NCBI RefSeq assembly: GCF_021462505.1
Contig: NZ_JAKEDV010000005.1
Location: 62,001 to 126,000, forward strand
Source of the DNA: Thermus brockianus
GTDB taxonomy: Bacteria; Deinococcota; Deinococci; Deinococcales; Thermaceae
Direction: 5' to 3'
DNA: 64,000 bases
Both the position numbers and the translations under genes were made by a program. Numbering within the stretch: the first letter of the stretch is position 1; every line of letters begins with the position of its first letter. Below the pieces are notes generated by a model that saw only the letters and a list, made by a program, of their open reading frames with translations, did not search any database and was not told the DNA's origin. This document shows, one piece after another, positions 1 to 64,000 of this stretch.

Positions 1-577
1 CTACGGCACGGACTACACCATCGGCTTTGACACCGCCGTGAACACCGCCCTCGAGGCCATTGACCGCATCCGCGACACGGCGGCGAGCCACGAGCGGGTC
101 TTCTTCATAGAGGTCATGGGGCGGAACGCCGGCTTCATCGCCTTGGACGTGGGCCTGGCGGGGGGTGCGGAGGTCATCGCCGTGCCCGAGGAGCCCGTGG
201 ACCCGAGGGCCATCGCCGAGGGGCTTCTGGAGTCCCAGCGGCGGGGCAAGTCCAGTTCCATCGTGGTGGTGGCCGAGGGGGCTTACCCTGGAGGGGCGGC
301 GGGGCTTCTTGCCGCCATCCGGGAGCACGTGGCCGTGGAGGCCCGGGTCACGGTCCTCGGCCACATCCAGCGGGGCGGGAGCCCCACGGCCAAGGACCGG
401 ATCCTGGCAAGCCGCCTGGGGGCGGCGGCGGTGGAGGCCCTGGCCGCCGGGACGAGCGGGGTCATGGTGGGGGAGGTGGAGGGGGAGGTGGAGCTCACCC
501 CCCTCAAGGAGGCGGTGGAAAGGCGCAAGGACATCAACCGCTCGCTACTTTCCCTTTCCCGGGTGCTGGCCCTCTAG
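1..577 (+). CDS. pfkA: 6-phosphofructokinase, C-terminal part (5' end outside window)
   Basis: Phosphorylates fructose 6-phosphate with ATP in glycolysis; cytoplasmic. The frame is open from base 2 and starts inside the conserved segment Y-G-T-D-Y-T-I-G-F-D-T-A, followed by the fructose-6-phosphate-binding stretch EVMGRNAGF and the later HIQRGGSP motif, all typical of bacterial ATP-dependent PfkA. About 190 residues of an expected 320 or so are present; the N-terminal ATP-binding half lies upstream of the window. Its last 33 bases overlap the 3' end of the convergent cvpA-like gene, so both stops lie inside the other gene. No terminator is visible between them. Confidence 0.97.
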   Translation, partial: YGTDYTIGFDTAVNTALEAIDRIRDTAASHERVFFIEVMGRNAGFIALDVGLAGGAEVIAVPEEPVDPRAIAEGLLESQRRGKSSSIVVVAEGAYPGGAAGLLAAIREHVAVEARVTVLGHIQRGGSPTAKDRILASRLGAAAVEALAAGTSGVMVGEVEGEVELTPLKEAVERRKDINRSLLSLSRVLAL

Positions 578-1018
578 GGCCAGGGCCTTGCGGAGCCAGG
601 GGGTGCTCCAGGCCAGGCGGAAGGCCTCCCGGGCGAAGGGGCTTTGCGCCACCCCTTGGTAGATGGGGGTGGGGAGGGTGGCGGCGGGGTAGCGGAGGGT
701 TCCCGCCCCTGTCCTTTCCCAGGGGTAGCCCGTCCAGAGGCTTAGGGCGAGGAAGAGGCCCAAAAGAAACCCCCCGAGCGTGCCCAAAAGGGCCTCGAGG
801 CCCCGGGAGAGGCGGGGCAGGGGTAGGCTCTTGCCCAATAGCCCCGCCCCCAGGCCCAGGGCCAAGGCCACCCCCCACCCCGAAAGCCCCAGTTGGGCGA
901 GGAGGACGTAAAGCGCCAGGCCCGCCCCCATGAAGCCCATCACCACCCCACCCCGGAAGCCCAAGGCCAGGCCCAAGGCCAGGCTGAAAAGGGCCAGGAG
1001 GTCCACCCAGGTGAGCAT
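545..1018 (-). CDS. CvpA-family membrane protein
   Basis: A 157-residue, strongly hydrophobic protein with about four membrane segments. The N-terminus (WVDLLALFSLALGLALGFRGG) resembles the CvpA/colicin V production family, in which a D-x-hydrophobic helix is followed by a G-F-R-G-G turn. The role of this family in most bacteria is unknown; some members act in envelope homeostasis. It is the last gene after pheS-pheT, 9 bp downstream of pheT. The pheT stop codon TAG forms the start of a TAGACT box that sits exactly 6 nt before this ATG, so the gene probably also has its own leaderless promoter. Its 3' end overlaps pfkA by 33 bp in convergent orientation. Confidence 0.65.
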   Translation of the reverse strand: MLTWVDLLALFSLALGLALGFRGGVVMGFMGAGLALYVLLAQLGLSGWGVALALGLGAGLLGKSLPLPRLSRGLEALLGTLGGFLLGLFLALSLWTGYPWERTGAGTLRYPAATLPTPIYQGVAQSPFAREAFRLAWSTPWLRKALALEGQHPGKGK

Positions 1019-1027
1019 GGATAGAGT

Positions 1028-4431
<3,404 letters not shown>

Positions 4432-4435
4432 CTAG

Positions 4436-4441
4436 AGGATA
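4436..4441 (-). promoter_or_regulatory. Predicted leaderless -10 box of pheS
   Basis: Minus-strand TATCCT ends 7 nt before the pheS ATG at 4428, in the 25-bp gap after the preceding FAD-binding gene. No good -35 hexamer is seen 17 nt upstream. Spacing fits a transcript beginning at or next to the start codon. Confidence 0.45.
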
Positions 4442-4453
4442 CCCCGAAAGCCC

Positions 4454-5143
4454 CTAGAGGGAGGCGGCGAGCCTTTGGAAGAGGGCCGGGGCCTCGGGGG
4501 CCTCGCCCCCGTCCCGCCAGGCGAAGCGGAGGTCCTTTAGGGGGCCTTCCCCGACCCCCATGCCCCGGGGGAAGAGGGGGCGAAGGTCCAAGGGCCCCGC
4601 TTCCTCCCCGCCAAAGGCTTCCTGGAAGCGGGCCACCTCCTTCTCGTGGCCGAAGTGGTAGGCGTAAAGCCACCAGGCCTCGCCCTCCTTTAGGGCGAAG
4701 AGGAAGCGGGGGGAAGGGGAAAGGGCGGGGAACTCCCCTAAAAAGGGGCGGCGGAGGAACAGGGAGGCCCGCCCCGGCCTTAGGCGGAAGACCACCTCCA
4801 AGGCCTCCCCTAGGAGGCCGAAGCTTCCCACGAAGGGGCGCACCAGGTCGTACCCCTGGACGTTTTTCACCACCACCCCCCCGGCCCGCACCACCCGGCC
4901 CTTGGGGGTGCGGAAGGTGAGGCCCAGGACCTCGGCGGGGAAGAAGAAGTTCTGGGCGAAGCCCCCCCGGGCCACGAGCCCTCCCACCCCCCCGGGGAGC
5001 TCCACCGGGGGAAAGGGGGGGTAAAGGCCCGTGCCCTCGAGGGCTTCGTGGACGGCGAGGAGGCCTACCCCCGCCTCGGCCACCAGGTACTGGTCGGCGG
5101 CGTGGAGCTTCATGAGGCTATGGTGCCAATTCTCCGCATCCAC
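4454..5143 (-). CDS. Short FAD-binding (GlcE-like) protein
   Basis: Resembles the FAD_binding_4 domain of glycolate oxidase subunit GlcE. The segments [15 protein letters not shown] (about 47-61) and [20 protein letters not shown] (about 87-106) match the flavin-pyrophosphate region and the signature V-K-N-V-x-G-Y-D-L-x-K/R. It has 229 residues from the GTG at 5143, against about 350 for full GlcE, and ends without the usual C-terminal F-D-P-x-G-x-F substrate-domain tail. No GlcD or GlcF partner lies in the window. The frame stays open upstream through A-L-S-L-A-K-G to beyond 5219, and no clear ribosome site marks the GTG, so the true start may be further upstream. It precedes pheS by 25 bp. 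Function is unproven. Confidence 0.6.
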
Positions 5144-5184
5144 GTCCAGGGTTTTGGAAGGCGGGCCTTGCGCAGGGAAGCGGC

Positions 5185-5212
5185 TTGGAGGCCAAGGCCC
5201 CTTTGCTAGGCT
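5185..5212 (+). promoter_or_regulatory. Predicted promoter of holin-like gene
   Basis: TTGGAG (5185-5190), a 16-bp spacer and TAGGCT (5207-5212), ending 6 nt before the ATG at 5219. This is one of the few leaderless-type promoters here with a recognisable -35. Confidence 0.5.
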
Positions 5213-5218
5213 AAGGGC

Positions 5219-5566
5219 ATGCGCGGGCTTTTGGCGAGGCTTCTCCTGAACACCTTGGCCCTTTGGCTCGCGACCCTCGTTTACCCGGGGGTCCGGTTTG
5301 ACCCTGGGGCGGGGCTTTTGGACTACCTGGTGGCGGGGGCCATCTGGGGGCTCGCCAACGCCCTCCTAAGGCCCATCCTCCTCTTCCTCACCCTGCCCCT
5401 CAACCTCCTCACCCTAGGGCTTTTCACCTTGGTGGTGAACGGGGCCGTGCTCTACTTGGTGGCGGAGGCCACGGCGCTTTCCGTGAAGGGCTTCGGCGAG
5501 GCGGTGGTGGGCGCTTTGCTCCTCTCCCTGGTAAGCCTCGTCCTCAACTGGCTCTTTCGGGACTAG
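5219..5566 (+). CDS. Small four-helix membrane protein, phage holin superfamily IV type
   Basis: 115 residues with four predicted membrane helices: residues 6-24, 37-58, 62-85 and 96-113. The order of segments, with a proline- and asparagine-bearing turn (ALLRPILLFLTLPLNLLTLG), matches the widespread chromosomal family annotated as mycobacterial four-TMS phage holin. Such genes are common in non-phage settings, and nothing around it is phage-like, so a lysis role should not be assumed. Its TAG stop shares the CTAG tetramer (5563-5566) with the stop of the convergent CBS-domain gene. Confidence 0.8.
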   Translation: MRGLLARLLLNTLALWLATLVYPGVRFDPGAGLLDYLVAGAIWGLANALLRPILLFLTLPLNLLTLGLFTLVVNGAVLYLVAEATALSVKGFGEAVVGALLLSLVSLVLNWLFRD

Positions 5567-5994
5567 CGGTTTTCCATCACGTAGCGGGAGAGCTCCCCGA
5601 TGAGCACCTCCTGCTCGCTGATGATGGCCTTGACCACGTCCCCGATGGACACCACCCCCACCACCTTGCCCCCCTCCACCACGGGCAGGTGGCGCACCCG
5701 GTGCTCGGTCATGAGGCGCATGGCCTGGGACAAGTCCGCTTCCGGGGCGATGGTGACGGGGTTTGGCGTCATCACCTCCCCCACCCGGGTGTCCTTGGAG
5801 AAGCGGCCCAGGAGAACCAGCTTGCGGGCGTAGTCCCGCTCGGAGAAGATGCCCAAAAGCTTTTCCCCTTCCATGACCAGAAGGGCACCGATATCGTGCT
5901 CGGCGAGCTTTCTTAGGGCCTCCAGCACCGTGGCCTCGGGGTGGATGGCGTAGACCTCGCTCCCCTTACGGAGCAACACCTGGCGTACCGTCAT
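5563..5994 (-). CDS. Tandem CBS-domain protein
   Basis: 143 residues made almost entirely of two CBS motifs: the first at about 8-65 (VYAIHPEATVLEALRKLAEH ... GIFSERDYARK) and the second at about 72-130 (VMTPNPVTIAPEADLSQAMR ... GVVSIGDVVKA). Stand-alone CBS pairs bind adenine nucleotides and act as energy or ligand sensors, usually for a partner protein; no partner is identifiable here. It lies downstream of the universal-stress gene. It has its own strong -10 box (TATAAT) and a short leader that folds into a hairpin ending one base before the ATG, so translation is likely controlled. Confidence 0.92.
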   Translation of the reverse strand: MTVRQVLLRKGSEVYAIHPEATVLEALRKLAEHDIGALLVMEGEKLLGIFSERDYARKLVLLGRFSKDTRVGEVMTPNPVTIAPEADLSQAMRLMTEHRVRHLPVVEGGKVVGVVSIGDVVKAIISEQEVLIGELSRYVMENR

Positions 5995-5995
5995 G

Positions 5996-6026
5996 GGACC
6001 CCCTTTCCCTTTAGGGGTCCATTATA
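5996..6026 (-). promoter_or_regulatory. CBS-gene promoter (-10) and hairpin leader
   Basis: The minus strand carries an extended -10, TGG followed by TATAAT (6021-6026). Directly downstream, GGACCCC (6014-6020) pairs with GGGGTCC (5996-6002) across an 11-nt loop, TAAAGGGAAAG. The hairpin ends one base before the ATG at 5994. The purine-rich loop and 3' stem hold the only Shine-Dalgarno-like bases. Confidence 0.55.
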
Positions 6027-6043
6027 CCAAGGGACCCTACCCC

Positions 6044-6850
6044 TTATCGCACGGTGAGGACCGGGCCCACGGCGTGGCGCACCACGTACTCCGCCGTGCT
6101 CCCCAGCACGAGCCGCCGCACCGGGGCTCCCAGGGCCAACAGGTCCTCCGGGCCCTGGAGGGAAAGGAGGTGCTCCGCCGGGTCGCCGGAAAAGGCCAAG
6201 GCCTCGGCGGGGATGCCCTGGTCCTTGAGGTAGGTTTCGGCCTCGAGGGCCCAGGCCGAGGCCTGCACCGGGTCGTCGTGCACGCTCACCACCCGCACGG
6301 CAAGCCCCAGGGGCTTGGCCAACTGGGCCAGGGTGTGCAGGGCGCGCACGGCGCTTTCCGATGCGTTGTAGCCCAAAAGGGCCCCCGTGAGCTCCACGTA
6401 GTCCACGGGGGCCAAAAGCACCGGGGTGGGGGAAGCCCTCAGCACCCGGTCCACGGTGCTCCCTAGGCCAGCGAAGCTTCCCCCGTGGGCCTCCCCGCTC
6501 CGCCCGAGGACGAGGAGATCGGCGGTGCGGGCGTGGCGGAGGATGGCTTCGTGGGGAAGCCCGGTTTCCATAAGGGTTTCCACGGGGATACCCGCCTCCT
6601 GGGCGCTTTGGGCCAGGCGGGCGAGGAGGGCCTCCCCTTTGGCAGTGAGGGCCTTTTCCAACTCCTCCCGGTAAACGGGCACGGGGATGGTGAGGGCGCC
6701 GAAGTCCAAAAGCTCCGGCACCCGCACGAGCCGCACATCCCGCACGAAGAGGATCACCAGCTTGGCACCGAGCTTGTAGCCAAGCCACTCCGCCAGCACC
6801 TCCGCTCCCCGGGCCTGGGGGGAGCCATCCGTGGCCAAGAGGATTCTCAT
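6044..6850 (-). CDS. Tandem universal stress protein (UspA family)
   Basis: 268 residues forming two fused Usp domains. The first, about 1-145, begins MRILLATDGSPQARGAEVLAEWL and ends with the nucleotide-binding type segment VLGRSGEAHGGSFAGLGSTVDRVL, G-x2-G-x9-G-S/T, suggesting ATP binding. The second, about 150-268, is more divergent but ends VLGSTAEYVVRHAVGPVLTV, again Usp-like. Usp proteins are cytoplasmic and linked to stress survival; the specific role here is unknown. It starts 9 bp after the MFS gene. The stop codon of that gene is part of a TAAGAT box located 6 nt before this ATG. Confidence 0.92.
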   Translation of the reverse strand: MRILLATDGSPQARGAEVLAEWLGYKLGAKLVILFVRDVRLVRVPELLDFGALTIPVPVYREELEKALTAKGEALLARLAQSAQEAGIPVETLMETGLPHEAILRHARTADLLVLGRSGEAHGGSFAGLGSTVDRVLRASPTPVLLAPVDYVELTGALLGYNASESAVRALHTLAQLAKPLGLAVRVVSVHDDPVQASAWALEAETYLKDQGIPAEALAFSGDPAEHLLSLQGPEDLLALGAPVRRLVLGSTAEYVVRHAVGPVLTVR

Positions 6851-6856
6851 AAAGCC

Positions 6857-6862
6857 ATCTTA
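6857..6862 (-). promoter_or_regulatory. Predicted -10 box of usp gene, containing MFS stop
   Basis: Minus-strand TAAGAT. TAA is the stop codon of the upstream MFS gene (6860-6862), and the box ends 6 nt before the usp ATG at 6850. No -35 was recognised. Confidence 0.45.
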
Positions 6863-7993
6863 CGCTTCCTGGGGCCTCACCCCCCGCACCCTCCGGGCGA
6901 GCTCCCAGGCGGGCAGGAGGAGGGCCCCCAAGGCCAAAAGGACGGGCATCACCCCAAAGCGCTCAATCAGGTGGCCGATGGGGGCGTAAAAAAGCCCGGC
7001 GAAGCCCCAGGTGAAACCCATGAGAAGGCCGGAAACCGTGGCGGTCTGGGTGGGCTCTAGCTCCTGGGCCAAGGCCACGGCCACGGGGATGCCGGCGTTC
7101 ATCAGGGCCCCCGTGAGGGCGAGGAGCACCAGGTAGAGGGGGTTTTCCGGGGGCAAAAGGAGAAGGGCTAGGTAGAGGGGAAGGCCAACGCTCAGGGTGC
7201 CGGTGAGCACCGCCTTGCGCCCGAAGCGGTCGGAAAGCGTACCGCCCAAAAAGGCCCCTAGAGTGGCGGAAAAGCTATAGACCGAAAGGCTAAAGGCGGT
7301 GTAGGCATCGGAGAGGCCCCTTTGGGCGTACCAGTAGGGCAAGGTGGTGGAAAAGCTCATGAAGACCAGGCTCCGCAAGGTGGCCATGCCCCAAAGCCGG
7401 GCCACATCCCCCCGGAAGACCCGGAGGAAGTCCTTTAGCCCCGCGGGCTTTCCCCTCTGCCGCACCGGGGGGAGGCGGAGGAGGAAAAGGGCGGGAAGAA
7501 GGGCCAAGGGGGTGAGGAGGATGAGCCCTTTCAGCCCCCAGGCCCCCACGGCGAAAAGGGCCACCAGGGGCCCTAGGGAAAGCCCCAGGTACCCGGCGGA
7601 GCCGAAGAAGGAAAGCCAAAAGCCCCGCCTGTGGGCCGGGGCGAACTCCCCCACGAGGCTCGCCCCCGAGGCGTGGAACAGGGCCGAACCCAGCCCCGCA
7701 AGGCCCAGGACGAGGAGGAGGGCCTCAAACCTAGGCCAAAGCCCCAAGGAGCCCATCCCCAAGGCCACCAACACCGGGCCCAAGGCGGCGAGGAGCCTCC
7801 GGTCCACCCGGTCGGCCACCAGGCCGGCGAAGGGCTGCAGGAGGCTTCCCGTGAGGGAGTAGACGGAAACGAGAAGCCCCGCCGTGCCCAGGCCCACCCC
7901 GAAATGGGCCATGAGCTTGGGCAAAAGGGGGGTGAGGAAGTTGGAGAAGAGGTCGTTTACCGTGTGAAGCCAGGCGAGGAGGAGGGGCAACAC
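6860..7993 (-). CDS. MFS transporter, fosmidomycin-resistance (Fsr)-like
   Basis: 377 residues with about 12 membrane helices. The N-terminal pattern H-T-V-N-D-L-F-S-N-F-L-T-P-L-L-P, then GSLLQPFAGLVADRVDRR and GLGSALFHASGASLVGEF, matches the Fsr-type drug efflux subfamily. There the sequence H-x3-D near the start and G-S-A-x-F-H-P/A are characteristic. The substrate is not predictable. It is followed after 9 bp by the universal stress gene. The start is uncertain: a GTG at 7993 lies next to GGAGGG with almost no spacing, and no better start was found nearby. Confidence 0.85.
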   Translation of the reverse strand: MLPLLLAWLHTVNDLFSNFLTPLLPKLMAHFGVGLGTAGLLVSVYSLTGSLLQPFAGLVADRVDRRLLAALGPVLVALGMGSLGLWPRFEALLLVLGLAGLGSALFHASGASLVGEFAPAHRRGFWLSFFGSAGYLGLSLGPLVALFAVGAWGLKGLILLTPLALLPALFLLRLPPVRQRGKPAGLKDFLRVFRGDVARLWGMATLRSLVFMSFSTTLPYWYAQRGLSDAYTAFSLSVYSFSATLGAFLGGTLSDRFGRKAVLTGTLSVGLPLYLALLLLPPENPLYLVLLALTGALMNAGIPVAVALAQELEPTQTATVSGLLMGFTWGFAGLFYAPIGHLIERFGVMPVLLALGALLLPAWELARRVRGVRPQEA

Positions 7994-8076
7994 CCCTCCA
8001 TCCTAAACCCGTTTCTCACGGGAGGTGTGCTAAAATCCCTTCGTGCTACGGGCTTTCCGGGGTGGAAAAAGAAAAA

Positions 8077-8153
<77 letters not shown>

Positions 8154-8166
8154 ACTCAGCGGGAGC

Positions 8167-8197
8167 TATCCTAGCACGCTAAGGAGGAGGCGGTCAA
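8167..8197 (-). promoter_or_regulatory. tRNA-Arg promoter with shared -10 region
   Basis: Minus-strand TTGACC (8192-8197), an 18-bp spacer and TAGGAT (8168-8173), 14 nt before the tRNA. The same bases read on the plus strand as TATCCT (8167-8172), positioned for the divergent PPIase gene. The -35 box overlaps the last bases before the PPIase start codon, next to its Shine-Dalgarno (8181-8190). Confidence 0.65.
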
Positions 8198-10003
8198 GTG
8201 TTTGGCATCAACAAACGGATCATCACCATCCTCTTCGGTCTACTGGCCTTGGCCTTCGCCGTGGGGGCCATCCTCCTCTTCACCCCTCAGGCGGGGCAGC
8301 AGGTGCGGGGCAAGCCTGTGCTATGGGTGAACGGGAAGGCGGTTTACGAGCTGGACCTCCTGAGGCTCCAGGGGAACGACCCCCTCTACGCCGCCAACCC
8401 AGAGGGGCTTTTGAAGACCCTGGTGGACACCCACTTCCTGGAACAGGTGATCTTCACCGAAGCCCTGAAGCAGGACGCCGCCCGCATCCGCGTGGGGAGC
8501 GCCGAGGTGCGCAAGGAGGTGGACCGCATCCGGGAGCAGTACGGCCTGAAGGAGAAGAAGGCCTACGAGCAGTTCCTCAACCAGATCGGCTTCACCGATG
8601 CGCAGCTTAGGGGAGAGATCAAGACGCAACTCCAGATCCAAAAGCGCCTGGAGCAGGTCCGGGCCAGCGCCAAGCCCACCCCGGAGGAGGTGCGCTTCTA
8701 CTTTGAGGTCCACCAGGAAAGCTACAAGGGCGAGCCCCGGGTAAAGGCGCGGCAGATCGTGGTGGACGAGAAGAAGCTGGCGGAGGAGGTCGCCGCCAAG
8801 GCCAAGGCCGGGGAGGACTTCGCCGCCTTGGCCAAGCAGTACTCCAAGGTGGGGGCGGAGCAGGGGGGCGCCTTGGGGGCAGGCCCTGGGGAAACGGAGC
8901 CCAAGCCCGTGACCAAGGTGGTCTTTCCCGAGAAGGTGGCCGAGGCGGTCTTCGCCCTCAAGGGTCCGGGTCTGGTGGGGCCCATAGAGGCCGGGGGGCG
9001 CTACTACCTGGTCAAAGTAGAGGAGTACCTCCCCGCCAAGGCCCCGAGCTTTGAGGAGGTCAAAGACCAGGTGGAGAAGGATGCAGCCCAGGCCAAAGGG
9101 AACGGGGCCCTCGAGGCCTACCTGGAAGAGCTTCGCAAGAAGGCCCAGGTGCGCTTCGCCGAGGACAGCCCCTACGCCTACGAAAACCCCGTGGTGGCCA
9201 AGGTGAACGGGCAGGAGATCCTCCTCTCCCAGGTGCTCCAGCCCGTCTTCTCCAACCAGCAGACCGCCGCCCTCATCCAGCAGGGCCTGGGGGAGCTGGC
9301 GGTGCAGTTCTTCCTGCCCCAGACCCTGGAAAGCCTCATTGACCGGGAACTCCTGGTGGAGGAGGCCAAGAAAAGCGGCAAGCCCTTCATCGGCAGCAAG
9401 GACGAGGTCGCCCAGGCCTACGTGCTCTACGCCACCCGGGACGTGACCGCCACCGAGGAGGAGGCCCGTCGCTACTACGCCGAAAACCCCGCCCTCTTCA
9501 CCGTGCCCGCCAGCGCCGAGGTGATAGGGGTGGTCTTCAAGAGCGAGGCCAAGGCCAAGGCCTTCCGCGAGGCCGCCTTGAGGGGCGGGGACCTGCAGGC
9601 CCTGGCCAAGGCCCAGGAGGGAACGGTGACGGAGTACGGCACCGTGAACCCCAACCAGCTCCCCGCCATCCTGGACCGCTTGGTCTTCAAGGTGAAGGAA
9701 ACCTTCCCCGAGGGGCCTTTGGGCGAGGTGAGCGAGGTGGTAAAGCTGGAGGACGGCACCTTCGCCGTGCTCCTCATCAAGAACCGCCAAGCCGAGGTCC
9801 TGAAGCCCTACGCCCAGGTGGCGGAGGAGGCCCTCGAGGGGGTGATCGCCAGAAAGCGGCAGGCCAAGGCCCAGGCGCTTATCCAGGACCTCAGGAAGAA
9901 GGCCCAGATAGAGAACCGCCTGAGCCAGGTCCTGGCCGAACTCACCCCCAAAACGGAGGAAAAGCCCAAGGAGGCTCCGCAGGAAACCCCCGCTAAGCCC
10001 TAG
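8198..10003 (+). CDS. Membrane-anchored PpiC/SurA-type peptidyl-prolyl isomerase
   Basis: 601 residues. One N-terminal membrane helix (about 8-30) anchors an extracytoplasmic chaperone. A SurA-like N-domain (about 40-165) is followed by a PpiC/parvulin domain at about 175-285, with VKARQIVV, AKAGEDFAALAKQYS and GGRYYLVKVEEY. A second, more divergent copy follows at about 330-560: a second VNGQEILLSQVLQ N-domain-like part and a parvulin-like part without all signature residues. The C-terminus is Pro/Glu/Lys-rich. It probably folds or escorts exported envelope proteins, as PpiD and SurA do. The GTG start at 8198 is chosen because AAGGAGGAGG (8181-8190) precedes it at normal spacing. A terminator hairpin follows the gene. 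Confidence 0.88.
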   Translation: MFGINKRIITILFGLLALAFAVGAILLFTPQAGQQVRGKPVLWVNGKAVYELDLLRLQGNDPLYAANPEGLLKTLVDTHFLEQVIFTEALKQDAARIRVGSAEVRKEVDRIREQYGLKEKKAYEQFLNQIGFTDAQLRGEIKTQLQIQKRLEQVRASAKPTPEEVRFYFEVHQESYKGEPRVKARQIVVDEKKLAEEVAAKAKAGEDFAALAKQYSKVGAEQGGALGAGPGETEPKPVTKVVFPEKVAEAVFALKGPGLVGPIEAGGRYYLVKVEEYLPAKAPSFEEVKDQVEKDAAQAKGNGALEAYLEELRKKAQVRFAEDSPYAYENPVVAKVNGQEILLSQVLQPVFSNQQTAALIQQGLGELAVQFFLPQTLESLIDRELLVEEAKKSGKPFIGSKDEVAQAYVLYATRDVTATEEEARRYYAENPALFTVPASAEVIGVVFKSEAKAKAFREAALRGGDLQALAKAQEGTVTEYGTVNPNQLPAILDRLVFKVKETFPEGPLGEVSEVVKLEDGTFAVLLIKNRQAEVLKPYAQVAEEALEGVIARKRQAKAQALIQDLRKKAQIENRLSQVLAELTPKTEEKPKEAPQETPAKP

Positions 10004-10021
10004 GCCCTGGGGGCGGTCCTG

Positions 10022-10047
10022 GGGGGAGGCCTCGAGCCTCCCCCTTT
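10022..10047 (+). terminator. Rho-independent terminator after PPIase gene
   Basis: GGGGGAGGC (10022-10030) pairs perfectly with GCCTCCCCC (10036-10044) around a 5-nt loop and is followed by TTT. The T tract is short, as is common in this GC-rich genome. Confidence 0.7.
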
Positions 10048-10052
10048 AAGAT
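10047..10052 (+). promoter_or_regulatory. Predicted leaderless -10 box of pgm
   Basis: TAAGAT lies 6 nt before the pgm ATG (10059), directly after the terminator stem of the upstream gene. No -35 was found; the terminator hairpin occupies that region. Confidence 0.35.
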
Positions 10053-10058
10053 GGGGCC

Positions 10059-11633
10059 ATGGATCTTGTCCAACTCCTCACCCTGTATTACGAGGAAACC
10101 CCCGACCCGCAAGACCCCCTAAAGCGGGTGGCCTTCGGCACCAGCGGCCACCGGGGGAGTAGCCTCAAGGGCACCTTCACCGAGGCCCACGTCCTGGCCA
10201 TCGCCCAGGCCATCGCCGACCTCAGGGCCTCCTTTGGGGCCACGGGGCCCCTTTTCCTGGCCAAGGACACCCACGCCCTTTCCACCCCCGCCTGGGCCAC
10301 GGCCCTGGAGGTCTTCGCCGCCAACGGGGTGGAGGTGTTCGTGGAGGTGGGGGAGGGGTATACCCCCACGCCCCTCGTTTCCTTAGCCATCCTGGAGCAC
10401 AACGCCCGCCACGAGGCCAAGGCGGACGGGGTCCTCCTCACCCCAAGCCACAACCCCCCCGAGGACGGGGGCTTCAAGTACAACCCCCCCACGGGCGGCC
10501 CCGCCGACACCCGCATCACCAAGGCCATTGAGGCCCGGGCCAACGCCCTTTTGGCGGAGGGGCTTAAAGGGGTGAAGCGGATCCCCCTCAAAGCGGCCAA
10601 GGAAAGGGCCAAGCCCTTTGACTTCGCCGGCCTCTACGTGGAGAAGGTGAAGGAGGCGGTGGACCTCGAGGCCATCCGGGAAAGCGGCCTAAGGATCGGG
10701 GTGGACCCCCTGGGCGGGGCAAGCCTCAAGGTATGGGAACGCCTGGCGGAGGCCTACCGCCTGAACCTAGAGGTGGTGAACCCCACCCTGGACCCCACCT
10801 TCCGCTTCATGCCGCCCGACCACGACGGCAAGATCCGCATGGACTGCTCCAGCCCTTACGCCATGGCGGGGCTTTTGGCGCTGAAGGAGCGGTTTGACCT
10901 GGCCATCGGCAACGACCCTGACGCCGACCGCCACGGCATCGTCACGCCCCGGGGCCTCATGAACCCCAACCACTACCTGGCGGCCGCCGTCCACCACCTC
11001 TACACCACCCGCACTTGGCCAGGGGCCAAGGTGGGCAAGACCGCCGTGACCAGCGCCCTTCTGGACCGGGTGGCCCAAGCCTTGGGCCGCGAGGTCTACG
11101 AAACGCCCGTGGGCTTTAAGTACTTCGTGGAAGGGCTTCTTTCTGGGTGGCTCGGCTTTGGCGGGGAGGAAAGCGCCGGGGCGAGCTTCCTGCGCTTTGA
11201 CGGGAGGCCCTTCTCCACGGACAAGGACGGGATCCTCCTCGGGCTTCTTGCCGCCGAGCTCCAGGCCAAACGGGGCGAGGCCCCAGACCGCCTTTACGAG
11301 GCCCTCGCCGAGGCCTTGGGCCGGCCCCATTACGCCCGCAAGGACTTCCCCATCGCCCCGGAGGCCAAGGCCCGTCTGGCCCAGCTTTCCCCGGAGGAGA
11401 TCCAGGACAAAGAGCTCGCCGGGGAGCCCATCCTCCAGGTGCTCACCCGCGCCCCCGGAAACGGGGAGCCCCTGGGGGGCCTAAAGGTGGTCACCCAAAG
11501 CGCCTGGTTCGCCGTAAGGCCGAGCGGCACCGAGGACGTGGCCAAGGTCTACGCCGAAAGCTTCCAGGGAGAAGCCCACCTGGAAGCGGTGCTCCAAGCC
11601 GCCTTGGAACTCCTAGAGCGGGCCTTGGCCTAG
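10059..11633 (+). CDS. pgm: Phosphoglucomutase (alpha-D-glucose phosphate-specific type)
   Basis: Interconverts glucose 1-phosphate and glucose 6-phosphate; 524 residues, close to the size of the E. coli Pgm family. The substrate loop [10 protein letters not shown] is at 26-35, and the phosphoserine loop [11 protein letters not shown] has the catalytic Ser at 130. The metal-binding loop is NDPDADRHG at about 286-294. Near the C-terminus the phosphate-binding loop reads RPSGTED. It links maltose/maltodextrin or trehalose breakdown products to glycolysis, which fits the sugar importer convergent to it. Its stop and that of the importer permease share the CTAG tetramer at 11630-11633. Confidence 0.95.
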
Positions 11634-12472
11634 CCCTTCACCGCTCCCGCCGTGAGCCCCGCCACGATGCGCCCTTGGAAGATGAGGACCAGGACCACCA
11701 GGGGCACCGTGACCACCACACTGGCCGCCATGATGGAGCCCCAGGGGATTTCAAAGGGCGTGGCCCCGCCGAAGCTGGCGATGGCAGGGGGCACGGTCTT
11801 CACCGCATCCCCCACGGTGAAGGTGAGGGCGAAGAGGTACTCGTTCCAGGCGGCGATGAAGGCCAACAATCCCGTGGTCACCAGTCCGGGCCCGGTGAGG
11901 GGGAGCATCACCCGAAGGAGGGTCTGCAAGGGGGTAGCCCCGTCCACGTAGGCCGCCTCCTCCAGCTCCCTGGGAAGCCCCCGGAAGTAGCCTACCAGCA
12001 CCCACACCGTGAAGGGCAGGGTGAAGAGGAGGTAGGTGAGGATGAGGCCCAGGTGGGTGTTGAAAAGCCCGGTTTGCCTTAGGAGCATGAAAAGCCCCCC
12101 CAGGACCGAGATCTGGGGAAACATGGTCATGGCGAGGACGATGTAAAGCACGGCGTTTTTGGGGGGGAAAGGGAGCCGGCCCAAGGCGTAGGCGGCCAGC
12201 ACCCCAAGCACCAAGGAGAGCAGGGTAGCCCCTCCGGCCACGATGAGGGAGTTTAGGAGGTTGCGGCCAAAGTTGGCCTGGAGGAAGACGTTTTTGTAGT
12301 GCTCCAGGGTGAAGGGAAGGGGCAAGAAGCTCGGATCGGGTGAAAAGAGGGCATCCGAGGGCTTGAAGCTGGAAATCACCGCCCAGTAGAAGGGGAAGAC
12401 GCTGTAGACCACGATGAAGACCACCAGGAGGTAGAAAAGCCCCCGGTTCGCCACGCGCCAAAGGGCTTTCAT
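11630..12472 (-). CDS. Sugar ABC transporter permease (MalG type)
   Basis: 280 residues, six membrane helices, inner membrane. The EAA loop that docks the ATPase is [26 protein letters not shown] at about 177-202. It forms the importer channel with the MalF-like subunit encoded just upstream, whose gene it overlaps by 4 bp. With the binding-protein gene it forms a binding protein-MalF-MalG operon. By gene order and family it probably imports alpha-glucosides such as trehalose or maltose, similar to the known Thermus trehalose/maltose/sucrose/palatinose system. The substrate is inferred, not shown. Confidence 0.9.
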
Positions 12473-13344
12473 TTGAGGGCCTCCCTTCCTAAGGTGCGCA
12501 TGTAGAGGAGGACGAAGGCGAAGATGAGCGCCAAAATGGCCACGCTGATGGCCGAGCCGTAGCCCAGGTCTTGGAAGTCAATGAGGGTCTGGCGGTTGTA
12601 GACGGCCAAGGAACGGGTGGCAGGGTTCGCCCCGCTCATGACGAAGATCACGTCAAAGACCCGGAGGGCATCCAGGGTGCGGAAGATGAGGGCCACCACC
12701 AGGGCGGGGGTGAGGAGGGGCAGGGTGATGGTCCAGAACTGCTGCCAACGGGTGGCCCCGTCAATGCTGGCCGCCTCGTAGAGCTCCTCGGGAATAAGCT
12801 GGAGCCCGGCCAGGAGGAGAAGGGCCATGAAGGGTGTGGTCTTCCACACGTCCACGGCGATGATGGAGGGGAGGATGAGCTCGGGACGGGCCAGAAAGGC
12901 CACCTTCTGCGAGAGGAGGCCGAGCTTGACCCCCAAGACGTTGATGACCCCGTAGACGTCGTGGAGCATCCACTGCCACATCTTGGCGGAAACCACCGTG
13001 GGGATGGCCCAGGGGATGAGGATGGCGGCGCGCACCAGGCCCCGGCCCCTAAAGTTGGAGTGGATGACCAAGGCGATGGCCAATCCCAGGATGGTTTCCA
13101 GGCTCACGGATATTAGGGTGAACTTCAGCGTGTTCCAAAGGGCCTGGCGGAAATCCGGGTCCTGGAGGAGGAAAACGTAGTTTTCCAAGCCCACGAACTC
13201 CGGGGGCTCCACGAAGGCGATGTCGGCCTTGAAAAAGGACCAGTAGAAGACCTGGGCCAGGGGATAGCCCGCCACCAGGACCACTACCAAAAGGGTGGGG
13301 AGGACCAGGAGCCAGGCCAGGCGGACCTGCCTTTGGGTAAGCAT
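12469..13344 (-). CDS. Sugar ABC transporter permease (MalF type)
   Basis: 291 residues with six membrane helices, starting LTQRQVRLAWLLVLPTLLVV. The EAA loop is YEAASIDGATRWQQFWTITLPLLTPAL at about 188-214. It lacks the extra helices and the large extracytoplasmic loop of E. coli MalF, as usual for the compact CUT1 permeases of trehalose/maltose systems. It lies 50 bp downstream of the binding-protein gene and overlaps the next permease by 4 bp. A TACCCT sequence 6 nt before the ATG could be an internal leaderless promoter. Confidence 0.9.
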   Translation of the reverse strand: MLTQRQVRLAWLLVLPTLLVVVLVAGYPLAQVFYWSFFKADIAFVEPPEFVGLENYVFLLQDPDFRQALWNTLKFTLISVSLETILGLAIALVIHSNFRGRGLVRAAILIPWAIPTVVSAKMWQWMLHDVYGVINVLGVKLGLLSQKVAFLARPELILPSIIAVDVWKTTPFMALLLLAGLQLIPEELYEAASIDGATRWQQFWTITLPLLTPALVVALIFRTLDALRVFDVIFVMSGANPATRSLAVYNRQTLIDFQDLGYGSAISVAILALIFAFVLLYMRTLGREALK

Positions 13345-13394
13345 GGCTTTAGGGTAAACCCGGGGGGCTTACCGCCCCCCGGGAAAGGGGCTTC

Positions 13395-14684
13395 CTACCG
13401 CAGGATGCGGCGCAGGCGGGCCTCGAGGTCCCGCACCGCCGCCTCGCCCGTCTTACGGCCGGTGAGGGCGCTGTGCACCTCGGTCCAGATGGCCTCGGAA
13501 ACCTGGTTGTACTTGGCCCCGGCCACGTCGGAGGGACGGGAGACGGCGTTTTGGAAGACGGGCAGGAGGTTCCGGAACCACGGGTTCTTGGCCAAAACGT
13601 CCTTATCCGTGTAGAGGGCGGGCCGGGTGGGCAGGCGGGAAAGGCGCACGGCGTTGTCCTTCTGCACCTCGTAGGAGGCCAGGTACTTGACCAGGTCAGC
13701 GGCCTCCTTGGGGTAGCGGCTGTAGGCGGAAACCATGAGCTGCCATCCGCCCAGGGTGGCGGCGTTGGGGGCGTCGGCGGCGCCCTTGGGCAACACGGTC
13801 ACGGCGAACTTGCCCCGGATGGGGCTCCCTTCCGCCTGGCCCAGGGCGTAGGCGTAGGGCCAGTTGCGCATGAAGAGGGCGTTGCCCTGCTGCCAGACGT
13901 TCCTGGCCTCCTCCTCGGCGTAGGAGGTGACGCCCTGGGGGGCGATGGTGCCCACGTAACGGCGGACCGTGTTCAGGGCCAAAGCGGCCCGGCCGTTATT
14001 TACGCTGATGGTGCCATCGGGCTCTACGATGCGCCCGCCCTTGTGGGAGTAGATCCATTCCAGGGCGTCGCAGGTGAGGCCCTCGTAGGGCTTGCCCTGG
14101 AAGACGAAGCCCCAGAAGTCCCGGTTGCCCGCCCTGCGCTCGCCTTCCATGACCTTCTGGGCCATCTGCTCCAGCTCGGCCCAGGTACGGGGCGGGTTCT
14201 GGAAGCCGTACTTCTGGAGGAGGTCGGTGCGGTAGTAAAGGATGCCGGCGTCGGTGAAGAAGGGGATGGAGGTGAGCTTGCCCCGGATGGTGTTGTTCTG
14301 GACGATGCGGGGGAAGAACTCCTTAAGCTCGGCTTCGCTAAAGTACTGCTTCAGGTCCAGGGCGTGGGGGGCCACGATGCCCGGCCAGATGACGTCAATC
14401 ATGTAGACGTCCACATCGGGGCTTTTGGCCGCCCAGTACTGCTGGTAGAGGGCCAGGCGGTCGTTGGTGTCCGCGGGGGAGTCAATGTACTCCACCCGGG
14501 TGCCCGTCTTCTTCCCCCAGGCCTCCACCATCTCCTTCATCCAGCGGCCGCCCTCCCCCACGGCGGTGGAATCGCCCGCCACCCGGATGATGGGCCCCGC
14601 TTGGGCCCGCACCACGGACGGGCCCAACACCAAGCTCACCGCTAAACCCACGCCCGCCTTCTGGAGAAACTCCCTGCGCCTCAT
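13395..14684 (-). CDS. Extracellular sugar-binding protein (trehalose/maltose-type)
   Basis: 429 residues. It starts [21 protein letters not shown], a twin-arginine-like leader with cleavage probably after AQA (about residue 29); no lipobox cysteine is visible. The rest is a CUT1 family-1 solute-binding protein with the typical segment [16 protein letters not shown] and the C-terminal KPT-like region [12 protein letters not shown]. Family resemblance is to the trehalose/maltose-binding proteins of Thermus and Thermococcus. It is the first gene of the importer operon, with a near-consensus promoter, a strong AGGAGG site (14691-14696) and an inverted repeat between promoter and start. Sugar induction through a repressor is likely. 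Confidence 0.9.
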
Positions 14685-14697
14685 ATGGAACCTCCTA

Positions 14698-14711
14698 TGG
14701 AAGCTTTTCCA
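14698..14711. promoter_or_regulatory. Putative repressor operator of sugar importer 1
   Basis: On the minus strand the sequence is TGGAAAAGCTTCCA: arms TGGAA and TTCCA, 4-bp centre. It lies just downstream of the -10 box and upstream of the Shine-Dalgarno, a position from which a bound LacI-family-type repressor would block transcription. No regulator gene is adjacent. Confidence 0.45.
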
Positions 14712-14716
14712 AGCAG

Positions 14717-14745
14717 ATTTTACCCCTTGGTTCCTGGGCCGTCAA
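14717..14745 (-). promoter_or_regulatory. Promoter of sugar importer 1 operon
   Basis: Minus-strand TTGACG (14740-14745), a 17-bp spacer, TAAAAT (14717-14722). This is the best sigma-70-like promoter on the minus strand of the window. Transcription would start near 14710, inside the putative operator. Confidence 0.75.
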
Positions 14746-15080
14746 CCATCCCTGCCGTCCTTCCCCCTTGGTTTCATGGAGATGCAGGCAGCGTCGCCAG
14801 ACACGCAGACCCCATCAAGCGCCAATACCGATTTTGGTTGCGCCCCCCCTAGCGCTTGCCCAAGAAGTTCCCGTGCGATCTGGACCTGGCCAATCCCCAA
14901 AGCCCCACTTTGGGGGTTCCAGAGGGTACGGCTTGGCAGTGACCCGGTACCTGGCTTGTTGCGGGGGACTGAGGCTAGGGCTGAAGCTCGAGGCCCCCAT
15001 GGCCTAGGCTAGGCGGACCACTCTCCCGGGGTCTTTAGGCGGGTTTACCCCTAGCCCTCCGAAGGGCACGTGGCTTCGGC
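14746..15080. other. Non-coding stretch of about 335 bp with one strong hairpin
   Basis: No frame here has gene-like content or a ribosome site. Base composition is more AT-rich than the neighbouring genes at its left end. The only clear structure is an 11-bp stem, AATCCCCAAAG (14892-14902) with CTTTGGGGGTT (14908-14918), 5-nt loop, one G-T pair. It has no T tract on either side, so it is not an ordinary terminator. It may be a decayed sequence or an unannotated RNA. Confidence 0.5.
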
Positions 15081-15098
15081 TCCCTCGGGCCCGAGGGA
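15081..15098. promoter_or_regulatory. 18-bp perfect palindrome upstream of rpsA promoter
   Basis: TCCCTCGGG followed by its exact complement CCCGAGGGA, no spacer. The right end lies 25 bp before the rpsA -35 box. It could be an activator or repressor site; no T tract follows, so it is not a standard terminator. Confidence 0.4.
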
Positions 15099-15123
15099 AT
15101 ACGCAGGGTCAGCACCAGGCCCC

Positions 15124-15152
15124 TTGGCAAGGGGATGGGGGCGTGGTATAAA
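15124..15152 (+). promoter_or_regulatory. rpsA promoter
   Basis: TTGGCA (15124-15129), a 17-bp spacer, TATAAA (15147-15152). Predicted transcription start is near 15159, giving a leader of about 125 nt before the rpsA ATG. Confidence 0.8.
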
Positions 15153-15158
15153 GGAAGG

Positions 15159-15283
15159 GTATGCCCTTCGGGGCCGGTTCACACGGAAGCGGGGAGTGAG
15201 GGTTCTCCCCCCTCTTTTCGTGTGGGCGAGCGCCAAAGGCGCCCGCCTTCCTCAGGAAGGCGCGTAAGGAGGATAGAGGCGGC
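15159..15283 (+). promoter_or_regulatory. Structured 5' leader of rpsA
   Basis: Three stem-loops can form. A: CACACG (15180-15185) with CGTGTG (15219-15224), enclosing GGGGAG (15191-15196) with CTCCCC (15205-15210). B: GCGCC (15230-15234) with GGCGC (15238-15242), loop AAA, extended by GGCG (15225-15228) with CGCC (15244-15247). C: CGCCTTCC (15244-15251) with GGAAGGCG (15255-15262), loop TCA. The outer part of B and all of C compete for 15244-15247. C ends 3 nt before the Shine-Dalgarno AAGGAGG (15266-15272). The layout suggests autoregulation by S1, as known for the E. coli rpsA leader, which also folds into hairpins. Confidence 0.55.
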
Positions 15284-16882
15284 ATGGAAGAAAAGGCGAC
15301 CCAGACCCCAGAAAAGACCTTCAGCATGGAAGAGGCCCTGCAGGAAGCCGAGGCCCGCTTGGAGAAGCGCGTGCGCCCCGGCCAGGTCCTGACGGGCAAA
15401 GTGGTCTTGGTGGGTTCCGAAGGCGTGGCGGTGGATATCGGCGCTAAGACGGAAGGCATCATCCCCTTCAACGAGCTCACGGAAAAGCCCCTCTCGGAAG
15501 AGGAGCTTAAGAACCTCCTCAAGCCGGGAGATCTGGTGCGGGTACAGGTGCTCAAGGTAGACCCGGAAACGGGCCAGATCCTCCTTTCCCGCAAGAAGGT
15601 GGAGGCCCAGGAGCACTGGGACCGCATCCGGGAGCTCTACGAGAAGGGCGAGCCGGTGACCGTCACGGTCAAGGAGAAGGTCAAGGGGGGCGTGGTCGCC
15701 GAGCTAGACGGCGTCCAGGCCTTTATCCCCGCCTCGCAGCTAGACCTCAGGCGCATCCCCAACTTGGACGCCTACGTGGGCCAGCAGATCCTGGCCAAGA
15801 TCATTGAGTTGAACCGCAAGAAGGGAAGGGTCCTTCTCTCCCGCCGGGCGGTCTTGGAGGAGGAGCAGAAGAAGGCCAAGGAAGCCTTCTTCCAGAGCCT
15901 CCAGCCTGGTCAGGTGGTGGAGGGTACCGTGGTGGAGGTCACCGACTTCGGGGCCTTCGTCAACCTGGGCCCGGTGGACGGGCTTGTCCACCGTTCGGAG
16001 ATCACCTGGGGCCGCTTCGGCCATCCCCGGGAGGTCCTGCACAAGGGGCAGAAGGTGCGGGCCCAGGTGGTGTCCGTGGACCCCGCTAAGGAGCGGGTCA
16101 ACCTCTCCATCAAGGCCCTTATCCCCGATCCCTGGACCACGGTGGCGGAGAAGTACCCCGTGGGGAGCCGGGTGCGGGGGAGGGTAGTGAGCCTTACCGA
16201 GTTTGGCGCCTTCGTGGAGGTGGAGCCGGGCCTCGAGGGCCTGATCCACATCTCCGAGCTCTCCTGGACCAAGCGGCCCAAGCACCCTTCCGAGGTGGTG
16301 AAGGAGGGCGAGGAGGTAGAGGTAGTGGTCCTCCGCCTAAACCCTGAGGAGCGCCGTCTCTCCTTGGGCCTCAAGCAGACCCAACCCGACCCCTGGCAGC
16401 TCTTGGTGGAGAAGTACCCCCCGGGCACCGTGGTGAAGGGCAAGGTCACGGGGGTTACGGACTTCGGCGTCTTTGTGGAGCTGGAGCCGGGCATGGAGGG
16501 CCTGGTCCACATCTCCGAGCTGGACCACACCCGGGTGGAAAACCCCGCCGCCCTCTTTAAGAAGGGGGACGAGATGGAGGTGGTGGTCCTCAACATTGAC
16601 CCCGTGGAGCAGCGCATCTCCCTTTCCCGCAAGCGGCTCCTGCCTCCCCCGCCCCCCAAGGCGGAGGAGGAGCGCCCGCGTCGGGCCAAGGGCAAGGAGG
16701 TTCGGGGGAAGCGCAAACCCTCTGGGGGCCGCCGGGAGGAGCGGCGGGAGTACGAGTACGGGGCGGTGGCGGAGTACAACCTTTACGATGCCTCCGCCGT
16801 GCCCACCGCCAGCACCAGCGTGAAGTTGGGCGACCTCTACGGGGACCTCCTGGCGAGCCTGGGTTTGGAAGAGGAGAAGTAA
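15284..16882 (+). CDS. rpsA: 30S ribosomal protein S1
   Basis: 532 residues, five S1 RNA-binding repeats of about 70 residues: roughly 37-105, 121-190, 206-275, 291-362 and 378-450. Repeats 3-5 carry the classical GxFVxL/VEPGLEGLVHISEL pattern. A basic Arg/Lys-rich tail follows, then a C-terminal segment ending SLGLEEEK. It helps the 30S subunit bind structured mRNA leaders. It has one domain fewer than the six of E. coli S1. The ATG is preceded by AAGGAGG at 15266-15272. It stands alone with its own promoter and terminator. Confidence 0.96.
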   Translation: MEEKATQTPEKTFSMEEALQEAEARLEKRVRPGQVLTGKVVLVGSEGVAVDIGAKTEGIIPFNELTEKPLSEEELKNLLKPGDLVRVQVLKVDPETGQILLSRKKVEAQEHWDRIRELYEKGEPVTVTVKEKVKGGVVAELDGVQAFIPASQLDLRRIPNLDAYVGQQILAKIIELNRKKGRVLLSRRAVLEEEQKKAKEAFFQSLQPGQVVEGTVVEVTDFGAFVNLGPVDGLVHRSEITWGRFGHPREVLHKGQKVRAQVVSVDPAKERVNLSIKALIPDPWTTVAEKYPVGSRVRGRVVSLTEFGAFVEVEPGLEGLIHISELSWTKRPKHPSEVVKEGEEVEVVVLRLNPEERRLSLGLKQTQPDPWQLLVEKYPPGTVVKGKVTGVTDFGVFVELEPGMEGLVHISELDHTRVENPAALFKKGDEMEVVVLNIDPVEQRISLSRKRLLPPPPPKAEEERPRRAKGKEVRGKRKPSGGRREERREYEYGAVAEYNLYDASAVPTASTSVKLGDLYGDLLASLGLEEEK

Positions 16883-16890
16883 AACTTTTA

Positions 16891-16941
16891 GGGCCCCGGT
16901 TAAGGGGCCCTTAGGGCCCCCCGCTCAGGCGGGGGGCCTAA
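16891..16941. terminator. Double hairpin terminator between rpsA and fbcB
   Basis: First stem GGGCCCC (16891-16897) with GGGGCCC (16904-16910). Second stem TTAGG plus CCCCCCGC (16911-16924) with GCGGGGGG plus CCTAA (16929-16941), loop TCAG, one bulged G. The second is nearly symmetric and sits between convergent genes, so it probably stops transcription from both sides. Confidence 0.75.
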
Positions 16942-16944
16942 GGT

Positions 16945-18207
16945 TTAAAGGGCCTTTTCCGCTTCCCGCTTCCCGTAGAAGATGCGCATCAGGGTGTAGG
17001 AGAGGAAGAAGGTGAGCAAGGGGCCCCCAAGGACCAGGGTCCAAAGGACGGCGTTATTGCCCAAGAGGTAGCCCTTCTGCTGGAAGTCAATCTTGTAGCC
17101 CGCCAGGGTGCTCATGAGGAAGAAGACCAGGAGGGCCAGGATGGCGCTGGTGCGCACCGGGTGCTCGGAGGGGAGCTCCAGGTAGCGCATTTTGTCCTTG
17201 CGGGTGTCCACGAAGGGCAGAAGGAGGCCGATGAGGGCCAGGATGCCCGGCACCACCGCCCCACCGATGAACTCGGGCCCGATGGTGGCCCCAAAGAGTT
17301 TGAACTCCCAGCTGGAGGGGATGATTTGCAGGATGCCGTAGATCCAGAGGAAGTACCAGTCGGGCTTCACCGCCGGCGTGTTGGGGGTGGGCGGCCCGAA
17401 GGCCTCTACGGGGTGGGCGAGGAAAGCCCCGGCGATGATGGCCATGATGCCCACGTAAAGGGCGAAGAGGATGGTCATCATGACCATTTGCTGGGGGTAC
17501 ATGGGCACGCCCAGGATCTTCCCCGGGGCCACCTTCTCGGCGTAGCGGGGTTGGGTGTGCTTCTGCTTCACCATGATGGCCAGGTGGGCCCCGATGAGGG
17601 CCATGAGCAGAAGGGGAAGCCAGAGGACGTGGAGGCTAAAAAGCCGGGGGATAGAGTGGGGGGAGCCTGGGAACTCCCCACCGAACATCACCTGGGCCAG
17701 GGTACTCCCAATCCAGGGGATGGAGTTGGCGATGCCGTAGCCGATGCGGGTGGCGGTCACGGCGTAGTTATCGTAGGGAAGGGCGTAACCCGTGAAGGCG
17801 GTGACCACCGCAAGCCCCAAAAGGGCAAGCCCCACCAGGTAGTTGAGCTCCCTGGGCTTCTTGTAGGCCCCCGTGAGGAGGATGCGGAGCATGTGCAAGA
17901 AGGCGGCGGCGATCATCACGTGGGCCGACCAGTGGTGGAGGCTCCGGATCACGGCGCCGAAGGGGAGGCTGTCAATGTATAGGACGCTGGCGTAGGCGGC
18001 AGGCACCGTGCGCCCGTCGGGGAGCTTCACCTCGCGGATGGAGGGTTCAAAGTTCAGGGTGAGGAAGACCCCGGTGAGCACCAGGACCACGAAGGCAAAG
18101 AGGGTGATCTCCCCCAGGAAGAAGGAATGGTGCACCGGAAAAGCCTTCCGCAAAACCTTCTGGTAAAGCCCTGTGAGGTCTAGGCGTTCGTCCAACCACT
18201 TGTACAT
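16945..18207 (-). CDS. fbcB: Cytochrome b subunit of the bc complex
   Basis: 420 residues, about 8-10 membrane helices. Heme-ligand His pairs are at 91/105 (spacing 14) and 193/208 (spacing 15); the 15 spacing in the second pair is the cytochrome b6 type. The quinol-site motif is PDWY (KPDWYFLWIYGIL) rather than the mitochondrial PEWY. Unlike split b6/subunit IV, both halves are in one chain. It oxidises menaquinol with the Rieske protein and passes electrons across the membrane. Last gene of fbcC-D-F-B, 9 bp after fbcF, with an SD-like GGAGGG before the ATG. Confidence 0.95.
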   Translation of the reverse strand: MYKWLDERLDLTGLYQKVLRKAFPVHHSFFLGEITLFAFVVLVLTGVFLTLNFEPSIREVKLPDGRTVPAAYASVLYIDSLPFGAVIRSLHHWSAHVMIAAAFLHMLRILLTGAYKKPRELNYLVGLALLGLAVVTAFTGYALPYDNYAVTATRIGYGIANSIPWIGSTLAQVMFGGEFPGSPHSIPRLFSLHVLWLPLLLMALIGAHLAIMVKQKHTQPRYAEKVAPGKILGVPMYPQQMVMMTILFALYVGIMAIIAGAFLAHPVEAFGPPTPNTPAVKPDWYFLWIYGILQIIPSSWEFKLFGATIGPEFIGGAVVPGILALIGLLLPFVDTRKDKMRYLELPSEHPVRTSAILALLVFFLMSTLAGYKIDFQQKGYLLGNNAVLWTLVLGGPLLTFFLSYTLMRIFYGKREAEKAL

Positions 18208-18216
18208 GCGTCCCTC

Positions 18217-18846
18217 CTAAACGTGGCGGCAGAAGCCTGCCTCGGCCTTGACCCCCACCTCGCCCAAGAACTCGCCGGCGGCCACCAAAACCCCGTCCTC
18301 CACCTTCAGGGGAAGCTGGGGCACGGGCCTAGGAGGCGGCCCGGCGAGGATCCTGGCCCCATGGGCGAAATCGTAAACCCCCCCGTGGCAGGGGCAGAGC
18401 CCCGCCTTTTTGTCCCCCACCCACTGGCTGATGATACAGCCCAGGTGGGTGCACACCGCCGAGTAGGCCACGATGCCCTCCACCCCGTGGCTCGCCACCT
18501 CGGGGGCAAGCTCCTCCGGAGCGTAGCGCACCACCAGCACCGTGTTCTTAGCCTCGCCGCTTTTCACCACCTTGGTCTTGAGGTCCATGGGGTAGGCGAG
18601 GACGAAGGGATCCCCCGGTTTAAGCTCCTCGGGGCGGATGGGCTTGGGCTCCCCACCCCCCTGGGCGTAGACCAGAATGTCCCCTGGCTTTAGGGGTTCC
18701 TTGTCCGGGGTGACCTCCTGCTTGGGCCGGAGGCTCGCCCCCACGTAGAAAGCGGAAACCAGGGAAAGCCCTATGCCGGTGCCGATGGCGGTCTTCAGGA
18801 AAAGCCGCCTTCTGGATGTGCGCAAGCGGATCTCGCGTTCGTCCAT
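18217..18846 (-). CDS. fbcF: Rieske iron-sulfur protein
   Basis: 209 residues. A twin-arginine-type N-terminus ([11 protein letters not shown] at 10-20) leads into one membrane helix, about 17-38, which probably remains as an anchor. The [2Fe-2S] cluster is held by Cys132 and His134 in CTHLGC and Cys151 and His154 in CPCHGG; Cys137 and Cys153 form the expected disulfide. The domain faces the periplasmic side and transfers an electron from menaquinol to the cytochrome c subunit. The gene lies 8 bp after fbcD and 9 bp before fbcB. Confidence 0.96.
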
Positions 18847-18854
18847 GCTTTACC

Positions 18855-19337
18855 TCACCAGGGGAACTCGCTCTTCTCCTCCTCGGTGATGACCTCGTCC
18901 CGGCCGAAGAACTTCTTGTAGATGCCAAAAAGGGCCGCCACCACCAGGCTGATGCTTCCGAAGATGAGGCCCTGGAGCCAGGTGGGGTTGTGCCCGGTCT
19001 GGGCGGAGTAGAGGATGAGGCGTACGAAGAAGCCGGACAGGGCGGTGAGGAGGAGGACCAGGATGACGCCTGCCGCCACGGGGGCGGTGGAGGGGGTGGG
19101 GAAGTGGCGGCCAGGGCGGAGTTCTACCCCTTCTAACCAATAGGAAACGAGGCCTATAAGCCCATAGAGGAGAAAGACAGCCCCGAAGGCCATGAGGCCG
19201 ATCTGCCCCACGGAAAGCTCCGCTGGGGCGTGGCCTAGCAGGCGGGCAATGTGGAGCCCGTCCAGGTAGGCCGCATAAAAGAGGCCTGCGGCCAAGATCA
19301 GGGCGAAGGTGGGCAGGATGGGATCGTTGCGGTACAT
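18855..19337 (-). CDS. fbcD: Membrane subunit of the Thermus bc complex
   Basis: 160 residues with four hydrophobic helices at about 9-26, 41-63, 78-101 and 115-138. No cofactor-binding motif is visible. Position between the cytochrome c gene and the Rieske gene matches fbcD of the known four-gene Thermus cytochrome bc operon, where the product is an extra subunit without counterpart in mitochondrial complexes. The assignment rests mainly on gene order and topology. GGGGGAG precedes the ATG; the gap to fbcC is 8 bp. Confidence 0.85.
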   Translation of the reverse strand: MYRNDPILPTFALILAAGLFYAAYLDGLHIARLLGHAPAELSVGQIGLMAFGAVFLLYGLIGLVSYWLEGVELRPGRHFPTPSTAPVAAGVILVLLLTALSGFFVRLILYSAQTGHNPTWLQGLIFGSISLVVAALFGIYKKFFGRDEVITEEEKSEFPW

Positions 19338-19345
19338 GCTCCCCC

Positions 19346-20071
19346 CTACTCCACCGGGCCGAAGTTGTTGCCGAAGCTGTTGCGGATGTAGGTGGCCACG
19401 GCCTTGAGCTCCTCCTCGCTGAAGTTGGCCCCCACGGCGGGCATGGCGCCCCGGCCGTTTTTCACCACGTTGAGGATGAGCTGGGCATCCTTCAGGTTGG
19501 GGTTCCCCGCCAGGGCCGGGAAGGCGGGGGGCATGCCCTGGCCGTTCGCCTGGTGGCAGGCGGCGCAGTGGCTCTCGTAAATGGCCTTACCCTTCTCCAT
19601 GAGGGCCTGGTCCACGTTGGCTGCGGGGGCGGCGCTTTCCCCGTGGGCCTGGGCTTCTTGGGCGGGGGGCGCCACCTCGGCCACGATCTTTTCCGCGGCG
19701 GGAGAGAGGGCGAAGTAGGCCCAGATCCCGCCCAAGACCACCACCGAGGCTACGGCGTACCAGATGGGGTTGAAGCGCACAGGCTCCACGGGCAGCTCCG
19801 GCTCGCCCACCGCCAGGCGGAGCTCCACCTTGCCCGCCACTTCCCCGCCTTCGTCCAGGCCCAGGACCAGGACGTCGGGGTAGTTGTTCACGGTGAAGGG
19901 GATTTCCTTGACCTCTTGTCCTCCGCCCCGGAAGTGGGTCACGAGGCGTAGGGTGTGCTCGCCATCGGGGATCTGGCGGGTGTCCAGTTCTAGCCGGTAA
20001 GGGGGTTCCTTGAGAACCGCCAGGGGCTCCTGGGCGCCGTCTAGGTACACCTCAATCCGGTCTACGACCAT
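19346..20071 (-). CDS. fbcC: Cytochrome c subunit of the bc complex
   Basis: 241 residues from the ATG at 20071, preferred over an in-frame ATG at 20101 because GGGAGG (20077-20082) precedes it. Three parts: an N-terminal beta-rich domain (about 1-95) with DRIEVYLDG and IPDGEHTLRLVTHF, one membrane helix (about 102-121), then an Ala/Pro-rich linker and a class I cytochrome c domain. The heme motif is CAACH at 169-173, with Met210 (GAMPAVG) as the likely second ligand. It takes the place of cytochrome c1. The N-terminal domain precedes the only helix, so it lies on the opposite side of the membrane from the heme domain. First gene of the operon. Confidence 0.93.
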   Translation of the reverse strand: MVVDRIEVYLDGAQEPLAVLKEPPYRLELDTRQIPDGEHTLRLVTHFRGGGQEVKEIPFTVNNYPDVLVLGLDEGGEVAGKVELRLAVGEPELPVEPVRFNPIWYAVASVVVLGGIWAYFALSPAAEKIVAEVAPPAQEAQAHGESAAPAANVDQALMEKGKAIYESHCAACHQANGQGMPPAFPALAGNPNLKDAQLILNVVKNGRGAMPAVGANFSEEELKAVATYIRNSFGNNFGPVE

Positions 20072-20115
20072 TCTGCCTCCCTTTTGTGAAGCGGGGTGCA
20101 AACCCCCACTTCACC

Positions 20116-20148
20116 ACTATAAGGGTGTGGGGGCCAGGACAGATGTCC
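20116..20148 (-). promoter_or_regulatory. fbc operon promoter with inverted repeat over the -35 position
   Basis: Minus-strand -10 TATAGT (20116-20121). The -35 hexamer expected at 20139-20144 is not consensus; instead an inverted repeat GGACA-TC-TGTCC (20137-20148) covers it. This is the layout of a class II activator site. Confidence 0.45.
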
Positions 20149-20156
20149 CGCAAGGC

Positions 20157-20930
20157 CTAAAGAAGGAGCTCCCGAAGGCGCTTAACGCTTTGCTGGACCC
20201 CCTTCTTTCCCCCGCTCACCTCGAGGGCGGCGGTGCCGGCAAAGCCCCTGAGGTAGGGGGCGATCCTTTCCCAGGGTACGCTGGCAGCCCCCACCGGCAG
20301 GTGGTCATCCTTGCGGCCGTGGTTGTCGTGGAGGTGAAGGTGAAGGAGTTTCCCCCCCAAAGCCTCCAGGTAGCGCAGGGGGCCCGTGGGCCCGAGCTCC
20401 ACCAGGGCGTGGCCCACGTCCAGGCAGAAGCCGTACTGGGGAAAGCGCTCCAAAAGGGCCCTTAGGTCCTCGGGGCCCCGGAGGAGGTCCTCTTCGGCAA
20501 GGGCCAGGTTTTCCAGGGCCACGGGGAAGGGGAGGGGGAGAAGGGCGGAAAGGGTCTTCTCCAGGGCCTCCCGGGCCAGGTCCAGGGCCATGGGGTGGCG
20601 CACGGGGATTTGGCCCGTGTGGAGGACCCCCACCTTCGCCCCCAGGGTATCCCCGAACTCCAAAGCCCGCTTAAGGCGGTCTTCCGAAAGCTTCCGGACG
20701 CTTGGGATGAGGCTTGCTGGGTTCATCTCCACGAAGGGGAGGTGGAGGGTGAAGCCCACGCCCAAGGCGCTCCCCGTGGCCTTGAGGCTTTTGGGGTCCG
20801 GTAAGGGGAGGACCTCGTGGAGGTCGTAGGCCACCTCCAGGTCCATCCCTTCCTCCGCCGCCAGGCGGAAGGCTTCCTCGTAGCCCATCTCCGCGTTGAA
20901 GGGGCTAAAGCCTATACGCATCCCGTCCAT
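20157..20930 (-). CDS. Sugar phosphate isomerase/epimerase (xylose isomerase-like TIM barrel)
   Basis: 257 residues of the AP endonuclease 2/xylose isomerase-like fold. Metal-binding residues typical of the family are visible: His in FTLHLPF and LHTGQ, Glu in ALENLAL, Asp/His in CLDVGHALVE, His-x-His in HLHLHDNHGRKDDHLP, and Glu in ALEVSGG. Family members act on keto-sugars, inositols or DNA, so the substrate cannot be named. It begins 1 bp after the last of three solute-binding-protein genes and is probably co-transcribed with them, suggesting the imported compound is its substrate or precursor. That link is inference. Confidence 0.8.
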   Translation of the reverse strand: MDGMRIGFSPFNAEMGYEEAFRLAAEEGMDLEVAYDLHEVLPLPDPKSLKATGSALGVGFTLHLPFVEMNPASLIPSVRKLSEDRLKRALEFGDTLGAKVGVLHTGQIPVRHPMALDLAREALEKTLSALLPLPFPVALENLALAEEDLLRGPEDLRALLERFPQYGFCLDVGHALVELGPTGPLRYLEALGGKLLHLHLHDNHGRKDDHLPVGAASVPWERIAPYLRGFAGTAALEVSGGKKGVQQSVKRLRELLL

Positions 20931-20931
20931 T

Positions 20932-22128
20932 TTAGCGGAGGGCCTCCGCCTTGCGCTGCGCCTCCTCTAGGGCTTTTTGCGAGGGTACCCCGCCCTTTAG
21001 GCTTTTCTCCAGGGCCTCGGCGAGGAGGCTTGCCCAGGTGGAGAACTGGGGCAAGCGGGGCCTTTCCTGGGCGTAAGCGATCTGCTCAAAGGCCACCTTG
21101 CGGAAGGGGTTTTCCCGGTAAAAGCCTTCCAGGAGGGGGATGGCGGATTTGCGCACAGGAACGTAGTAGCTGGCCTCTACCCAGCGGGCCACGTTTTTGG
21201 GCTCCATGAGGTAGCGCCAAAACTCCAAAGCCCCCCGCACCTGGGCCTCCGAGGCGCCCCGCAGGACCACGAGCTGGGCTCCGCCCATGGGCACCTTCCC
21301 CTGGGACTCCCGGGGCACGGGGGCTACCCCCAGGGTGAAGGCGAAGGAGAAGTTTTCCGCCGCTGGCCAGTTGGCGATGGAGGCCATCACCATCATCCCC
21401 TTGGTGCGCACGAAGTCCAGCTGGGCAAAGGTGGCCTCGGCCATGCTGCGCACGGAGAGGACCCCGGCGCGGTTTAGGCGCCAAAGCATCTCCAGGGCGT
21501 CCAGGGCTTCAGGGGAGAGGAAGTTGGGCTTCCCGTCCTTGACCAAGCTCCCCCCGCGGCTCGTCACCATGGCCTCAAAGAGCCAGGCCTGGGGGTCGGT
21601 GACGAAGATGAAGCCCTTGGTCTGACGGGAGGTTAGGGCCTTGGCCACCGCCTCAAACTCCTTCCAGTCCTTGGGGGGTTTGAGCCCTTTGGCCCGGAAG
21701 GCATCCAGGTTGTAGAAGAGGACCGGCGTGGAGGTGTTTAGGGGAAGGCCGTAGCGCTTGCCCTCCACCACCCCGTAGTTCCAGGCGGGTTCAAAGAGGT
21801 CTTCTAGGAACGCCCGGTCCAGGCTTAGGTAGCCATCCAGGGCCAAGGCCCGCCCTTCCCCCACCAGGCGGGGGAAGAAGGAGATCTCCGCCTGGAAGAG
21901 GACGGGCTGGCTCCCCGTGCGCAGGGCGGCCACCAGCTTGGTTTCGGCGTCCTTGTAGTCCCCGGCGTACTGGGGGGTTACCCGGTACTGGGATTGGCGG
22001 GCGTTGAACTCCTGGGCGAAGGTGGAGAGGAGCCTGCCGGCGGGGCCGTCCATGGAGTGCCAGAAAGGGATCTCGCTTTGGGCCAGGGCCAGGCTCCACG
22101 TGAGGAAGAGAACCCCAATCCGGCGCAT
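20932..22128 (-). CDS. Solute-binding protein, UgpB-like (third copy in the transcription order)
   Basis: 398 residues, signal peptide MRRIGVLFLTWSLALAQS with cleavage near residue 17. The body matches family-1 extracellular binding proteins of the glycerol-3-phosphate/CUT1 type: IPFWHSMDGPAGRLLSTFAQEFNAR, then GDYKDAETKLVAALR and GLPLNTSTPVLFYN. It is paralogous to the two genes before it and shares the C-terminal KALEEAQRKAEAL ending. No permease or ATPase gene is nearby. TAGCAT (22135-22140, minus strand) lies 6 nt before the ATG and may be a separate leaderless promoter. The ligand is unknown; sugars or glycerophospho compounds are possible. Confidence 0.88.
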   Translation of the reverse strand: MRRIGVLFLTWSLALAQSEIPFWHSMDGPAGRLLSTFAQEFNARQSQYRVTPQYAGDYKDAETKLVAALRTGSQPVLFQAEISFFPRLVGEGRALALDGYLSLDRAFLEDLFEPAWNYGVVEGKRYGLPLNTSTPVLFYNLDAFRAKGLKPPKDWKEFEAVAKALTSRQTKGFIFVTDPQAWLFEAMVTSRGGSLVKDGKPNFLSPEALDALEMLWRLNRAGVLSVRSMAEATFAQLDFVRTKGMMVMASIANWPAAENFSFAFTLGVAPVPRESQGKVPMGGAQLVVLRGASEAQVRGALEFWRYLMEPKNVARWVEASYYVPVRKSAIPLLEGFYRENPFRKVAFEQIAYAQERPRLPQFSTWASLLAEALEKSLKGGVPSQKALEEAQRKAEALR

Positions 22129-22151
22129 GGTCCTATGCTACCCCAACCGGT

Positions 22152-23312
22152 TCAGGGAATTTTCAGGGCCCGGGTTTGCGCCTCTTCCAGGGCTTTCTTG
22201 GCGGGCACCTGGCCCTTTAGGGCCCGCTCCAGGGCCTCCTCGAGGGGAGGTGCCCAGAGGAGCAAGGGGCTATCCTGGTGCCAGGGGGCAAGGCGCGCCT
22301 TCTGGCTTAGGAGGAGGCGGCCCACCTCTTCCTTCCCCCAGGCTTCCTGGGCCTTTAGGCTTAGGGGCAGGTAGTAAACGCCTTGGGCAAGGGTGAGCTG
22401 GCGCTGGGCTTCGGCCATGTGGCGGTAGAAGGCTTCTAGGCCACGCCTTTCCTCGGTGGAGGCGTGGCGTAGGGCCACGAGGACGGAGCCCGAGGCTGCC
22501 ACTTTCCCCTGGGCCTCGAGGGGCAGGGGCGCAATGCCTATGGCGAAGGGGAGCTGGGTGCGGCTCTTCACCGCCGGTAGGAGCGAGGAAGGCCCCATGG
22601 CCAAAAAAGCTTTGGTTCGGAGAAAGTCGGCCCCGGCGCTGATGAGTTCCGTGGCGGAGCGCACCTGCAGGGCCCCTTCCCGGTGAATGCTTAGGAGGTA
22701 CTCCAGGCTTTTTAAGGCACCTTCCCCATTCAGGGCCGGCCCTCCCCCTTGGCTTAGGGTACCTCCTTGGGCTAGGACCAAGCTGGCGAAACTATAGACG
22801 TCCGCCGAGAAAAGAAGCCCCTTGGCCGAGCGGGAGGAAAGCCGTTGGGCTGCGGTTTTGAGCTGGGCGAAGTCCTTGGGAGGGCTTAGGCGCCGGGCTT
22901 GGAGGGCGTCTTGATTGTAGAAGAGCACGGCAACGGAGATGCCTAAAGGGTATCCGTAAAGGCGCCCTTTCACCTCGCCCAAGCGCAGGAGGTCCGGGTC
23001 CAGGTCCGGGATCTGGGGGGCAGGGAGGGGTTGGAGCAGGCCCTCTTTTACCAGAACCGGCAAAAACCCGAGCTCCACCTGGGCCAGGGGTGGGGCCGTA
23101 CCGTTGCGAAGGGCGGCGGCCAGGAGAACGCCCATCTCCCGGTAGTCCCCCACGAAGCGGGGCTCAATGCGGTAGCGGGACTGGGTTTGGTTGAAGCTCT
23201 GGGCCTCTCCCTCCAGAACCCCCCCTTCTCCCAAGGTGTGCCAAAGGGGTATGACCACCTGCGCCCTTGCCCACGCGGCCAAGACCAGAAGGAGGAGAAG
23301 CACCCGGACCAT
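22152..23312 (-). CDS. Solute-binding protein, UgpB-like (second copy)
   Basis: 386 residues with signal peptide MVRVLLLLLVLAAWARAQV. Same family as its neighbours: IPLWHTLGEGGVLEGEAQSF, GDYREMGVLLAAALRNG, GYPLGISVAVLFYNQD. It is the most diverged of the three: the motif GSLVKDG of its neighbours becomes GTLSQGGGP, and the start of the conserved GELSFLPRL segment reads VELGFLPVL, so its pocket may differ. Separated from the preceding copy by only 3 bp, hence surely in the same transcript. Ligand unknown. Confidence 0.87.
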   Translation of the reverse strand: MVRVLLLLLVLAAWARAQVVIPLWHTLGEGGVLEGEAQSFNQTQSRYRIEPRFVGDYREMGVLLAAALRNGTAPPLAQVELGFLPVLVKEGLLQPLPAPQIPDLDPDLLRLGEVKGRLYGYPLGISVAVLFYNQDALQARRLSPPKDFAQLKTAAQRLSSRSAKGLLFSADVYSFASLVLAQGGTLSQGGGPALNGEGALKSLEYLLSIHREGALQVRSATELISAGADFLRTKAFLAMGPSSLLPAVKSRTQLPFAIGIAPLPLEAQGKVAASGSVLVALRHASTEERRGLEAFYRHMAEAQRQLTLAQGVYYLPLSLKAQEAWGKEEVGRLLLSQKARLAPWHQDSPLLLWAPPLEEALERALKGQVPAKKALEEAQTRALKIP

Positions 23313-23315
23313 GGC

Positions 23316-24503
23316 CTATTTCCTCTCCACCGCCAGGGCCTTTCGTTGGGCCTCCTCGAGGGCCACCTGGGGCCTTACCCCTTGCTTGAGGCTCCTCTCC
23401 AGGGCCTCTTCCAGGTAGCCGTACCAGACCACGAGCTCCGGGTCCTGGCTCCAGGGCCGCCCCACCTCCGCCTGGGCGAAGACCGCTTGGCGCTCGGGGT
23501 CTTTCAGGAAGTCGGCGAGCTCCTTCTCCGCCTCTTTCCGCAGGGGCAGGTACCAGGTGGTGCGCACCCACGCCGCCTGGCGCTTGGGCTCGAGGAAGTG
23601 GAGCCAGAAGGCCACGGCGCCTTGCGCCTGCTCGGGGCTCGCCCCCTTGAGCACGGCCAAGGCGGCCCCGGAAAGGGGCACCGTCCCCCCCTCCCGTCGG
23701 GGCAAGGGGGCGAGGCCCACGGCGAAGGGGAGGGCGGTCTGGGCCTCCACCACGGGCAAGGCGGTGGTGGGTCCGATGCCCATGAAGGCTTTGGTGCGCA
23801 GGAAGTCGGCCACGGCGAACTGGGCCTCCGCCAGGTTGCGGGCCTGGGCGTGCCCCTTCTGCACCATGCGGTAAAGCATCTCCAAGGCCTCCACCACCTC
23901 CTTGGAGGTGAAGGCGGGAAGCCCGTCCCTCACCAGGCTTCCCCCTAGGCTCATGACGAGGGCGTTGAAGCTCCAGATGTCCGTGGAGACCACCAGGCCC
24001 TTGGCGGTGCGGCCCGTAAGCCGGGCGGCGGCCTCCTCCACCTCCTGCCAGGTCCTGGGGGGCCTAAGGCCCCGGGCGCGGAAGGCGTCCTTGTTGTAGT
24101 AGAGGGCGGGGACGGAAAGCCCCAGGGGAAGCCCAAAGGTCTTCCCCTTCACCTGCCCTGTCCGCAGCATCTCGGGGTAGAGGTCCTTGGGGAGGTCCTT
24201 CAGGTGGGCGTCCAGGGGGAGGGCCACCCCCTCTTGGGCGAGCCTGGGCAGGAAGGAAAGCTCCCCGTGGAAGAGGACCGGGGCCCCTCCCGAGCGCAGG
24301 GCGGCCAAAAGCTTCACCCCCGCCTCCCGGTAGTCCCCCACGTAGCGGGCCTCGAGGCGGTAGGCCTTTTGGCTTGCGTTGAAGCTTTGGATCGCCTCCT
24401 CCAAAACCCGGTTTCCCGGGGGGCCAGCGGTGTGCCAAAAGGGGATGCTCACCTGGGCCGAGGCCCAGGCCAAAAGGGTTAGGACGGCCAAAGGGCGCCT
24501 CAT
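23316..24503 (-). CDS. Solute-binding protein, UgpB-like (first copy)
   Basis: 395 residues with signal peptide MRRPLAVLTLLAWASAQV. Contains IPFWHTAGPPGNRVLEEAIQ, GDYREAGVKLLAALRSGG, GELSFLPRLAQEG and GLPLGLSVPALYYNKD, the UgpB-type pattern. First in a run of three tandem paralogs downstream of a PaaX-like regulator. The regulator's TAA stop is part of a TAAGCT box (24510-24515) 6 nt before this ATG, so the triplet may be expressed apart from the regulator. Ligand unknown. Confidence 0.88.
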   Translation of the reverse strand: MRRPLAVLTLLAWASAQVSIPFWHTAGPPGNRVLEEAIQSFNASQKAYRLEARYVGDYREAGVKLLAALRSGGAPVLFHGELSFLPRLAQEGVALPLDAHLKDLPKDLYPEMLRTGQVKGKTFGLPLGLSVPALYYNKDAFRARGLRPPRTWQEVEEAAARLTGRTAKGLVVSTDIWSFNALVMSLGGSLVRDGLPAFTSKEVVEALEMLYRMVQKGHAQARNLAEAQFAVADFLRTKAFMGIGPTTALPVVEAQTALPFAVGLAPLPRREGGTVPLSGAALAVLKGASPEQAQGAVAFWLHFLEPKRQAAWVRTTWYLPLRKEAEKELADFLKDPERQAVFAQAEVGRPWSQDPELVVWYGYLEEALERSLKQGVRPQVALEEAQRKALAVERK

Positions 24504-24509
24504 CCCCCA

Positions 24510-24515
24510 AGCTTA
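24510..24515 (-). promoter_or_regulatory. Predicted -10 box of binding-protein triplet, containing paaX-like stop
   Basis: Minus-strand TAAGCT. TAA is the stop of the regulator gene (24513-24515); the box ends 6 nt before the ATG at 24503. No clear -35. Confidence 0.4.
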
Positions 24516-25289
24516 CCCGCCTTGGGGTGAGAGGGCGGTGAGGGGAAGCTCTAGGCCCTCGAGGAAGGGAAGGGCTTTCCCGTAAAGGGCCTTCCGGGCC
24601 TCCAGGAACTGGCGGCGGGCTTCGGGCCCCACGAAGCCCGGGGGGAGAAGCTCAGGGGGCAGGAGGGGGTCCAGGAAAAGCACCTTGCGCATCTCGTGTA
24701 CCAGGCGGGTGAGGGTGCGGAAGGCCTCCTCCGGCTCCTCGGGGGTTTCCAGGGGAAAGAGGGCCCGGTAATGGGCCTGGGCCCTTTCCAGGGGGAAGAT
24801 GGCCTGGATCTCCTCCCGGGGCCCGAGGTGCTCCCCGGCGAAGAGGGTGGCGGGAAGCCGGTAGAAGGTGAGGAGCTCCCGGGTGGCCTCGAGGTCCACC
24901 CCCGCCCCCAGGTAAACCCCCGATTGCAGGCTCCCGTAGCCCAAAAGGGCCATCTCCCGGCGGAAGCGCTCCCTTTCCCCCCGGTCCTTTGGGCCCTCGG
25001 GCAACACCAAAAGAAAGCGCCCATCCCATGGGGGTCTTGGCCCGTAGAGGCGGCGGCGCACCTGCCGCACCTGCCAGTACACCCGGTCGGAAAGGGCGTA
25101 GTAGGCCGTGCGCCCCACCCGTTCAGGCCGCACCCAGCCCCGCTTGGCGCTTCGGGAAAGGGCGGCCCGCACCGCCGCCTCGGAAAAGCCCAGGGCCTCC
25201 ATCATGGCCACGAGGTCCTTGACCCTGGCCCGGCGTTCCGGGTAGATGTACTCCAGGAAAAGGGTGAAAATGGTGGAGCGCGCCCGCAT
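24513..25289 (-). CDS. PaaX-family transcriptional regulator
   Basis: 258 residues. The N-terminal winged-helix region is MRARSTIFTLFLEYIYPERRARVKDLVAMMEALGFSEAAVRAALSRSAKRGW, the characteristic PaaX start (S-x-I-x-T-x-F-x-x-Y, and V-R-x-A-L-S-R with a basic recognition helix). A central domain with RRLYGPRPPWDGRF and a C-terminal PaaX domain (LFPLETPEEPEEAF) follow. The best-known PaaX represses phenylacetate catabolism by sensing phenylacetyl-CoA, but no paa genes are here. It overlaps the end of thrS by one base and precedes three binding-protein genes, which may be its targets. Confidence 0.88.
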   Translation of the reverse strand: MRARSTIFTLFLEYIYPERRARVKDLVAMMEALGFSEAAVRAALSRSAKRGWVRPERVGRTAYYALSDRVYWQVRQVRRRLYGPRPPWDGRFLLVLPEGPKDRGERERFRREMALLGYGSLQSGVYLGAGVDLEATRELLTFYRLPATLFAGEHLGPREEIQAIFPLERAQAHYRALFPLETPEEPEEAFRTLTRLVHEMRKVLFLDPLLPPELLPPGFVGPEARRQFLEARKALYGKALPFLEGLELPLTALSPQGG

Positions 25290-27268
25290 CAGAAAACGCT
25301 CTCTAGGCGTCTTTCCCGGTATTCCAGAAGGGCCTTTTCCAGGAAGGTGGCGAGGGGCATGGCCCCCAGGTTCCCCCGGTGGCGCCTCCTGACGCTCACC
25401 GTGCCCTCCGCCTTCTCCCTTTCCCCCACCACCAGGATGTAGGGCACCTTCTGCATCTCGGCGTCGCGGATCCTGGCCTGCATCCGCTCGCTCCTCAGGT
25501 CCGCCTCGGCCCGGAGGCCCATTTCCTTCAGTTTACAGGCCACCTCCTGGGCGTAGTCCTCCTGCTTTTCGGAAACCGGGATGACCACCACCTGCACCGG
25601 GGCAAGCCATAAGGGGAAGTCCCCGGCGAAGTGCTCAATGAGGATGCCGATGAAGCGCTCCAAGGAGCCAAAGGGGGCGCGGTGGATCATGACGGGGCGG
25701 TGCTCCTCGCCATCCGGCTCCACGTAGGCGAGGCCGAAGCGCTCGGGCAGGTTGTAGTCCACCTGGATGGTACCGAGCTGCCACTCCCGCCCCAGGGCGT
25801 CCTTGACCACGAAGTCCAGCTTGGGGCCGTAGAAGGCGGCGTCCCCCGCCTCCACGGTATAGTGAAGGCCCGCCTCCAGGGCCGCTTCCTCAATCTGCCT
25901 TTCCGCCAGGGCCCACTTGGCCTCGTCCCCCACGTACTTTTCGCTTCCAGCCTCCCTCACGCCGATGCGGGCCCGGTAGTCCCTAAGCCCCAAGGTGGCG
26001 AAGACCTTTAGGACCAGGTCCAAGACCCCCAAAAACTCCCCCTTCACCTGCTCGGGGGTGCAGAAGAGGTGGGCGTCGTCCTGGGTGAAGCCCCGCACCC
26101 GGGTGAGGCCCAAAAGCTCCCCCGCCTTCTCGTAGCGGTAGACGGTGCCAAACTCGGCGATCCTCAGGGGAAGCTCGCGGTAGGAGCGCTTTTTGTGGGC
26201 ATAGATCCGGATGTGGTGGGGGCAGTTCATGGGCTTGAGGAGGTACTCCTCCTCCTCGCCCCGCTCCTTGAAGCTGATGGGGGGGAACTGGCTTTCGGCG
26301 TAGTAGGGGTAGTGGCCCGAGGTCTTGTAAAGCTCCAGGCTACCGATGTGGGGGGTGGTCACCAGCTGGTACCCCCGCTTGACCTGCTCCTCCCGCATGA
26401 AGGCGATGAGCTCTTCCCGGATGACATTCCCCTTGGGGAGCCAAAGCACGAGCCCCTTACCCACCATGGGGTCAATGAGGAAAAGCTCCAGCTCCCGCCC
26501 GATCCGGCGGTGGTCCCGCCGCTTGGCCTCCTCCAGCTGCCAGAGGTACTCCTTGAGCTCCTCGGCGGTGCGGAAGGCCACCCCGTAGACCCGTTGGAGC
26601 ATGGGCCGCCGTTCGTCCCCTCGCCAGTAGGCCCCGGCCACGTGGGTGAGCTTGAAATGGGGGGGGATGCGCCCCGTGGAGGGCACGTGGGGCCCGCGGC
26701 AGAGGTCGGTGAAGCCGTAGGCCTCGTCCCCTTGCTGGTAGAAGCTGATCTCCTCCCCTTCGGGGATCTCCTGGATGAGCTCGGTCTTGTAGGGGTCCTT
26801 GCCCCGGTAGCGGGCCAGGGCCTCCTCCCGGGGGAGGACATAGCGGCGCAAGGGGAGGTCCTTTTGCAAAATGGCCCGCATCCTCTCCTCCAGGGCCGGA
26901 AGGTCCTCGTCCGAGAGGGGCTCGGGGGCGTCTATATCGTAGTAAAAGCCCTTCTCAATCACCGGCCCCACCCCAAGCCGCACGCTTTCCGGGTCGTAGC
27001 CCTTTTCCTGGAAGTGCTCCTTCACCGCCTGGGCCAGGACGTGGGCCAGGGTGTGGCGGAAAAGGGTCTGGTACTCGGGGTCCTTCTCCGTGAGGATGCG
27101 CACCCGGGCCCCTGGGGGGAGGGGCTTGAAGAGGTCGTAGAGCTCCCCGTCCACGATGGCCCCCACCGCCGCCTTGGCCAGGCCCGGGCCCACGGCCTTG
27201 GCCACGTCCAGGGCGGTGGCCCCTTCCGGGACCTCGAGGGCCTTCCCATCCGGCAGGTAGACCGTCAT
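25289..27268 (-). CDS. thrS: Threonine--tRNA ligase
   Basis: 659 residues from the ATG at 27268. Domains in order: TGS domain (MTVYLPDGKALEVPEGATALDVA, 1-60), SAD editing domain with the HTLAHVLAQAV metal site near 90, class II catalytic core containing the zinc Cys in LLKPMNCPHHI and motif 3 around HRAPFGSLERFIGIL, and a C-terminal anticodon-binding domain (PVQVVVIPVSEKQEDYA). A longer in-frame start at 27322 would run into the upstream gene and add residues absent from the family. TATAGT (27276-27281) lies 7 nt before the ATG, a likely leaderless promoter, so no T-box leader can exist. Confidence 0.98.
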   Translation of the reverse strand: MTVYLPDGKALEVPEGATALDVAKAVGPGLAKAAVGAIVDGELYDLFKPLPPGARVRILTEKDPEYQTLFRHTLAHVLAQAVKEHFQEKGYDPESVRLGVGPVIEKGFYYDIDAPEPLSDEDLPALEERMRAILQKDLPLRRYVLPREEALARYRGKDPYKTELIQEIPEGEEISFYQQGDEAYGFTDLCRGPHVPSTGRIPPHFKLTHVAGAYWRGDERRPMLQRVYGVAFRTAEELKEYLWQLEEAKRRDHRRIGRELELFLIDPMVGKGLVLWLPKGNVIREELIAFMREEQVKRGYQLVTTPHIGSLELYKTSGHYPYYAESQFPPISFKERGEEEEYLLKPMNCPHHIRIYAHKKRSYRELPLRIAEFGTVYRYEKAGELLGLTRVRGFTQDDAHLFCTPEQVKGEFLGVLDLVLKVFATLGLRDYRARIGVREAGSEKYVGDEAKWALAERQIEEAALEAGLHYTVEAGDAAFYGPKLDFVVKDALGREWQLGTIQVDYNLPERFGLAYVEPDGEEHRPVMIHRAPFGSLERFIGILIEHFAGDFPLWLAPVQVVVIPVSEKQEDYAQEVACKLKEMGLRAEADLRSERMQARIRDAEMQKVPYILVVGEREKAEGTVSVRRRHRGNLGAMPLATFLEKALLEYRERRLESVF

Positions 27269-27275
27269 GAACCCC

Positions 27276-27281
27276 ACTATA
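27276..27281 (-). promoter_or_regulatory. Predicted leaderless -10 box of thrS
   Basis: Minus-strand TATAGT, 7 nt before the thrS ATG and 6 bp after the stop of the preceding MFS gene. A -35 consensus is not seen. Confidence 0.5.
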
Positions 27282-27287
27282 CCCGGC

Positions 27288-28511
27288 CTAGCCCTCCTCC
27301 GGGAGCCGGCTTCCCAGCCCAAAGGCCAGGGCGTATAGGCCTGCCGCCAGGAGGAAGAGAATGGAAAAGCCCGCCCTATCCGCCACCCACCCCCCGAGGA
27401 CCGTGGAAAAGGCGAAGACCCCGGCCACGGTGTTGCCTAGGCCGATGGAGGCGCTCCGTTCCTCGGGCGGGGCCAGGTTCAAGAGGTAGGTGGTGGTGGC
27501 AAGGTTTAGGGCGGCCAGGTAGGCCCCTTGCAGGAGGAAGACGAGGCCGAAGAAGGAGGGGGATAGGAGGAGGGCGAAAAGGGGCGCAAGGAAGCCCAGG
27601 GCCGCCCCGGTCCTCAAGACCCCCTTGGACCCCCTCTCCGCAAGCCTTGCCCAAAGGAGGTTGGAGAGGGTGAAGGAGAGGGCGTAGAGGGAGAGGTAAA
27701 GGCCAAGCTCCTCCCCCTGCCCGAGGGCCCGCACGGCGTAGACGGCGTAAAAGGGCTCGGCCATCCCGGCGAGGCCCAAAACCACCCGCACCCGGAGATA
27801 GCGGCGAAACCCGGGGCGAAGGAGGGGTGCTTTGAGGTCCAGCCGGGCCGTTCTGGGCGCTTCCACGGGCTCGTCCACCTGGCCGAAGAGGTGCCAGCCA
27901 AGCCCAAAGGAAAGGGCGCCTAGGCTAAAAAGGAGGGCGTAGGGCAAGGGGAAGGGTAGGGGAAGGGCCAGGATCTCCCGCACTAAAAACCCCGCCAGAA
28001 AGGCCAGAAGCCCCCCCACCAGGTTGCGGGCGGAGAAGAGGGCGGCCCGGCGTTCCGGGGGGATGGTCTTGGCCACCACCTCCCAGAAGGGGAGGCTGGA
28101 AACCCCGGTGAAGAGGGCGTTTAGGAGGAGGCCTAGGAGAAAACCAGCGAAAAGGAGCCCGGGCCAGGGCCCGAGGAGAAAGGCGGAAAAGGCCATGAGG
28201 ACCACCCCCAAAAGCCTCAGGGCGGCCACCTTGCGGTAAAGGACGATCTTTTGGGGAAAGCGGGCCACGTAGGGGGCCAGGAAGGCCTGGGGCACCATCC
28301 CCCCCGCCTGCAAGAGGGCCGGGAGGAGGCCGATGAGGGCCCCCGGGGCCCCCAGCTTGGCGGCGAAACCGGAAAGGACGATGTTGGGGTTCAGGAAGGT
28401 GTCCCCGAGCCACACCAGCCAGCCGTTTACCACCGCCAGGCGGTAGTTCCGCTCCCGGAGGTCTAAGATGGGGAGGATGCTCCTTCTCCCTTCCCTCGGG
28501 CCCTTCCACAT
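27288..28511 (-). CDS. MFS transporter
   Basis: 407 residues from the ATG at 28511, about 12 membrane helices. Segments such as PPERRAALFSARNLVGGLLAF and PPEERSASIGLGNTVAGVFAFSTVLGGWVADRAG place it in the major facilitator superfamily; the substrate is unknown. The start is uncertain: from 28511 the gene overlaps the 5' end of the divergent plus-strand gene (28468) by 44 bp, and no clear ribosome site is visible. A shorter start inside residues 20-30 would remove the overlap. It lies directly upstream of thrS. Confidence 0.8.
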   Translation of the reverse strand: MWKGPREGRRSILPILDLRERNYRLAVVNGWLVWLGDTFLNPNIVLSGFAAKLGAPGALIGLLPALLQAGGMVPQAFLAPYVARFPQKIVLYRKVAALRLLGVVLMAFSAFLLGPWPGLLFAGFLLGLLLNALFTGVSSLPFWEVVAKTIPPERRAALFSARNLVGGLLAFLAGFLVREILALPLPFPLPYALLFSLGALSFGLGWHLFGQVDEPVEAPRTARLDLKAPLLRPGFRRYLRVRVVLGLAGMAEPFYAVYAVRALGQGEELGLYLSLYALSFTLSNLLWARLAERGSKGVLRTGAALGFLAPLFALLLSPSFFGLVFLLQGAYLAALNLATTTYLLNLAPPEERSASIGLGNTVAGVFAFSTVLGGWVADRAGFSILFLLAAGLYALAFGLGSRLPEEG

Positions 28512-29436
28512 CCTGCACCCACGCTACAACGCGGCCACGGTTTTGGCCATGCTGGAGGAGGCACAACCCGAGGCCATTTACCTGGCTTCCCACTCGGAAG
28601 AAGCCTTGCGGGAGGGGGGGTGGCGGGAGGAAGATCCCCTCCTCTTCCACCTCCTCCCCTGGGCGGAGGAGAGGGGTATCCCCGTGGTGGCCCTGGACGC
28701 CGAGGCCCACCTTAAGGGGGAGGCCGAGGCCTTCCGGGAGGCCTTGGCCCAGCACCCCCTGGGGGCGCCCCACCTGGAGAGGATGCGGGCCTTTGACGAA
28801 GCCCTCTTGGACCTCCTGAAGACGCCCCTTTCCCCCGAGGTTTTGGGCAGCGAAGCCTTTCTCTCCCGCCTAAGGGAAACCTACCAGGGCTTCGCCCAAG
28901 CCTTTGGGGAAGGCCCAGCCACGGGCTTCCGCCGGCGGCGCATGGAAGGGGTGCGGGCGGCCTTGGCGGGAAGGGAAGGGGCGGTGGTGGCGGAGCTTTT
29001 GGACTACGCCCTGCTTTCGCAGGCCTTCCCCCAGGCCCTTCCCAAGGCGCACGTCCCCACGGAGAAGGAGCGGGAGCGGGCCCTGTTGGACCGGGCTTGG
29101 CAGCTCCGGGAGGAGGACGACTGGGGGGCGCTTTTGGAAGGGCTCTTCGCCATAGGGAGCCCGGAGGCCCTCTACCTGGCGGCCCAGATCTACCTGGCGG
29201 CGGGGGAGTGGCGGGAGGCCCTGGGCCTCATGGAGGAGGTCTTCCGCATGGACTTTCAGCACCCCGGTTACCTCCCCGGCTACGTCCTGGCCCGCTTTGG
29301 GCAGCTTCTGGACCTGGCGGGGGAGCGGGACAGGGCCCTAAGGGCCTACCGGGGGGTTTTGGCCCTTTCCTATGCCCCGGAGGAGGCCCGGGCCATCGCC
29401 TTGGCGGGGTTGCGGAGCCCTTTCCGCTTGCAGTAG
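28468..29436 (+). CDS. Conserved-looking protein of unknown function with C-terminal TPR-like helices
   Basis: 322 residues, no signal peptide or membrane helix. Not recognised with confidence. The N-terminal 90 residues (LLLPSLGPFHILHPRYNAATV, then EEAQPEAIYLASHSEEALREGGW) have alternating hydrophobic strands and a G-x-x-H motif faintly like TraB/ChaN-type hydrolases; that is only a weak resemblance. The C-terminal 130 residues contain TPR-like pairs (EALYLAAQIYLAAGEWREALGL and LARFGQLLDLAGERDRALRAY). The start at 28468 has GGAGG 7 nt upstream; a second ATG at 28477 is less well placed. Followed after 37 bp by another unknown gene. Confidence 0.75.
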   Translation: MGRMLLLPSLGPFHILHPRYNAATVLAMLEEAQPEAIYLASHSEEALREGGWREEDPLLFHLLPWAEERGIPVVALDAEAHLKGEAEAFREALAQHPLGAPHLERMRAFDEALLDLLKTPLSPEVLGSEAFLSRLRETYQGFAQAFGEGPATGFRRRRMEGVRAALAGREGAVVAELLDYALLSQAFPQALPKAHVPTEKERERALLDRAWQLREEDDWGALLEGLFAIGSPEALYLAAQIYLAAGEWREALGLMEEVFRMDFQHPGYLPGYVLARFGQLLDLAGERDRALRAYRGVLALSYAPEEARAIALAGLRSPFRLQ

Positions 29437-29473
29437 GGCATTTGTCCTGGGCGCGGGGGCCTATCCTTAGGGC

Positions 29474-29926
29474 ATGGAGGTGGAACTCCGCCGCGCCCGC
29501 CACGCCCTTTACCTAAGGCTGGCAGCGGTCCACGCCGGGCCCTTGGGACCGGCCCTCTTGGGGCACCCCGAGCTCGCTTTTCGCTACGCTGAGGCCTACG
29601 CCGCCTGTGGCGGGGCGGAGGGGCTTCCCTGCCAGGGGGTGGGGGGGGAGCCCCGGGTCTGCGTGGTGCGGCGGCTGGAGCACCTGGCCTATAGCGCCCT
29701 CAGGGGGGGCCAAAAGCGGCGGGAGCAAGAAAGGGCCTTGGTGGAAGGGCTTCTCCGCTGCGTGGCCCACCTGAAGCGGGAGTTCCCCCCGGAGTTCTTG
29801 CCGGTCCTCGAGGCCACCCAAAGCTATTTGGAAAAGGACCTAAGCTATCTCCGGGGGGAGAGACCCCCGGAAGCGTGGTTGGAGGAGGTCAGAGCAGGTG
29901 GTACGCCTTCCCCAGAAGGAGCATGA
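29474..29926 (+). CDS. Protein of unknown function
   Basis: 150 residues, soluble, predominantly helical. No family recognised. It carries four cysteines in the first half (AACGGAEGLPCQGVGGEPRVCVVRRL and LLRC), which could bind a metal or form disulfides. Basic and acidic residues alternate in the second half (KREFPPEFLPVLEATQSYLEKDL). TATCCT (29462-29467) ends 6 nt before the ATG, suggesting its own leaderless promoter. Its last 38 bp overlap the 3' end of the convergent small membrane protein gene. Confidence 0.6.
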   Translation: MEVELRRARHALYLRLAAVHAGPLGPALLGHPELAFRYAEAYAACGGAEGLPCQGVGGEPRVCVVRRLEHLAYSALRGGQKRREQERALVEGLLRCVAHLKREFPPEFLPVLEATQSYLEKDLSYLRGERPPEAWLEEVRAGGTPSPEGA

Positions 29927-30089
29927 GGGCCACGGTGGCGGCGGACAGGATGATGAGGATCAGCATGAAGAGGATGAAGCGCAGGTCAAAGGTTTCGCCT
30001 TCCGTGGTGAGGACCCGAGGGTTCAAAATCAGGTAGAAAAGCAGGGTGACCAGGGCAACTCCCAGGGCGAAAAGGACGATATAGACCAT
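29889..30089 (-). CDS. Small two-helix membrane protein
   Basis: 66 residues from the ATG at 30089, chosen because GGGAGG precedes it; the longer in-frame extension upstream is a Gly/Pro/Arg-rich shadow of the next gene. Two hydrophobic helices, about 2-23 and 38-62, flank a short polar loop (NPRVLTTEGETFDLRF). No family recognised; function unknown. It follows the 207-residue unknown gene by 11 bp on the same strand. Confidence 0.7.
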   Translation of the reverse strand: MVYIVLFALGVALVTLLFYLILNPRVLTTEGETFDLRFILFMLILIILSAATVALMLLLGKAYHLL

Positions 30090-30100
30090 ACTTCCCTCCC

Positions 30101-30724
30101 TTACCAGAGGCGGAAGAGCGCCTCCAAGCTTGGCCTCAAGTTTACCAGGCCTACCCCGTAGGTGGGAACCCCCCACGTGCGCCCCACCTCGCCCCAGTAC
30201 GGGCCCTCCGCGAGGGGCAGGTCCACGGGCAAGGGGGGGCTTTCCCAAGGCCCGTAAACCCGCACCTCCCGGTAGGTGAAGCCCGTAGGGGCCTCCACGT
30301 GGAGCGCAAGGGGAGGCTCTTCCGCCTCCAGGGGCCTCCAACCCGAGGGGGTTTCCTTGCCGCCGGGAAAGGCCAGGCCGAGGCCTTCCCCGGGGAAAAG
30401 GAGGAGGAGGCGGTCGGGCCGGAAGCGGTCCAGAAGGTGGGCCAGGGGGGCGCGGGTGGGCCCCGTGAGGGGAAGCCCCTCCTGGGTGGGGGATAGGGGG
30501 GAGGGGTCCAGGGCGAGGAGGATGCGGCCGCGGAAGGCGAGGCCATTGAGGGCCTGGAGCACGGGAAGGGCCTCCGCGTAGGGGGCGTGGAGAAGGGTGG
30601 TGCTCCCGCCCCGGCCTCCCTCCAGGTAGGCGTAGAGGGTGCCGAACTCGTCCAGGCCCGCCCTAAGGTGGGCCGAGAGGACCTCGAGGTCCAAGGATAG
30701 CCGCTCCAGCAGGCCGGAAGCCAT
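30101..30724 (-). CDS. Protein of unknown function
   Basis: 207 residues, no signal peptide or membrane segment. Begins MASGLLERLSLDLEVLSAHLRAGLDEFGTLYAYLEGG and ends GEVGRTWGVPTYGVGLVNLRPSLEALFRLW. Leu/Gly/Pro-rich beta strands alternate with short helices, and no catalytic motif was recognised. TACCAT (30731-30736 on the minus strand) lies 6 nt before the ATG. The gene diverges from the phosphoesterase across only 23 bp. It is followed by the small membrane protein, probably in one transcript. Confidence 0.65.
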   Translation of the reverse strand: MASGLLERLSLDLEVLSAHLRAGLDEFGTLYAYLEGGRGGSTTLLHAPYAEALPVLQALNGLAFRGRILLALDPSPLSPTQEGLPLTGPTRAPLAHLLDRFRPDRLLLLFPGEGLGLAFPGGKETPSGWRPLEAEEPPLALHVEAPTGFTYREVRVYGPWESPPLPVDLPLAEGPYWGEVGRTWGVPTYGVGLVNLRPSLEALFRLW

Positions 30725-30730
30725 GCCCTC

Positions 30731-30740
30731 ATGGTATCCT
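30731..30740. promoter_or_regulatory. Interlocked divergent -10 boxes
   Basis: Plus-strand bases ATGGTATCCT. The first six are TACCAT on the minus strand, 6 nt before the ATG at 30724. The last six are TATCCT on the plus strand, 7 nt before the GTG at 30748, with TGG before it as an extended -10. The 23-bp intergenic gap thus appears to contain both promoters. Confidence 0.45.
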
Positions 30741-30747
30741 AAGCCCC

Positions 30748-31470
30748 GTGCGCTACCTGGTCCTCTCGGACATCCACGGGAACTGGCCCGCCCTGGAGGC
30801 TGTTTTGCAGGCGGCCCCCCCCTTTGACCGGGTGCTCTTCTTGGGGGATGCGGTGGGCTACTATCCCGACGGGGACCGGGTCCTGGACTGGCTTAAGGAG
30901 GTGGATGCCCTCTGCGTTTTGGGCAACCACGATGCCTGGCTCCTCGCCCTCAACCAGCTTCCCGTGGAGGGGGCGGTGATGGAGATCCTGGCCTGGCAGC
31001 GGGAACGGCTATCGGAGGCGCACCTGCGCTTTCTCGCTTCCTGGCCCTGGCAGCGGGAGGTGGAGGGGACGCTCCTCGTCCACGGTAGCCCCTGCGACCC
31101 CCTGGAATACCTGGACGAGCTGGAGCTCGCCCGGGAGGGCTTCCGCTGCACCGAGGCCCGCCTGGCCTTCCACGGCCACACCCACCTGGCCGGGGCCTTT
31201 TTGGAGCTTTCGGGGCCGCGTCCCTGGGTGCGCTACCAGGGTTTCGCCCAAGGGGGGGAGCTCCTTCTGCCCCCCACGGTGCGGGCCTTGGTCAACCCCG
31301 GCTCCGTGGGCCAGCCCCGCGACCGGGTGCCGGGAGCGGCCTTCGCCCTGTGGGAGGGGGACCGGGTGGAGTTCTTCCGCGTGGCCTACCCCTTGGAGCG
31401 GGTGGCCGAGCGCCTTAGGGAGGAGGGGTTTCCCGAGTGGCTCTACGCGCGCCTCACCCGGGGGGAATAA
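30748..31470 (+). CDS. Metallophosphoesterase
   Basis: 240 residues, calcineurin-like phosphoesterase fold of the YfcE/MJ0936 group. Metal-binding motifs in order: SDIHGN (7-12), LGDAVGYYPD (about 32-41), LGNHDAWL (about 58-65), VHGSP (near 110) and HGHTH (near 146). Such enzymes hydrolyse phosphodiesters or phosphomonoesters with two metal ions; the substrate is unknown. GTG start 7 nt after a -10-like box. First gene of a tight operon; it overlaps holB by 34 bp. Confidence 0.92.
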   Translation: MRYLVLSDIHGNWPALEAVLQAAPPFDRVLFLGDAVGYYPDGDRVLDWLKEVDALCVLGNHDAWLLALNQLPVEGAVMEILAWQRERLSEAHLRFLASWPWQREVEGTLLVHGSPCDPLEYLDELELAREGFRCTEARLAFHGHTHLAGAFLELSGPRPWVRYQGFAQGGELLLPPTVRALVNPGSVGQPRDRVPGAAFALWEGDRVEFFRVAYPLERVAERLREEGFPEWLYARLTRGE

Positions 31471-32246
31471 TCGGCCACGAGGGCGTCCTGGCCCTCCTGC
31501 CCCGCCTTGCGGCCCACACCCTTCTCTTCTCCGGCCCAGAAGGGGTGGGAAGGCGGACCGTGGCCCGCTGGTACGCCCTGGGCCTCAACCGGGGTTTTCC
31601 CCCGCCCCCCCTGGCGGAGCACCCCGACCTTTTGGAGATCGGGCCCAAGGAGCGGGGCCTGAGGGGGGAGAAGGAGGTGCGGTTGGAGGAGGTGGAGCCC
31701 CTTTTCGCCTGGTTCGCCACCCACCCCCGGGAACGGGTGAAGGTGGCCATCCTGGACGCCGCCCACCTCCTCACGGAGGCGGCGGCCAACGCCCTTTTGA
31801 AGCTCCTGGAGGAGCCCCCTTCCTATGGGCGCCTCGTCCTCATCGCCCCCAGCCGGGACACCCTCCTCCCCACCCTGGCCAGCCGGGCCTTGGAGGTGCC
31901 CTTTGGCCCCGTGCCCGAGGAGAGGCTCCGCCGCCTCACGGAAGACCCCGAGCTCTTGGCCTACGCCGCTGGGGCCCCAGGCCGGCTTCTCAAGGCCCTG
32001 GCTGAGCCGGAGGCCCATAGGGCCCGGATGCAACGGGCCCGAGAGGCCCTTAAGGCGCCGCCTTTGGCCCGGCTTGGGCTTTTGAAGGAGCTCCTCTCGG
32101 AAGAAGAGGGGTTTTTCGCCCTCCATGCCCTCCTCCGGGAGAACCCCAGGGCCCTTTTGGCCCTGGAGTCCGCCCGCGAGGCCCTGGAGGGCTACGTGAA
32201 CCCGGACCTGGTCCTGGCCCGCTTGGCCTTAGACTTAGAAACATGA
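31437..32246 (+). CDS. holB: DNA polymerase III delta-prime subunit
   Basis: 269 residues; clamp-loader subunit that stays ATPase-inactive. The P-loop-like segment is GPEGVGRR at 33-40, where the catalytic Lys is replaced, as expected for delta-prime. The zinc-binding Cys cluster found after it in E. coli is absent: residues 51-64 read NRGFPPPPLAEHPD with no Cys. The sensor region ANALLKLLEEPPSYGRLVLIAPS and the arginine-finger region TLLPTLASRALEVPF are intact. The start lies inside the preceding phosphoesterase gene, and the stop overlaps ricT by 4 bp. Confidence 0.94.
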   Translation: MALRAPHPGGIIGHEGVLALLPRLAAHTLLFSGPEGVGRRTVARWYALGLNRGFPPPPLAEHPDLLEIGPKERGLRGEKEVRLEEVEPLFAWFATHPRERVKVAILDAAHLLTEAAANALLKLLEEPPSYGRLVLIAPSRDTLLPTLASRALEVPFGPVPEERLRRLTEDPELLAYAAGAPGRLLKALAEPEAHRARMQRAREALKAPPLARLGLLKELLSEEEGFFALHALLRENPRALLALESAREALEGYVNPDLVLARLALDLET

Positions 32247-33010
32247 CCGTGGGCGTCCGCTTCCGCACCCCCCCTCTCCGCTACTTCGCCTTCCGGGGGG
32301 AGCCCCCGCCCCTGGAGGCCTACGTGGTGGTGCGCACCAATAGGGGCCTCGAGGTGGGCAAGGTGCGCACCCCCCCGAGGAAGGCCCGGGAAGAGGGGGA
32401 GGTGGTGCGCCTCGCCACCAAGGAGGACCTGGACAAGGCGGCGCGCCTTCGGGCCAAGGCGGAGGAGGTGGCCTTTTACCTCCGGGCCCGCCTCAAGGAG
32501 GAAGGGGTGGCGGCTAAGGTCCTGGGGTGCGACTTCACCCTAGACGGCCGCCATCTCCTCGTCCACTACGCCGCAGCGGAGCGGGTGAACCTGCGCCGCT
32601 TTACCCGGGAGCTCGCCGGGCGCTACGACGTCCGGGTGGAGTTCCTGGCGGAAGGCCCTAGGGAGGAGGCCCAGTACCTGGGGGCCCTCGGGGCCTGTGG
32701 CATGGAGTCCTGTTGCTCCACCTGGCTTCAGGGCTTCGCCCAGGTTTCCATCAAGCTCGCCCGGGACCAACAGCTTCCCCTTTCCCCGGAGAAGATCTCG
32801 GGGCCTTGCGGGAGGCTCCTTTGCTGCTTGGCCTACGAGCACCCCGTGTACCAGGAGCTCCTCGCCGAGCTTCCCAAGAAAAACGCCCGGGTCTGCACCA
32901 AGGCGGGGGTCTGCGGCAAGGTGCAGAAGGTGAACCCCCTGAAGGGCACGGTGGAGCTCTTGCTGGAAGAGGGGAAGAGCCTGGAGGTGGCCAAGGAGGA
33001 CCTGGCATGA
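32243..33010 (+). CDS. ricT: PSP1-domain protein, RicT/YaaT family
   Basis: 255 residues. PSP1 C-terminal domain and the conserved cysteine-rich stretches GACGMESCCSTWLQ and GPCGRLLCCLAYEHPVYQE, plus CTKAGVCGKVQKVNPLKG. In Bacillus, YaaT/RicT works with RicA and RicF, binds iron-sulfur clusters and modulates RNase Y-dependent mRNA processing. In many bacteria, as here, it sits directly after holB. Translation is coupled to holB by an ATGA overlap. No RicA or RicF gene is visible in the window. Confidence 0.93.
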   Translation: MTVGVRFRTPPLRYFAFRGEPPPLEAYVVVRTNRGLEVGKVRTPPRKAREEGEVVRLATKEDLDKAARLRAKAEEVAFYLRARLKEEGVAAKVLGCDFTLDGRHLLVHYAAAERVNLRRFTRELAGRYDVRVEFLAEGPREEAQYLGALGACGMESCCSTWLQGFAQVSIKLARDQQLPLSPEKISGPCGRLLCCLAYEHPVYQELLAELPKKNARVCTKAGVCGKVQKVNPLKGTVELLLEEGKSLEVAKEDLA

Positions 33011-33543
33011 AGGCCTACCCCGTGGAAGGCCCCTTGCCCGCCTTCTACCACTACTACCCCGGCGTCCCCGCCGTGGTGGGGGTGCGGCTCGGGGAGAGGG
33101 TGAACTTCTGCCCCGCCGTGTGGAACACGGGCCTCTCCGCCGACCCGCCCCTCTTCGGGGTCGCCTTAAGCCCCAAGCGCTTCACCCATGGCCTCCTCCT
33201 TCAGGCCCGGCGCTTTTCCGCAAGCTTCCACCCCTACACCCAGGCCGCCTTGGTGCAATGGCTCGGGAGCGTGTCCGGCCGGGAAGTGGATAAGGGCGAG
33301 GCCCCCCACTTCCTGGGCCAGACCGGGGTGCCCATCCTGGAAGGGGCCTACGCTGCCTACGAGCTTTCGCTTTTAGAGGTCCACCCCTTCGGCGACCACG
33401 ACCTTTTCGTGGGAAAGGTGGTGGCGGTGTGGGAGGAAGAGGCCCTTTTGGACGAAAGGAAGCGGCCTAAGCCCGGCCTTTCCCTCCTCTACTACGGCAA
33501 GGGGCTTTACGGCCGCCCCAGCGAGGAGGCCTTCACCCCTTGA
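33007..33543 (+). CDS. Flavin reductase-like (flavoredoxin) domain protein
   Basis: 178 residues from the ATG at 33007, which overlaps the ricT stop (ATGA). Sequence features of FMN-binding split-barrel flavin reductases are visible: PAVVGVRLGERVNFCPAVWNTGLSADPPLFGVALSP near 20-55, HFLGQTGVPILEGAYAAYEL near 98-117 and HDLFVGKVVAVW near 128-139. It probably binds FMN and transfers electrons; the partner is unknown. The length is typical of the short family. Overlaps the next gene by 4 bp (TTGA). Confidence 0.88.
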   Translation: MKAYPVEGPLPAFYHYYPGVPAVVGVRLGERVNFCPAVWNTGLSADPPLFGVALSPKRFTHGLLLQARRFSASFHPYTQAALVQWLGSVSGREVDKGEAPHFLGQTGVPILEGAYAAYELSLLEVHPFGDHDLFVGKVVAVWEEEALLDERKRPKPGLSLLYYGKGLYGRPSEEAFTP

Positions 33544-33803
33544 CCCAGGCCCAGGCCTTCGCGCAAAAGGTGCGCCGCCTGGCCCTGAACCGCCAGGCCA
33601 CGGAGGCCCAGATCTTCCTGGAGGAGGGCTTCCTCTACCTCCGGGCCGATGGCTTCGCCCGCTTCGCCCAAGGCGAGGGGGCGGAGGCCCTTTTGGGCTT
33701 CGCCCTGACGGGGAAGGGGGTAGAGCTCCGCTTCGCCGACGGGAGCGCCCTTTCCCTCGCCTACCGGTTTGGGCGGCTTCGGAAGCGGGCCTACTTCTCG
33801 TAA
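33540..33803 (+). CDS. Small protein of unknown function
   Basis: 87 residues from a TTG at 33540 that overlaps the stop of the flavin reductase gene. Sequence MTQAQAFAQKVRRLALNRQA leads into alternating strands (EEGFLYLRADGFARF, GKGVELRFADGSALSLAYRF) that look like a small beta-sheet domain. No family recognised. The tight coupling to the operon supports that it is real. The 3' end overlaps the convergent permease gene by 13 bp. Confidence 0.55.
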   Translation: MTQAQAFAQKVRRLALNRQATEAQIFLEEGFLYLRADGFARFAQGEGAEALLGFALTGKGVELRFADGSALSLAYRFGRLRKRAYFS

Positions 33804-34710
33804 GGCTTGCCCACCGAGGCCGGCGGGCGGCTTTTGCCGATGAAGCCCGCCAGGACCAGCACCGTGACCACGTAGGGGAAGGCCTGGACCAAGACGGCGG
33901 GGAGGATCTCCGTGCCCTGGAGCTGGATGGCCAGGGCGGAGGCGAAGCCAAAGAGGAGGGTGGAGAAGAGGATGCCCACGGGGTGCCACTTGCCGAAGAT
34001 CATGGCCGCCAGGGCGATGAAGCCCATCCCCGCCGACATCCCCCGCACGAACTGGTTGAGGAAGCCGATGGCCAGGTAGGCCCCCGCAAGCCCCGCCAAG
34101 ACCCCGGAGACCACCACCCCGATGTAGCGCATGCGGTACACGTTCACCCCCAGGGTGTCCGCGGCCTCGGGGTGCTCCCCCACGGCCCGGAGGCGTAGGC
34201 CAAAGGGGGTCTTGAAGAGGACCCACCAGGCCAAGGGCACCAGGAGGAAGGCCAGGTAGACCAAGGGGGAGAGGGCGAAGCCCTCGGGGCCCAGGAGGGG
34301 GAGGCGGTTTTGTACCTCCTTGGAGCTCGTGGCGTTGCCGTAGAAGTAGGTGAGGACCAGGCTCGGGGCCCCCGCCGCCAGGAGGTTGATGGCGGTGCCG
34401 CTGATGATCTGGTCCGCCCGGTAGCGGATGGAAACCACCCCGTGCACCAGGGCCACGAGCCCCCCCACGGCCATGGCGGCCAGAACCCCTACCCAGGGAA
34501 GCCAGGGGTGGGGCCCCGGGCCCAGGGCGGCCTCCAACCGCTCCACCACCACCGCCGCCGTGAGGGCCCCGAAGAGGATGATGCCCTCGAGGGCGATGTT
34601 CACCACCCCGCTCCGCTCGGAGAACATCCCCCCCAAGGCGGTGAAGAGGAGGGGGGTGGTTTGGCGCAGGGTGGAGAGGAGGAGGGCGGTGAGGAAGGCG
34701 GCGTCCAGGT

Positions 34711-34714
<4 letters not shown>
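33791..34714 (-). CDS. ABC transporter permease, nucleoside (YufQ/BMP) type
   Basis: 307 residues, about eight to ten membrane helices. The pattern TTPLLFTALGGMFSERSGVVNIALEGIILFGA is the signature of the BPD_transp_2 permeases that work with BMP-family lipoproteins, usually for purine or pyrimidine nucleosides. It contains GVHTL-like spacing in GEHPEAADTLGVNVYRMRYIGVVVSGVLAG, the ATPase-contact region. Translationally coupled to the preceding permease by a 4-bp overlap. No ATPase or BMP-binding protein gene is in the window. Confidence 0.9.
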
Positions 34715-36537
<1,823 letters not shown>

Positions 36538-36578
36538 GATTGTACCCCACCCGCCTGGGCGGAAGGTCCTTGGGATGC

Positions 36579-36584
36579 TAGACT
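36579..36584 (+). promoter_or_regulatory. Predicted leaderless extended -10 box of menG
   Basis: TGC precedes TAGACT (36579-36584), which ends 6 nt before the GTG at 36591. An extended -10 may compensate for the lack of a -35. Confidence 0.5.
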
Positions 36585-36590
36585 TCCCTC

Positions 36591-37295
36591 GTGGCGGCCT
36601 TGCCCGAGGAGAAAGCCAAGCGGGTGCGGCGGATGTTTTCGGAGATCGCCCCCCGCTACGACCTCCTGAACCGGCTCCTTTCCCTGGGGGCGGACGTGCG
36701 CTGGCGGAGGCGGGCCGTGGCCCTGGCCCTGGAGAAGCGTCCCCGGCGCATCCTGGACCTGGCCACGGGCACGGGGGACCTGGCCCTCCTCCTGAAGGCC
36801 CAGGCCCCCGGGGTGGAGGTGGTGGGGGCGGACTTCGCCCCTCCCATGCTGGAGATTGCCCGGAAAAAGGCGCAGGGGCGGGGCCTCGAGGTGCGCTTCC
36901 TCGAGGCGGACGCCTTGGCCCTTCCCTTCCCCGAAGGCCATTTTGACGCCGTCACCATCGCCTTCGGCTTCCGCAACTTCGCCGACTACCGGAAAGCGCT
37001 CGCCGAAATCCACCGGGTCCTGGCCCCAGGGGGAAGGCTCGTCCTCTTGGAGTTCCCCCCGCCCCCCAAGGGGGCCTTTGGCCTCGTCTACCGCCTTTAC
37101 TTCCAGAAGGCCCTCCCCTTCCTCGGGGGGCTCATCTCGGGGCACTTTGGGGCCTACCGCTACCTTCCGGAAAGCGTGGAGGCCTTCCCGCCCCCACAGG
37201 CCCTGAAGGCCCTGATGGAGGAGGCGGGGTTTGGGGTGCGCTACGAGCTCCTCACCTTCGGGGTGGCGGCCATCCACGTGGGCGACAAGCCCTAA
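36591..37295 (+). CDS. menG: Demethylmenaquinone methyltransferase
   Basis: 234 residues of the UbiE/MenG family. It methylates demethylmenaquinone with SAM, the last step of menaquinone synthesis. The signature IAPRYDLLNRLLSLGADVRWR is at 19-39, the SAM site LDLATGTGDLALLL near 55-68, and the second UbiE signature FRNFADYRKALAEIHRVLAPGG near 127-148. Thermus uses menaquinone, so MenG fits better than UbiE. The product serves the bc complex encoded at 17-20 kb. GTG start. Its stop overlaps that of arsC (CTAA, 37292-37295). Confidence 0.94.
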   Translation: MAALPEEKAKRVRRMFSEIAPRYDLLNRLLSLGADVRWRRRAVALALEKRPRRILDLATGTGDLALLLKAQAPGVEVVGADFAPPMLEIARKKAQGRGLEVRFLEADALALPFPEGHFDAVTIAFGFRNFADYRKALAEIHRVLAPGGRLVLLEFPPPPKGAFGLVYRLYFQKALPFLGGLISGHFGAYRYLPESVEAFPPPQALKALMEEAGFGVRYELLTFGVAAIHVGDKP

Positions 37296-37744
37296 AGCCC
37301 CGCCGCCCGCCTCAGGTCCTCGTCGCTCGGGATTTCCCCCTCCTTGAGCTTTCCCACCAGGAAGCGGGCCATCCGGCCCAGGGCGTCCCGCACCCGGCGC
37401 CACTCCTCCAGGGGTTTTCCCGTGGGGTCTTGGAAGGACACGTGGCGCTTTGCCGTGGGGGCGGGGTAGGCGGGGCAGGCCTCCTGGGCCTGGTCGCACA
37501 CGGTGAGGACCAGGCCGAAGTTCCAGGGGTCCGGCACTTCCCAGAGGGTCTTGGAACGGTGGCCGGAGAGGTCCAGCCCCACCTCCGCCATGACCCGTTT
37601 GGCCTCCTCCTTCACGAAGGCCTTCTCCGTGCCGGCGGAGTGGACCTCGAGGTCCACCCCAAGCTCCCGGGCGTAATGGCGTAGCCACGCCTCCGCCATC
37701 TGGCTCCGGGCGGAGTTGTGGGTGCAAAGGACCAGGACCCGCAT
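37292..37744 (-). CDS. arsC: Arsenate reductase, low-molecular-weight phosphatase type
   Basis: 150 residues. The P-loop CTHNSARSQ contains the nucleophile Cys7; Cys83 and Cys90 (VCDQAQEACP) match the redox relay of thioredoxin-coupled ArsC enzymes, which reduce arsenate to arsenite. The catalytic Asp lies near FQDPTGK. No arsenite pump or ArsR gene is adjacent, so resistance depends on genes elsewhere. TAGGCT (37752-37757, minus strand) ends 7 nt before the ATG, a probable leaderless promoter. Confidence 0.94.
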   Translation of the reverse strand: MRVLVLCTHNSARSQMAEAWLRHYARELGVDLEVHSAGTEKAFVKEEAKRVMAEVGLDLSGHRSKTLWEVPDPWNFGLVLTVCDQAQEACPAYPAPTAKRHVSFQDPTGKPLEEWRRVRDALGRMARFLVGKLKEGEIPSDEDLRRAAGL

Positions 37745-37751
37745 CCCTCTA

Positions 37752-37757
37752 AGCCTA
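37752..37757 (-). promoter_or_regulatory. Predicted leaderless -10 box of arsC
   Basis: Minus-strand TAGGCT, 7 nt before the arsC ATG at 37744. No ArsR-like operator palindrome was seen around it. Confidence 0.4.
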
Positions 37758-37779
37758 CCCCGCCCGCGTCAGGGGGCGG

Positions 37780-39471
37780 TCAGGAAAGCCGCCTTTCCAA
37801 GGCCTCCACCTTGTCCGCCAAGACCTTGAGGCCCTTCTGCCAAAACGCCGGGCTTTCCAGGTCAAAGCCGAAGCGGCGGCCGAGCTCCTCGGCGAAGTGC
37901 ATCCCCGACTCGGCGAGGAGGGCCTCGTAGCGCTCGGCGAAGCCGGGGTCCTCCTTGGCGGCCTCGTAGACGGCGAGGCCGAAGAGGAGGCCGAAGGTGT
38001 AGGGGTAGTTGTAGAAATCGGCCCCGTAGTAGTGCCCCTTCACCGCCCACATGTAAGGGTGGCGGGTGGCCAGGGCTTCCCCATAGGCTTCTTCCTGGGC
38101 CTTGAGCATGAGCTCCTTGAATTCCCTTGGGGAAAGCTCCCGCTCCTTGCGCTTCTGGAAGACCCAGGACTCAAAGAGGAAGCGGCTATGGATGTCCACC
38201 ACCACCTGGGCCGCCCCCTGCAGGTAGGCGTCCAGGATGAGGAGCCCCTCCTCGGGGGAAGCCTCCCTCAGGGCCGCCTCCACCACCAGGGTCTCGTTCA
38301 TGATGCTGGCGGTTTCCGCCAGGGTCATGGGCACCTCCCGTAGGCTTGCGGGGGCTTGGGCCAGGGCGAAGTTGTGGTAGGCGTGGCCGAGCTCGTGGGC
38401 CAAGGTGGAGACCGACTCAAAGCTCTCCTCGTAGTTGGCGAGGATGAGGCTCTTGCCGCCTCCCCTCGGCATGCAGTAGGCCCCGCCCACCTTGCCCTTC
38501 CGGGGGAGGAGGTCCATCCAGCGCTCGGCGAAGGCGGCCTCCGCCACCTGGGCGGCGCCCGGGGAGAAGGCGGCGAGCTTTTCCCGGATGAAGCGCCGGG
38601 CCTCCTCGAGGGTCCAGCGCCTGCCCTCCCCGATGGGGGCGAAGAGGTCCCACCAGTCCAGGCGCTCCTTGCCCAAGGCCTTGGCCTTCAGGTGGAAGTA
38701 GCGGCGGAAAAGGGGAAGGGCCTCCCGCACCGCTTCCTGCAGGGCCGAAAGGGTCTTGCGGCGGATGCGGTTGCGGAGGAGGGTGGGCTCGAGGTCGTCC
38801 TTGTACCCCCGGCGGCGGTGGAGCACTGAGGCTTCCCCCTTGACCCCGTTGAGGGCGTAGGTGATGGGCACCTCGTGGGCCTCCCAGGCCTTGAGCTCCG
38901 CCTCGTAGGCTTTCCTTCGCACCGCCTCCTCGGGGTGGAAGTAGAGGTTGCGCACCTTGGTGATGGGAAGCTCCTCCCCGTCCACCACCGCCGTGATCTG
39001 GCTCGTGAGGCTTTCGTGGAGCTTGGCCCAGGCCTGCCGCCCCGAGAGGCTAAGCTCAGCGGCCAGCGTTTCCTCCCCCTCCGGCATCATGTGGAGGGCC
39101 TCCTCCTTGGCCTCCACCACCAGGATGCGGTAGGGTCCGGCCTCCTCAGGGTCCTGCAGGGCCAGATAGCGGGTGAGGCGGGGCCTTAGGCGCTGGAAGT
39201 CCAAAAAGCACATCTCCAGCTCGGAGAGCTTGGCCAAGGCGGCCTCGTCCTGGGTGTCGGCGGTGAAGCGGGCGTAGAGGTAGGCCCAAAGGGGGGTGGC
39301 CTCCTCCTGAAGGGCGTCCAGGGCGGCCAGGACCTCGGCCAGGGGTGCTTCCCTTTCCAGGAGTTCCTTAAGGCGGCCAATGCGCCCCCTTATTCCCTCC
39401 CAGGCCCGCCGGAACTCGGGGCTTTCCAGGCCAGGGAAGAGGGGGGTTAGGTCCCAGGTGGTCTCCGTCAT
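37780..39471 (-). CDS. pepF: Oligoendopeptidase F, M3 family metallopeptidase
   Basis: 563 residues, cytoplasmic zinc peptidase cleaving oligopeptides. The zinc motif is HELGH at 359-363 (TLAHELGHAYHNF), with a third ligand Glu expected about 25 residues later in AETASIMNETLV. The M3 C-terminal pattern HPYMWAVKGHYYGADFYNYPYTFGLLFGLAVY is intact. Length is normal for PepF. TATAGT (39478-39483, minus) lies 6 nt before the ATG, and a 16-bp inverted repeat lies directly upstream of that box, so transcription is probably regulated. Confidence 0.95.
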   Translation of the reverse strand: MTETTWDLTPLFPGLESPEFRRAWEGIRGRIGRLKELLEREAPLAEVLAALDALQEEATPLWAYLYARFTADTQDEAALAKLSELEMCFLDFQRLRPRLTRYLALQDPEEAGPYRILVVEAKEEALHMMPEGEETLAAELSLSGRQAWAKLHESLTSQITAVVDGEELPITKVRNLYFHPEEAVRRKAYEAELKAWEAHEVPITYALNGVKGEASVLHRRRGYKDDLEPTLLRNRIRRKTLSALQEAVREALPLFRRYFHLKAKALGKERLDWWDLFAPIGEGRRWTLEEARRFIREKLAAFSPGAAQVAEAAFAERWMDLLPRKGKVGGAYCMPRGGGKSLILANYEESFESVSTLAHELGHAYHNFALAQAPASLREVPMTLAETASIMNETLVVEAALREASPEEGLLILDAYLQGAAQVVVDIHSRFLFESWVFQKRKERELSPREFKELMLKAQEEAYGEALATRHPYMWAVKGHYYGADFYNYPYTFGLLFGLAVYEAAKEDPGFAERYEALLAESGMHFAEELGRRFGFDLESPAFWQKGLKVLADKVEALERRLS

Positions 39472-39477
39472 GCCCCC

Positions 39478-39500
39478 ACTATACCTGACCCGTGGGTCAG
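39478..39500 (-). promoter_or_regulatory. pepF promoter with adjacent 16-bp inverted repeat
   Basis: Minus-strand -10 TATAGT (39478-39483). One base upstream is CTGACCCGTGGGTCAG on the plus strand (39485-39500): arms of 7 bp, 2-bp centre, perfect. It fills the spacer between the -10 and the -35 position, so a bound protein would block RNA polymerase. Confidence 0.5.
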
Positions 39501-39630
39501 CGCCCTGCGCTCAAGGCCAAGGTGCTTCCCCTGGTTTACTGGGAAGGCCATGCGTTTCCTGGGCATTGGCGGAAAGGCCGGATGAGGGTTGTCCGCACCA
39601 GATTGCGTTTCAAAGGTCTTCCGCGGCTTC

Positions 39631-39666
39631 ACAAAATGGGCCTCCGGAGGACGTATCCGGAGGCCC
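39631..39666 (-). terminator. Terminator of the lipoprotein gene
   Basis: On the minus strand a 10-bp stem (GGGCCTCCGG, 39657-39666, with CCGGAGGCCC, 39638-39647; 9-nt loop) is followed by ATTTTGT (39631-39637). It lies 25 bp after the stop of the lipoprotein gene. Confidence 0.6.
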
Positions 39667-39690
39667 GCGCACAGCCAACCTAGCGGAACG

Positions 39691-40113
39691 TCAGTACGGG
39701 CAAGCCTGCCTGGTGACCTTTTGCGCAGCCCACCTTCCTGTAAAGTTTTGGCCTTGATAGGAGGTAGCGGTGTAATCCCCCGTGGCGCTCTCCTGGCTAA
39801 AGGTGCCCGTGATCCGCAAGGTTCCTCCCGGCAGACTCACCGTGGAGGTGAACCGGTTGCCGTTTAGCGACCCGGTCACCTCTACTTGGTACCCCCCTTC
39901 TAGATGCAGGGAGCCCTGGATGAGGTTCCCAGTTTGGGTAACCTGTACGCAAAACGGACCCGTTTCCGGCGTTGACGCCACGGTATAGGTTCCTTCCCAC
40001 GTGCCCGCCACGTTTGGTGTGGAACCCCCGTTTGCCCCGCCTCCCACCTGTTCCCCACAGGCAACCAAGAGAAGGGCAAAGCCGGCCAGAAAAGCATACG
40101 CCATACGTTTCAT
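39691..40113 (-). CDS. Small secreted lipoprotein of unknown function
   Basis: 140 residues from the ATG at 40113, chosen over one nine codons upstream because AAAGGAG stands at normal distance. Signal peptide MKRMAYAFLAGFALLLVAC with a lipobox LVAC, so the mature protein would be lipid-anchored at Cys19. The rest is a beta-strand-rich domain with repeated T-G-x-F/L-S/T patterns (VTQTGNLIQGSLHLEGGY, TGSLNGNRFTSTVSL, GTLRITGTFSQES, FTGRW), as in lipocalin-like or META-like small barrels. GC content is about 60%, below the neighbours, and adjacent DNA is also AT-richer, hinting at transfer or fast evolution. Confidence 0.75.
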   Translation of the reverse strand: MKRMAYAFLAGFALLLVACGEQVGGGANGGSTPNVAGTWEGTYTVASTPETGPFCVQVTQTGNLIQGSLHLEGGYQVEVTGSLNGNRFTSTVSLPGGTLRITGTFSQESATGDYTATSYQGQNFTGRWAAQKVTRQACPY

Positions 40114-40197
40114 ACACCTGGCTCCTTTCTTGGGGTTCAAAGACCCCGGGCTTCATTTTGCCAGAAATCCCTTTGGGAAGCTTGGATGGTCCTATGG

Positions 40198-40205
40198 TAT
40201 AGACT
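40198..40205 (+). promoter_or_regulatory. Predicted leaderless -10 region of thioesterase gene
   Basis: TATAGA (40198-40203, preceded by TGG) and overlapping TAGACT (40200-40205) end 8 and 6 nt before the ATG at 40212. Either would give a leaderless or nearly leaderless transcript. Confidence 0.45.
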
Positions 40206-40211
40206 GAGGTC

Positions 40212-40619
40212 ATGGAAGGCTTCCCGGTTGTCGTGCGGGTGGACGTCCGCTTCCGCGATCTAGACCCCTTAGGCCACGTGAACAACGCCGTTTTCCTCTC
40301 CTACATGGAGCTCGCCCGCATCCGCTATTTCCAAAACATCTCCCCCGACTGGCTCCAGGAGGGGCACTTCGTGGTGGCCCGCATGGAGGTGGACTACCTG
40401 AAGCCCATCTTCCTGGAGGACGAGGTCCTGGTGGGGGTGCGGGCGGTGGGGATGGGCCGCTCTAGCCTGCGCATGGAGCACCTGATCACCGCCAACGGGG
40501 TGCCCGCCGCTCAAGGGGTGGGGGTTTTGGTCTGGCTGGAGGGCGGGAAGCCAGCCCCCCTGCCCGAGGAGGTGCGCCGGAGGATTGAGGCCCTCGAGGG
40601 CCGCCCCCTAGCCCCGTAG
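40212..40619 (+). CDS. Acyl-CoA thioesterase, 4HBT hotdog family
   Basis: 135 residues of the hotdog fold, related to YbgC and 4-hydroxybenzoyl-CoA thioesterase. The active-site pattern VRFRDLDPLGHVNNAVFLSYMELARIRYF (about 10-38) has the catalytic Asp in R-D-L-D-P-L-G-H-V-N-N. It probably hydrolyses a short- or branched-chain acyl-CoA. It stands alone, and its 3' end overlaps mutS2 by 12 bp in convergent orientation. Confidence 0.9.
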   Translation: MEGFPVVVRVDVRFRDLDPLGHVNNAVFLSYMELARIRYFQNISPDWLQEGHFVVARMEVDYLKPIFLEDEVLVGVRAVGMGRSSLRMEHLITANGVPAAQGVGVLVWLEGGKPAPLPEEVRRRIEALEGRPLAP

Positions 40620-42842
40620 CACCGCCACCGTCACCCCGTGCCCCCCCTCGTGCGGGGGGGCATCGGCGAAGCTTTCCACCCGCTTGTCCCGCCTTAGGGC
40701 CTCGCGGATGGCCTGGCGCAGGGCTCCCGTGCCCTTGCCGTGGAGGAGGCGCACCGTGGAAAGCCCCAGGGCCCTGGCCTCCTCCAGGGCCTGGTCCACC
40801 TCGAGGAGGGCCTCCTCCACCGTGAGGCCCCGCAAGTCCACCTCCTTGACCTCCCGCTTGGGCTTGGCGAGGAGGGGCTTGGGGGCTTCCCCTTCCGGCA
40901 CCGCCTTGAGCTCCTTGGCCTTCAGGCTCATCTTCAGGGGCCCCACCTGGACCAAGGCTTCCTCGCCCCGCACCTCCACCACCCGGCCCCGCTTGCCCAA
41001 GGCGGGCACCTCCACCAGAACCCCAGGGGAAAGCCCCGGCGGGGGCGGGGGAGGGGGGGTCTTTTTGGCGTAGCGGGCCTTGAGCTCCATGAGTTCCCGT
41101 AGGGCGTCCCGCTTGCTCTCGGTCCTCGCCTTTTCCCGGATGGCCTTGAGCTCCGCCTCCACCGCCAGAAGCCTTTCCCGCACCTCGGCCTCCAGGGCCT
41201 TAAGGCGCGCCTCCCGCTCCTTTTGGTAGTCGGCCTCCCGCCTTTCCAGCTCCCGCTTTAGGGCCTCGGCCTGGGCAAGCGCTTCCTCTAGGCGGCGCTT
41301 TTCCTCCTCCAGGCGGAGCCTTTCCCCTTCAAGCCTCTCAAGAAGCGTTTCCAGCCTTCCCCCCTCGGGCAGGATGGCCTCGGCCCGCCGGAGCACCGCC
41401 TCGGGCAGGGAGAGCCTTCGGGCGATGGCCAAGGCGTAGCTCCGCCCCGGCACCCCCAGGACGAGCTCGTAGGTGGGGCGGAGGGCCTCGAGGTCAAAGC
41501 GCATGGAGGCGTTCTGGATGCCCTCCCGCCCCTGGGCGAAGGCCTTGAGGGGGGAGAGGTGGGTGGTGACCATCCCCTTGACCCCCCGTTCCAAGAGGGC
41601 CTCCAGGATGGCCTGGGAAAGGGCCGCTCCCTCCTCGGGGTCGGTGCCGCTCCCGAGCTCGTCTATGAGGACGAGGCTACTGGGCGTGGCCTCCTCCAGC
41701 ATCTCCTTGAGCCGCTTGAGGTGCCCGGCGAAGGTGGAGAGGCTTTCCTGCAGGGACTGCTCGTCCCCAATATCGGCATAGACCCGGTCGGGCCAGGCGA
41801 GGAGGGCCCTCCTGGCCCCCACGAAAAGCCCCGCCTGGGCCATGAGGACCGCCAGGCCCAGGGTCTTGAGGAGGGCGGTCTTCCCCCCCATGTTGGGGCC
41901 GGAGATAAGGATGAGGCGGGTCCCTTCGTCCAGGGCAAAGGAGTTTCTCACCGGGTTTGGGATGAGGGGGTGGAAGGCCTCCACGAGCTCGTAGCGCTCG
42001 CCGAACCGGGGGCGGGCAAGGCCCAGGTCCTTGGCCAGGGCGGCCTGGGCCTGGACAAGGTCCAAAAGGGCCAGGGCCTTCAGGGTTCCCGGCACCCCTT
42101 CGTCCTCCGCTAGGCGCTCGGAGAGCTCCCGCAGGATGCGGTTCACCTCCTCCTCCTCCTTGAGCCTCAGGGCCTGGAGGCGGTTATTGAGCTTCACCAC
42201 GGAAAGGGGCTCTATGAAGAGGGTGGCCCCGGACTCGGACTCGTCCAGGAGGATGCCGGGCACCTTCTGGGCGAAGCCCGCCTTTACCGGCACGCAGTAC
42301 CGGTCCCGGCGCAGGGTGACGAAGCGGTCCTGGAAGGCCTCCCGGTGGCGGTCCATGAGGGCGTAGAGGCGGTCCAGAATCTCCTGGCGCAGGGGCCTAA
42401 GCTCCCGGCGGATCTGGAGGAGGTGGGGGCTCGCCTCGTCCTTTACGGCGCCTTCCTCGTCCAGGGCCCGCTTCACCCGCTCCAGGAAGGGGGTGTGGTC
42501 GCCAATGCCCTCGGCCACCTGGCTCAGGGCGTTCTTTAAGGGGAGGAGTTCCCTTCTCAGGGCCATGGCCCCTTCCAGGGCCTGGGCGGCCCTTAGGAGC
42601 TCAGGCCCCGTGAGCCGGCCCCCGGAGAGGGCCTTTTGGTAGGCCTCCCTCAGGGCCCCCGCTTCCGGAAGGGCGTAAGGGTAGCTTTGCGCCTCCTGGG
42701 TGAGCTGGTGGCGGCGTTCCGCCTCCTCCCGGGAAAGGGGGGCGAGAGCTAGGGCGAGCTCCCTCCCCAAGGGGGTCTTGGCCCTCTCCGCCAAGAGGGC
42801 CCGCACGCGGGGAAACTCCAGGACCTCGAGGACGTCCCGCAC
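40608..42842 (-). CDS. mutS2: Endonuclease MutS2
   Basis: 744 residues. Core MutS-like region (about 1-290), ATPase with Walker A GPNMGGKT at 315-322 and Walker B VLIDELGSGTDPEEGAAL near 393-410, a long charged coiled coil (about 490-620), and a C-terminal Smr nuclease domain (VDLRGLTVEEAL to about 744, including HGKGTGALRQAI). It lacks the N-terminal mismatch-recognition domain of MutS1, as expected. MutS2 suppresses homologous recombination and in some species rescues collided ribosomes. GTG start. TATACT (42851-42856, minus) lies 8 nt before it, fitting a leaderless mRNA. Confidence 0.97.
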   Translation of the reverse strand: MRDVLEVLEFPRVRALLAERAKTPLGRELALALAPLSREEAERRHQLTQEAQSYPYALPEAGALREAYQKALSGGRLTGPELLRAAQALEGAMALRRELLPLKNALSQVAEGIGDHTPFLERVKRALDEEGAVKDEASPHLLQIRRELRPLRQEILDRLYALMDRHREAFQDRFVTLRRDRYCVPVKAGFAQKVPGILLDESESGATLFIEPLSVVKLNNRLQALRLKEEEEVNRILRELSERLAEDEGVPGTLKALALLDLVQAQAALAKDLGLARPRFGERYELVEAFHPLIPNPVRNSFALDEGTRLILISGPNMGGKTALLKTLGLAVLMAQAGLFVGARRALLAWPDRVYADIGDEQSLQESLSTFAGHLKRLKEMLEEATPSSLVLIDELGSGTDPEEGAALSQAILEALLERGVKGMVTTHLSPLKAFAQGREGIQNASMRFDLEALRPTYELVLGVPGRSYALAIARRLSLPEAVLRRAEAILPEGGRLETLLERLEGERLRLEEEKRRLEEALAQAEALKRELERREADYQKEREARLKALEAEVRERLLAVEAELKAIREKARTESKRDALRELMELKARYAKKTPPPPPPPGLSPGVLVEVPALGKRGRVVEVRGEEALVQVGPLKMSLKAKELKAVPEGEAPKPLLAKPKREVKEVDLRGLTVEEALLEVDQALEEARALGLSTVRLLHGKGTGALRQAIREALRRDKRVESFADAPPHEGGHGVTVAVLRG

Positions 42843-42850
42843 AAAGGAAA

Positions 42851-42856
42851 AGTATA
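42851..42856 (-). promoter_or_regulatory. Predicted leaderless -10 box of mutS2
   Basis: Minus-strand TATACT ends 8 nt before the GTG start at 42842. No good -35 hexamer. Confidence 0.45.
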
Positions 42857-42871
42857 CCCAAAGAGGGTGGG

Positions 42872-43135
42872 TTAGCGCTTAAGGAGGCGGAAAAGGGTGT
42901 AGGCCGCTTGCCCTCCAGGGCCCGCCACCACCTTGAGCCAGGCCCCGATCCGGCCAAGCCGGCCCAGGGGAAGGAGGGAAAGGAGCAGGAAGACGCCCTC
43001 CACCACCTTTTTCCGCTCCTCGGGGGGAAGGTTTTGCCAGCGCGCCCACATCCCCTTTAGCCCCCCTTTGGAGCTTCCCTTAGGAGGGGCCCAGGGCCTT
43101 TTGCGGGGCTTGGGCATCTTGGCCATCCCCCTCAT
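42872..43135 (-). CDS. Small basic protein of unknown function
   Basis: 87 residues. A Lys/Arg/Pro-rich N-terminus (MAKMPKPRKRPWAPPKGSSKGGLKG) is followed by WARWQNLPPEERKKVVEG and a hydrophobic stretch (VFLLLSLLPLGRLGRIGAWLKVVAG) that could touch or cross the membrane. No family recognised. Its ATG overlaps the stop of the amylase gene (ATGA), so it belongs to the maltodextrin operon by position. An alternative start three codons later (MAKMPK) is possible. Confidence 0.6.
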   Translation of the reverse strand: MRGMAKMPKPRKRPWAPPKGSSKGGLKGMWARWQNLPPEERKKVVEGVFLLLSLLPLGRLGRIGAWLKVVAGPGGQAAYTLFRLLKR

Positions 43136-44844
43136 TCTAGGGGTTGGAAGAGGAGGTAGGAGGCCTCCACTTCCCCTTCCACCTCGCTTTCGGTCAGGAG
43201 GTCCACCCCCCGGGGCAAGGCCAGCCGGGCGCCCTCGGGGGCGAAAAAGGCCCAGACCTCCTCACCCCCATACCGCCTCCGGAAGGCCAGGACCCCCTTG
43301 GGGGCGGGAAGGGGTAAAAGGCCTCCTTGGCGCAGGGCGGGGTGGCGCTTCTTAAGGGCGACGAGCCGCTTCAGGAAGGCCTGGATCTCCCGGTTCCAAA
43401 GCCCCTCGTCCCAAGGGAAGGGGGCGCGGCAGTAGGGGTCGCCCCGCCAGAGGCCATAGGGGTTGGGCTGGGAAAGCCCCACCTCGTCCCCGTAGTAGAT
43501 GGCGGGGCTTCCCGGGAAGGCGAAGAGGAGGGCGTAGGCCAGCTTGAAGCGCTCCACGTCCCCCCTAAGCCGCCAAAGGGCCCGGGGGATGTCGTGGGAG
43601 GAAACGAAGGTGTACATGGCGTGGCGCACCTGGAGGGGCAGGGCCTGGTAGTGATCCAGGAGGGTCCTAAGGGCATCCTCCGCTTCCACCACCACCGCCC
43701 GGCCGTGCACGTCCCGCCCCGAAAGCCATTCCATCACCGGGTGGGCGAAGCCGGCGTAGTGCATGGCCCCGTCCAGGGTGTGGGCCTTGAGGGTGGGGGT
43801 GGTGTCGTAGGAGAGCTCCCCCAGGACCAAGGCGTCCTCCCGTTCCTCCTTGGCCGCCCGGGCCAGGGCCCTTAGCCACCGGGCGTTCTTGCGGTTGGTG
43901 CCCCCTTCCCCGATGGAGTGGGCCACGTCCAGCCGCCAGCCGTGGGCGAGGCGGAGCCAGTGGCGGATGGGGGCTTTGGGGCTATAGACGAAGCGCTCCT
44001 GGGTGAGGGGGGAGGCGTAGTCCAGTTTGGGCATGTGGCCGAGGCCAAAGAAGCTGGCGTAGGTGCCGTCGGGGTAGAAGGTGAACATGCCCCTTTCTGG
44101 GGCCTCGGGGTTTTCCAGGGCCTTTCGGAACCAAGGGTGGGTGGCCCCCACGTGGTTGTAGACCCCGTCCAGGATTAGCTTCATGCCCCGGGCTTCCAAG
44201 GCTTGGTAAAGGGCCCGCAAGGCCTCTTCCCCGCCCAGGTGGGGGTCCACCTCCAGGTAGTTCTCGGTATCGTAGCGGTGGCTACTGGGGCTTCGGAAGA
44301 TGGGGGTGAGGTAGAGGACCTCCACGCCGAGCGCCTCGAGGTAGGGGAGGGCCTCCAAGACCCCATAGAGGTCCCCCCCGTAGAACTCCCAGGCACCCTC
44401 CTCCCCCGGGGGCTCGTGCCAGGCCTTCTTCCGGATGGGCTTCCCCCCGTAACGCCACGCCCCCTCCTTGGGGGCAAGCTCCGGCCGGCCCTGGCGGAAG
44501 CGGTCGGGGAAGATCTGGTAGTAGACCGCCCCCAGGGCCCAGGCGGGGGGCAAGGGCCCCGCCAGGAGGTGGAAGAAGCGGTCGTAGCGGGGAAGGCCCT
44601 TTTCCAGGCCGTGGCTCCCCAAGTACCCCTCGGGCAAGCGAAAGCAGTAGCGAAAGGGGCTTGTGTGCACGTAGACCTTGGCCTTCAGGCCCCCTTCCCA
44701 AGGCGTCAAGGGCTTTTCGTGAAGCTCCCCGTCCTTCTCAAAGAGGAGAAGCCCTTCCTTCGCCGGGGTTTCCAGGAAAAGCTCCACCTCTTCCCCCAGG
44801 TCCGGGAAAGGAGGGTGGACGTGTTCCAGGTCGTGGCGGTTCAT
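43132..44844 (-). CDS. Intracellular GH13 alpha-amylase (neopullulanase/cyclomaltodextrinase type)
   Basis: 570 residues from the ATG at 44844, which overlaps the malG stop; a longer in-frame start at 44955 lies inside malG. The N-terminal 115 residues form a CBM34-like beta domain, and the GH13 barrel begins AVYYQIFPDRF. Conserved regions: I DGVYNHVG, II GWRLDVAHS (nucleophile Asp), III VLGELSYD (acid/base Glu), IV FVSSHD. There is no signal peptide, so it acts in the cytoplasm on maltodextrins brought in by the importer encoded just upstream. Confidence 0.92.
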   Translation of the reverse strand: MNRHDLEHVHPPFPDLGEEVELFLETPAKEGLLLFEKDGELHEKPLTPWEGGLKAKVYVHTSPFRYCFRLPEGYLGSHGLEKGLPRYDRFFHLLAGPLPPAWALGAVYYQIFPDRFRQGRPELAPKEGAWRYGGKPIRKKAWHEPPGEEGAWEFYGGDLYGVLEALPYLEALGVEVLYLTPIFRSPSSHRYDTENYLEVDPHLGGEEALRALYQALEARGMKLILDGVYNHVGATHPWFRKALENPEAPERGMFTFYPDGTYASFFGLGHMPKLDYASPLTQERFVYSPKAPIRHWLRLAHGWRLDVAHSIGEGGTNRKNARWLRALARAAKEEREDALVLGELSYDTTPTLKAHTLDGAMHYAGFAHPVMEWLSGRDVHGRAVVVEAEDALRTLLDHYQALPLQVRHAMYTFVSSHDIPRALWRLRGDVERFKLAYALLFAFPGSPAIYYGDEVGLSQPNPYGLWRGDPYCRAPFPWDEGLWNREIQAFLKRLVALKKRHPALRQGGLLPLPAPKGVLAFRRRYGGEEVWAFFAPEGARLALPRGVDLLTESEVEGEVEASYLLFQPLE

Positions 44845-46160
44845 TCCTTCACCGCTCCCGCCGTGTAGCCGGAAACGAAGTACTGCTGGAAGCCGTAGAA
44901 GAGGAAGAGGATGGGCAAGGAGCCCAGGACGCTCGCCGCAGCGAAGATGCCCCATTTGGTCTGGAACTGCCCCGTGGTGAAGCTCCTAAGCCCCACGCCC
45001 ACGTTCCAGCTCTCCACCCCCGTGAGCACCAGGTTGGCCAGGACGAACTCCGAGTAGGTGCCCACGAACTGGAGGAGGAAGATGAAGACGAACATGGGGG
45101 CGGAAAGGGGGAGGAGGATCTTCGTGAAGACCTGCCACCGCGTGGCCCCGTCCACCATGGCGGCCTCCTCGAGGCTTGGGCTGATGCTCTCCAGGTAGCC
45201 CTTGTACACCCAGGTGCCGAAGCTGATGATCCCCCCGGAGTAGGCCAGCACCAGGCCGGTGAAGGTGTTCAGGAGGTCCAGCCGGGAAAGCAGGTAGTAG
45301 ATGGCCACCAGGGCCAAGAACCCCGGGAACATCTGCACGAAGATGAAGAAGAGGAGCAGAGGGTAGCGCCCGGGCAGGTGGCGGAAGCGGGCGAAGGCGT
45401 AGCCGGCGGTGGCGGTGAGGAGGACCGCCAAAAGCCCCGTGAGCCCGGAGATGAGGAAGGTGTTCCGCACCCAAAGGAGGAACTTGGTTTCCGTCCCCTG
45501 CCCGGTGAACTGCTTGGGGGAGAGGAAGAGGGCGAGGAGGAAGACGAAAAGGGCCAGGGCGAAGAGGAGCCGGCTTTGCCAGAAATCCATCCATTCCGCT
45601 TCCGGTAAGAGGCGGCGGAGGAGGCCGATTAGGGCCACCCCGAGAAGGGAAAGCCCCGCCAGGAGGAGAAGCCCCACCTGGTACGGGTAAAGGACCACGC
45701 CCTGGACCAAGGCGGCGTAGTTTTCCCAGGAGGGCTCGGGCAGGTAGGGGATCACCTTGGCGTCCAGGAGGAGAAAGCCCGTGTTCGGTCTGCGGAAGCT
45801 GAAGAGGTTGTTGGTGGGGTCAAAGCTCGCCGCCACCACCTGGACCACGGGGTAGTAGACGAGGAGGATGAGGACCCAGAGGAAAAGGTGGGTAACCCCT
45901 TGCCAGAAAAGGGGCCAGGGGCTCCGCTTTCGCCCCTGGAGGCGGTTGGCGAGGGCGGTGTAGAGGAGGCTATAAAGGAGGAGCAAAACCACGAGGCCCA
46001 AAAGTCCCAAGAGGGCGTAGGCCCACCCGTAGGGCACGAAGACGCTGCCAAAGGCCACCTGCTTGCGGTAAGACCCCTCGTCAAAGAGGCGGTGGGCCGC
46101 AAACCAGTAGGCCCCGTAGAGGGCCAAGCCGGTGAGGAGAAACCCGAGAAGCCGCCGCAT
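44841..46160 (-). CDS. malG: Maltodextrin ABC transporter permease MalG, enlarged
   Basis: 439 residues, against about 280-300 normally. Two extra N-terminal helices (about 5-21 and 45-70) precede the usual first helix (91-110). A further insertion of about 65 residues with two helices (about 158-181 and 197-214) sits between the PSWENYAALV motif and the core helix beginning LLWVRNTFLISG. The EAA loop EEAAMVDGATRWQVFTKILLPLS is at 331-353. It pairs with MalF. Overlaps the amylase gene by 4 bp and follows malF directly. Confidence 0.92.
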   Translation of the reverse strand: MRRLLGFLLTGLALYGAYWFAAHRLFDEGSYRKQVAFGSVFVPYGWAYALLGLLGLVVLLLLYSLLYTALANRLQGRKRSPWPLFWQGVTHLFLWVLILLVYYPVVQVVAASFDPTNNLFSFRRPNTGFLLLDAKVIPYLPEPSWENYAALVQGVVLYPYQVGLLLLAGLSLLGVALIGLLRRLLPEAEWMDFWQSRLLFALALFVFLLALFLSPKQFTGQGTETKFLLWVRNTFLISGLTGLLAVLLTATAGYAFARFRHLPGRYPLLLFFIFVQMFPGFLALVAIYYLLSRLDLLNTFTGLVLAYSGGIISFGTWVYKGYLESISPSLEEAAMVDGATRWQVFTKILLPLSAPMFVFIFLLQFVGTYSEFVLANLVLTGVESWNVGVGLRSFTTGQFQTKWGIFAAASVLGSLPILFLFYGFQQYFVSGYTAGAVKE

Positions 46161-47489
46161 CTACCGTACCTCCCTTAGCGCCCCCGTGAGGCGGAAGTTC
46201 ACCAGGCTGATGGCCACGGTGATGGCGAAGATGAGGAGGCTAATGGCCGCCCCCAGGCCGTAGGCCGACTGCCCTTCGGCGCTAAAGGCCGTCTTGTAGG
46301 CCCAGGAGATGAGGATGTCCGTGGCCTGGGCCGTGGCCATCCTTCCCTCCTGGGCGGGACCGCCCCCCGTGAGGAGGTAGATGATGTAGAAGTTGTTGAA
46401 GTTGAAGGCGAAGGAGGAGAGCAGGATGGGCACCATGGGCTTTTCCAGAAGGGGCAGGGTGATGCCCCAAAGGGCCTGCCAGGGGGTGGCCCCGTCCACT
46501 TTGGCCGCCTCGTAAAGCTCGTCGGGGATGGTGGAGAGGGCGCCCAAGGTGGCGGTCATCATGTAGGGGAAGCCCAGCCAAAGGTTCACCAGGAGGATGG
46601 CCACCTTGGCCCAGTCGGGGTCGTTGAGCCAGGGGATGGGGTAGACGCCCAGGACCCCGAGAAGCCGGTTGATGGCCCCGAAGTTGTAGTTCAAAAGGGC
46701 TACCCAGACCTGCACGGTGATGACCCCGGGCAGGGCCCAGGAGACGATGAGGACCGTGCGGTAGAAGTTGCGAAGCTTTAGGCCCTTGTTGTTCAGGACA
46801 AGGCCCAGGATGAGCCCAAGGAGGGCGTTCAAAACCACGGTGCTCCCGGCGAAAATCACGTTCCACACGAAGACCGGCAGGAGGGCTTGGCTCGCTTGGG
46901 AAAAGATGAAGGCGAAGTTCCTTAGGCCCACGAAGCGGAAGGCGTTCACCTTGGCCACGAACTCCGCCCGGAAGGGAGGGGTGCGGTCCAGGACCAGGGT
47001 GTTCCCCTCCGCCTCCAGGATCCGCGCCCGCCCCCGGTGCCCATCGGCGTAGACCTCCACGGGCTCGCCCTGGCAGGGGTCGCAGCGGAGGGCCTCGGCC
47101 ACAGGGGCTTCCAGAACGAGCCTCTGGCCTTCCTGCTCCAGCACCCGGGTTTCCGTGGAACGGTCGGGGAAGCCGTTTTTCTGCCCCGAGTAGTCCGTGA
47201 AGGCCAGGTAGACCGTGAGGCCGATGGGGTAGAGGGTGAAGACCAAAAGGAAGGAGAGGGCGGGCAGGAAGTAATACCAGTCGGAAAGCCAGGGGAAGAG
47301 TCGCCCCAAGACCACGGCCCCCGGCAGGAGGACCAGGAGGGCCAAGGCCAGGATGGTCCAGCCCGGGGGGGCCAGGTAGGCCTCGAGGGCCAGGTACCCC
47401 AGAATTCCGACCCCCGTGGCCAGGAGGAGGAGGCCCAAAAGGAGCCCTAGGGCCAGGAGGAAACCTTTTAGACCCGGTGGGTGTTTCAT
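46161..47489 (-). CDS. malF: Maltodextrin ABC transporter permease MalF
   Basis: 442 residues. Extra N-terminal helices at about 8-35 and 44-63 precede the core. A loop at about 100-188 between the helix ending YLAFTDYSG and the segment FRFVGLRNFAFIF takes the place of the E. coli MalF P2 domain but is shorter; it contains a CDPC pair at 136-139. The EAA loop YEAAKVDGATPWQALWGITLPLLEKP is near 330-355. TATCTT (47496-47501, minus) lies 6 nt before the ATG, just after a hairpin, so malF can be expressed separately from malE. Confidence 0.93.
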   Translation of the reverse strand: MKHPPGLKGFLLALGLLLGLLLLATGVGILGYLALEAYLAPPGWTILALALLVLLPGAVVLGRLFPWLSDWYYFLPALSFLLVFTLYPIGLTVYLAFTDYSGQKNGFPDRSTETRVLEQEGQRLVLEAPVAEALRCDPCQGEPVEVYADGHRGRARILEAEGNTLVLDRTPPFRAEFVAKVNAFRFVGLRNFAFIFSQASQALLPVFVWNVIFAGSTVVLNALLGLILGLVLNNKGLKLRNFYRTVLIVSWALPGVITVQVWVALLNYNFGAINRLLGVLGVYPIPWLNDPDWAKVAILLVNLWLGFPYMMTATLGALSTIPDELYEAAKVDGATPWQALWGITLPLLEKPMVPILLSSFAFNFNNFYIIYLLTGGGPAQEGRMATAQATDILISWAYKTAFSAEGQSAYGLGAAISLLIFAITVAISLVNFRLTGALREVR

Positions 47490-47495
47490 GGCTAA

Positions 47496-47533
47496 AAGAT
47501 ACCCCCCACGGGGGAGGATGGTCCCGTGGGGGG
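47496..47533 (-). terminator. malE-malF intergenic hairpin and following -10 box
   Basis: A perfect 11-bp stem: CCCCCCACGGG (47502-47512 on the plus strand) with CCCGTGGGGGG (47523-47533), 10-nt loop. On the minus strand the sequence after the stem is TATCTTTT. It lies 14 bp after the malE stop and may partly terminate transcription or protect malE mRNA. TATCTT is also placed as a -10 box for malF. Confidence 0.65.
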
Positions 47534-47547
47534 GCGGGCATGGATCC

Positions 47548-48744
47548 TTACTTGCCGATGGCCTTCTTGATCTCGGCCACCATGTCCTCCACGATCTTCT
47601 TCACGTTGGCGTCGGGCCGCTGGATGGCCAGGCTAATGGCGTTCCCCCAGGGGCCCCAGACCTTGCCCATCTCGGGGATGTTGGGCATGGGGGTGCCCAG
47701 GGCGAAGACCTTGGAGAAGCCGGCCACCACCGGGTCTTTCTCCAGGGTCTTGGCGGCGCTCTTGGACACGGGGATGCGCCCACCCGCCCGGTTGAAGGAG
47801 ACCAGGTTCTTGCCGGTGATCAGGGTCTTGGCGAAGTTGACGGCGGCGGTCTTGTTCTTGGAGTAGGCGTTCACCACCACGCCCTGGACCCCAAGGAAGG
47901 GCCCCCAGGGGTTCTTGGCCCCGGGCGGGGTGGGGAAGGGGGCGATGCCGAAGTCAATCTTGGCCTTCTTGTAGTCTCCAAGCGCCCAAGGCCCGTTGAT
48001 GATCATGGCCAAAGCCCCGTCCTTGAAGGCCCCATCCGCCACGCCGTAGTCCACCCCTTCGGGCACGAGGTTGTAGCGGAAGCGGAGGTCCTTGATGAAT
48101 TGGAGCGCCTTCTCCCCCACCTCACCCCCGATGAGGAGCCTGCTCGGGTCCAGGTTGCCCTTAGCGTCCTTGCCGAAGACGTTATCCGCTCCAAAGGCCT
48201 TGAAGAAGCCAAAGTTGAAGTAGGGGTCGCCGATGTTGTAAAGGAAGCCGAAGGTGGAGCCGGTGGTGAGCTTTTGCGCCAGGCTCAAGAACTCTTCCCA
48301 GGTCTTGGGGGCTTCCTTCACGTACTTCTTGTTGTAGATGAGGGCCACGCTCTCGGCGAAGGCGGGCAGGCCCATGAGCTTGCCCCCAAAGGTGAAGGCC
48401 TCCACCGCCACGGGTTGCAGGTCAGCGAGGTAGCTTTGCGTCACGTACTTGCCCATGGGCTCCAGCACCCCCGCCTGGGCCATCTCCCCGAGCCAGTCGT
48501 GGGGGATGGAGACCAAAAGGTCCGCCGCTTGCCCTTGGGGGGCGCCCAGGATGAACTTCTGCTTGATATCCCCGAAGGGGACCTCCACCACCTCCACCTT
48601 GGTGCCGGAGGTCTTCTCAAAGGCCTGGGCTTGGGCCTTGAGCCATTCCAGTTCGGGGCCGCCAAAGTGGGTCCAGACCTTGATCTTCCCCTGGGCCAGG
48701 GCCAGGGAGAGTCCGAGGGCCAAAACCGCCAAAAGCTTCCTCAT
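47548..48744 (-). CDS. malE: Maltose/maltodextrin-binding protein
   Basis: 398 residues, signal peptide MRKLLAVLALGLSLALAQG cleaved near residue 18. The mature part closely follows the MalE pattern: KIKVWTHFGGPELEWLKAQA, ADLLVSIPHDWLGEMAQAG, GLPAFAESVALIYNKKYV, ALAMIINGPWALGDY and PMPNIPEMGKVWGPWGNA. It delivers maltodextrins to MalF and MalG. First gene of malE-malF-malG-amylase. GGAGGTGGG precedes the ATG. An inverted repeat sits between the predicted promoter and the start. Confidence 0.96.
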   Translation of the reverse strand: MRKLLAVLALGLSLALAQGKIKVWTHFGGPELEWLKAQAQAFEKTSGTKVEVVEVPFGDIKQKFILGAPQGQAADLLVSIPHDWLGEMAQAGVLEPMGKYVTQSYLADLQPVAVEAFTFGGKLMGLPAFAESVALIYNKKYVKEAPKTWEEFLSLAQKLTTGSTFGFLYNIGDPYFNFGFFKAFGADNVFGKDAKGNLDPSRLLIGGEVGEKALQFIKDLRFRYNLVPEGVDYGVADGAFKDGALAMIINGPWALGDYKKAKIDFGIAPFPTPPGAKNPWGPFLGVQGVVVNAYSKNKTAAVNFAKTLITGKNLVSFNRAGGRIPVSKSAAKTLEKDPVVAGFSKVFALGTPMPNIPEMGKVWGPWGNAISLAIQRPDANVKKIVEDMVAEIKKAIGK

Positions 48745-48766
48745 AATCCCACCTCCGGGCGCGTGG

Positions 48767-48780
48767 TAGCGTTTCCGCTA
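48767..48780. promoter_or_regulatory. Putative operator of the maltodextrin operon
   Basis: TAGCG-TTTC-CGCTA: 5-bp arms and a 4-bp centre, 22 bp upstream of the malE ATG and downstream of the predicted transcription start. It resembles LacI/GalR-family operators in size and position but differs from the site before sugar importer 1. Confidence 0.5.
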
Positions 48781-48807
48781 AAGGTTTTGTCCGCGCCCTC
48801 CACTTCA

Positions 48808-48835
48808 AGCATACTCCTTTGGGGAGGGGCGCAAG
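48808..48835 (-). promoter_or_regulatory. Possible malE promoter
   Basis: Minus-strand TATGCT (48808-48813) with CTTGCG 16 bp upstream (48830-48835). Matches to consensus are moderate. Transcription would start near 48801, giving a leader of about 57 nt that contains the putative operator. Confidence 0.4.
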
Positions 48836-48838
48836 TCC

Positions 48839-49870
48839 CTAATGGAGGGCCCTGAGCACCTCAAAGGCGATGAGGGCCAGGATGGCCACCTCCACCGCCT
48901 GGGTGCGCAGGTGGGCCACCTCCTCCGTCACCATGGCGTAGGTGGCCTCGAGGACCCTGAGCTTTTCCTCCACGCTCCTTTCCAGCTCGTGGGCCCCGTA
49001 GAGCTCCAAAGCGGCGCGGTAAATCTTGGCGTAGAAGAGGTCCTCCGTGATGCGGAGCGCCCCCTCCATGCGCGCCCGCACGTCGGCGATCTCCGCATGG
49101 CGGGCCATGAGGCGGCGCCTTAGGCGCTGCAGTTTGCCGTAGCCCCAAAGCCCCCGGTGCTTGAGTACCTCGGGCACCGCCTCCAGCTCCTCCGTCAGCA
49201 CCCGGTCGTAGTAGGAGAGCTCCAAAAGCTGGGCGTGGACGAACTCCACCAGGTCCGCCACGTCCCAGATGCCCTCCGAGTCCAGGATGAGCACCCGGTC
49301 AAAGCCCAGGAGGGCCAGGTCCTCCGTGGAGTAGCTGTAGCGGTAGCGCTCCATCTCCCGGCGCACCTCGGGGGCGAACTCCTCCTGGGCGCCCATCCAG
49401 AGGGGGGTGAGGTCCACGGGCGGCTCGTGGGCCTTGGCCCCCTCGAGGCCCAGGGCGTGGTAGACGGCGAACTCCTCGGAAAGCCGCTTTTCCTCGGGGC
49501 GGAGGAGGGCTCCTTGCAGGTAGGGCTCAAGGGCGGCGAGCTCCGCCAGGAAAAAGCCATCCCAGAAGGGAAGCTCGGGGATCTTGAGCCCCTTTTCCAA
49601 AAAGACCTCCCAGGGCACCCGCTCCCCCAGGTGGATGCGGAAGGAAAGGGAAACCACCCCGAACTCGTAAAGCCGGGCGGCAAGGAGGCCGGAAAGCCCC
49701 TCCACGCTCCTCACACCAAGCTCCACCTCCGCCGGGGGGTTTTGGAAGCGCACCGCCCCAAGCCGGGCCCGGGAGAGGCGGAGCCGGGGGGTGGAGAGCC
49801 GGGAGAGGTCTATCTCGTCCGCCAGGTCAAAGAGGCGGTAGAGGGCGATGTGGGGGGAAAGGAGGTTCAT
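48839..49870 (-). CDS. RMD1/DUF155-like protein (tentative)
   Basis: 343 residues. The central part YSYSTEDLALLGFDRVLILDSEGIWDVADLVEFVHAQLLELSYYDRVL and a C-terminal hydrophobic helix (VEVAILALIAFEVLRALH) resemble the RMD1/DUF155 family found in mitochondria and some bacteria, whose function is poorly known. The resemblance is by pattern only. Two long helices rich in charged residues (about 215-315) may form a coiled coil. It overlaps the end of rdgB by 4 bp and so is translated with it. Confidence 0.5.
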   Translation of the reverse strand: MNLLSPHIALYRLFDLADEIDLSRLSTPRLRLSRARLGAVRFQNPPAEVELGVRSVEGLSGLLAARLYEFGVVSLSFRIHLGERVPWEVFLEKGLKIPELPFWDGFFLAELAALEPYLQGALLRPEEKRLSEEFAVYHALGLEGAKAHEPPVDLTPLWMGAQEEFAPEVRREMERYRYSYSTEDLALLGFDRVLILDSEGIWDVADLVEFVHAQLLELSYYDRVLTEELEAVPEVLKHRGLWGYGKLQRLRRRLMARHAEIADVRARMEGALRITEDLFYAKIYRAALELYGAHELERSVEEKLRVLEATYAMVTEEVAHLRTQAVEVAILALIAFEVLRALH

Positions 49871-50478
49871 TCCAGCTTGGAAACCTCCCTGGGGGGTGGC
49901 CCCTCCTTGTACGCTTCCAGAAGGGCTTTAAGGGCCTTTCCCCGGTGGGAGTAGCGGGCCTTTTCCTCCGGATCCATCTCGGCGAAGGTCTTCCCCGCCT
50001 CGGGGACGTAGAAGAGGGGGTCGTAGCCGAAGCCCTTCTCCCCCCTGGGGGCTTCCAGGATGTACCCCTCCACGCTCCCCTCGTAGGCCTCCGCATGCCC
50101 GTCGGGATAGGCCAGGACCAGGACGGCCACGAAGCGGGCCTTGCGCTCCTCCCCCTTCAGGTGGCGCATCCTTTCCAGGAGGTAGACGTTCCGCTCCCGG
50201 TCGGTTTCCTTGCCCCCGTAGCGGGCGGAGTAGACCCCCGGTTCTCCACCCAGGGCGTAGACCTCGAGGCCCGAGTCGTCCGCCAAGGCGGGAAGCCCCG
50301 TGGCCTTGGCCACGTGGGCGGCCTTGAGGAGGGCGTTGTCCAGGAAGGTGGCCCCTTCCTCCTTGGGCATGCGCAAGGGGAAGTCGGCCAAGGAGAGGAG
50401 GGTCCAGCCCAAGGGGGCAAGCCCCTCCTTAAGCTCCCGCACCTTGCCGGGGTTGGAGGTGGCGAGGACGAGGCGCAT
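49867..50478 (-). CDS. rdgB: dITP/XTP pyrophosphatase (RdgB/HAM1)
   Basis: 203 residues. Removes deaminated purine nucleoside triphosphates. N-terminal signature MRLVLATSNPGKVRELKEGL, the catalytic LPALADDSGLEVYALGGEPGVYSARY region, and FGYDPLFYVPE plus KARYSHRGKAL near the C-terminus. Length is normal. TATCCT (50486-50491, minus) lies 7 nt before the ATG and shares its last T with the TGA stop of the upstream LOG gene. Confidence 0.96.
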   Translation of the reverse strand: MRLVLATSNPGKVRELKEGLAPLGWTLLSLADFPLRMPKEEGATFLDNALLKAAHVAKATGLPALADDSGLEVYALGGEPGVYSARYGGKETDRERNVYLLERMRHLKGEERKARFVAVLVLAYPDGHAEAYEGSVEGYILEAPRGEKGFGYDPLFYVPEAGKTFAEMDPEEKARYSHRGKALKALLEAYKEGPPPREVSKLE

Positions 50479-50483
50479 CCTTT

Positions 50484-51128
50484 TCAGGATACTCCCTTTA
50501 GGGCGGCCACCACCTCCTCGGGGGCGTCCAAGAGGGTGAGGAGGTGGTAGTCCTTGGGGTCTATGGCCCCCTGCTCCTTCAAGAAGGCCATCCAGGAAAG
50601 AAGGCCCTGCCAGTAGGCCCGGTCCAGGGCGAAGACGGGAAAAGGGTGGACCTTTTCCGTCTGGATGAGGACCAAGACCTCGGAAAGCTCGTCCAGGGTG
50701 CCAAACCCCCCGGGCAGGAAAACGAAGGCGTGGGCGTAGCGCACGAAAAGCACCTTGCGCACGAAGAAGTAGCGCAAGGAGAGGGCGTGGGTCTGGTAGG
50801 GATTGGGCTTTTGCTCGTGGGGGAGCTCTATGTTGAGCCCCACGCTCACCCCTCCCGCCTCGTAGGCCCCCCGGTTCACCGCCTCCATCACCCCGGGCCC
50901 GCCCCCCGTGACCACCCCGTAGCCCGCCTCGGCCAGGGCCTTCCCCAGGCGGTAGCCGAGGGCGTAGGCGGGGTGGTCCTCGCCGAAGCGGGCGGAGCCG
51001 AAGACGGAGACCAAGGGCACCTCAATCTCCGAAAGCGTTTCAAAGCCCTCCACGAACTCCGCCAGGATGCGGAAAAGCCGCCAGGCGTCCTCGTGGTGGA
51101 GCTGGTCTATGAGGGGTTTCTTGGGCAT
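50484..51128 (-). CDS. LOG-family protein (TIGR00730 type)
   Basis: 214 residues with the nucleotide-binding signatures GGGPGVMEAVNRGA (near 77-90) and PGGFGTLDELSEVL (near 140-153). LOG proteins are either cytokinin-type nucleoside 5'-monophosphate phosphoribohydrolases or other nucleotide hydrolases; the natural substrate in bacteria is often unknown. Position next to rdgB is consistent with nucleotide clean-up. The murI stop TAG is the first half of a TAGGAT box 6 nt before its ATG. Confidence 0.9.
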   Translation of the reverse strand: MPKKPLIDQLHHEDAWRLFRILAEFVEGFETLSEIEVPLVSVFGSARFGEDHPAYALGYRLGKALAEAGYGVVTGGGPGVMEAVNRGAYEAGGVSVGLNIELPHEQKPNPYQTHALSLRYFFVRKVLFVRYAHAFVFLPGGFGTLDELSEVLVLIQTEKVHPFPVFALDRAYWQGLLSWMAFLKEQGAIDPKDYHLLTLLDAPEEVVAALKGVS

Positions 51129-51134
51129 GGCTTT

Positions 51135-51140
51135 ATCCTA
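51135..51140 (-). promoter_or_regulatory. Predicted -10 box of LOG gene, containing murI stop
   Basis: Minus-strand TAGGAT. TAG is the stop codon of murI (51138-51140); the box ends 6 nt before the LOG ATG at 51128. Confidence 0.45.
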
Positions 51141-51911
51141 AAGCTCTTCTAAGCTTACCCGGTAGAGGGTTTCCACCCTTTCCCCAAGCCGCTCCGCCAA
51201 GGCCTTGTAGCTTTCCGGGTCCCCGGTGACGTAATGGACCACCCTTCCCTGGCCTTCCGGGTTCAGAAGCCCCGCTTGGGCTAGGGCCTCCGCCACCTTC
51301 CTGGCCGTGGCCTCCGCGGAGTCAATGAGCTTTACCCCGGGGAGGACCTTCTCCAGGGTGCCTTTGAGGAAGGGGTAGTGGGTGCAGCCCAGGATCAGGG
51401 CCTCGAGGTCCTTGGGGGCTTCCTCCAGGTAGTGCCGGGCCACCAGGAGGGCCACGGGGTCGTCCCAAAGCCCCTCCTCCACCAAGGGGACGAAGAGGGG
51501 GCAGGCCTTGGCCCAGGCGAGGGGCAGGTACCGCCCGTAGGCCCCGCTTTCCACCGTGGCTTGGGTGCCGATGAGGCCCACCTTCCCGTAGCCCCGCGCC
51601 ACCTCCGCCGCCGGCTCCAGCACCCCGAAGACGGGGACGGAAAGGTCCTCGGCCAGGTCGGGAAGCGCGGCGGAGCTTGCCGTGTTGCAGGCCACCACCA
51701 GGGCCTTCACCCCTTGCCGGAGCAGGAAGCCCGCTATCTCCCAGGCGAAGCGGCGCACCATGGGAAGGGGCTTGCCCCCGTAGGGCACGCGGGCGGTGTC
51801 GCCGAAGTACAGAAAATCCTCCCGGGGAAGGGCTTGCCGCAGCGCCTTGAGCACCGTGAGCCCGCCCACCCCCGAGTCAAAGACGCCGATGGGGGCCTTG
51901 GGGTCCTTCAC
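51138..51911 (-). CDS. murI: Glutamate racemase
   Basis: 257 residues. Makes D-glutamate for peptidoglycan. The two catalytic cysteines are in VVACNTASS (near 73) and LGCTHYPF (near 184); [14 protein letters not shown] at 10-23 is the substrate loop. GTG start at 51911. TATGAT (51920-51925, minus) ends 8 nt before it, a likely leaderless promoter. First gene of murI-LOG-rdgB-RMD1-like, divergent from metK. Confidence 0.96.
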
Positions 51912-51919
51912 GGCCCGCC

Positions 51920-51954
51920 ATCATACCTGGACGGGGGAAGGGGGGTGCTATACT
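51920..51954. promoter_or_regulatory. Divergent promoters of murI and metK
   Basis: Minus strand: TATGAT (51920-51925), 8 nt before murI. Plus strand: CTGGAC (51927-51932), a 16-bp spacer and extended -10 TGC-TATACT (51949-51954), giving a metK leader of about 40 nt. Confidence 0.55.
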
Positions 51955-51999
51955 ATCAGGGTTGCCCCGGAGGGGGCGGGTACAAAGGAGGTGCGCAAG

Positions 52000-53178
52000 T
52001 TGCGGCTGGTCACGTCCGAGTCGGTCACGGAAGGGCACCCGGATAAGCTGGCGGACCGGATCTCCGACGCCATCCTGGACGCCCTCATCGCCCAGGACAA
52101 GAAGGCCCGGGTGGCGGCGGAGACTTTGGTCACCACCGGGCTCGTTTTCGTGGCGGGGGAGATCACCACGGAAGGCTACGTGGACATCCCCAACCTGGTG
52201 CGCAAGACGGTGCGCGAGGTGGGGTACACCCGGGCCAAGTACGGCTTTGACGCGGACACCTGTGCCGTGCTCACCGCCATTGACGAGCAGTCCCCGGACA
52301 TCGCCGGGGGGGTCAACCTCTCCTACGAGTGGCGGGTGCTGAAGTCCACGGACCCCTTGGACCGCACCGGGGCGGGGGACCAGGGGCTCATGTTCGGGTA
52401 CGCCACCGACGAGACCCCCGAGCTCATGCCCCTCCCCATCACCCTGGCTCACCGCCTCACCATGCGGCTTGCGGAGGTGCGGAAGACCGGGCTCCTCCCC
52501 TACCTGCGCCCCGACGGCAAGGCCCAGGTCACCGTGGTCTACGAGGGGGACAAGCCCCTTTACGTGAAGACCGTGGTGGTTTCCGCCCAGCACTCCCCCG
52601 AGGTGGAGCAGGAGCAGCTTAGGGAGGACCTGATCCGCGAGGTGGTGCGCCAGGCCATCCCTCCGGAGTACCTGAAGGAGGGGGAAACGGAGTACCTCAT
52701 CAACCCCTCGGGCCGCTTCATCCTGGGGGGCCCCCACGCCGACACCGGCCTCACCGGGCGCAAGATCATCGTGGACACCTACGGGGGGGCGGTGCCCCAC
52801 GGGGGCGGGGCCTTCAGCGGCAAGGACCCCACCAAGGTGGACCGTTCCGCCAGCTACTACGCCCGCTACATGGCCAAGAACATCGTGGCGGCGGGGCTTG
52901 CCCGGAAGGCCTTGGTGGAGCTCGCCTACGCCATCGGCAAGGCCCGGCCGGTTTCCCTAAGGGTGGAAACCTTTGGCACCGGCATTTTGCCCGACGAGAA
53001 GCTCACGGAGATCGCCAAGAAGGTCTTTGACCCGAGGCCCTTGGCCATCATTGAGGAGCTGGACCTCCTCAGGCCCATCTACACCCCCACGAGCGCCTAC
53101 GGCCACTTCGGCCGCGCCGGCTTCCCCTGGGAGGAGACGGACCGGGTGGAGGCTTTGCGGCGGGAAGCGGGCCTTTAG
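52000..53178 (+). CDS. metK: S-adenosylmethionine synthase
   Basis: Makes SAM from methionine and ATP. 392 residues from a TTG at 52000. That start is chosen because AAAGGAGG (51984-51991) is 8 nt upstream; an in-frame GTG at 51991 overlaps this site, and an ATG at 51796 lies inside murI. Signatures: [20 protein letters not shown] at the start, [12 protein letters not shown] near 115-126 and [17 protein letters not shown] near 268-284. Full length for the family. The product feeds methylation, including MenG, and polyamine synthesis downstream of SpeA. A strong hairpin follows. Confidence 0.97.
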
Positions 53179-53191
53179 GCGTTGCCTTGCG

Positions 53192-53219
53192 GGCCCCCCG
53201 GGACCTTGCCCGGGGGGCC
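53192..53219. terminator. Terminator hairpin between metK and the GGDEF gene
   Basis: GGCCCCCCGGG (53192-53202) pairs perfectly with CCCGGGGGGCC (53209-53219) around a 6-nt loop. No T tract on the plus side. It lies between convergent genes and touches the stop codon of the minus-strand gene, so it may serve both. Confidence 0.65.
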
Positions 53220-54295
53220 TAGCCGATCTCCACCCGGTTCTTGCCCTTCCGCTTGGCGCGGTAAAGGGCCTCGTCCGCCCGCTTGAGGAGGGAGAGAGGG
53301 GAGTCCGTGGGGGCGGCCTGGGCCACGCCGAAGCTGGCGGAAAGGCTAGGAACCGGGGGAACCTTGAGGGCCGCTACGCTTTGGCGGAGCCTTTCCGCCA
53401 GGGCCAGGGCCTGGGGGAGTTCGGTTTCCGGGAGGAGGACGGCGAACTCCTCGCCCCCTAAGCGCACCGCCCGGTCGCTTTGCCGGATGTGCCCTTCCAA
53501 GCACTCCGCCAAGGCCCGTAGCACCCGGTCCCCGGTCTCGTGGCCGAAGGTGTCGTTCACCGCCTTGAACCCGTCCAGGTCCAGGGTGATGAGGGCGAGG
53601 GGGCGGCCGTAGCGCTGAACCCGGAAAAGCTCCCTTTCCAGGATTAACTCCAGGTAGCGGCGGTTGCGCAGGCCCGTGAGGAAGTCGGTGTGGGCGTCCA
53701 GCTGGGCCTCGAGGTAGCCCTCCTTGATCCGGACCAGCATGTAGAGGAGGCCCACGTAGGCCAGGTTGGCCCCGAAGAACTGGGCCAGGGCGTTCAGGTG
53801 TTCCGGTTGGAGGTGGCCGCGGAAAGCCCCTAGGAGGGATAGGAGGAGGAGGGTGAGGAGGTAGAAAAGGGCCAGGCGCACCGCCTGCCGGGTTTGGAAG
53901 AAGAGGAGGCTGCTGAAGTAGACGAAGGGCACCCAGAAGGCGGCGGGGGAGAGGCCCATGGGGTTCGGGCGGAAGAGGAGCTGGTAGGCCAGGGTGGCCA
54001 GGAGGTACAGGGCGATGAGGGCGTGGGCGCCGGGCAGGACCCAGGAGGCGGAGCGGGGCCAGAACCAAAGGGAAGCGGCGAGGAGGGCGAAGCCCAGGGC
54101 CAAAACGGGCAGGAAGACCCGGTCCACGGGGTCCAGCCCTGCCCTTTGGGAGGTAAAAAGGGCCACCAGGGCGAGGATGGCCCCCAGGGGCAGAAGCCTG
54201 AGAGCCATCCTCCTCCGGAGGGGGTTTAAGGGGTCCAAAAGCTCGAGGGTGGGGTGCAAGCTAACCCCAATATACCGCTCCCTGGACAGGCCCAT
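53219..54295 (-). CDS. Membrane diguanylate cyclase (GGDEF)
   Basis: 358 residues. About six membrane helices in residues 30-190, then a GGDEF domain with the active-site variant GGEEF at 280-284. Asp and Asn of the metal/GTP site are present in LDLDGFKAVNDTFGHETGD. An inhibitory I-site RQSD (271-274) lies five residues before GGEEF, so the enzyme should be active and feedback-inhibited by cyclic di-GMP. The sensory input is unknown. An alternative start at 54208 (MALRLLPLGA) has GGAGGAGG immediately before it. It lies downstream of speA on the same strand. Confidence 0.92.
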   Translation of the reverse strand: MGLSRERYIGVSLHPTLELLDPLNPLRRRMALRLLPLGAILALVALFTSQRAGLDPVDRVFLPVLALGFALLAASLWFWPRSASWVLPGAHALIALYLLATLAYQLLFRPNPMGLSPAAFWVPFVYFSSLLFFQTRQAVRLALFYLLTLLLLSLLGAFRGHLQPEHLNALAQFFGANLAYVGLLYMLVRIKEGYLEAQLDAHTDFLTGLRNRRYLELILERELFRVQRYGRPLALITLDLDGFKAVNDTFGHETGDRVLRALAECLEGHIRQSDRAVRLGGEEFAVLLPETELPQALALAERLRQSVAALKVPPVPSLSASFGVAQAAPTDSPLSLLKRADEALYRAKRKGKNRVEIG

Positions 54296-54338
54296 GCCCC
54301 CATCCTGCCAGGACCCCCCTTAACGGGGCCTTAACGCC

Positions 54339-56231
54339 CTAGTCCTCCAGGTAGGTGTACCCCTGGAGTTCCCGCATGTACCGTTCCAAGAAGGCCCCCT
54401 TCTCCGCCGGGGACAAGCGGCTTTGCCGCACCAGGCGCTCCACTCCCTGGAAAAGTTCCCGGGAGGAAAACCCCATCTTCTCAATGACCTTTTCCGCTGT
54501 CTCCCCGGGGATAAAGCGCTCAATGGCAAAACCCTCCTCGTCCACCACCACGTGGGCCTCGCCCACCTGGCCGAAGAGGTTGTGGTTGCTCCCGAGGACG
54601 TCCTGGTAGGCCCCCACCAGGAAGACCCCCAGGTAGTAGGGCTCCCCGGGGCGGATGGGGTGGACGGGGAGGCTTTGCCGCACGTCGTGGAGGTCAATGA
54701 AGCGGTCTATCTTGCCGTCGGAGTCGCAGGAGATGTCCACCAAGGTGGCCTGGCGGGTGGGGGGCTCGTGGAGGCGGGAGAGGGGCACGATGGGGAAGAG
54801 CTGGTGGATGGCCCAGGCATCGGGGAGGCTTTGGAAGATGGAGAAGTTGCACACGAGCTTGTCGGCGAGGAGCTTTTCCAAGTCCTCAAACTCGTCGGGG
54901 GCGTAGGGAAGCTCCCGCACGATGCCGTATACCCGCCGGGCGATGTGGTAGAAGATCTCCTCCGCCAAGGCCCGGTCCCGCAGGGACACCAAGCCCAAAT
55001 CGTAGAGGGTTTGCAGGGTTTCCTTGTCGGCGAAGGCGTCGTGGTAGACCTCGCGGAAGTTTTTGGCGCTTAAGCTTTGCAGGCTTTCCCAAAGCTCCTT
55101 GACCAAGGGGTGGGCCTCTTCGGGCGGGGGCTCGGGGCGCTTCTCCCCCGGAGGGGTGATGACGTCAATCACCTCCAGGACGAGGACCTGGTGGTAGGCG
55201 GTTACCGCCCGCCCCGACTCCGTGACCAGGGTGGGGTGGGGTTCGCCCTGGGCCTCCACCACCTCCTTGGTCACGTAGACCAGGTCCTCGGCGTACTCGG
55301 GGAGGGTGTAGTTGGCGGAGGCGTAGAAGTTGGTCTTGGAGCCGTCGTAGTCCACGGCCAGGCCCCCGCCCAGGTTTAGGTAAGCGAGGGGCGCCCCGAG
55401 CTTCCTGAGCTGCACGTAGGTCTGGGCCGCTTCCCGCACCGCCATCTTGATGCGGCGGATGTCCGTCACCTGGCTCCCGATGTGGGCGTGGACCATGACC
55501 AGGGTGTCCAGGAGGCCTTCCTCCTTCAGGATCTCCACCGCCCGGATGATCTCCGGGGTGGTGAGGCCGAACTTGGCGTTCTCCCCCCCGGAGGCCTCCC
55601 ACTGGCCCGCCCCCTTGGCCTTGAGCTTGTAGCGGATGCCGATCTGGGGTTTCACCCCGAGCTCCTTGGAAAGCCGCACCACCCGGGGGAGCTCGGCGAA
55701 CTTCTCCAGGGTGATGACCACGTTCCGCCCAAGCTTCCGCCCCATGAGGGCCAGGCGGATGAAGTCATCGTCCTTGAAGCCGTTGGTGGTGATGAGGGCT
55801 TCTGGGGAGAGGTCCTGGGCCAGGATGAGGGCGAGCTCCGCCTTGCTCCCCGCCTCGAGGCCGTAGTGGTAGGGCCTTCCCGCCTTGGCCACCGTTTCCA
55901 GCACCAGGCGGCGCTGGTTCACCTTTACCGGGTAAACCCCCCGGTACCCCCCGGTGTAGCCGTACTTCTCCATGGCCCGGCGGAAGGCCTCGTTGAGCTC
56001 GCGGACGCGGGCCTCGAGGATCTGGGGAAAGCGGAGCACCAAGGGCAAGGGCCTCCCCTCGTCCCTCAGGGCCTCCACGATCTCCAAAAGCGAGGCGGCG
56101 GGGCCCTCGGGGCCCAAGGGGGTTACCTCCAGCTCCCCGTCCCGGCCCACGCGGAAAAACCCCGCGCCCCAGTAGGGCACCAGGTAGATCTCCTCAGCTT
56201 CTTTGGGGGAAAAGCGCCTGGCCGTCTTCAA
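54339..56231 (-). CDS. speA: Biosynthetic arginine decarboxylase
   Basis: 630 residues, PLP fold III. Converts arginine to agmatine, the entry to the Thermus polyamine route through aminopropylagmatine. The PLP Lys103 is in GVYPVKVNQRRL; HIGSQVTD and the glycine loop NLGGGLAVDYDGS follow, and the conserved substrate-site Cys lies in DISCDSDGKID. Length equals the bacterial SpeA family. Overlaps the preceding DUF72 gene by 4 bp, so it is translated with it. Confidence 0.96.
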   Translation of the reverse strand: MKTARRFSPKEAEEIYLVPYWGAGFFRVGRDGELEVTPLGPEGPAASLLEIVEALRDEGRPLPLVLRFPQILEARVRELNEAFRRAMEKYGYTGGYRGVYPVKVNQRRLVLETVAKAGRPYHYGLEAGSKAELALILAQDLSPEALITTNGFKDDDFIRLALMGRKLGRNVVITLEKFAELPRVVRLSKELGVKPQIGIRYKLKAKGAGQWEASGGENAKFGLTTPEIIRAVEILKEEGLLDTLVMVHAHIGSQVTDIRRIKMAVREAAQTYVQLRKLGAPLAYLNLGGGLAVDYDGSKTNFYASANYTLPEYAEDLVYVTKEVVEAQGEPHPTLVTESGRAVTAYHQVLVLEVIDVITPPGEKRPEPPPEEAHPLVKELWESLQSLSAKNFREVYHDAFADKETLQTLYDLGLVSLRDRALAEEIFYHIARRVYGIVRELPYAPDEFEDLEKLLADKLVCNFSIFQSLPDAWAIHQLFPIVPLSRLHEPPTRQATLVDISCDSDGKIDRFIDLHDVRQSLPVHPIRPGEPYYLGVFLVGAYQDVLGSNHNLFGQVGEAHVVVDEEGFAIERFIPGETAEKVIEKMGFSSRELFQGVERLVRQSRLSPAEKGAFLERYMRELQGYTYLED

Positions 56232-56791
56232 TCCGGGTCAACCTCCGCCCTTGAGTGTAGGGCGGAAGGCCCGGGTTGTGAAGGGCTCACGTAGAGGTAA
56301 CCCTCCCCTTCGGGCAAGGGGCCCTCCGGGTCCACCAGGTAGAGGAAAGTCCCCCCGGGCTCGTTCACCACCACCCGCCCCCGTTCCCGAAGGAGGGGAC
56401 GTAAGGGTTCGGGCGCCTGGAAGGCGAGGGGCGTGGGCCCAAGCTCCCTTTCCACCTCCTCCAGGAGGTCCAGCCAGTCCCGAAACCTCTCGGGCGGCAC
56501 CTCCTCCGGCACCCAAAGCCGCACCGCCCCCCTTTTGTCCCCGAAGAGGCGGAAGCGCCTGAGGAAGCGGCGCAAAACCCGCCTTTCCTCCCCCGAGGGG
56601 CGGAAGGCGAGGTGCTTGTGGCCAAAGACGCTAAAGCGGAAGCCCGGGGGGGCGAGGGCCCGCAGGCGGCCTATGGTCCTGGGGTCCCCCACCCGGTGCC
56701 ACCAGGAAAGCTCCACCGTGGGGAAGGCCCGGCGGTAGGCCTTGAACCCCCCGGGATACCCCTTGTAGCCCTTGAGCCCTTTAAGGAGCAC
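56228..56791 (-). CDS. Short DUF72 (YecE-like) protein
   Basis: 187 residues. Pattern YPGGFKAYRRAFPTVELSWW, then GRLRALAPPGFRFSVFGHKHLAF, is the DUF72 signature (F-x-T-V-E-x ... P-x-x-F-x-F-x-V-K). Later RVVVNEPGGTFLYL matches the end of the barrel. Typical DUF72 proteins have 240-280 residues, so this is a shortened member, lacking part of the N-terminal GxSGWxY region. Function unknown. Overlaps the hydrolase gene upstream by 11 bp and speA downstream by 4 bp. Confidence 0.75.
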   Translation of the reverse strand: MLLKGLKGYKGYPGGFKAYRRAFPTVELSWWHRVGDPRTIGRLRALAPPGFRFSVFGHKHLAFRPSGEERRVLRRFLRRFRLFGDKRGAVRLWVPEEVPPERFRDWLDLLEEVERELGPTPLAFQAPEPLRPLLRERGRVVVNEPGGTFLYLVDPEGPLPEGEGYLYVSPSQPGPSALHSRAEVDPD

Positions 56792-57494
56792 CTTCCTCCA
56801 GCCAGGCTTCCAGAAACCCCAGGCCCACCCGGGCCATGAGGGGGGTGATGGTGTGGCCCGTGCCCTCCTCCACGTACCGGGCCAGGCGGCCTTCCCCGTA
56901 GTGGGGCCTGAGCGCCTCCACCGTCTTTTCCATGCGGGCCAGGGGGACGATGAGGTCCTTGGTGCCGTGGAGGTGCAAAAGGGGGACGTTGCCGTAGGCC
57001 TCCCCCTGGAGGGCGGGAGGGGCTTGGTAGAGGGCCTCCACCCTGGGGTCCTGGATCGCCTGCCCCTGGGGGAGCTTCATGGGAAACCCCGAGCCGATGA
57101 AGGCCAGGGCCGCCCGGGGCCGGAAGCCTTCCGAAAGGAGGAGGTGGACCACGAAGGCCCCCAGGCTCCCCCCGGCGAGGAAAAGGGGAAGGCCATAGCG
57201 CCGCCTGGCCTCCTCCGCCACGGCCCAAGCCTCCTCCTTGTAGCCCAAGGCCACCTGGTAGACCTCCTCCACGTAGCGGGGGCTTTTGGCGGAAGGGGGG
57301 CTTCCCCTTTCCCCGTGCCTGGGGGCGTCAAAGGCCAGGAGCAAAAACCCCCGTTCGGCATAGCCGGGAAGGAGGGAGAGGATGTGCTCCTTGGAGCCCT
57401 GCAGGCCGTGGAGGGCGAGGAGGAGGGCCTGGGGGGTTTCGGGCACGTGGGCCAGGACGGGAAGCCCGGCCAGGGTGAGGGTTTCCTCCCGCAT
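56781..57494 (-). CDS. Alpha/beta hydrolase
   Basis: 237 residues of the alpha/beta hydrolase fold. Nucleophile elbow GGSLGA (Ser near 110) after AGGSLGAFVVHLLL, oxyanion region LALHGLQGSKE near 27-37, acid in HGTKDLIVPLARME (Asp) and His in EEGTGHTITP. No signal peptide. Resembles small dienelactone-hydrolase or esterase types; the substrate is unknown. It lies 3 bp after prs and overlaps the DUF72 gene by 11 bp. Confidence 0.88.
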   Translation of the reverse strand: MREETLTLAGLPVLAHVPETPQALLLALHGLQGSKEHILSLLPGYAERGFLLLAFDAPRHGERGSPPSAKSPRYVEEVYQVALGYKEEAWAVAEEARRRYGLPLFLAGGSLGAFVVHLLLSEGFRPRAALAFIGSGFPMKLPQGQAIQDPRVEALYQAPPALQGEAYGNVPLLHLHGTKDLIVPLARMEKTVEALRPHYGEGRLARYVEEGTGHTITPLMARVGLGFLEAWLEEGAP

Positions 57495-57497
57495 GGC

Positions 57498-58430
57498 TTA
57501 GGTGAAGAGGCTAGACACCGACTCCCCCCGGTGGATGCGCCAGATGGCCTCGGCGAAGAGGGGGGCCACGGTGAGGGTCTTGAGCTTGGGGCCTTCCTTG
57601 GGGGGGCAGGTGTCCGTGGCCGCCACCTCCTTCACCGGGCTCTTGGCGATGCGCTCCAGGGCGGGGCCCACGTAGACCCCGTGAGTGGCGGCGGCGTAGA
57701 CCTCCTTGGCCCCCGCTTGGAGGAGGGCCTCCACCGCCTCCACCAGGCTCCCGGCGGTGGAGATCTCGTCGTCCACGATGAGGGCGGTCTTCCCCGCCAC
57801 CTCCCCCACCAGCATCCGCACCCGCACCTCGGTGTCGGAAACCCGCTCCTTGTCAATGAAGGCCAAGGGCAGGCCCAGCCTGCGGGCGAGGGAGCTCGCC
57901 CGCTTGATGTCCCCGGCGTCCGGGGCCACCACCACGGCGTTTTCCAGGTCCACCCGGGTGGCGAAGTGGTTGGCGATGACGGGTTCGGCGGAGAGGTGGT
58001 CCACGGGTACCTTGAAGAAGCCGTGGACCTGGGGGGAGTGGAGGGTCATGGTGAGGACCCGGTCGGCCCCCGCCGTCTGCAGGAGGTCGGCGATGAGCCG
58101 GGCGGCGATGGAGATGCGGGGGGCGTCCTTCTTGTCGCTCCGGGCGTAGGAGAAGTAGGGGATGACGGCGGTGACCCGGGCGGCGCTGGCCCCCTTGGCG
58201 GCGTCAATCATCATGAGGAGCTCCATCAGGTGGTCCTGCACCGGCGGGGTGAGGGACTGGACGATGAAGACGTCGCCTTCCCGGAGGCTTTCCTCGTAAC
58301 GCACGAAGAGGTTGTCGTTGGCGAAGCGGATGGTGGTGCTTTTGCCCAAGGGAAGGCCCAGGGCCTCGGCGATGGCCTGGGCTAAGGGGCGGTTGGACTG
58401 GCCGGAAAAGATCAGAAGGGGGCGGTCCAT
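57498..58430 (-). CDS. prs: Ribose-phosphate pyrophosphokinase (PRPP synthase)
   Basis: 310 residues from the ATG at 58430; a TTG four codons upstream is less likely since TATCTT (58441-58446, minus, extended by TGG) would overlap it. Makes PRPP for purines, pyrimidines, His and Trp. Signatures: [16 protein letters not shown] near 36-51, [15 protein letters not shown] near 97-111 (ATP loop) and the PRPP loop [18 protein letters not shown] near 212-229. The flexible catalytic region [16 protein letters not shown] carries the expected Lys/Arg. Confidence 0.96.
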
Positions 58431-58455
58431 GCCGTCCCCCAAGATACCACGCCCC

Positions 58456-59586
58456 CTATAGCGGGGTAAGCGCCGCCTGCTTGGGCGTGGTCACCTCGGG
58501 CCCCGTGGGGTGCAGGTAGACGTTCACCTCCGTGCGCACGCCGAAGGTTTCCAGGTAAAGCCCGGGCTCCACGGTGAAGGCGAGCCCCGGCACCAGGGGG
58601 CGGAAATCGTGGGTTTCCAGGTCGTCCAGGTGGGGGCCAGACCCGTGCACCTCCTCCCCCAGGTTGTGCCCGGTGCGGTGGCGGATGTAGCCCCCGTACC
58701 CCCCTTCCAGGAGGACCTGGCGGGCCACCCGGTCCACCTCAAAGCCCTTGGGGTAGCGCCCCTTTTGGTACGCCTCCGCCACAAAGCGAAGGGCGGCCTC
58801 CCGGGCCGCCACCACCTTTTGGAAGGCCTGGTGGGCCGCCTCCGGTGCCCTAAACGCCGCCATCCAGGTGATGTCGGCGTAGACCCCGCCCGCCTCCTTG
58901 GCCCAGAGGTCCAAGAGGACCACGTCCCCCTCCCGAAGGGGCCTTTCCGTGGGGGCGTGGTGGGGATTGGCGGTGTTTTCCCCGAAGGCCACCATGGGGG
59001 GGTGGTCAAAGACGAGCCCCCTCTCCTCCAGGGCCCGGACCAGGACCCCTTGCACCGCCTTCTCCGTGGCCTCCGGGTGTTCCCGGAGGAAGCTTAGGGC
59101 GAGCTCCTTGGCGGCCACGAGCCCCGAGGCCGCCCGGCGGTGGCTTTGGAGCTTCTCCTCCCCCCAGGTCTGGAAAAGGAGGAGGAGGGGCCAGGAGGAG
59201 GCGGCCTCTAACCCCAAGCCCCGCAGGAGGTCCAAGGTGCCCCCGTCCACCCGGGAGAGGTAGGGGATGGCCCCGCCCGGGACGTACTCCAAGGCCACCC
59301 GCCGGGCTCCCTCCAGGGCCTGCCTGAGGCCCACGAGGAAGCCTTCCCAGGTGTGGTAGGTGCGCTGCCTGCCGGGCAACGGGGGGAGGAGGCTTGCCTC
59401 AATGGCGTGGCAGAGGAGGGTGGGCTCCCCCTCCCGAGGGACGAGGTAGGCCAGGCGGCGGGTGAGGTGGAGGCCGCTTAGGCCCAGGACCTCGAGGGCC
59501 ACCGGGTTGCTTTGGCCGAAGGTGTAGAGGAGCCAGCCGTCTAGCCGCTCCTCCCTTAAGGCCTCCTGGATGCGGGCAAGCTCCAT
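58456..59586 (-). CDS. Xaa-Pro peptidase, M24 family
   Basis: 376 residues from the ATG at 59586, chosen because GGAGG stands 8 nt before it; the frame stays open far upstream but that part is Pro/Arg/Gly-rich shadow. An N-terminal creatinase-like domain (1-150) precedes the pita-bread catalytic domain. Metal ligands: Asp in [10 protein letters not shown] and GVYADITW, His in [13 protein letters not shown], Glu in VEPGLYLE and RTEVNVYL. It should remove N-terminal residues before proline in the cytoplasm. Divergent from the acylase gene. Confidence 0.92.
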
Positions 59587-59597
59587 GCCCCTATCCT

Positions 59598-59613
59598 CCC
59601 GCCTCGAGGCGGG
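59598..59613. promoter_or_regulatory. 16-bp perfect palindrome between divergent genes
   Basis: CCCGCCTC followed directly by GAGGCGGG, in the 59-bp gap between the M24 peptidase and the acylase genes. It covers the region upstream of both promoters and could be an operator. A TTTT follows on the plus side at a distance of 0 bp, so it could also be a short terminator-like hairpin. Confidence 0.35.
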
Positions 59614-59628
59614 TTTTGGGAAGCGTGG

Positions 59629-59634
59629 TATGCT
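59629..59634 (+). promoter_or_regulatory. Predicted extended -10 of acylase gene
   Basis: TGG precedes TATGCT (59629-59634), 11 nt before the ATG at 59646. Transcription would start about 4 nt before the start codon, so translation would need no Shine-Dalgarno; none is visible. Confidence 0.45.
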
Positions 59635-59645
59635 TGCCACCAAGT

Positions 59646-61949
59646 ATGAAACGCTTCTTGCGGGTTTTGGCCTGGCTCCTGGTGGGCCTGGTGGCCTTTG
59701 GGTTTTTGGGGGGCGTGGGCGGCCTCGTCTACCTTCGGGCCTCTTTGCCCCGGGTGGAGGGGCGCATGGCCCTAAAGGGGCTTTCCGCCCCGGTGGAGGT
59801 GGTGCGGGACCGGCACGGGGTGGTGCGGATAAGGGCGGGAAGCCTAAAGGACCTCTTCTTCGCCCAAGGCTTCGTCCACGCCCAGGAGAGGCTTTGGCAG
59901 ATGGAGTTCCAGAGGCGGGTGGGCCAGGGGCGCTTGAGCGAGGTCCTGGGGGAGGCCACCCTGGCCCAGGACCGGTTCCTGCGCACCTGGGGGTTTTACC
60001 AGGCGGCAAAGAGCGCCTACGAAAGGCTTTACCCCGAGGAGAAGGAGGCGGTGGACGCCTACGTGGCCGGGGTGAACGCCTTCCTGGCCTCGGGGGCCCC
60101 CTTGCCCCCCGAGTTCGCCCTCCTCGGCTTCCGCCCCGAGCCCTGGCGGGGTCCCGACGTCTTGGTCTGGGCCAAGATGATGAGCTTTGACCTCTCCGGG
60201 AACTGGGAGGAAGAGCTCCTCCGCCACCGCCTCCTCGCCCGGGGGGTGAGCCCGGAAAGGCTTTTAGAGCTCCTTCCCCCTTACCCCGAGGACGCCCCCA
60301 CCGTGCTAAGTGCCGAGGACCTGCGGCTTCCCCTAAAGCGGGAGGAGGCCCCAAGCGCCCTCCTCCGCATGGCCCCGCCCCGCTTCCTCGAGGCCAGCAA
60401 CAACTGGGTGGTTTCGGGAAGCCGTACCGCCACGGGGAAGCCCTTCCTGGCGGACGACCCCCACCTAGGCCTCCAGGCCCCTTCCCTCTGGTTCCTCATG
60501 GCCCTCGAGGCCCCCGGCTACCGGGCTATAGGCGCCTCCTTGCCCGGGGTTCCCGGCATCGTCATCGGCCGCAACGAGCGCATCGCCTGGGGGGTGACCA
60601 ACGTGGGGGCGGACGTGCAGGACCTCTACCTCCTGGAGGAGACGGGGGGCGGCTACCGCTATAGGGGCCAGGTCCTCCCCTACCGGGTGCGGGAGGAGGT
60701 GGTCCGCATCAAGGGGGGGAGGGAGGAAAGGCTTAAGGTGCGGGAAACGGTCTACGGCCCCGTGATCACCGACGCCCTAAAGGACCCCCCCAAGACCCCC
60801 ATGGCCCTCCGTTGGGTGAGCCTGGACCCGGAGGACCACATCCTCATGGCTTTCTTGGGCATTAACCGGGCTAAGAACTGGGACGAGTTTAGGAAGGCCC
60901 TGGCCCACTACTCCGCCCCTAGCCAGAACTTCGTCTACGCCGATACTGAAGGCAACATCGGCTACATCGCCCCCGGGAAGTTCCCCATCCGCAAGGAGGG
61001 GCACACGGGCATGGTCCCCGTGCCGGGAAATGGGGAGTGGGACTGGCAGGGCTACCGGAAGCCCGAGGCTTGGCCCATGGCGCTCAACCCCAAGGAGGGC
61101 CTCTTCGTCACCGCCAACCACAAGGTGACCCCCAAGGGCTTCCCCTACGCCCTCACCTACGACTGGGCCGAGCCCTACCGGGCGGAGCGCATCCTGGAAC
61201 TCCTTAAGGCCAAAGAAAAGCTCACCCTGGAGGACATGAAGGCCATCCAGCAGGACCAGAAGAGCCTCCTCTTCCGGGACTTCCGCCCGGCCCTGGAGGC
61301 CCTAAACCCCCTTTCCGAGCGGGCCCGCGCCTGGCGGGACAGGCTCCTCGCCTGGGACGGCACCATGGCGCCCGCCTCGGAGGAGGCCCTGGTCTTCGCC
61401 CTCTGGTACACGGAACTCACCCGGCTTCCCGAGCGGGAGGTGGGGGAGGCGTACTGGGACGAGCCCCGCTACCTCCTAAAGGCCCTGAAGGAGGGGGACA
61501 AGAACTGCGACCAGCCGGAAACCGAGTACCCGGAAACCTGCCTGGACTACGCCGCCTTGGCCCTGGAAAGGGCCTTGGACCGCAAGGAGGCGCTTAAGGC
61601 CAAGACCTGGGGCGAGGTCCACCGGGCCACCTTCCGCCACCTCGTCCTCACCCACACCCCCTTGCGGCGCCTTTCCGACCGCCAGGTGGCCTTCGGGGGG
61701 GACCGGTACACGGTGAGCGTGGGCCCCTTTGACCCCCAGGCCCTCACCATGGACAAGGGGCCAAGCTACCGCCAGATCGTGGACCTCTCCAACCCCGAGG
61801 GCTCCCTCTTCGTCCACCCCATGGGCCAGTCGGGCCACCCCCTCTCCCCCCACTACGCCGACCTTCTCCCCCTTTGGGCGAAGGGGGAGTACCTCCCCAT
61901 GGCCTTTGCCGGCGAGGGGAAGACCCTCCTCCTGGAGCCCGGCCGCTAG
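59646..61949 (+). CDS. Penicillin acylase family (S45) amidase
   Basis: 767 residues from the ATG at 59646. An N-terminal helix (MKRFLRVLAWLLVGLVAFGFLGGVGGLVYL) exports or anchors the protein. The alpha chain leads to the autoproteolytic site: the nucleophile Ser begins SNNWVVSGSRTATGKPFLAD, which would become the N-terminus of the beta chain. DPHLGLQAPSLWF and NERIAWGVTNVGADVQDLY follow, and the oxyanion Asn is likely in FVTANHK. Homologs hydrolyse penicillin G or acyl-homoserine lactones. The natural substrate here is unknown. The stop shares CTAG (61946-61949) with lonC. Confidence 0.92.
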   Translation: MKRFLRVLAWLLVGLVAFGFLGGVGGLVYLRASLPRVEGRMALKGLSAPVEVVRDRHGVVRIRAGSLKDLFFAQGFVHAQERLWQMEFQRRVGQGRLSEVLGEATLAQDRFLRTWGFYQAAKSAYERLYPEEKEAVDAYVAGVNAFLASGAPLPPEFALLGFRPEPWRGPDVLVWAKMMSFDLSGNWEEELLRHRLLARGVSPERLLELLPPYPEDAPTVLSAEDLRLPLKREEAPSALLRMAPPRFLEASNNWVVSGSRTATGKPFLADDPHLGLQAPSLWFLMALEAPGYRAIGASLPGVPGIVIGRNERIAWGVTNVGADVQDLYLLEETGGGYRYRGQVLPYRVREEVVRIKGGREERLKVRETVYGPVITDALKDPPKTPMALRWVSLDPEDHILMAFLGINRAKNWDEFRKALAHYSAPSQNFVYADTEGNIGYIAPGKFPIRKEGHTGMVPVPGNGEWDWQGYRKPEAWPMALNPKEGLFVTANHKVTPKGFPYALTYDWAEPYRAERILELLKAKEKLTLEDMKAIQQDQKSLLFRDFRPALEALNPLSERARAWRDRLLAWDGTMAPASEEALVFALWYTELTRLPEREVGEAYWDEPRYLLKALKEGDKNCDQPETEYPETCLDYAALALERALDRKEALKAKTWGEVHRATFRHLVLTHTPLRRLSDRQVAFGGDRYTVSVGPFDPQALTMDKGPSYRQIVDLSNPEGSLFVHPMGQSGHPLSPHYADLLPLWAKGEYLPMAFAGEGKTLLLEPGR

Positions 61950-64000
61950 CCCTTTTCCTCCCCGTTTTCCAGGCTCTGGAAGTGGGCCAGGGTTTCCCGC
62001 ACCTTCTCGTGCACCCAGTAGGCCTTGCGGCCGAAGAGGAGCTCTAAGGCCTCGTCCACCCCCTCCACGGCGTAGAGGTGGAACATTCCCTTCTCCACCG
62101 CCGCCACCACCTCCTCCCGCAGGGTGAGGTGGGGGAGGTTGGCCTTGGGGAGGACGACCCCTTGGGTACCCGTGAGCCCCAGGGCCTGGCAGACGCGGAA
62201 GAAGCCCTCCACCTTCTCCGCCACCCGCCCCACCGCCAAGACCCGGCCCGTCTGGTCTATGGCCCCGGTCACCGCCAGGTCCTGCCTCAGGGGAAGGCCC
62301 GAAAGGGCGGAGAGCACCGCCAAAAGCTCGGCAAGCCCCGCCGAGTCCCCCTCAATCCCGCCATAGCTCTGCTCAAAGACCAGGCTCACCGTGGCGGAAA
62401 GGGCCCCGATCTGGGCGTAGGTCCCCCGGAGGTAGCCCGCCAGGGTGAGGACCGCCTTGTGGAAGACCTGGCCGCCCAAGCCCACCTCCCGGTCAATGGA
62501 GAGGATGCCTTCCCGCCCGGGGCCGGCCTGGGCGGTGATGCGCACGGGGCGCCCCGTGGGCCAGGGGCCCTCCACCACCACGAGGCCGTTCACCTCCCCC
62601 ACCCGCTCCCCCTTCACCTCCAGGGCCACCACGCCTTCCTTGAGGTCCTGCAGGTAGAGCTCCTCCTCGAGGCCAAACCGCTCCTCCCGGTCCCGAAGCG
62701 CCCTTCGCACCGCCTCCCGGTCCAGGGGCTTGCGGTGGGCCTCCGCCTCCTTGGCCAGGTCCAGGAGGCGGAAGAGGCGGGCGTCCAGCCGTTCCCGGTG
62801 CCCCGCCATGCGCCGGGCCTCGTCCGCTAAGGCAGCGAGCCCCTCGGGGGTGAGGGCGATCCCTTCCGCTTCCAAAAACCCCCCCAGGTAGGCCACGTTC
62901 TCCTCCGTGTAGGGGATTTCCGGGGCGAACTCCACCCGGAAAGGGAATAGCTCCAAAAACTCCTCGTCCTCCTCCAGGAAGGCCATGACCTCCGGGGGGC
63001 CCACCAGGAAGACCTGGGCCTTGAGAGGGGCGGGCTTGAGCCTCGGGCCCCTCACCTCGGGCCGGGGGGCGAGGGGCTCCACCTCCCCCGTGGCCAGGGC
63101 CCGCTTGAGGAGGGGGTAGCTCCCAAGCTCCAGGACCCGGTGCGCCTCGAGGACCAAGACCCCCCCCGTGGCCCGATGGAGCGCCCCGGGGCGCAAAAGC
63201 CCCAGGTGGGTGGTGAGGGCGCCTTCCCGCACCTCGTACTCCAGGTGGCCGAAGAGCCTTTCCGGGGTGGGGTTGGGCTCGTGGACCACCCGCCTCCCCC
63301 CGGCCAACAGGAGGCGGGGGAGGAGTTTTTCCGCCTCTAGATCCTCCTCTAGCGCCGCGGCGCGCAGGAGATTTTCTAGAAGCCAATCCAAATAGCGCCC
63401 CGCTTGGAGGAAGCGGGCCTTGAGTTCCTGCGCCTTGGGCAGGAGGAACCGCTCGGCGAAGCCCCGCCTGAGGGCGGCCACCTGGGCCTGGGCCTTCTGC
63501 CGCAGGTCCACGTAGGCCAGGACGGTCTCCTCCAGCTTGGCGGAAAGCTCAGGGGGCAGGGGGCCTTGGCCGGAAAGGGTAAAGCCGCCCTCTTCCGCCT
63601 CGAGGGTGAAGCCCTGTTCCTTGGCCTCCTCCGCCAGGGCTTTTAGGAGGGCTTCCGCCTCCTTCTCGTAGCGGGCTTCCACCAGGCTTTTGGCGTAGAG
63701 GAAGCCCTTCTCCCGGAAGAGGGCGGGGGTGAACTCGGCGAGGAGGGCTTCCACGCCCTCCACCAGGGCCCGGCCCTCCCCCTCGGGCAGGAGCAGGGGA
63801 AAGGCCTCCTCCCCCAAGGGGAGGTAGACGAGCTCTTCCTTGGGGAAGGGCCTGCCTTCCAGGTAGGCGAGGAGGCGCTTGCGCTTGCCCAGGCCGCTCG
63901 GCCCCACCAGGTAGCCGTGCCCCCCTTGGCGGAAGGCGCTTTCCAGGGCCTTTAGGGCCCGCTCCTGGCCGAAGAAGGGAGGGGCGGGCCTGGGCTTCGT
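61946..64000 (-). CDS. lonC: Lon-like protease LonC, N-terminus outside window
   Basis: At least 684 residues; the frame is open to the window edge. An AAA-like N-terminal part (FFGQERALKALESAFRQGGHGYL, then GPSGLGKR) has the P-loop Ser/Thr replaced by Arg, and the Walker B region HRATGGVLVLEAHRVLELG lacks the usual Asp-Glu. A central helical region, about residues 80-200 of the visible part, follows. The Lon protease domain ends it: catalytic Ser in GIEGDSAGLAE (codon 62342-62344) and Lys in RVAEKVEGF (codon 62213-62215), 43 residues apart as in Lon. This matches ATP-independent LonC known from Meiothermus. Confidence 0.85.
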   Translation of the reverse strand, partial: TKPRPAPPFFGQERALKALESAFRQGGHGYLVGPSGLGKRKRLLAYLEGRPFPKEELVYLPLGEEAFPLLLPEGEGRALVEGVEALLAEFTPALFREKGFLYAKSLVEARYEKEAEALLKALAEEAKEQGFTLEAEEGGFTLSGQGPLPPELSAKLEETVLAYVDLRQKAQAQVAALRRGFAERFLLPKAQELKARFLQAGRYLDWLLENLLRAAALEEDLEAEKLLPRLLLAGGRRVVHEPNPTPERLFGHLEYEVREGALTTHLGLLRPGALHRATGGVLVLEAHRVLELGSYPLLKRALATGEVEPLAPRPEVRGPRLKPAPLKAQVFLVGPPEVMAFLEEDEEFLELFPFRVEFAPEIPYTEENVAYLGGFLEAEGIALTPEGLAALADEARRMAGHRERLDARLFRLLDLAKEAEAHRKPLDREAVRRALRDREERFGLEEELYLQDLKEGVVALEVKGERVGEVNGLVVVEGPWPTGRPVRITAQAGPGREGILSIDREVGLGGQVFHKAVLTLAGYLRGTYAQIGALSATVSLVFEQSYGGIEGDSAGLAELLAVLSALSGLPLRQDLAVTGAIDQTGRVLAVGRVAEKVEGFFRVCQALGLTGTQGVVLPKANLPHLTLREEVVAAVEKGMFHLYAVEGVDEALELLFGRKAYWVHEKVRETLAHFQSLENGEEKG

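Follow-up and report, generated by a model that had tools for sequence, protein, structure and literature searches.

A conserved hairpin between malE- and malF-like genes of Thermus adjoins a candidate leaderless promoter

Introduction

In a window of Thermus brockianus DNA, i.e., the whole stretch of 64,000 nucleotides that was analysed (contig NZ_JAKEDV010000005.1, positions 62,001 to 126,000 of the forward strand), a malE-like and a malF-like gene are separated by a short gap that holds a hairpin and, directly behind it, a -10-like hexamer. This raises the question of what such a junction does, that is, whether the hairpin ends transcripts behind malE, protects their 3' ends or does both, and whether malF is started anew by a promoter of its own. 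An earlier reading of the window's letters (the original prediction) is taken up where our results bear on it. All positions given below refer to the window.

Results

Gene cluster

The cluster is read from the minus strand in the order malE-like gene, gap of 58 nt, malF-like gene, malG-like gene and a gene for an alpha-amylase-family hydrolase. The malE-like open reading frame (47548..48744, minus strand) lies 5' of the hairpin, encodes a solute-binding protein (SBP) and is led by a Shine-Dalgarno sequence (SD). It is followed by two permease genes, malF-like (46161..47489, minus strand) and malG-like (44841..46160, minus strand), which abut each other with zero gap. The latter has the SD GGGAGGT, and the former has no SD outside the hairpin stem and is probably (also) leaderless. 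Family-level identity holds for all three genes (SBP_bac_1/SBP_bac_8 for the binding protein, BPD_transp_1 for the permeases). Their best NCBIfam matches are MalE, MalF and MalG, all under the curated cut-offs, and the gene names are therefore used by likeness.

The malE leader contains the palindrome TAGCGGAAACGCTA (48767..48780, minus strand), which recurs with small changes in most Thermus malE leaders and which we infer to be the probable operator of the operon. An exact copy of its half, AGCGGAAA, is found in the malE-malF gaps of four long-gap species (L097, L104, L106, L110), which may point to a regulated internal promoter in these species. The half-palindrome is absent from the gap of the window, such that an operator at this place was rejected. 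In one further locus, of Thermus sp. 2.9 (L092 / L008), malE is matched at best over residues 174-398 in one piece, which may reflect a frameshifted gene or a faulty contig.

A perfect hairpin in the malE-malF gap

The perfect 11-bp hairpin that had been predicted between malE and malF was confirmed at 47502..47533 (minus strand). Complementarity between its arms (47502-47512 and 47523-47533) is 100% across 11 nt, with a loop of 10 nt between them. The coding (minus) strand continues behind the stem-loop with TATCTTTTAGCC and then the malF ATG, whose first base is 47489, i.e., the stem ends 12 nt before the malF-like start. A GC-rich stem with a minimum of about 7 bp is expected of intrinsic terminators, and the junction hairpin has 11 pairs.

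The computed energy of the stem alone is -24.8 kcal/mol at 37 C and -14.1 kcal/mol at 70 C. The RNA of the whole gap folds as drawn with -26.8 kcal/mol (z -2.15), and 3/200 shuffles fold as well or better. When the 58-nt gap is shuffled 2000 times by dinucleotides, a single shuffle reaches a stem of 11 pairs. Within the 64-kb window, we find three stems of at least 11 Watson-Crick pairs (loop 3-12), all of them intergenic according to our own gene calls.

Two further candidates were rejected. Pairing of 47492-47507 with 47456-47471 would form a second hairpin around the malF ATG; this hairpin is missing from the consensus fold of the genus and was dropped. Furthermore, REPs are dispersed repeats, i.e., many scattered copies of one palindromic sequence, and the pattern CCCCACGGG N3-20 CCCGTGGGG occurs at a single place in the 2.35-Mb genome. 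An Rfam search at gathering score gave no family at the hairpin and only a tRNA in the window.

Conservation of the stem

We compared 27 Thermus genomes including the window's own, one of which (L089) is of the same species. The nearest named loci to the window cluster are likewise from Thermus species. These were found separately, may be the same assemblies and were kept out of the 27-genome count. The malE and malF genes are adjacent in 27/27 genomes with a gap of 54-144 nt, and 26 of them carry the same stem 10-15 nt before malF; in the remaining one (L104) it is degraded.

Omitting L104 and putting L105 in register, whose hairpin loop is one base shorter, standard pairs are found in 284 of 286 pair cells (26 genomes). 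The misfits are one mismatch each in L108 and L112. Pairing is preserved in 9/11 distinct stem changes, namely six G-U and three compensated Watson-Crick changes. Even in the uncorrected alignment, 96.9% of the cells pair and three pairs are changed on both sides, and neither value is matched by any of 500 shuffles. Covariation is weaker than the paired fraction, i.e., the covariation score is reached by 13/500 shuffles and the pair types by 175/500. RNAalifold recovers the same 11 pairs with a small covariation term (-0.91). Given that pairing is kept in 26/27 genomes and through 9/11 changes, the junction stem is probably selected as RNA.

In four long-gap species (L097, L102, L103, L106), a second strong hairpin of 11-12 Watson-Crick pairs (loop 3) is observed 5 nt past the malE stop.

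Outside the genus, the malE-malF gap of other Thermaceae again holds a hairpin of unrelated sequence (MAG loci L017, L018, L020-L022). Among 18 further loci of relatives (L195-L211, L213), 11 are uninformative as their retrieved stretch is without malE. Hairpins are found in gaps of 105-290 nt in members of other genera (L195-L199 and L209), where L199 is the weakest case with its stem in mid-gap. The more distant Deinococci MAG L027 shows a weak stem only (6 Watson-Crick of 8 pairs); stem scoring was done without L028 and L030-L032. It is the structure and its place that are kept between genera, not the letters.

The layout of these loci varies. In L195-L198 and L209, the hairpin comes soon after malE, its stem ends 69-194 nt before the malF start, and a separate SD (AGGAG) stands before malF; a T run follows directly in L195, L196 and L209. 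This is apparently an unfused arrangement. For a sister genus (L213, near 1456-1500), a 10-bp stem plus TTTT ending 8 nt before the malF ATG was seen by eye, with neither an SD nor TANNNT at -12.

Hairpins at binding-protein-to-permease junctions

To place the junction among others, binding proteins were searched by family PF01547 only, and the next gene was taken as permease if it had at least 4 predicted membrane segments. The own genome yields 19 PF01547 matches, 11 of which are followed by such a gene. Six of these 11 gaps are at least 30 nt long, and all six carry a stem of at least 9 pairs (malE-malF, L120, L121, L123, L125, L135); the remaining five are at most 3 nt long. As a background, such a stem is present in 16/84 co-directional gaps of 30-150 nt (Fisher p 1.2e-4), a comparison that is conservative because the background includes two SBP-permease junctions of the window.

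For three genomes taken together, 34 of 56 PF01547 matches (one under the family cut-off) precede a gene with at least 4 membrane segments. A hand count, in which orthologues are not independent, gives a stem of at least 9 Watson-Crick pairs in 15/17 gaps of at least 30 nt (p 9e-8). Here, the gene starts after L120 and L172 were judged by eye, and L179 gets to 9 pairs only with internal G-U pairs, which were disallowed in the background count. The exceptions are L173, which is stemless, and L176, with 8 pairs 2 nt from the start. In the own genome, hairpins are the rule at PF01547-type binding-protein-to-permease gaps of at least 30 nt.

The stem of one of these junctions (L123, G000:C22), CCCCGTGGGGG/CCCCCACGGGG, is similar to that of malE-malF with its arms swapped; TTTT comes next, and an SD-like GAGG precedes the permease.

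A candidate leaderless promoter of malF

The hexamer TATCTT (47496..47501, minus strand) occupies -12..-7 of malF, leaving six bases to the ATG, and is a candidate leaderless -10 box by its position profile, its score under a position weight matrix and its conservation. TANNNT is found at -12 of malF in 23/27 genomes, i.e., in the own genome and in 22 of the 26 others.

How specific this position is was assessed with 400 genes from the window and from 20 stretches (400 kb) of one other Thermus genome. Genes were taken from our own codon-usage-based ORF calls, not from annotation; the malF start was miscalled there and was corrected for the count of compact junctions given below. TANNNT starts at -12 in 49 genes and at -13 in 23, compared to 0-9 genes for any single offset in the ranges -30 to -17 and -11 to -6. 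A strong SD is rare among the genes with TANNNT at -12 (4% vs. 44%). Where the motif is kept (23 genomes), malF has a promoter score of 6.8-10.6; most of these values lie above the lower quartile (7.0) of the leaderless-like genes and below their median (9.6). Genes lacking the motif have their 99th percentile at 6.0. This comparison is circular in part, since the score was trained on TANNNT-selected genes and is set against genes lacking TANNNT.

With regard to SDs, none is found between the stem and the malF ATG in any of 27 loci. The SD duplex energies over -12..-4 range from -2.7 to +3.6 (27 loci), computed with letters that we take to be those of the anti-Shine-Dalgarno sequence, and the sole SD-like bases before malF sit inside the stem. 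The flanking genes are preceded by an SD in 25/25 scored loci (malE) and in 21 of 22 loci with a start call (malG), where the one exception, L104, has a doubtful start.

A scan of 43000-50000 gave no sigma-70 consensus promoter, and malF has no evident -35 box, its -35 region falling within the hairpin. The absence of a -35 box counts little, since the 49 leaderless-like genes also have no consensus in their -35 region. In four genomes (L100, L108, L111, L112), TANNNT is missing at -12, the stem is kept with at most one mismatch, and there is no SD outside the stem. The stem is therefore the more constant part of the junction, and malF can be expressed in other ways as well, i.e., this restart is not required everywhere. 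The predicted restart 6 nt before malF thus stands with regard to the leaderless -10 position, the typical score and the lack of an accessible SD, and falls short of generality in these four of 27 genomes.

Leaderless genes are reported to make up 36-46% in five Deinococcus-Thermus genomes (PMC3160421), and TANNNT is placed 6-7 bp upstream of on average about 30% of the ORFs of the phylum (PMC12340547). The latter source also describes that, in D. radiodurans, sequences with a -10 motif adjoining the ORF drive a reporter, and that RNA coverage climbs past this motif both there and in T. thermophilus (PMC12340547). Based on position and conservation, malF is probably leaderless, at least partly.

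Possible termination, protection and restart

Intrinsic terminators are further expected to have a T run directly after the stem. Behind the junction stem lies an interrupted T run (47494..47501, minus strand; 6/8), which would form the U-tract of a weak terminator and overlaps the -10 box. Other Thermus loci with a scored malF-side stem have 3-5 T in the 8 bases after it, and the MAG hairpins have 0 (L017), 2 (L020), 1 (L021), 2 (L022) and 5 (L018). A consensus scan of 43000-50000 reports 7 terminator-like sites, including the tail of the junction stem, vs. a shuffle mean of 9.5. With a T run that is interrupted here and poor or missing in relatives, protection of the 3' end is roughly as plausible as termination. 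The original prediction that the hairpin stops most transcripts was thus overstated, given 6/8 T here, 3-5/8 in the other scored Thermus loci and 0-2 in four of five MAGs. We give a mixture of both effects somewhat more weight than either alone.

The reading we favour, and hold to be fairly probable, is that the hairpin favours malE as a partial terminator, a 3' protector or both, by which it sets the ratio of SBP to channel of an ABC sugar importer, and that malF restarts leaderlessly. Transcription would begin at the malE promoter, and a GC-rich stem of 11-13 bp would form in the nascent RNA at the end of malE. Together with the T-rich stretch, the stem may end part of the transcripts and leave a malE mRNA with a protected 3' end. 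Because the stem ties up the sole SD-like bases before malF, read-through RNA should start malF poorly. Given its position and conservation, TATCTT, which overlaps the T stretch, could then give rise to a second, leaderless transcript from the A of the malF ATG.

That the stem acts on mRNA stability alone, as in E. coli malEFG, is a possible, if rather doubtful, alternative. Here, a single transcript would be made whose downstream part decays fast, the stem would block 3'-5' decay, and the -10-like hexamer would be incidental or minor. This fits the MAGs that retain a stem with a weak or absent T run (0, 2, 1 and 2 T in L017, L020, L021 and L022) and the finding in E. coli that a 3' structure in the malE-malF interval stabilises malE (PMC5927463). 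Against it speak the 6 T in 8 of the own genome and the 5 in L018, the hairpin plus T run after malE in L195, L196, L209 and L213 (by eye), and a -10 motif retained in 23/27 genomes.

The hairpin could also be a full terminator that makes malE its own transcription unit, with malFG transcribed from an independent leaderless promoter only. We consider this unlikely. The position of the -10 box and the lack of an SD before malF outside the stem (27 loci) agree with it, but the T run is weak and the -10 motif is missing in four genomes. Moreover, the operator-like palindrome of the malE leader is absent from short malE-malF gaps, such that malF would escape the control exerted at the malE leader if termination was complete.

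It is very improbable that the inverted repeat acts as DNA, i.e., as a protein-binding site beside the malF -10 box. The repeat has its arms just before the -10 box, with 21 bp from centre to centre, a geometry that would suit a dimeric regulator. However, single stem changes comprise six G-U vs. one A-C, which is a better fit to RNA pairing (p only 0.06), and the hairpins at the malE-malF junction of other Thermaceae are unrelated in sequence.

A chance inverted repeat of a GC-rich genome can practically be dismissed: stems are frequent in gaps of the genus (at least 8 Watson-Crick pairs in 29/100 co-directional gaps of 30-250 nt), but mononucleotide shuffles of the same 100 gaps average 2.4, so that those stems are not due to chance either, and the junction stem is both rare among shuffles of its gap (1/2000) and conserved with its pairing kept.

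Fused hairpin and candidate -10 box at other junctions

At malE-malF, the stem, its T-rich tail and the -10 box adjoin each other or share bases. In the gene sample used above, we identified nine compact hairpin junctions, i.e., with the stem ending 8-18 nt before the start. TANNNT stands at -12 in five of them, one being malF and two more lying in the window; of the other four, two show an SD in its place and two show neither signal.

The same layout is found at another binding-protein-to-permease junction (13345-13383, minus strand), with a 10-bp stem at 13359-13383, TACCCT at -12..-7 and the permease ATG at 13344. The junctions L167 and L186 look similar to it by eye, with a stem and TATCCT at -15. 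A further fused hairpin and -10 box precedes a phosphoglucomutase-like gene (10021-10058, plus strand; stem, TTTAAGAT, ATG) and is located outside a transporter operon.

The fused layout was not found described in a search of open-access literature, outside of which most subscription journals lie. Its parts are known and the malE-malF instance is apparently new; the combination may deserve a name as a variant. We can only speculate, and with low confidence, that it is a compact stop-and-restart unit of Thermus at operon-internal boundaries, in which the T-rich tail of the hairpin is at once the -10 box of the next, leaderless gene, such that a polymerase stopping at the hairpin would end up on, or be passed to, the overlapping promoter. 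Equally tentative is the view that such a unit would have one use at SBP junctions (malE-malF, 13345-13383) and another at other boundaries (10021-10058).

Discussion

The original interpretation of the junction is partly supported, namely by the conservation of the hairpin, by the hairpins at further SBP junctions of the genome and by the position of TATCTT. The termination of most transcripts was overstated, and the mechanism known from E. coli does not carry over.

If the favoured reading is true, a genome with short gaps and many leaderless genes makes unequal protein amounts from one cluster by means of a hairpin of about 32 nt and a promoter of 12 nt. The order of stem, TANNNT, six bases and ATG is a testable layout by which restart points within Thermus operons could be located, and the fused unit, if true, is a part for thermophile expression vectors. 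The gain is moderate, since the elements themselves are known.

The E. coli malE-malF gap had been invoked as a parallel, where REP elements were said to serve the same purpose; we also take the E. coli structure to be a REP. The parallel stands for the purpose, and it fails for the mechanism, which in E. coli is a block of 3'-5' decay, and for the type of element, which is single-copy in Thermus. That is, both systems share the malE-malF junction, a structure after malE and the purpose of malE over malFG. The E. coli structure between malE and malF is described to shield malE RNA from 3'-5' decay (PMC5927463), whereas the single-copy motif of Thermus lies 12 nt from malF.

Also comparable are the internal terminators that follow SBP genes in ABC importer operons of Ruminiclostridium cellulolyticum, which are also predicted in E. 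coli; partial intrinsic termination has been shown in Clostridia for hairpins after SBP genes with long stems and poor U tracts (PMC9045158). These and the Thermus hairpin have in common a GC-rich stem-loop that sits ahead of the translocator genes, immediately behind the SBP gene, a stem that is longer and a U content that is lower than in canonical terminators, and the purpose of excess SBP (PMC9045158). Compared to them, the hairpin of Thermus is a candidate terminator only, and its U-poor tail doubles as the -10-like box of the next gene.

Finally, malF shares with the leaderless genes of Deinococcus-Thermus the TANNNT 6-7 bp upstream of the ORF (PMC12340547, PMC3160421). In the parts of these papers that we could consult, the -10 motif is treated alone, whereas the -10 box of Thermus malF abuts or shares bases with the tail of an operon-internal hairpin.
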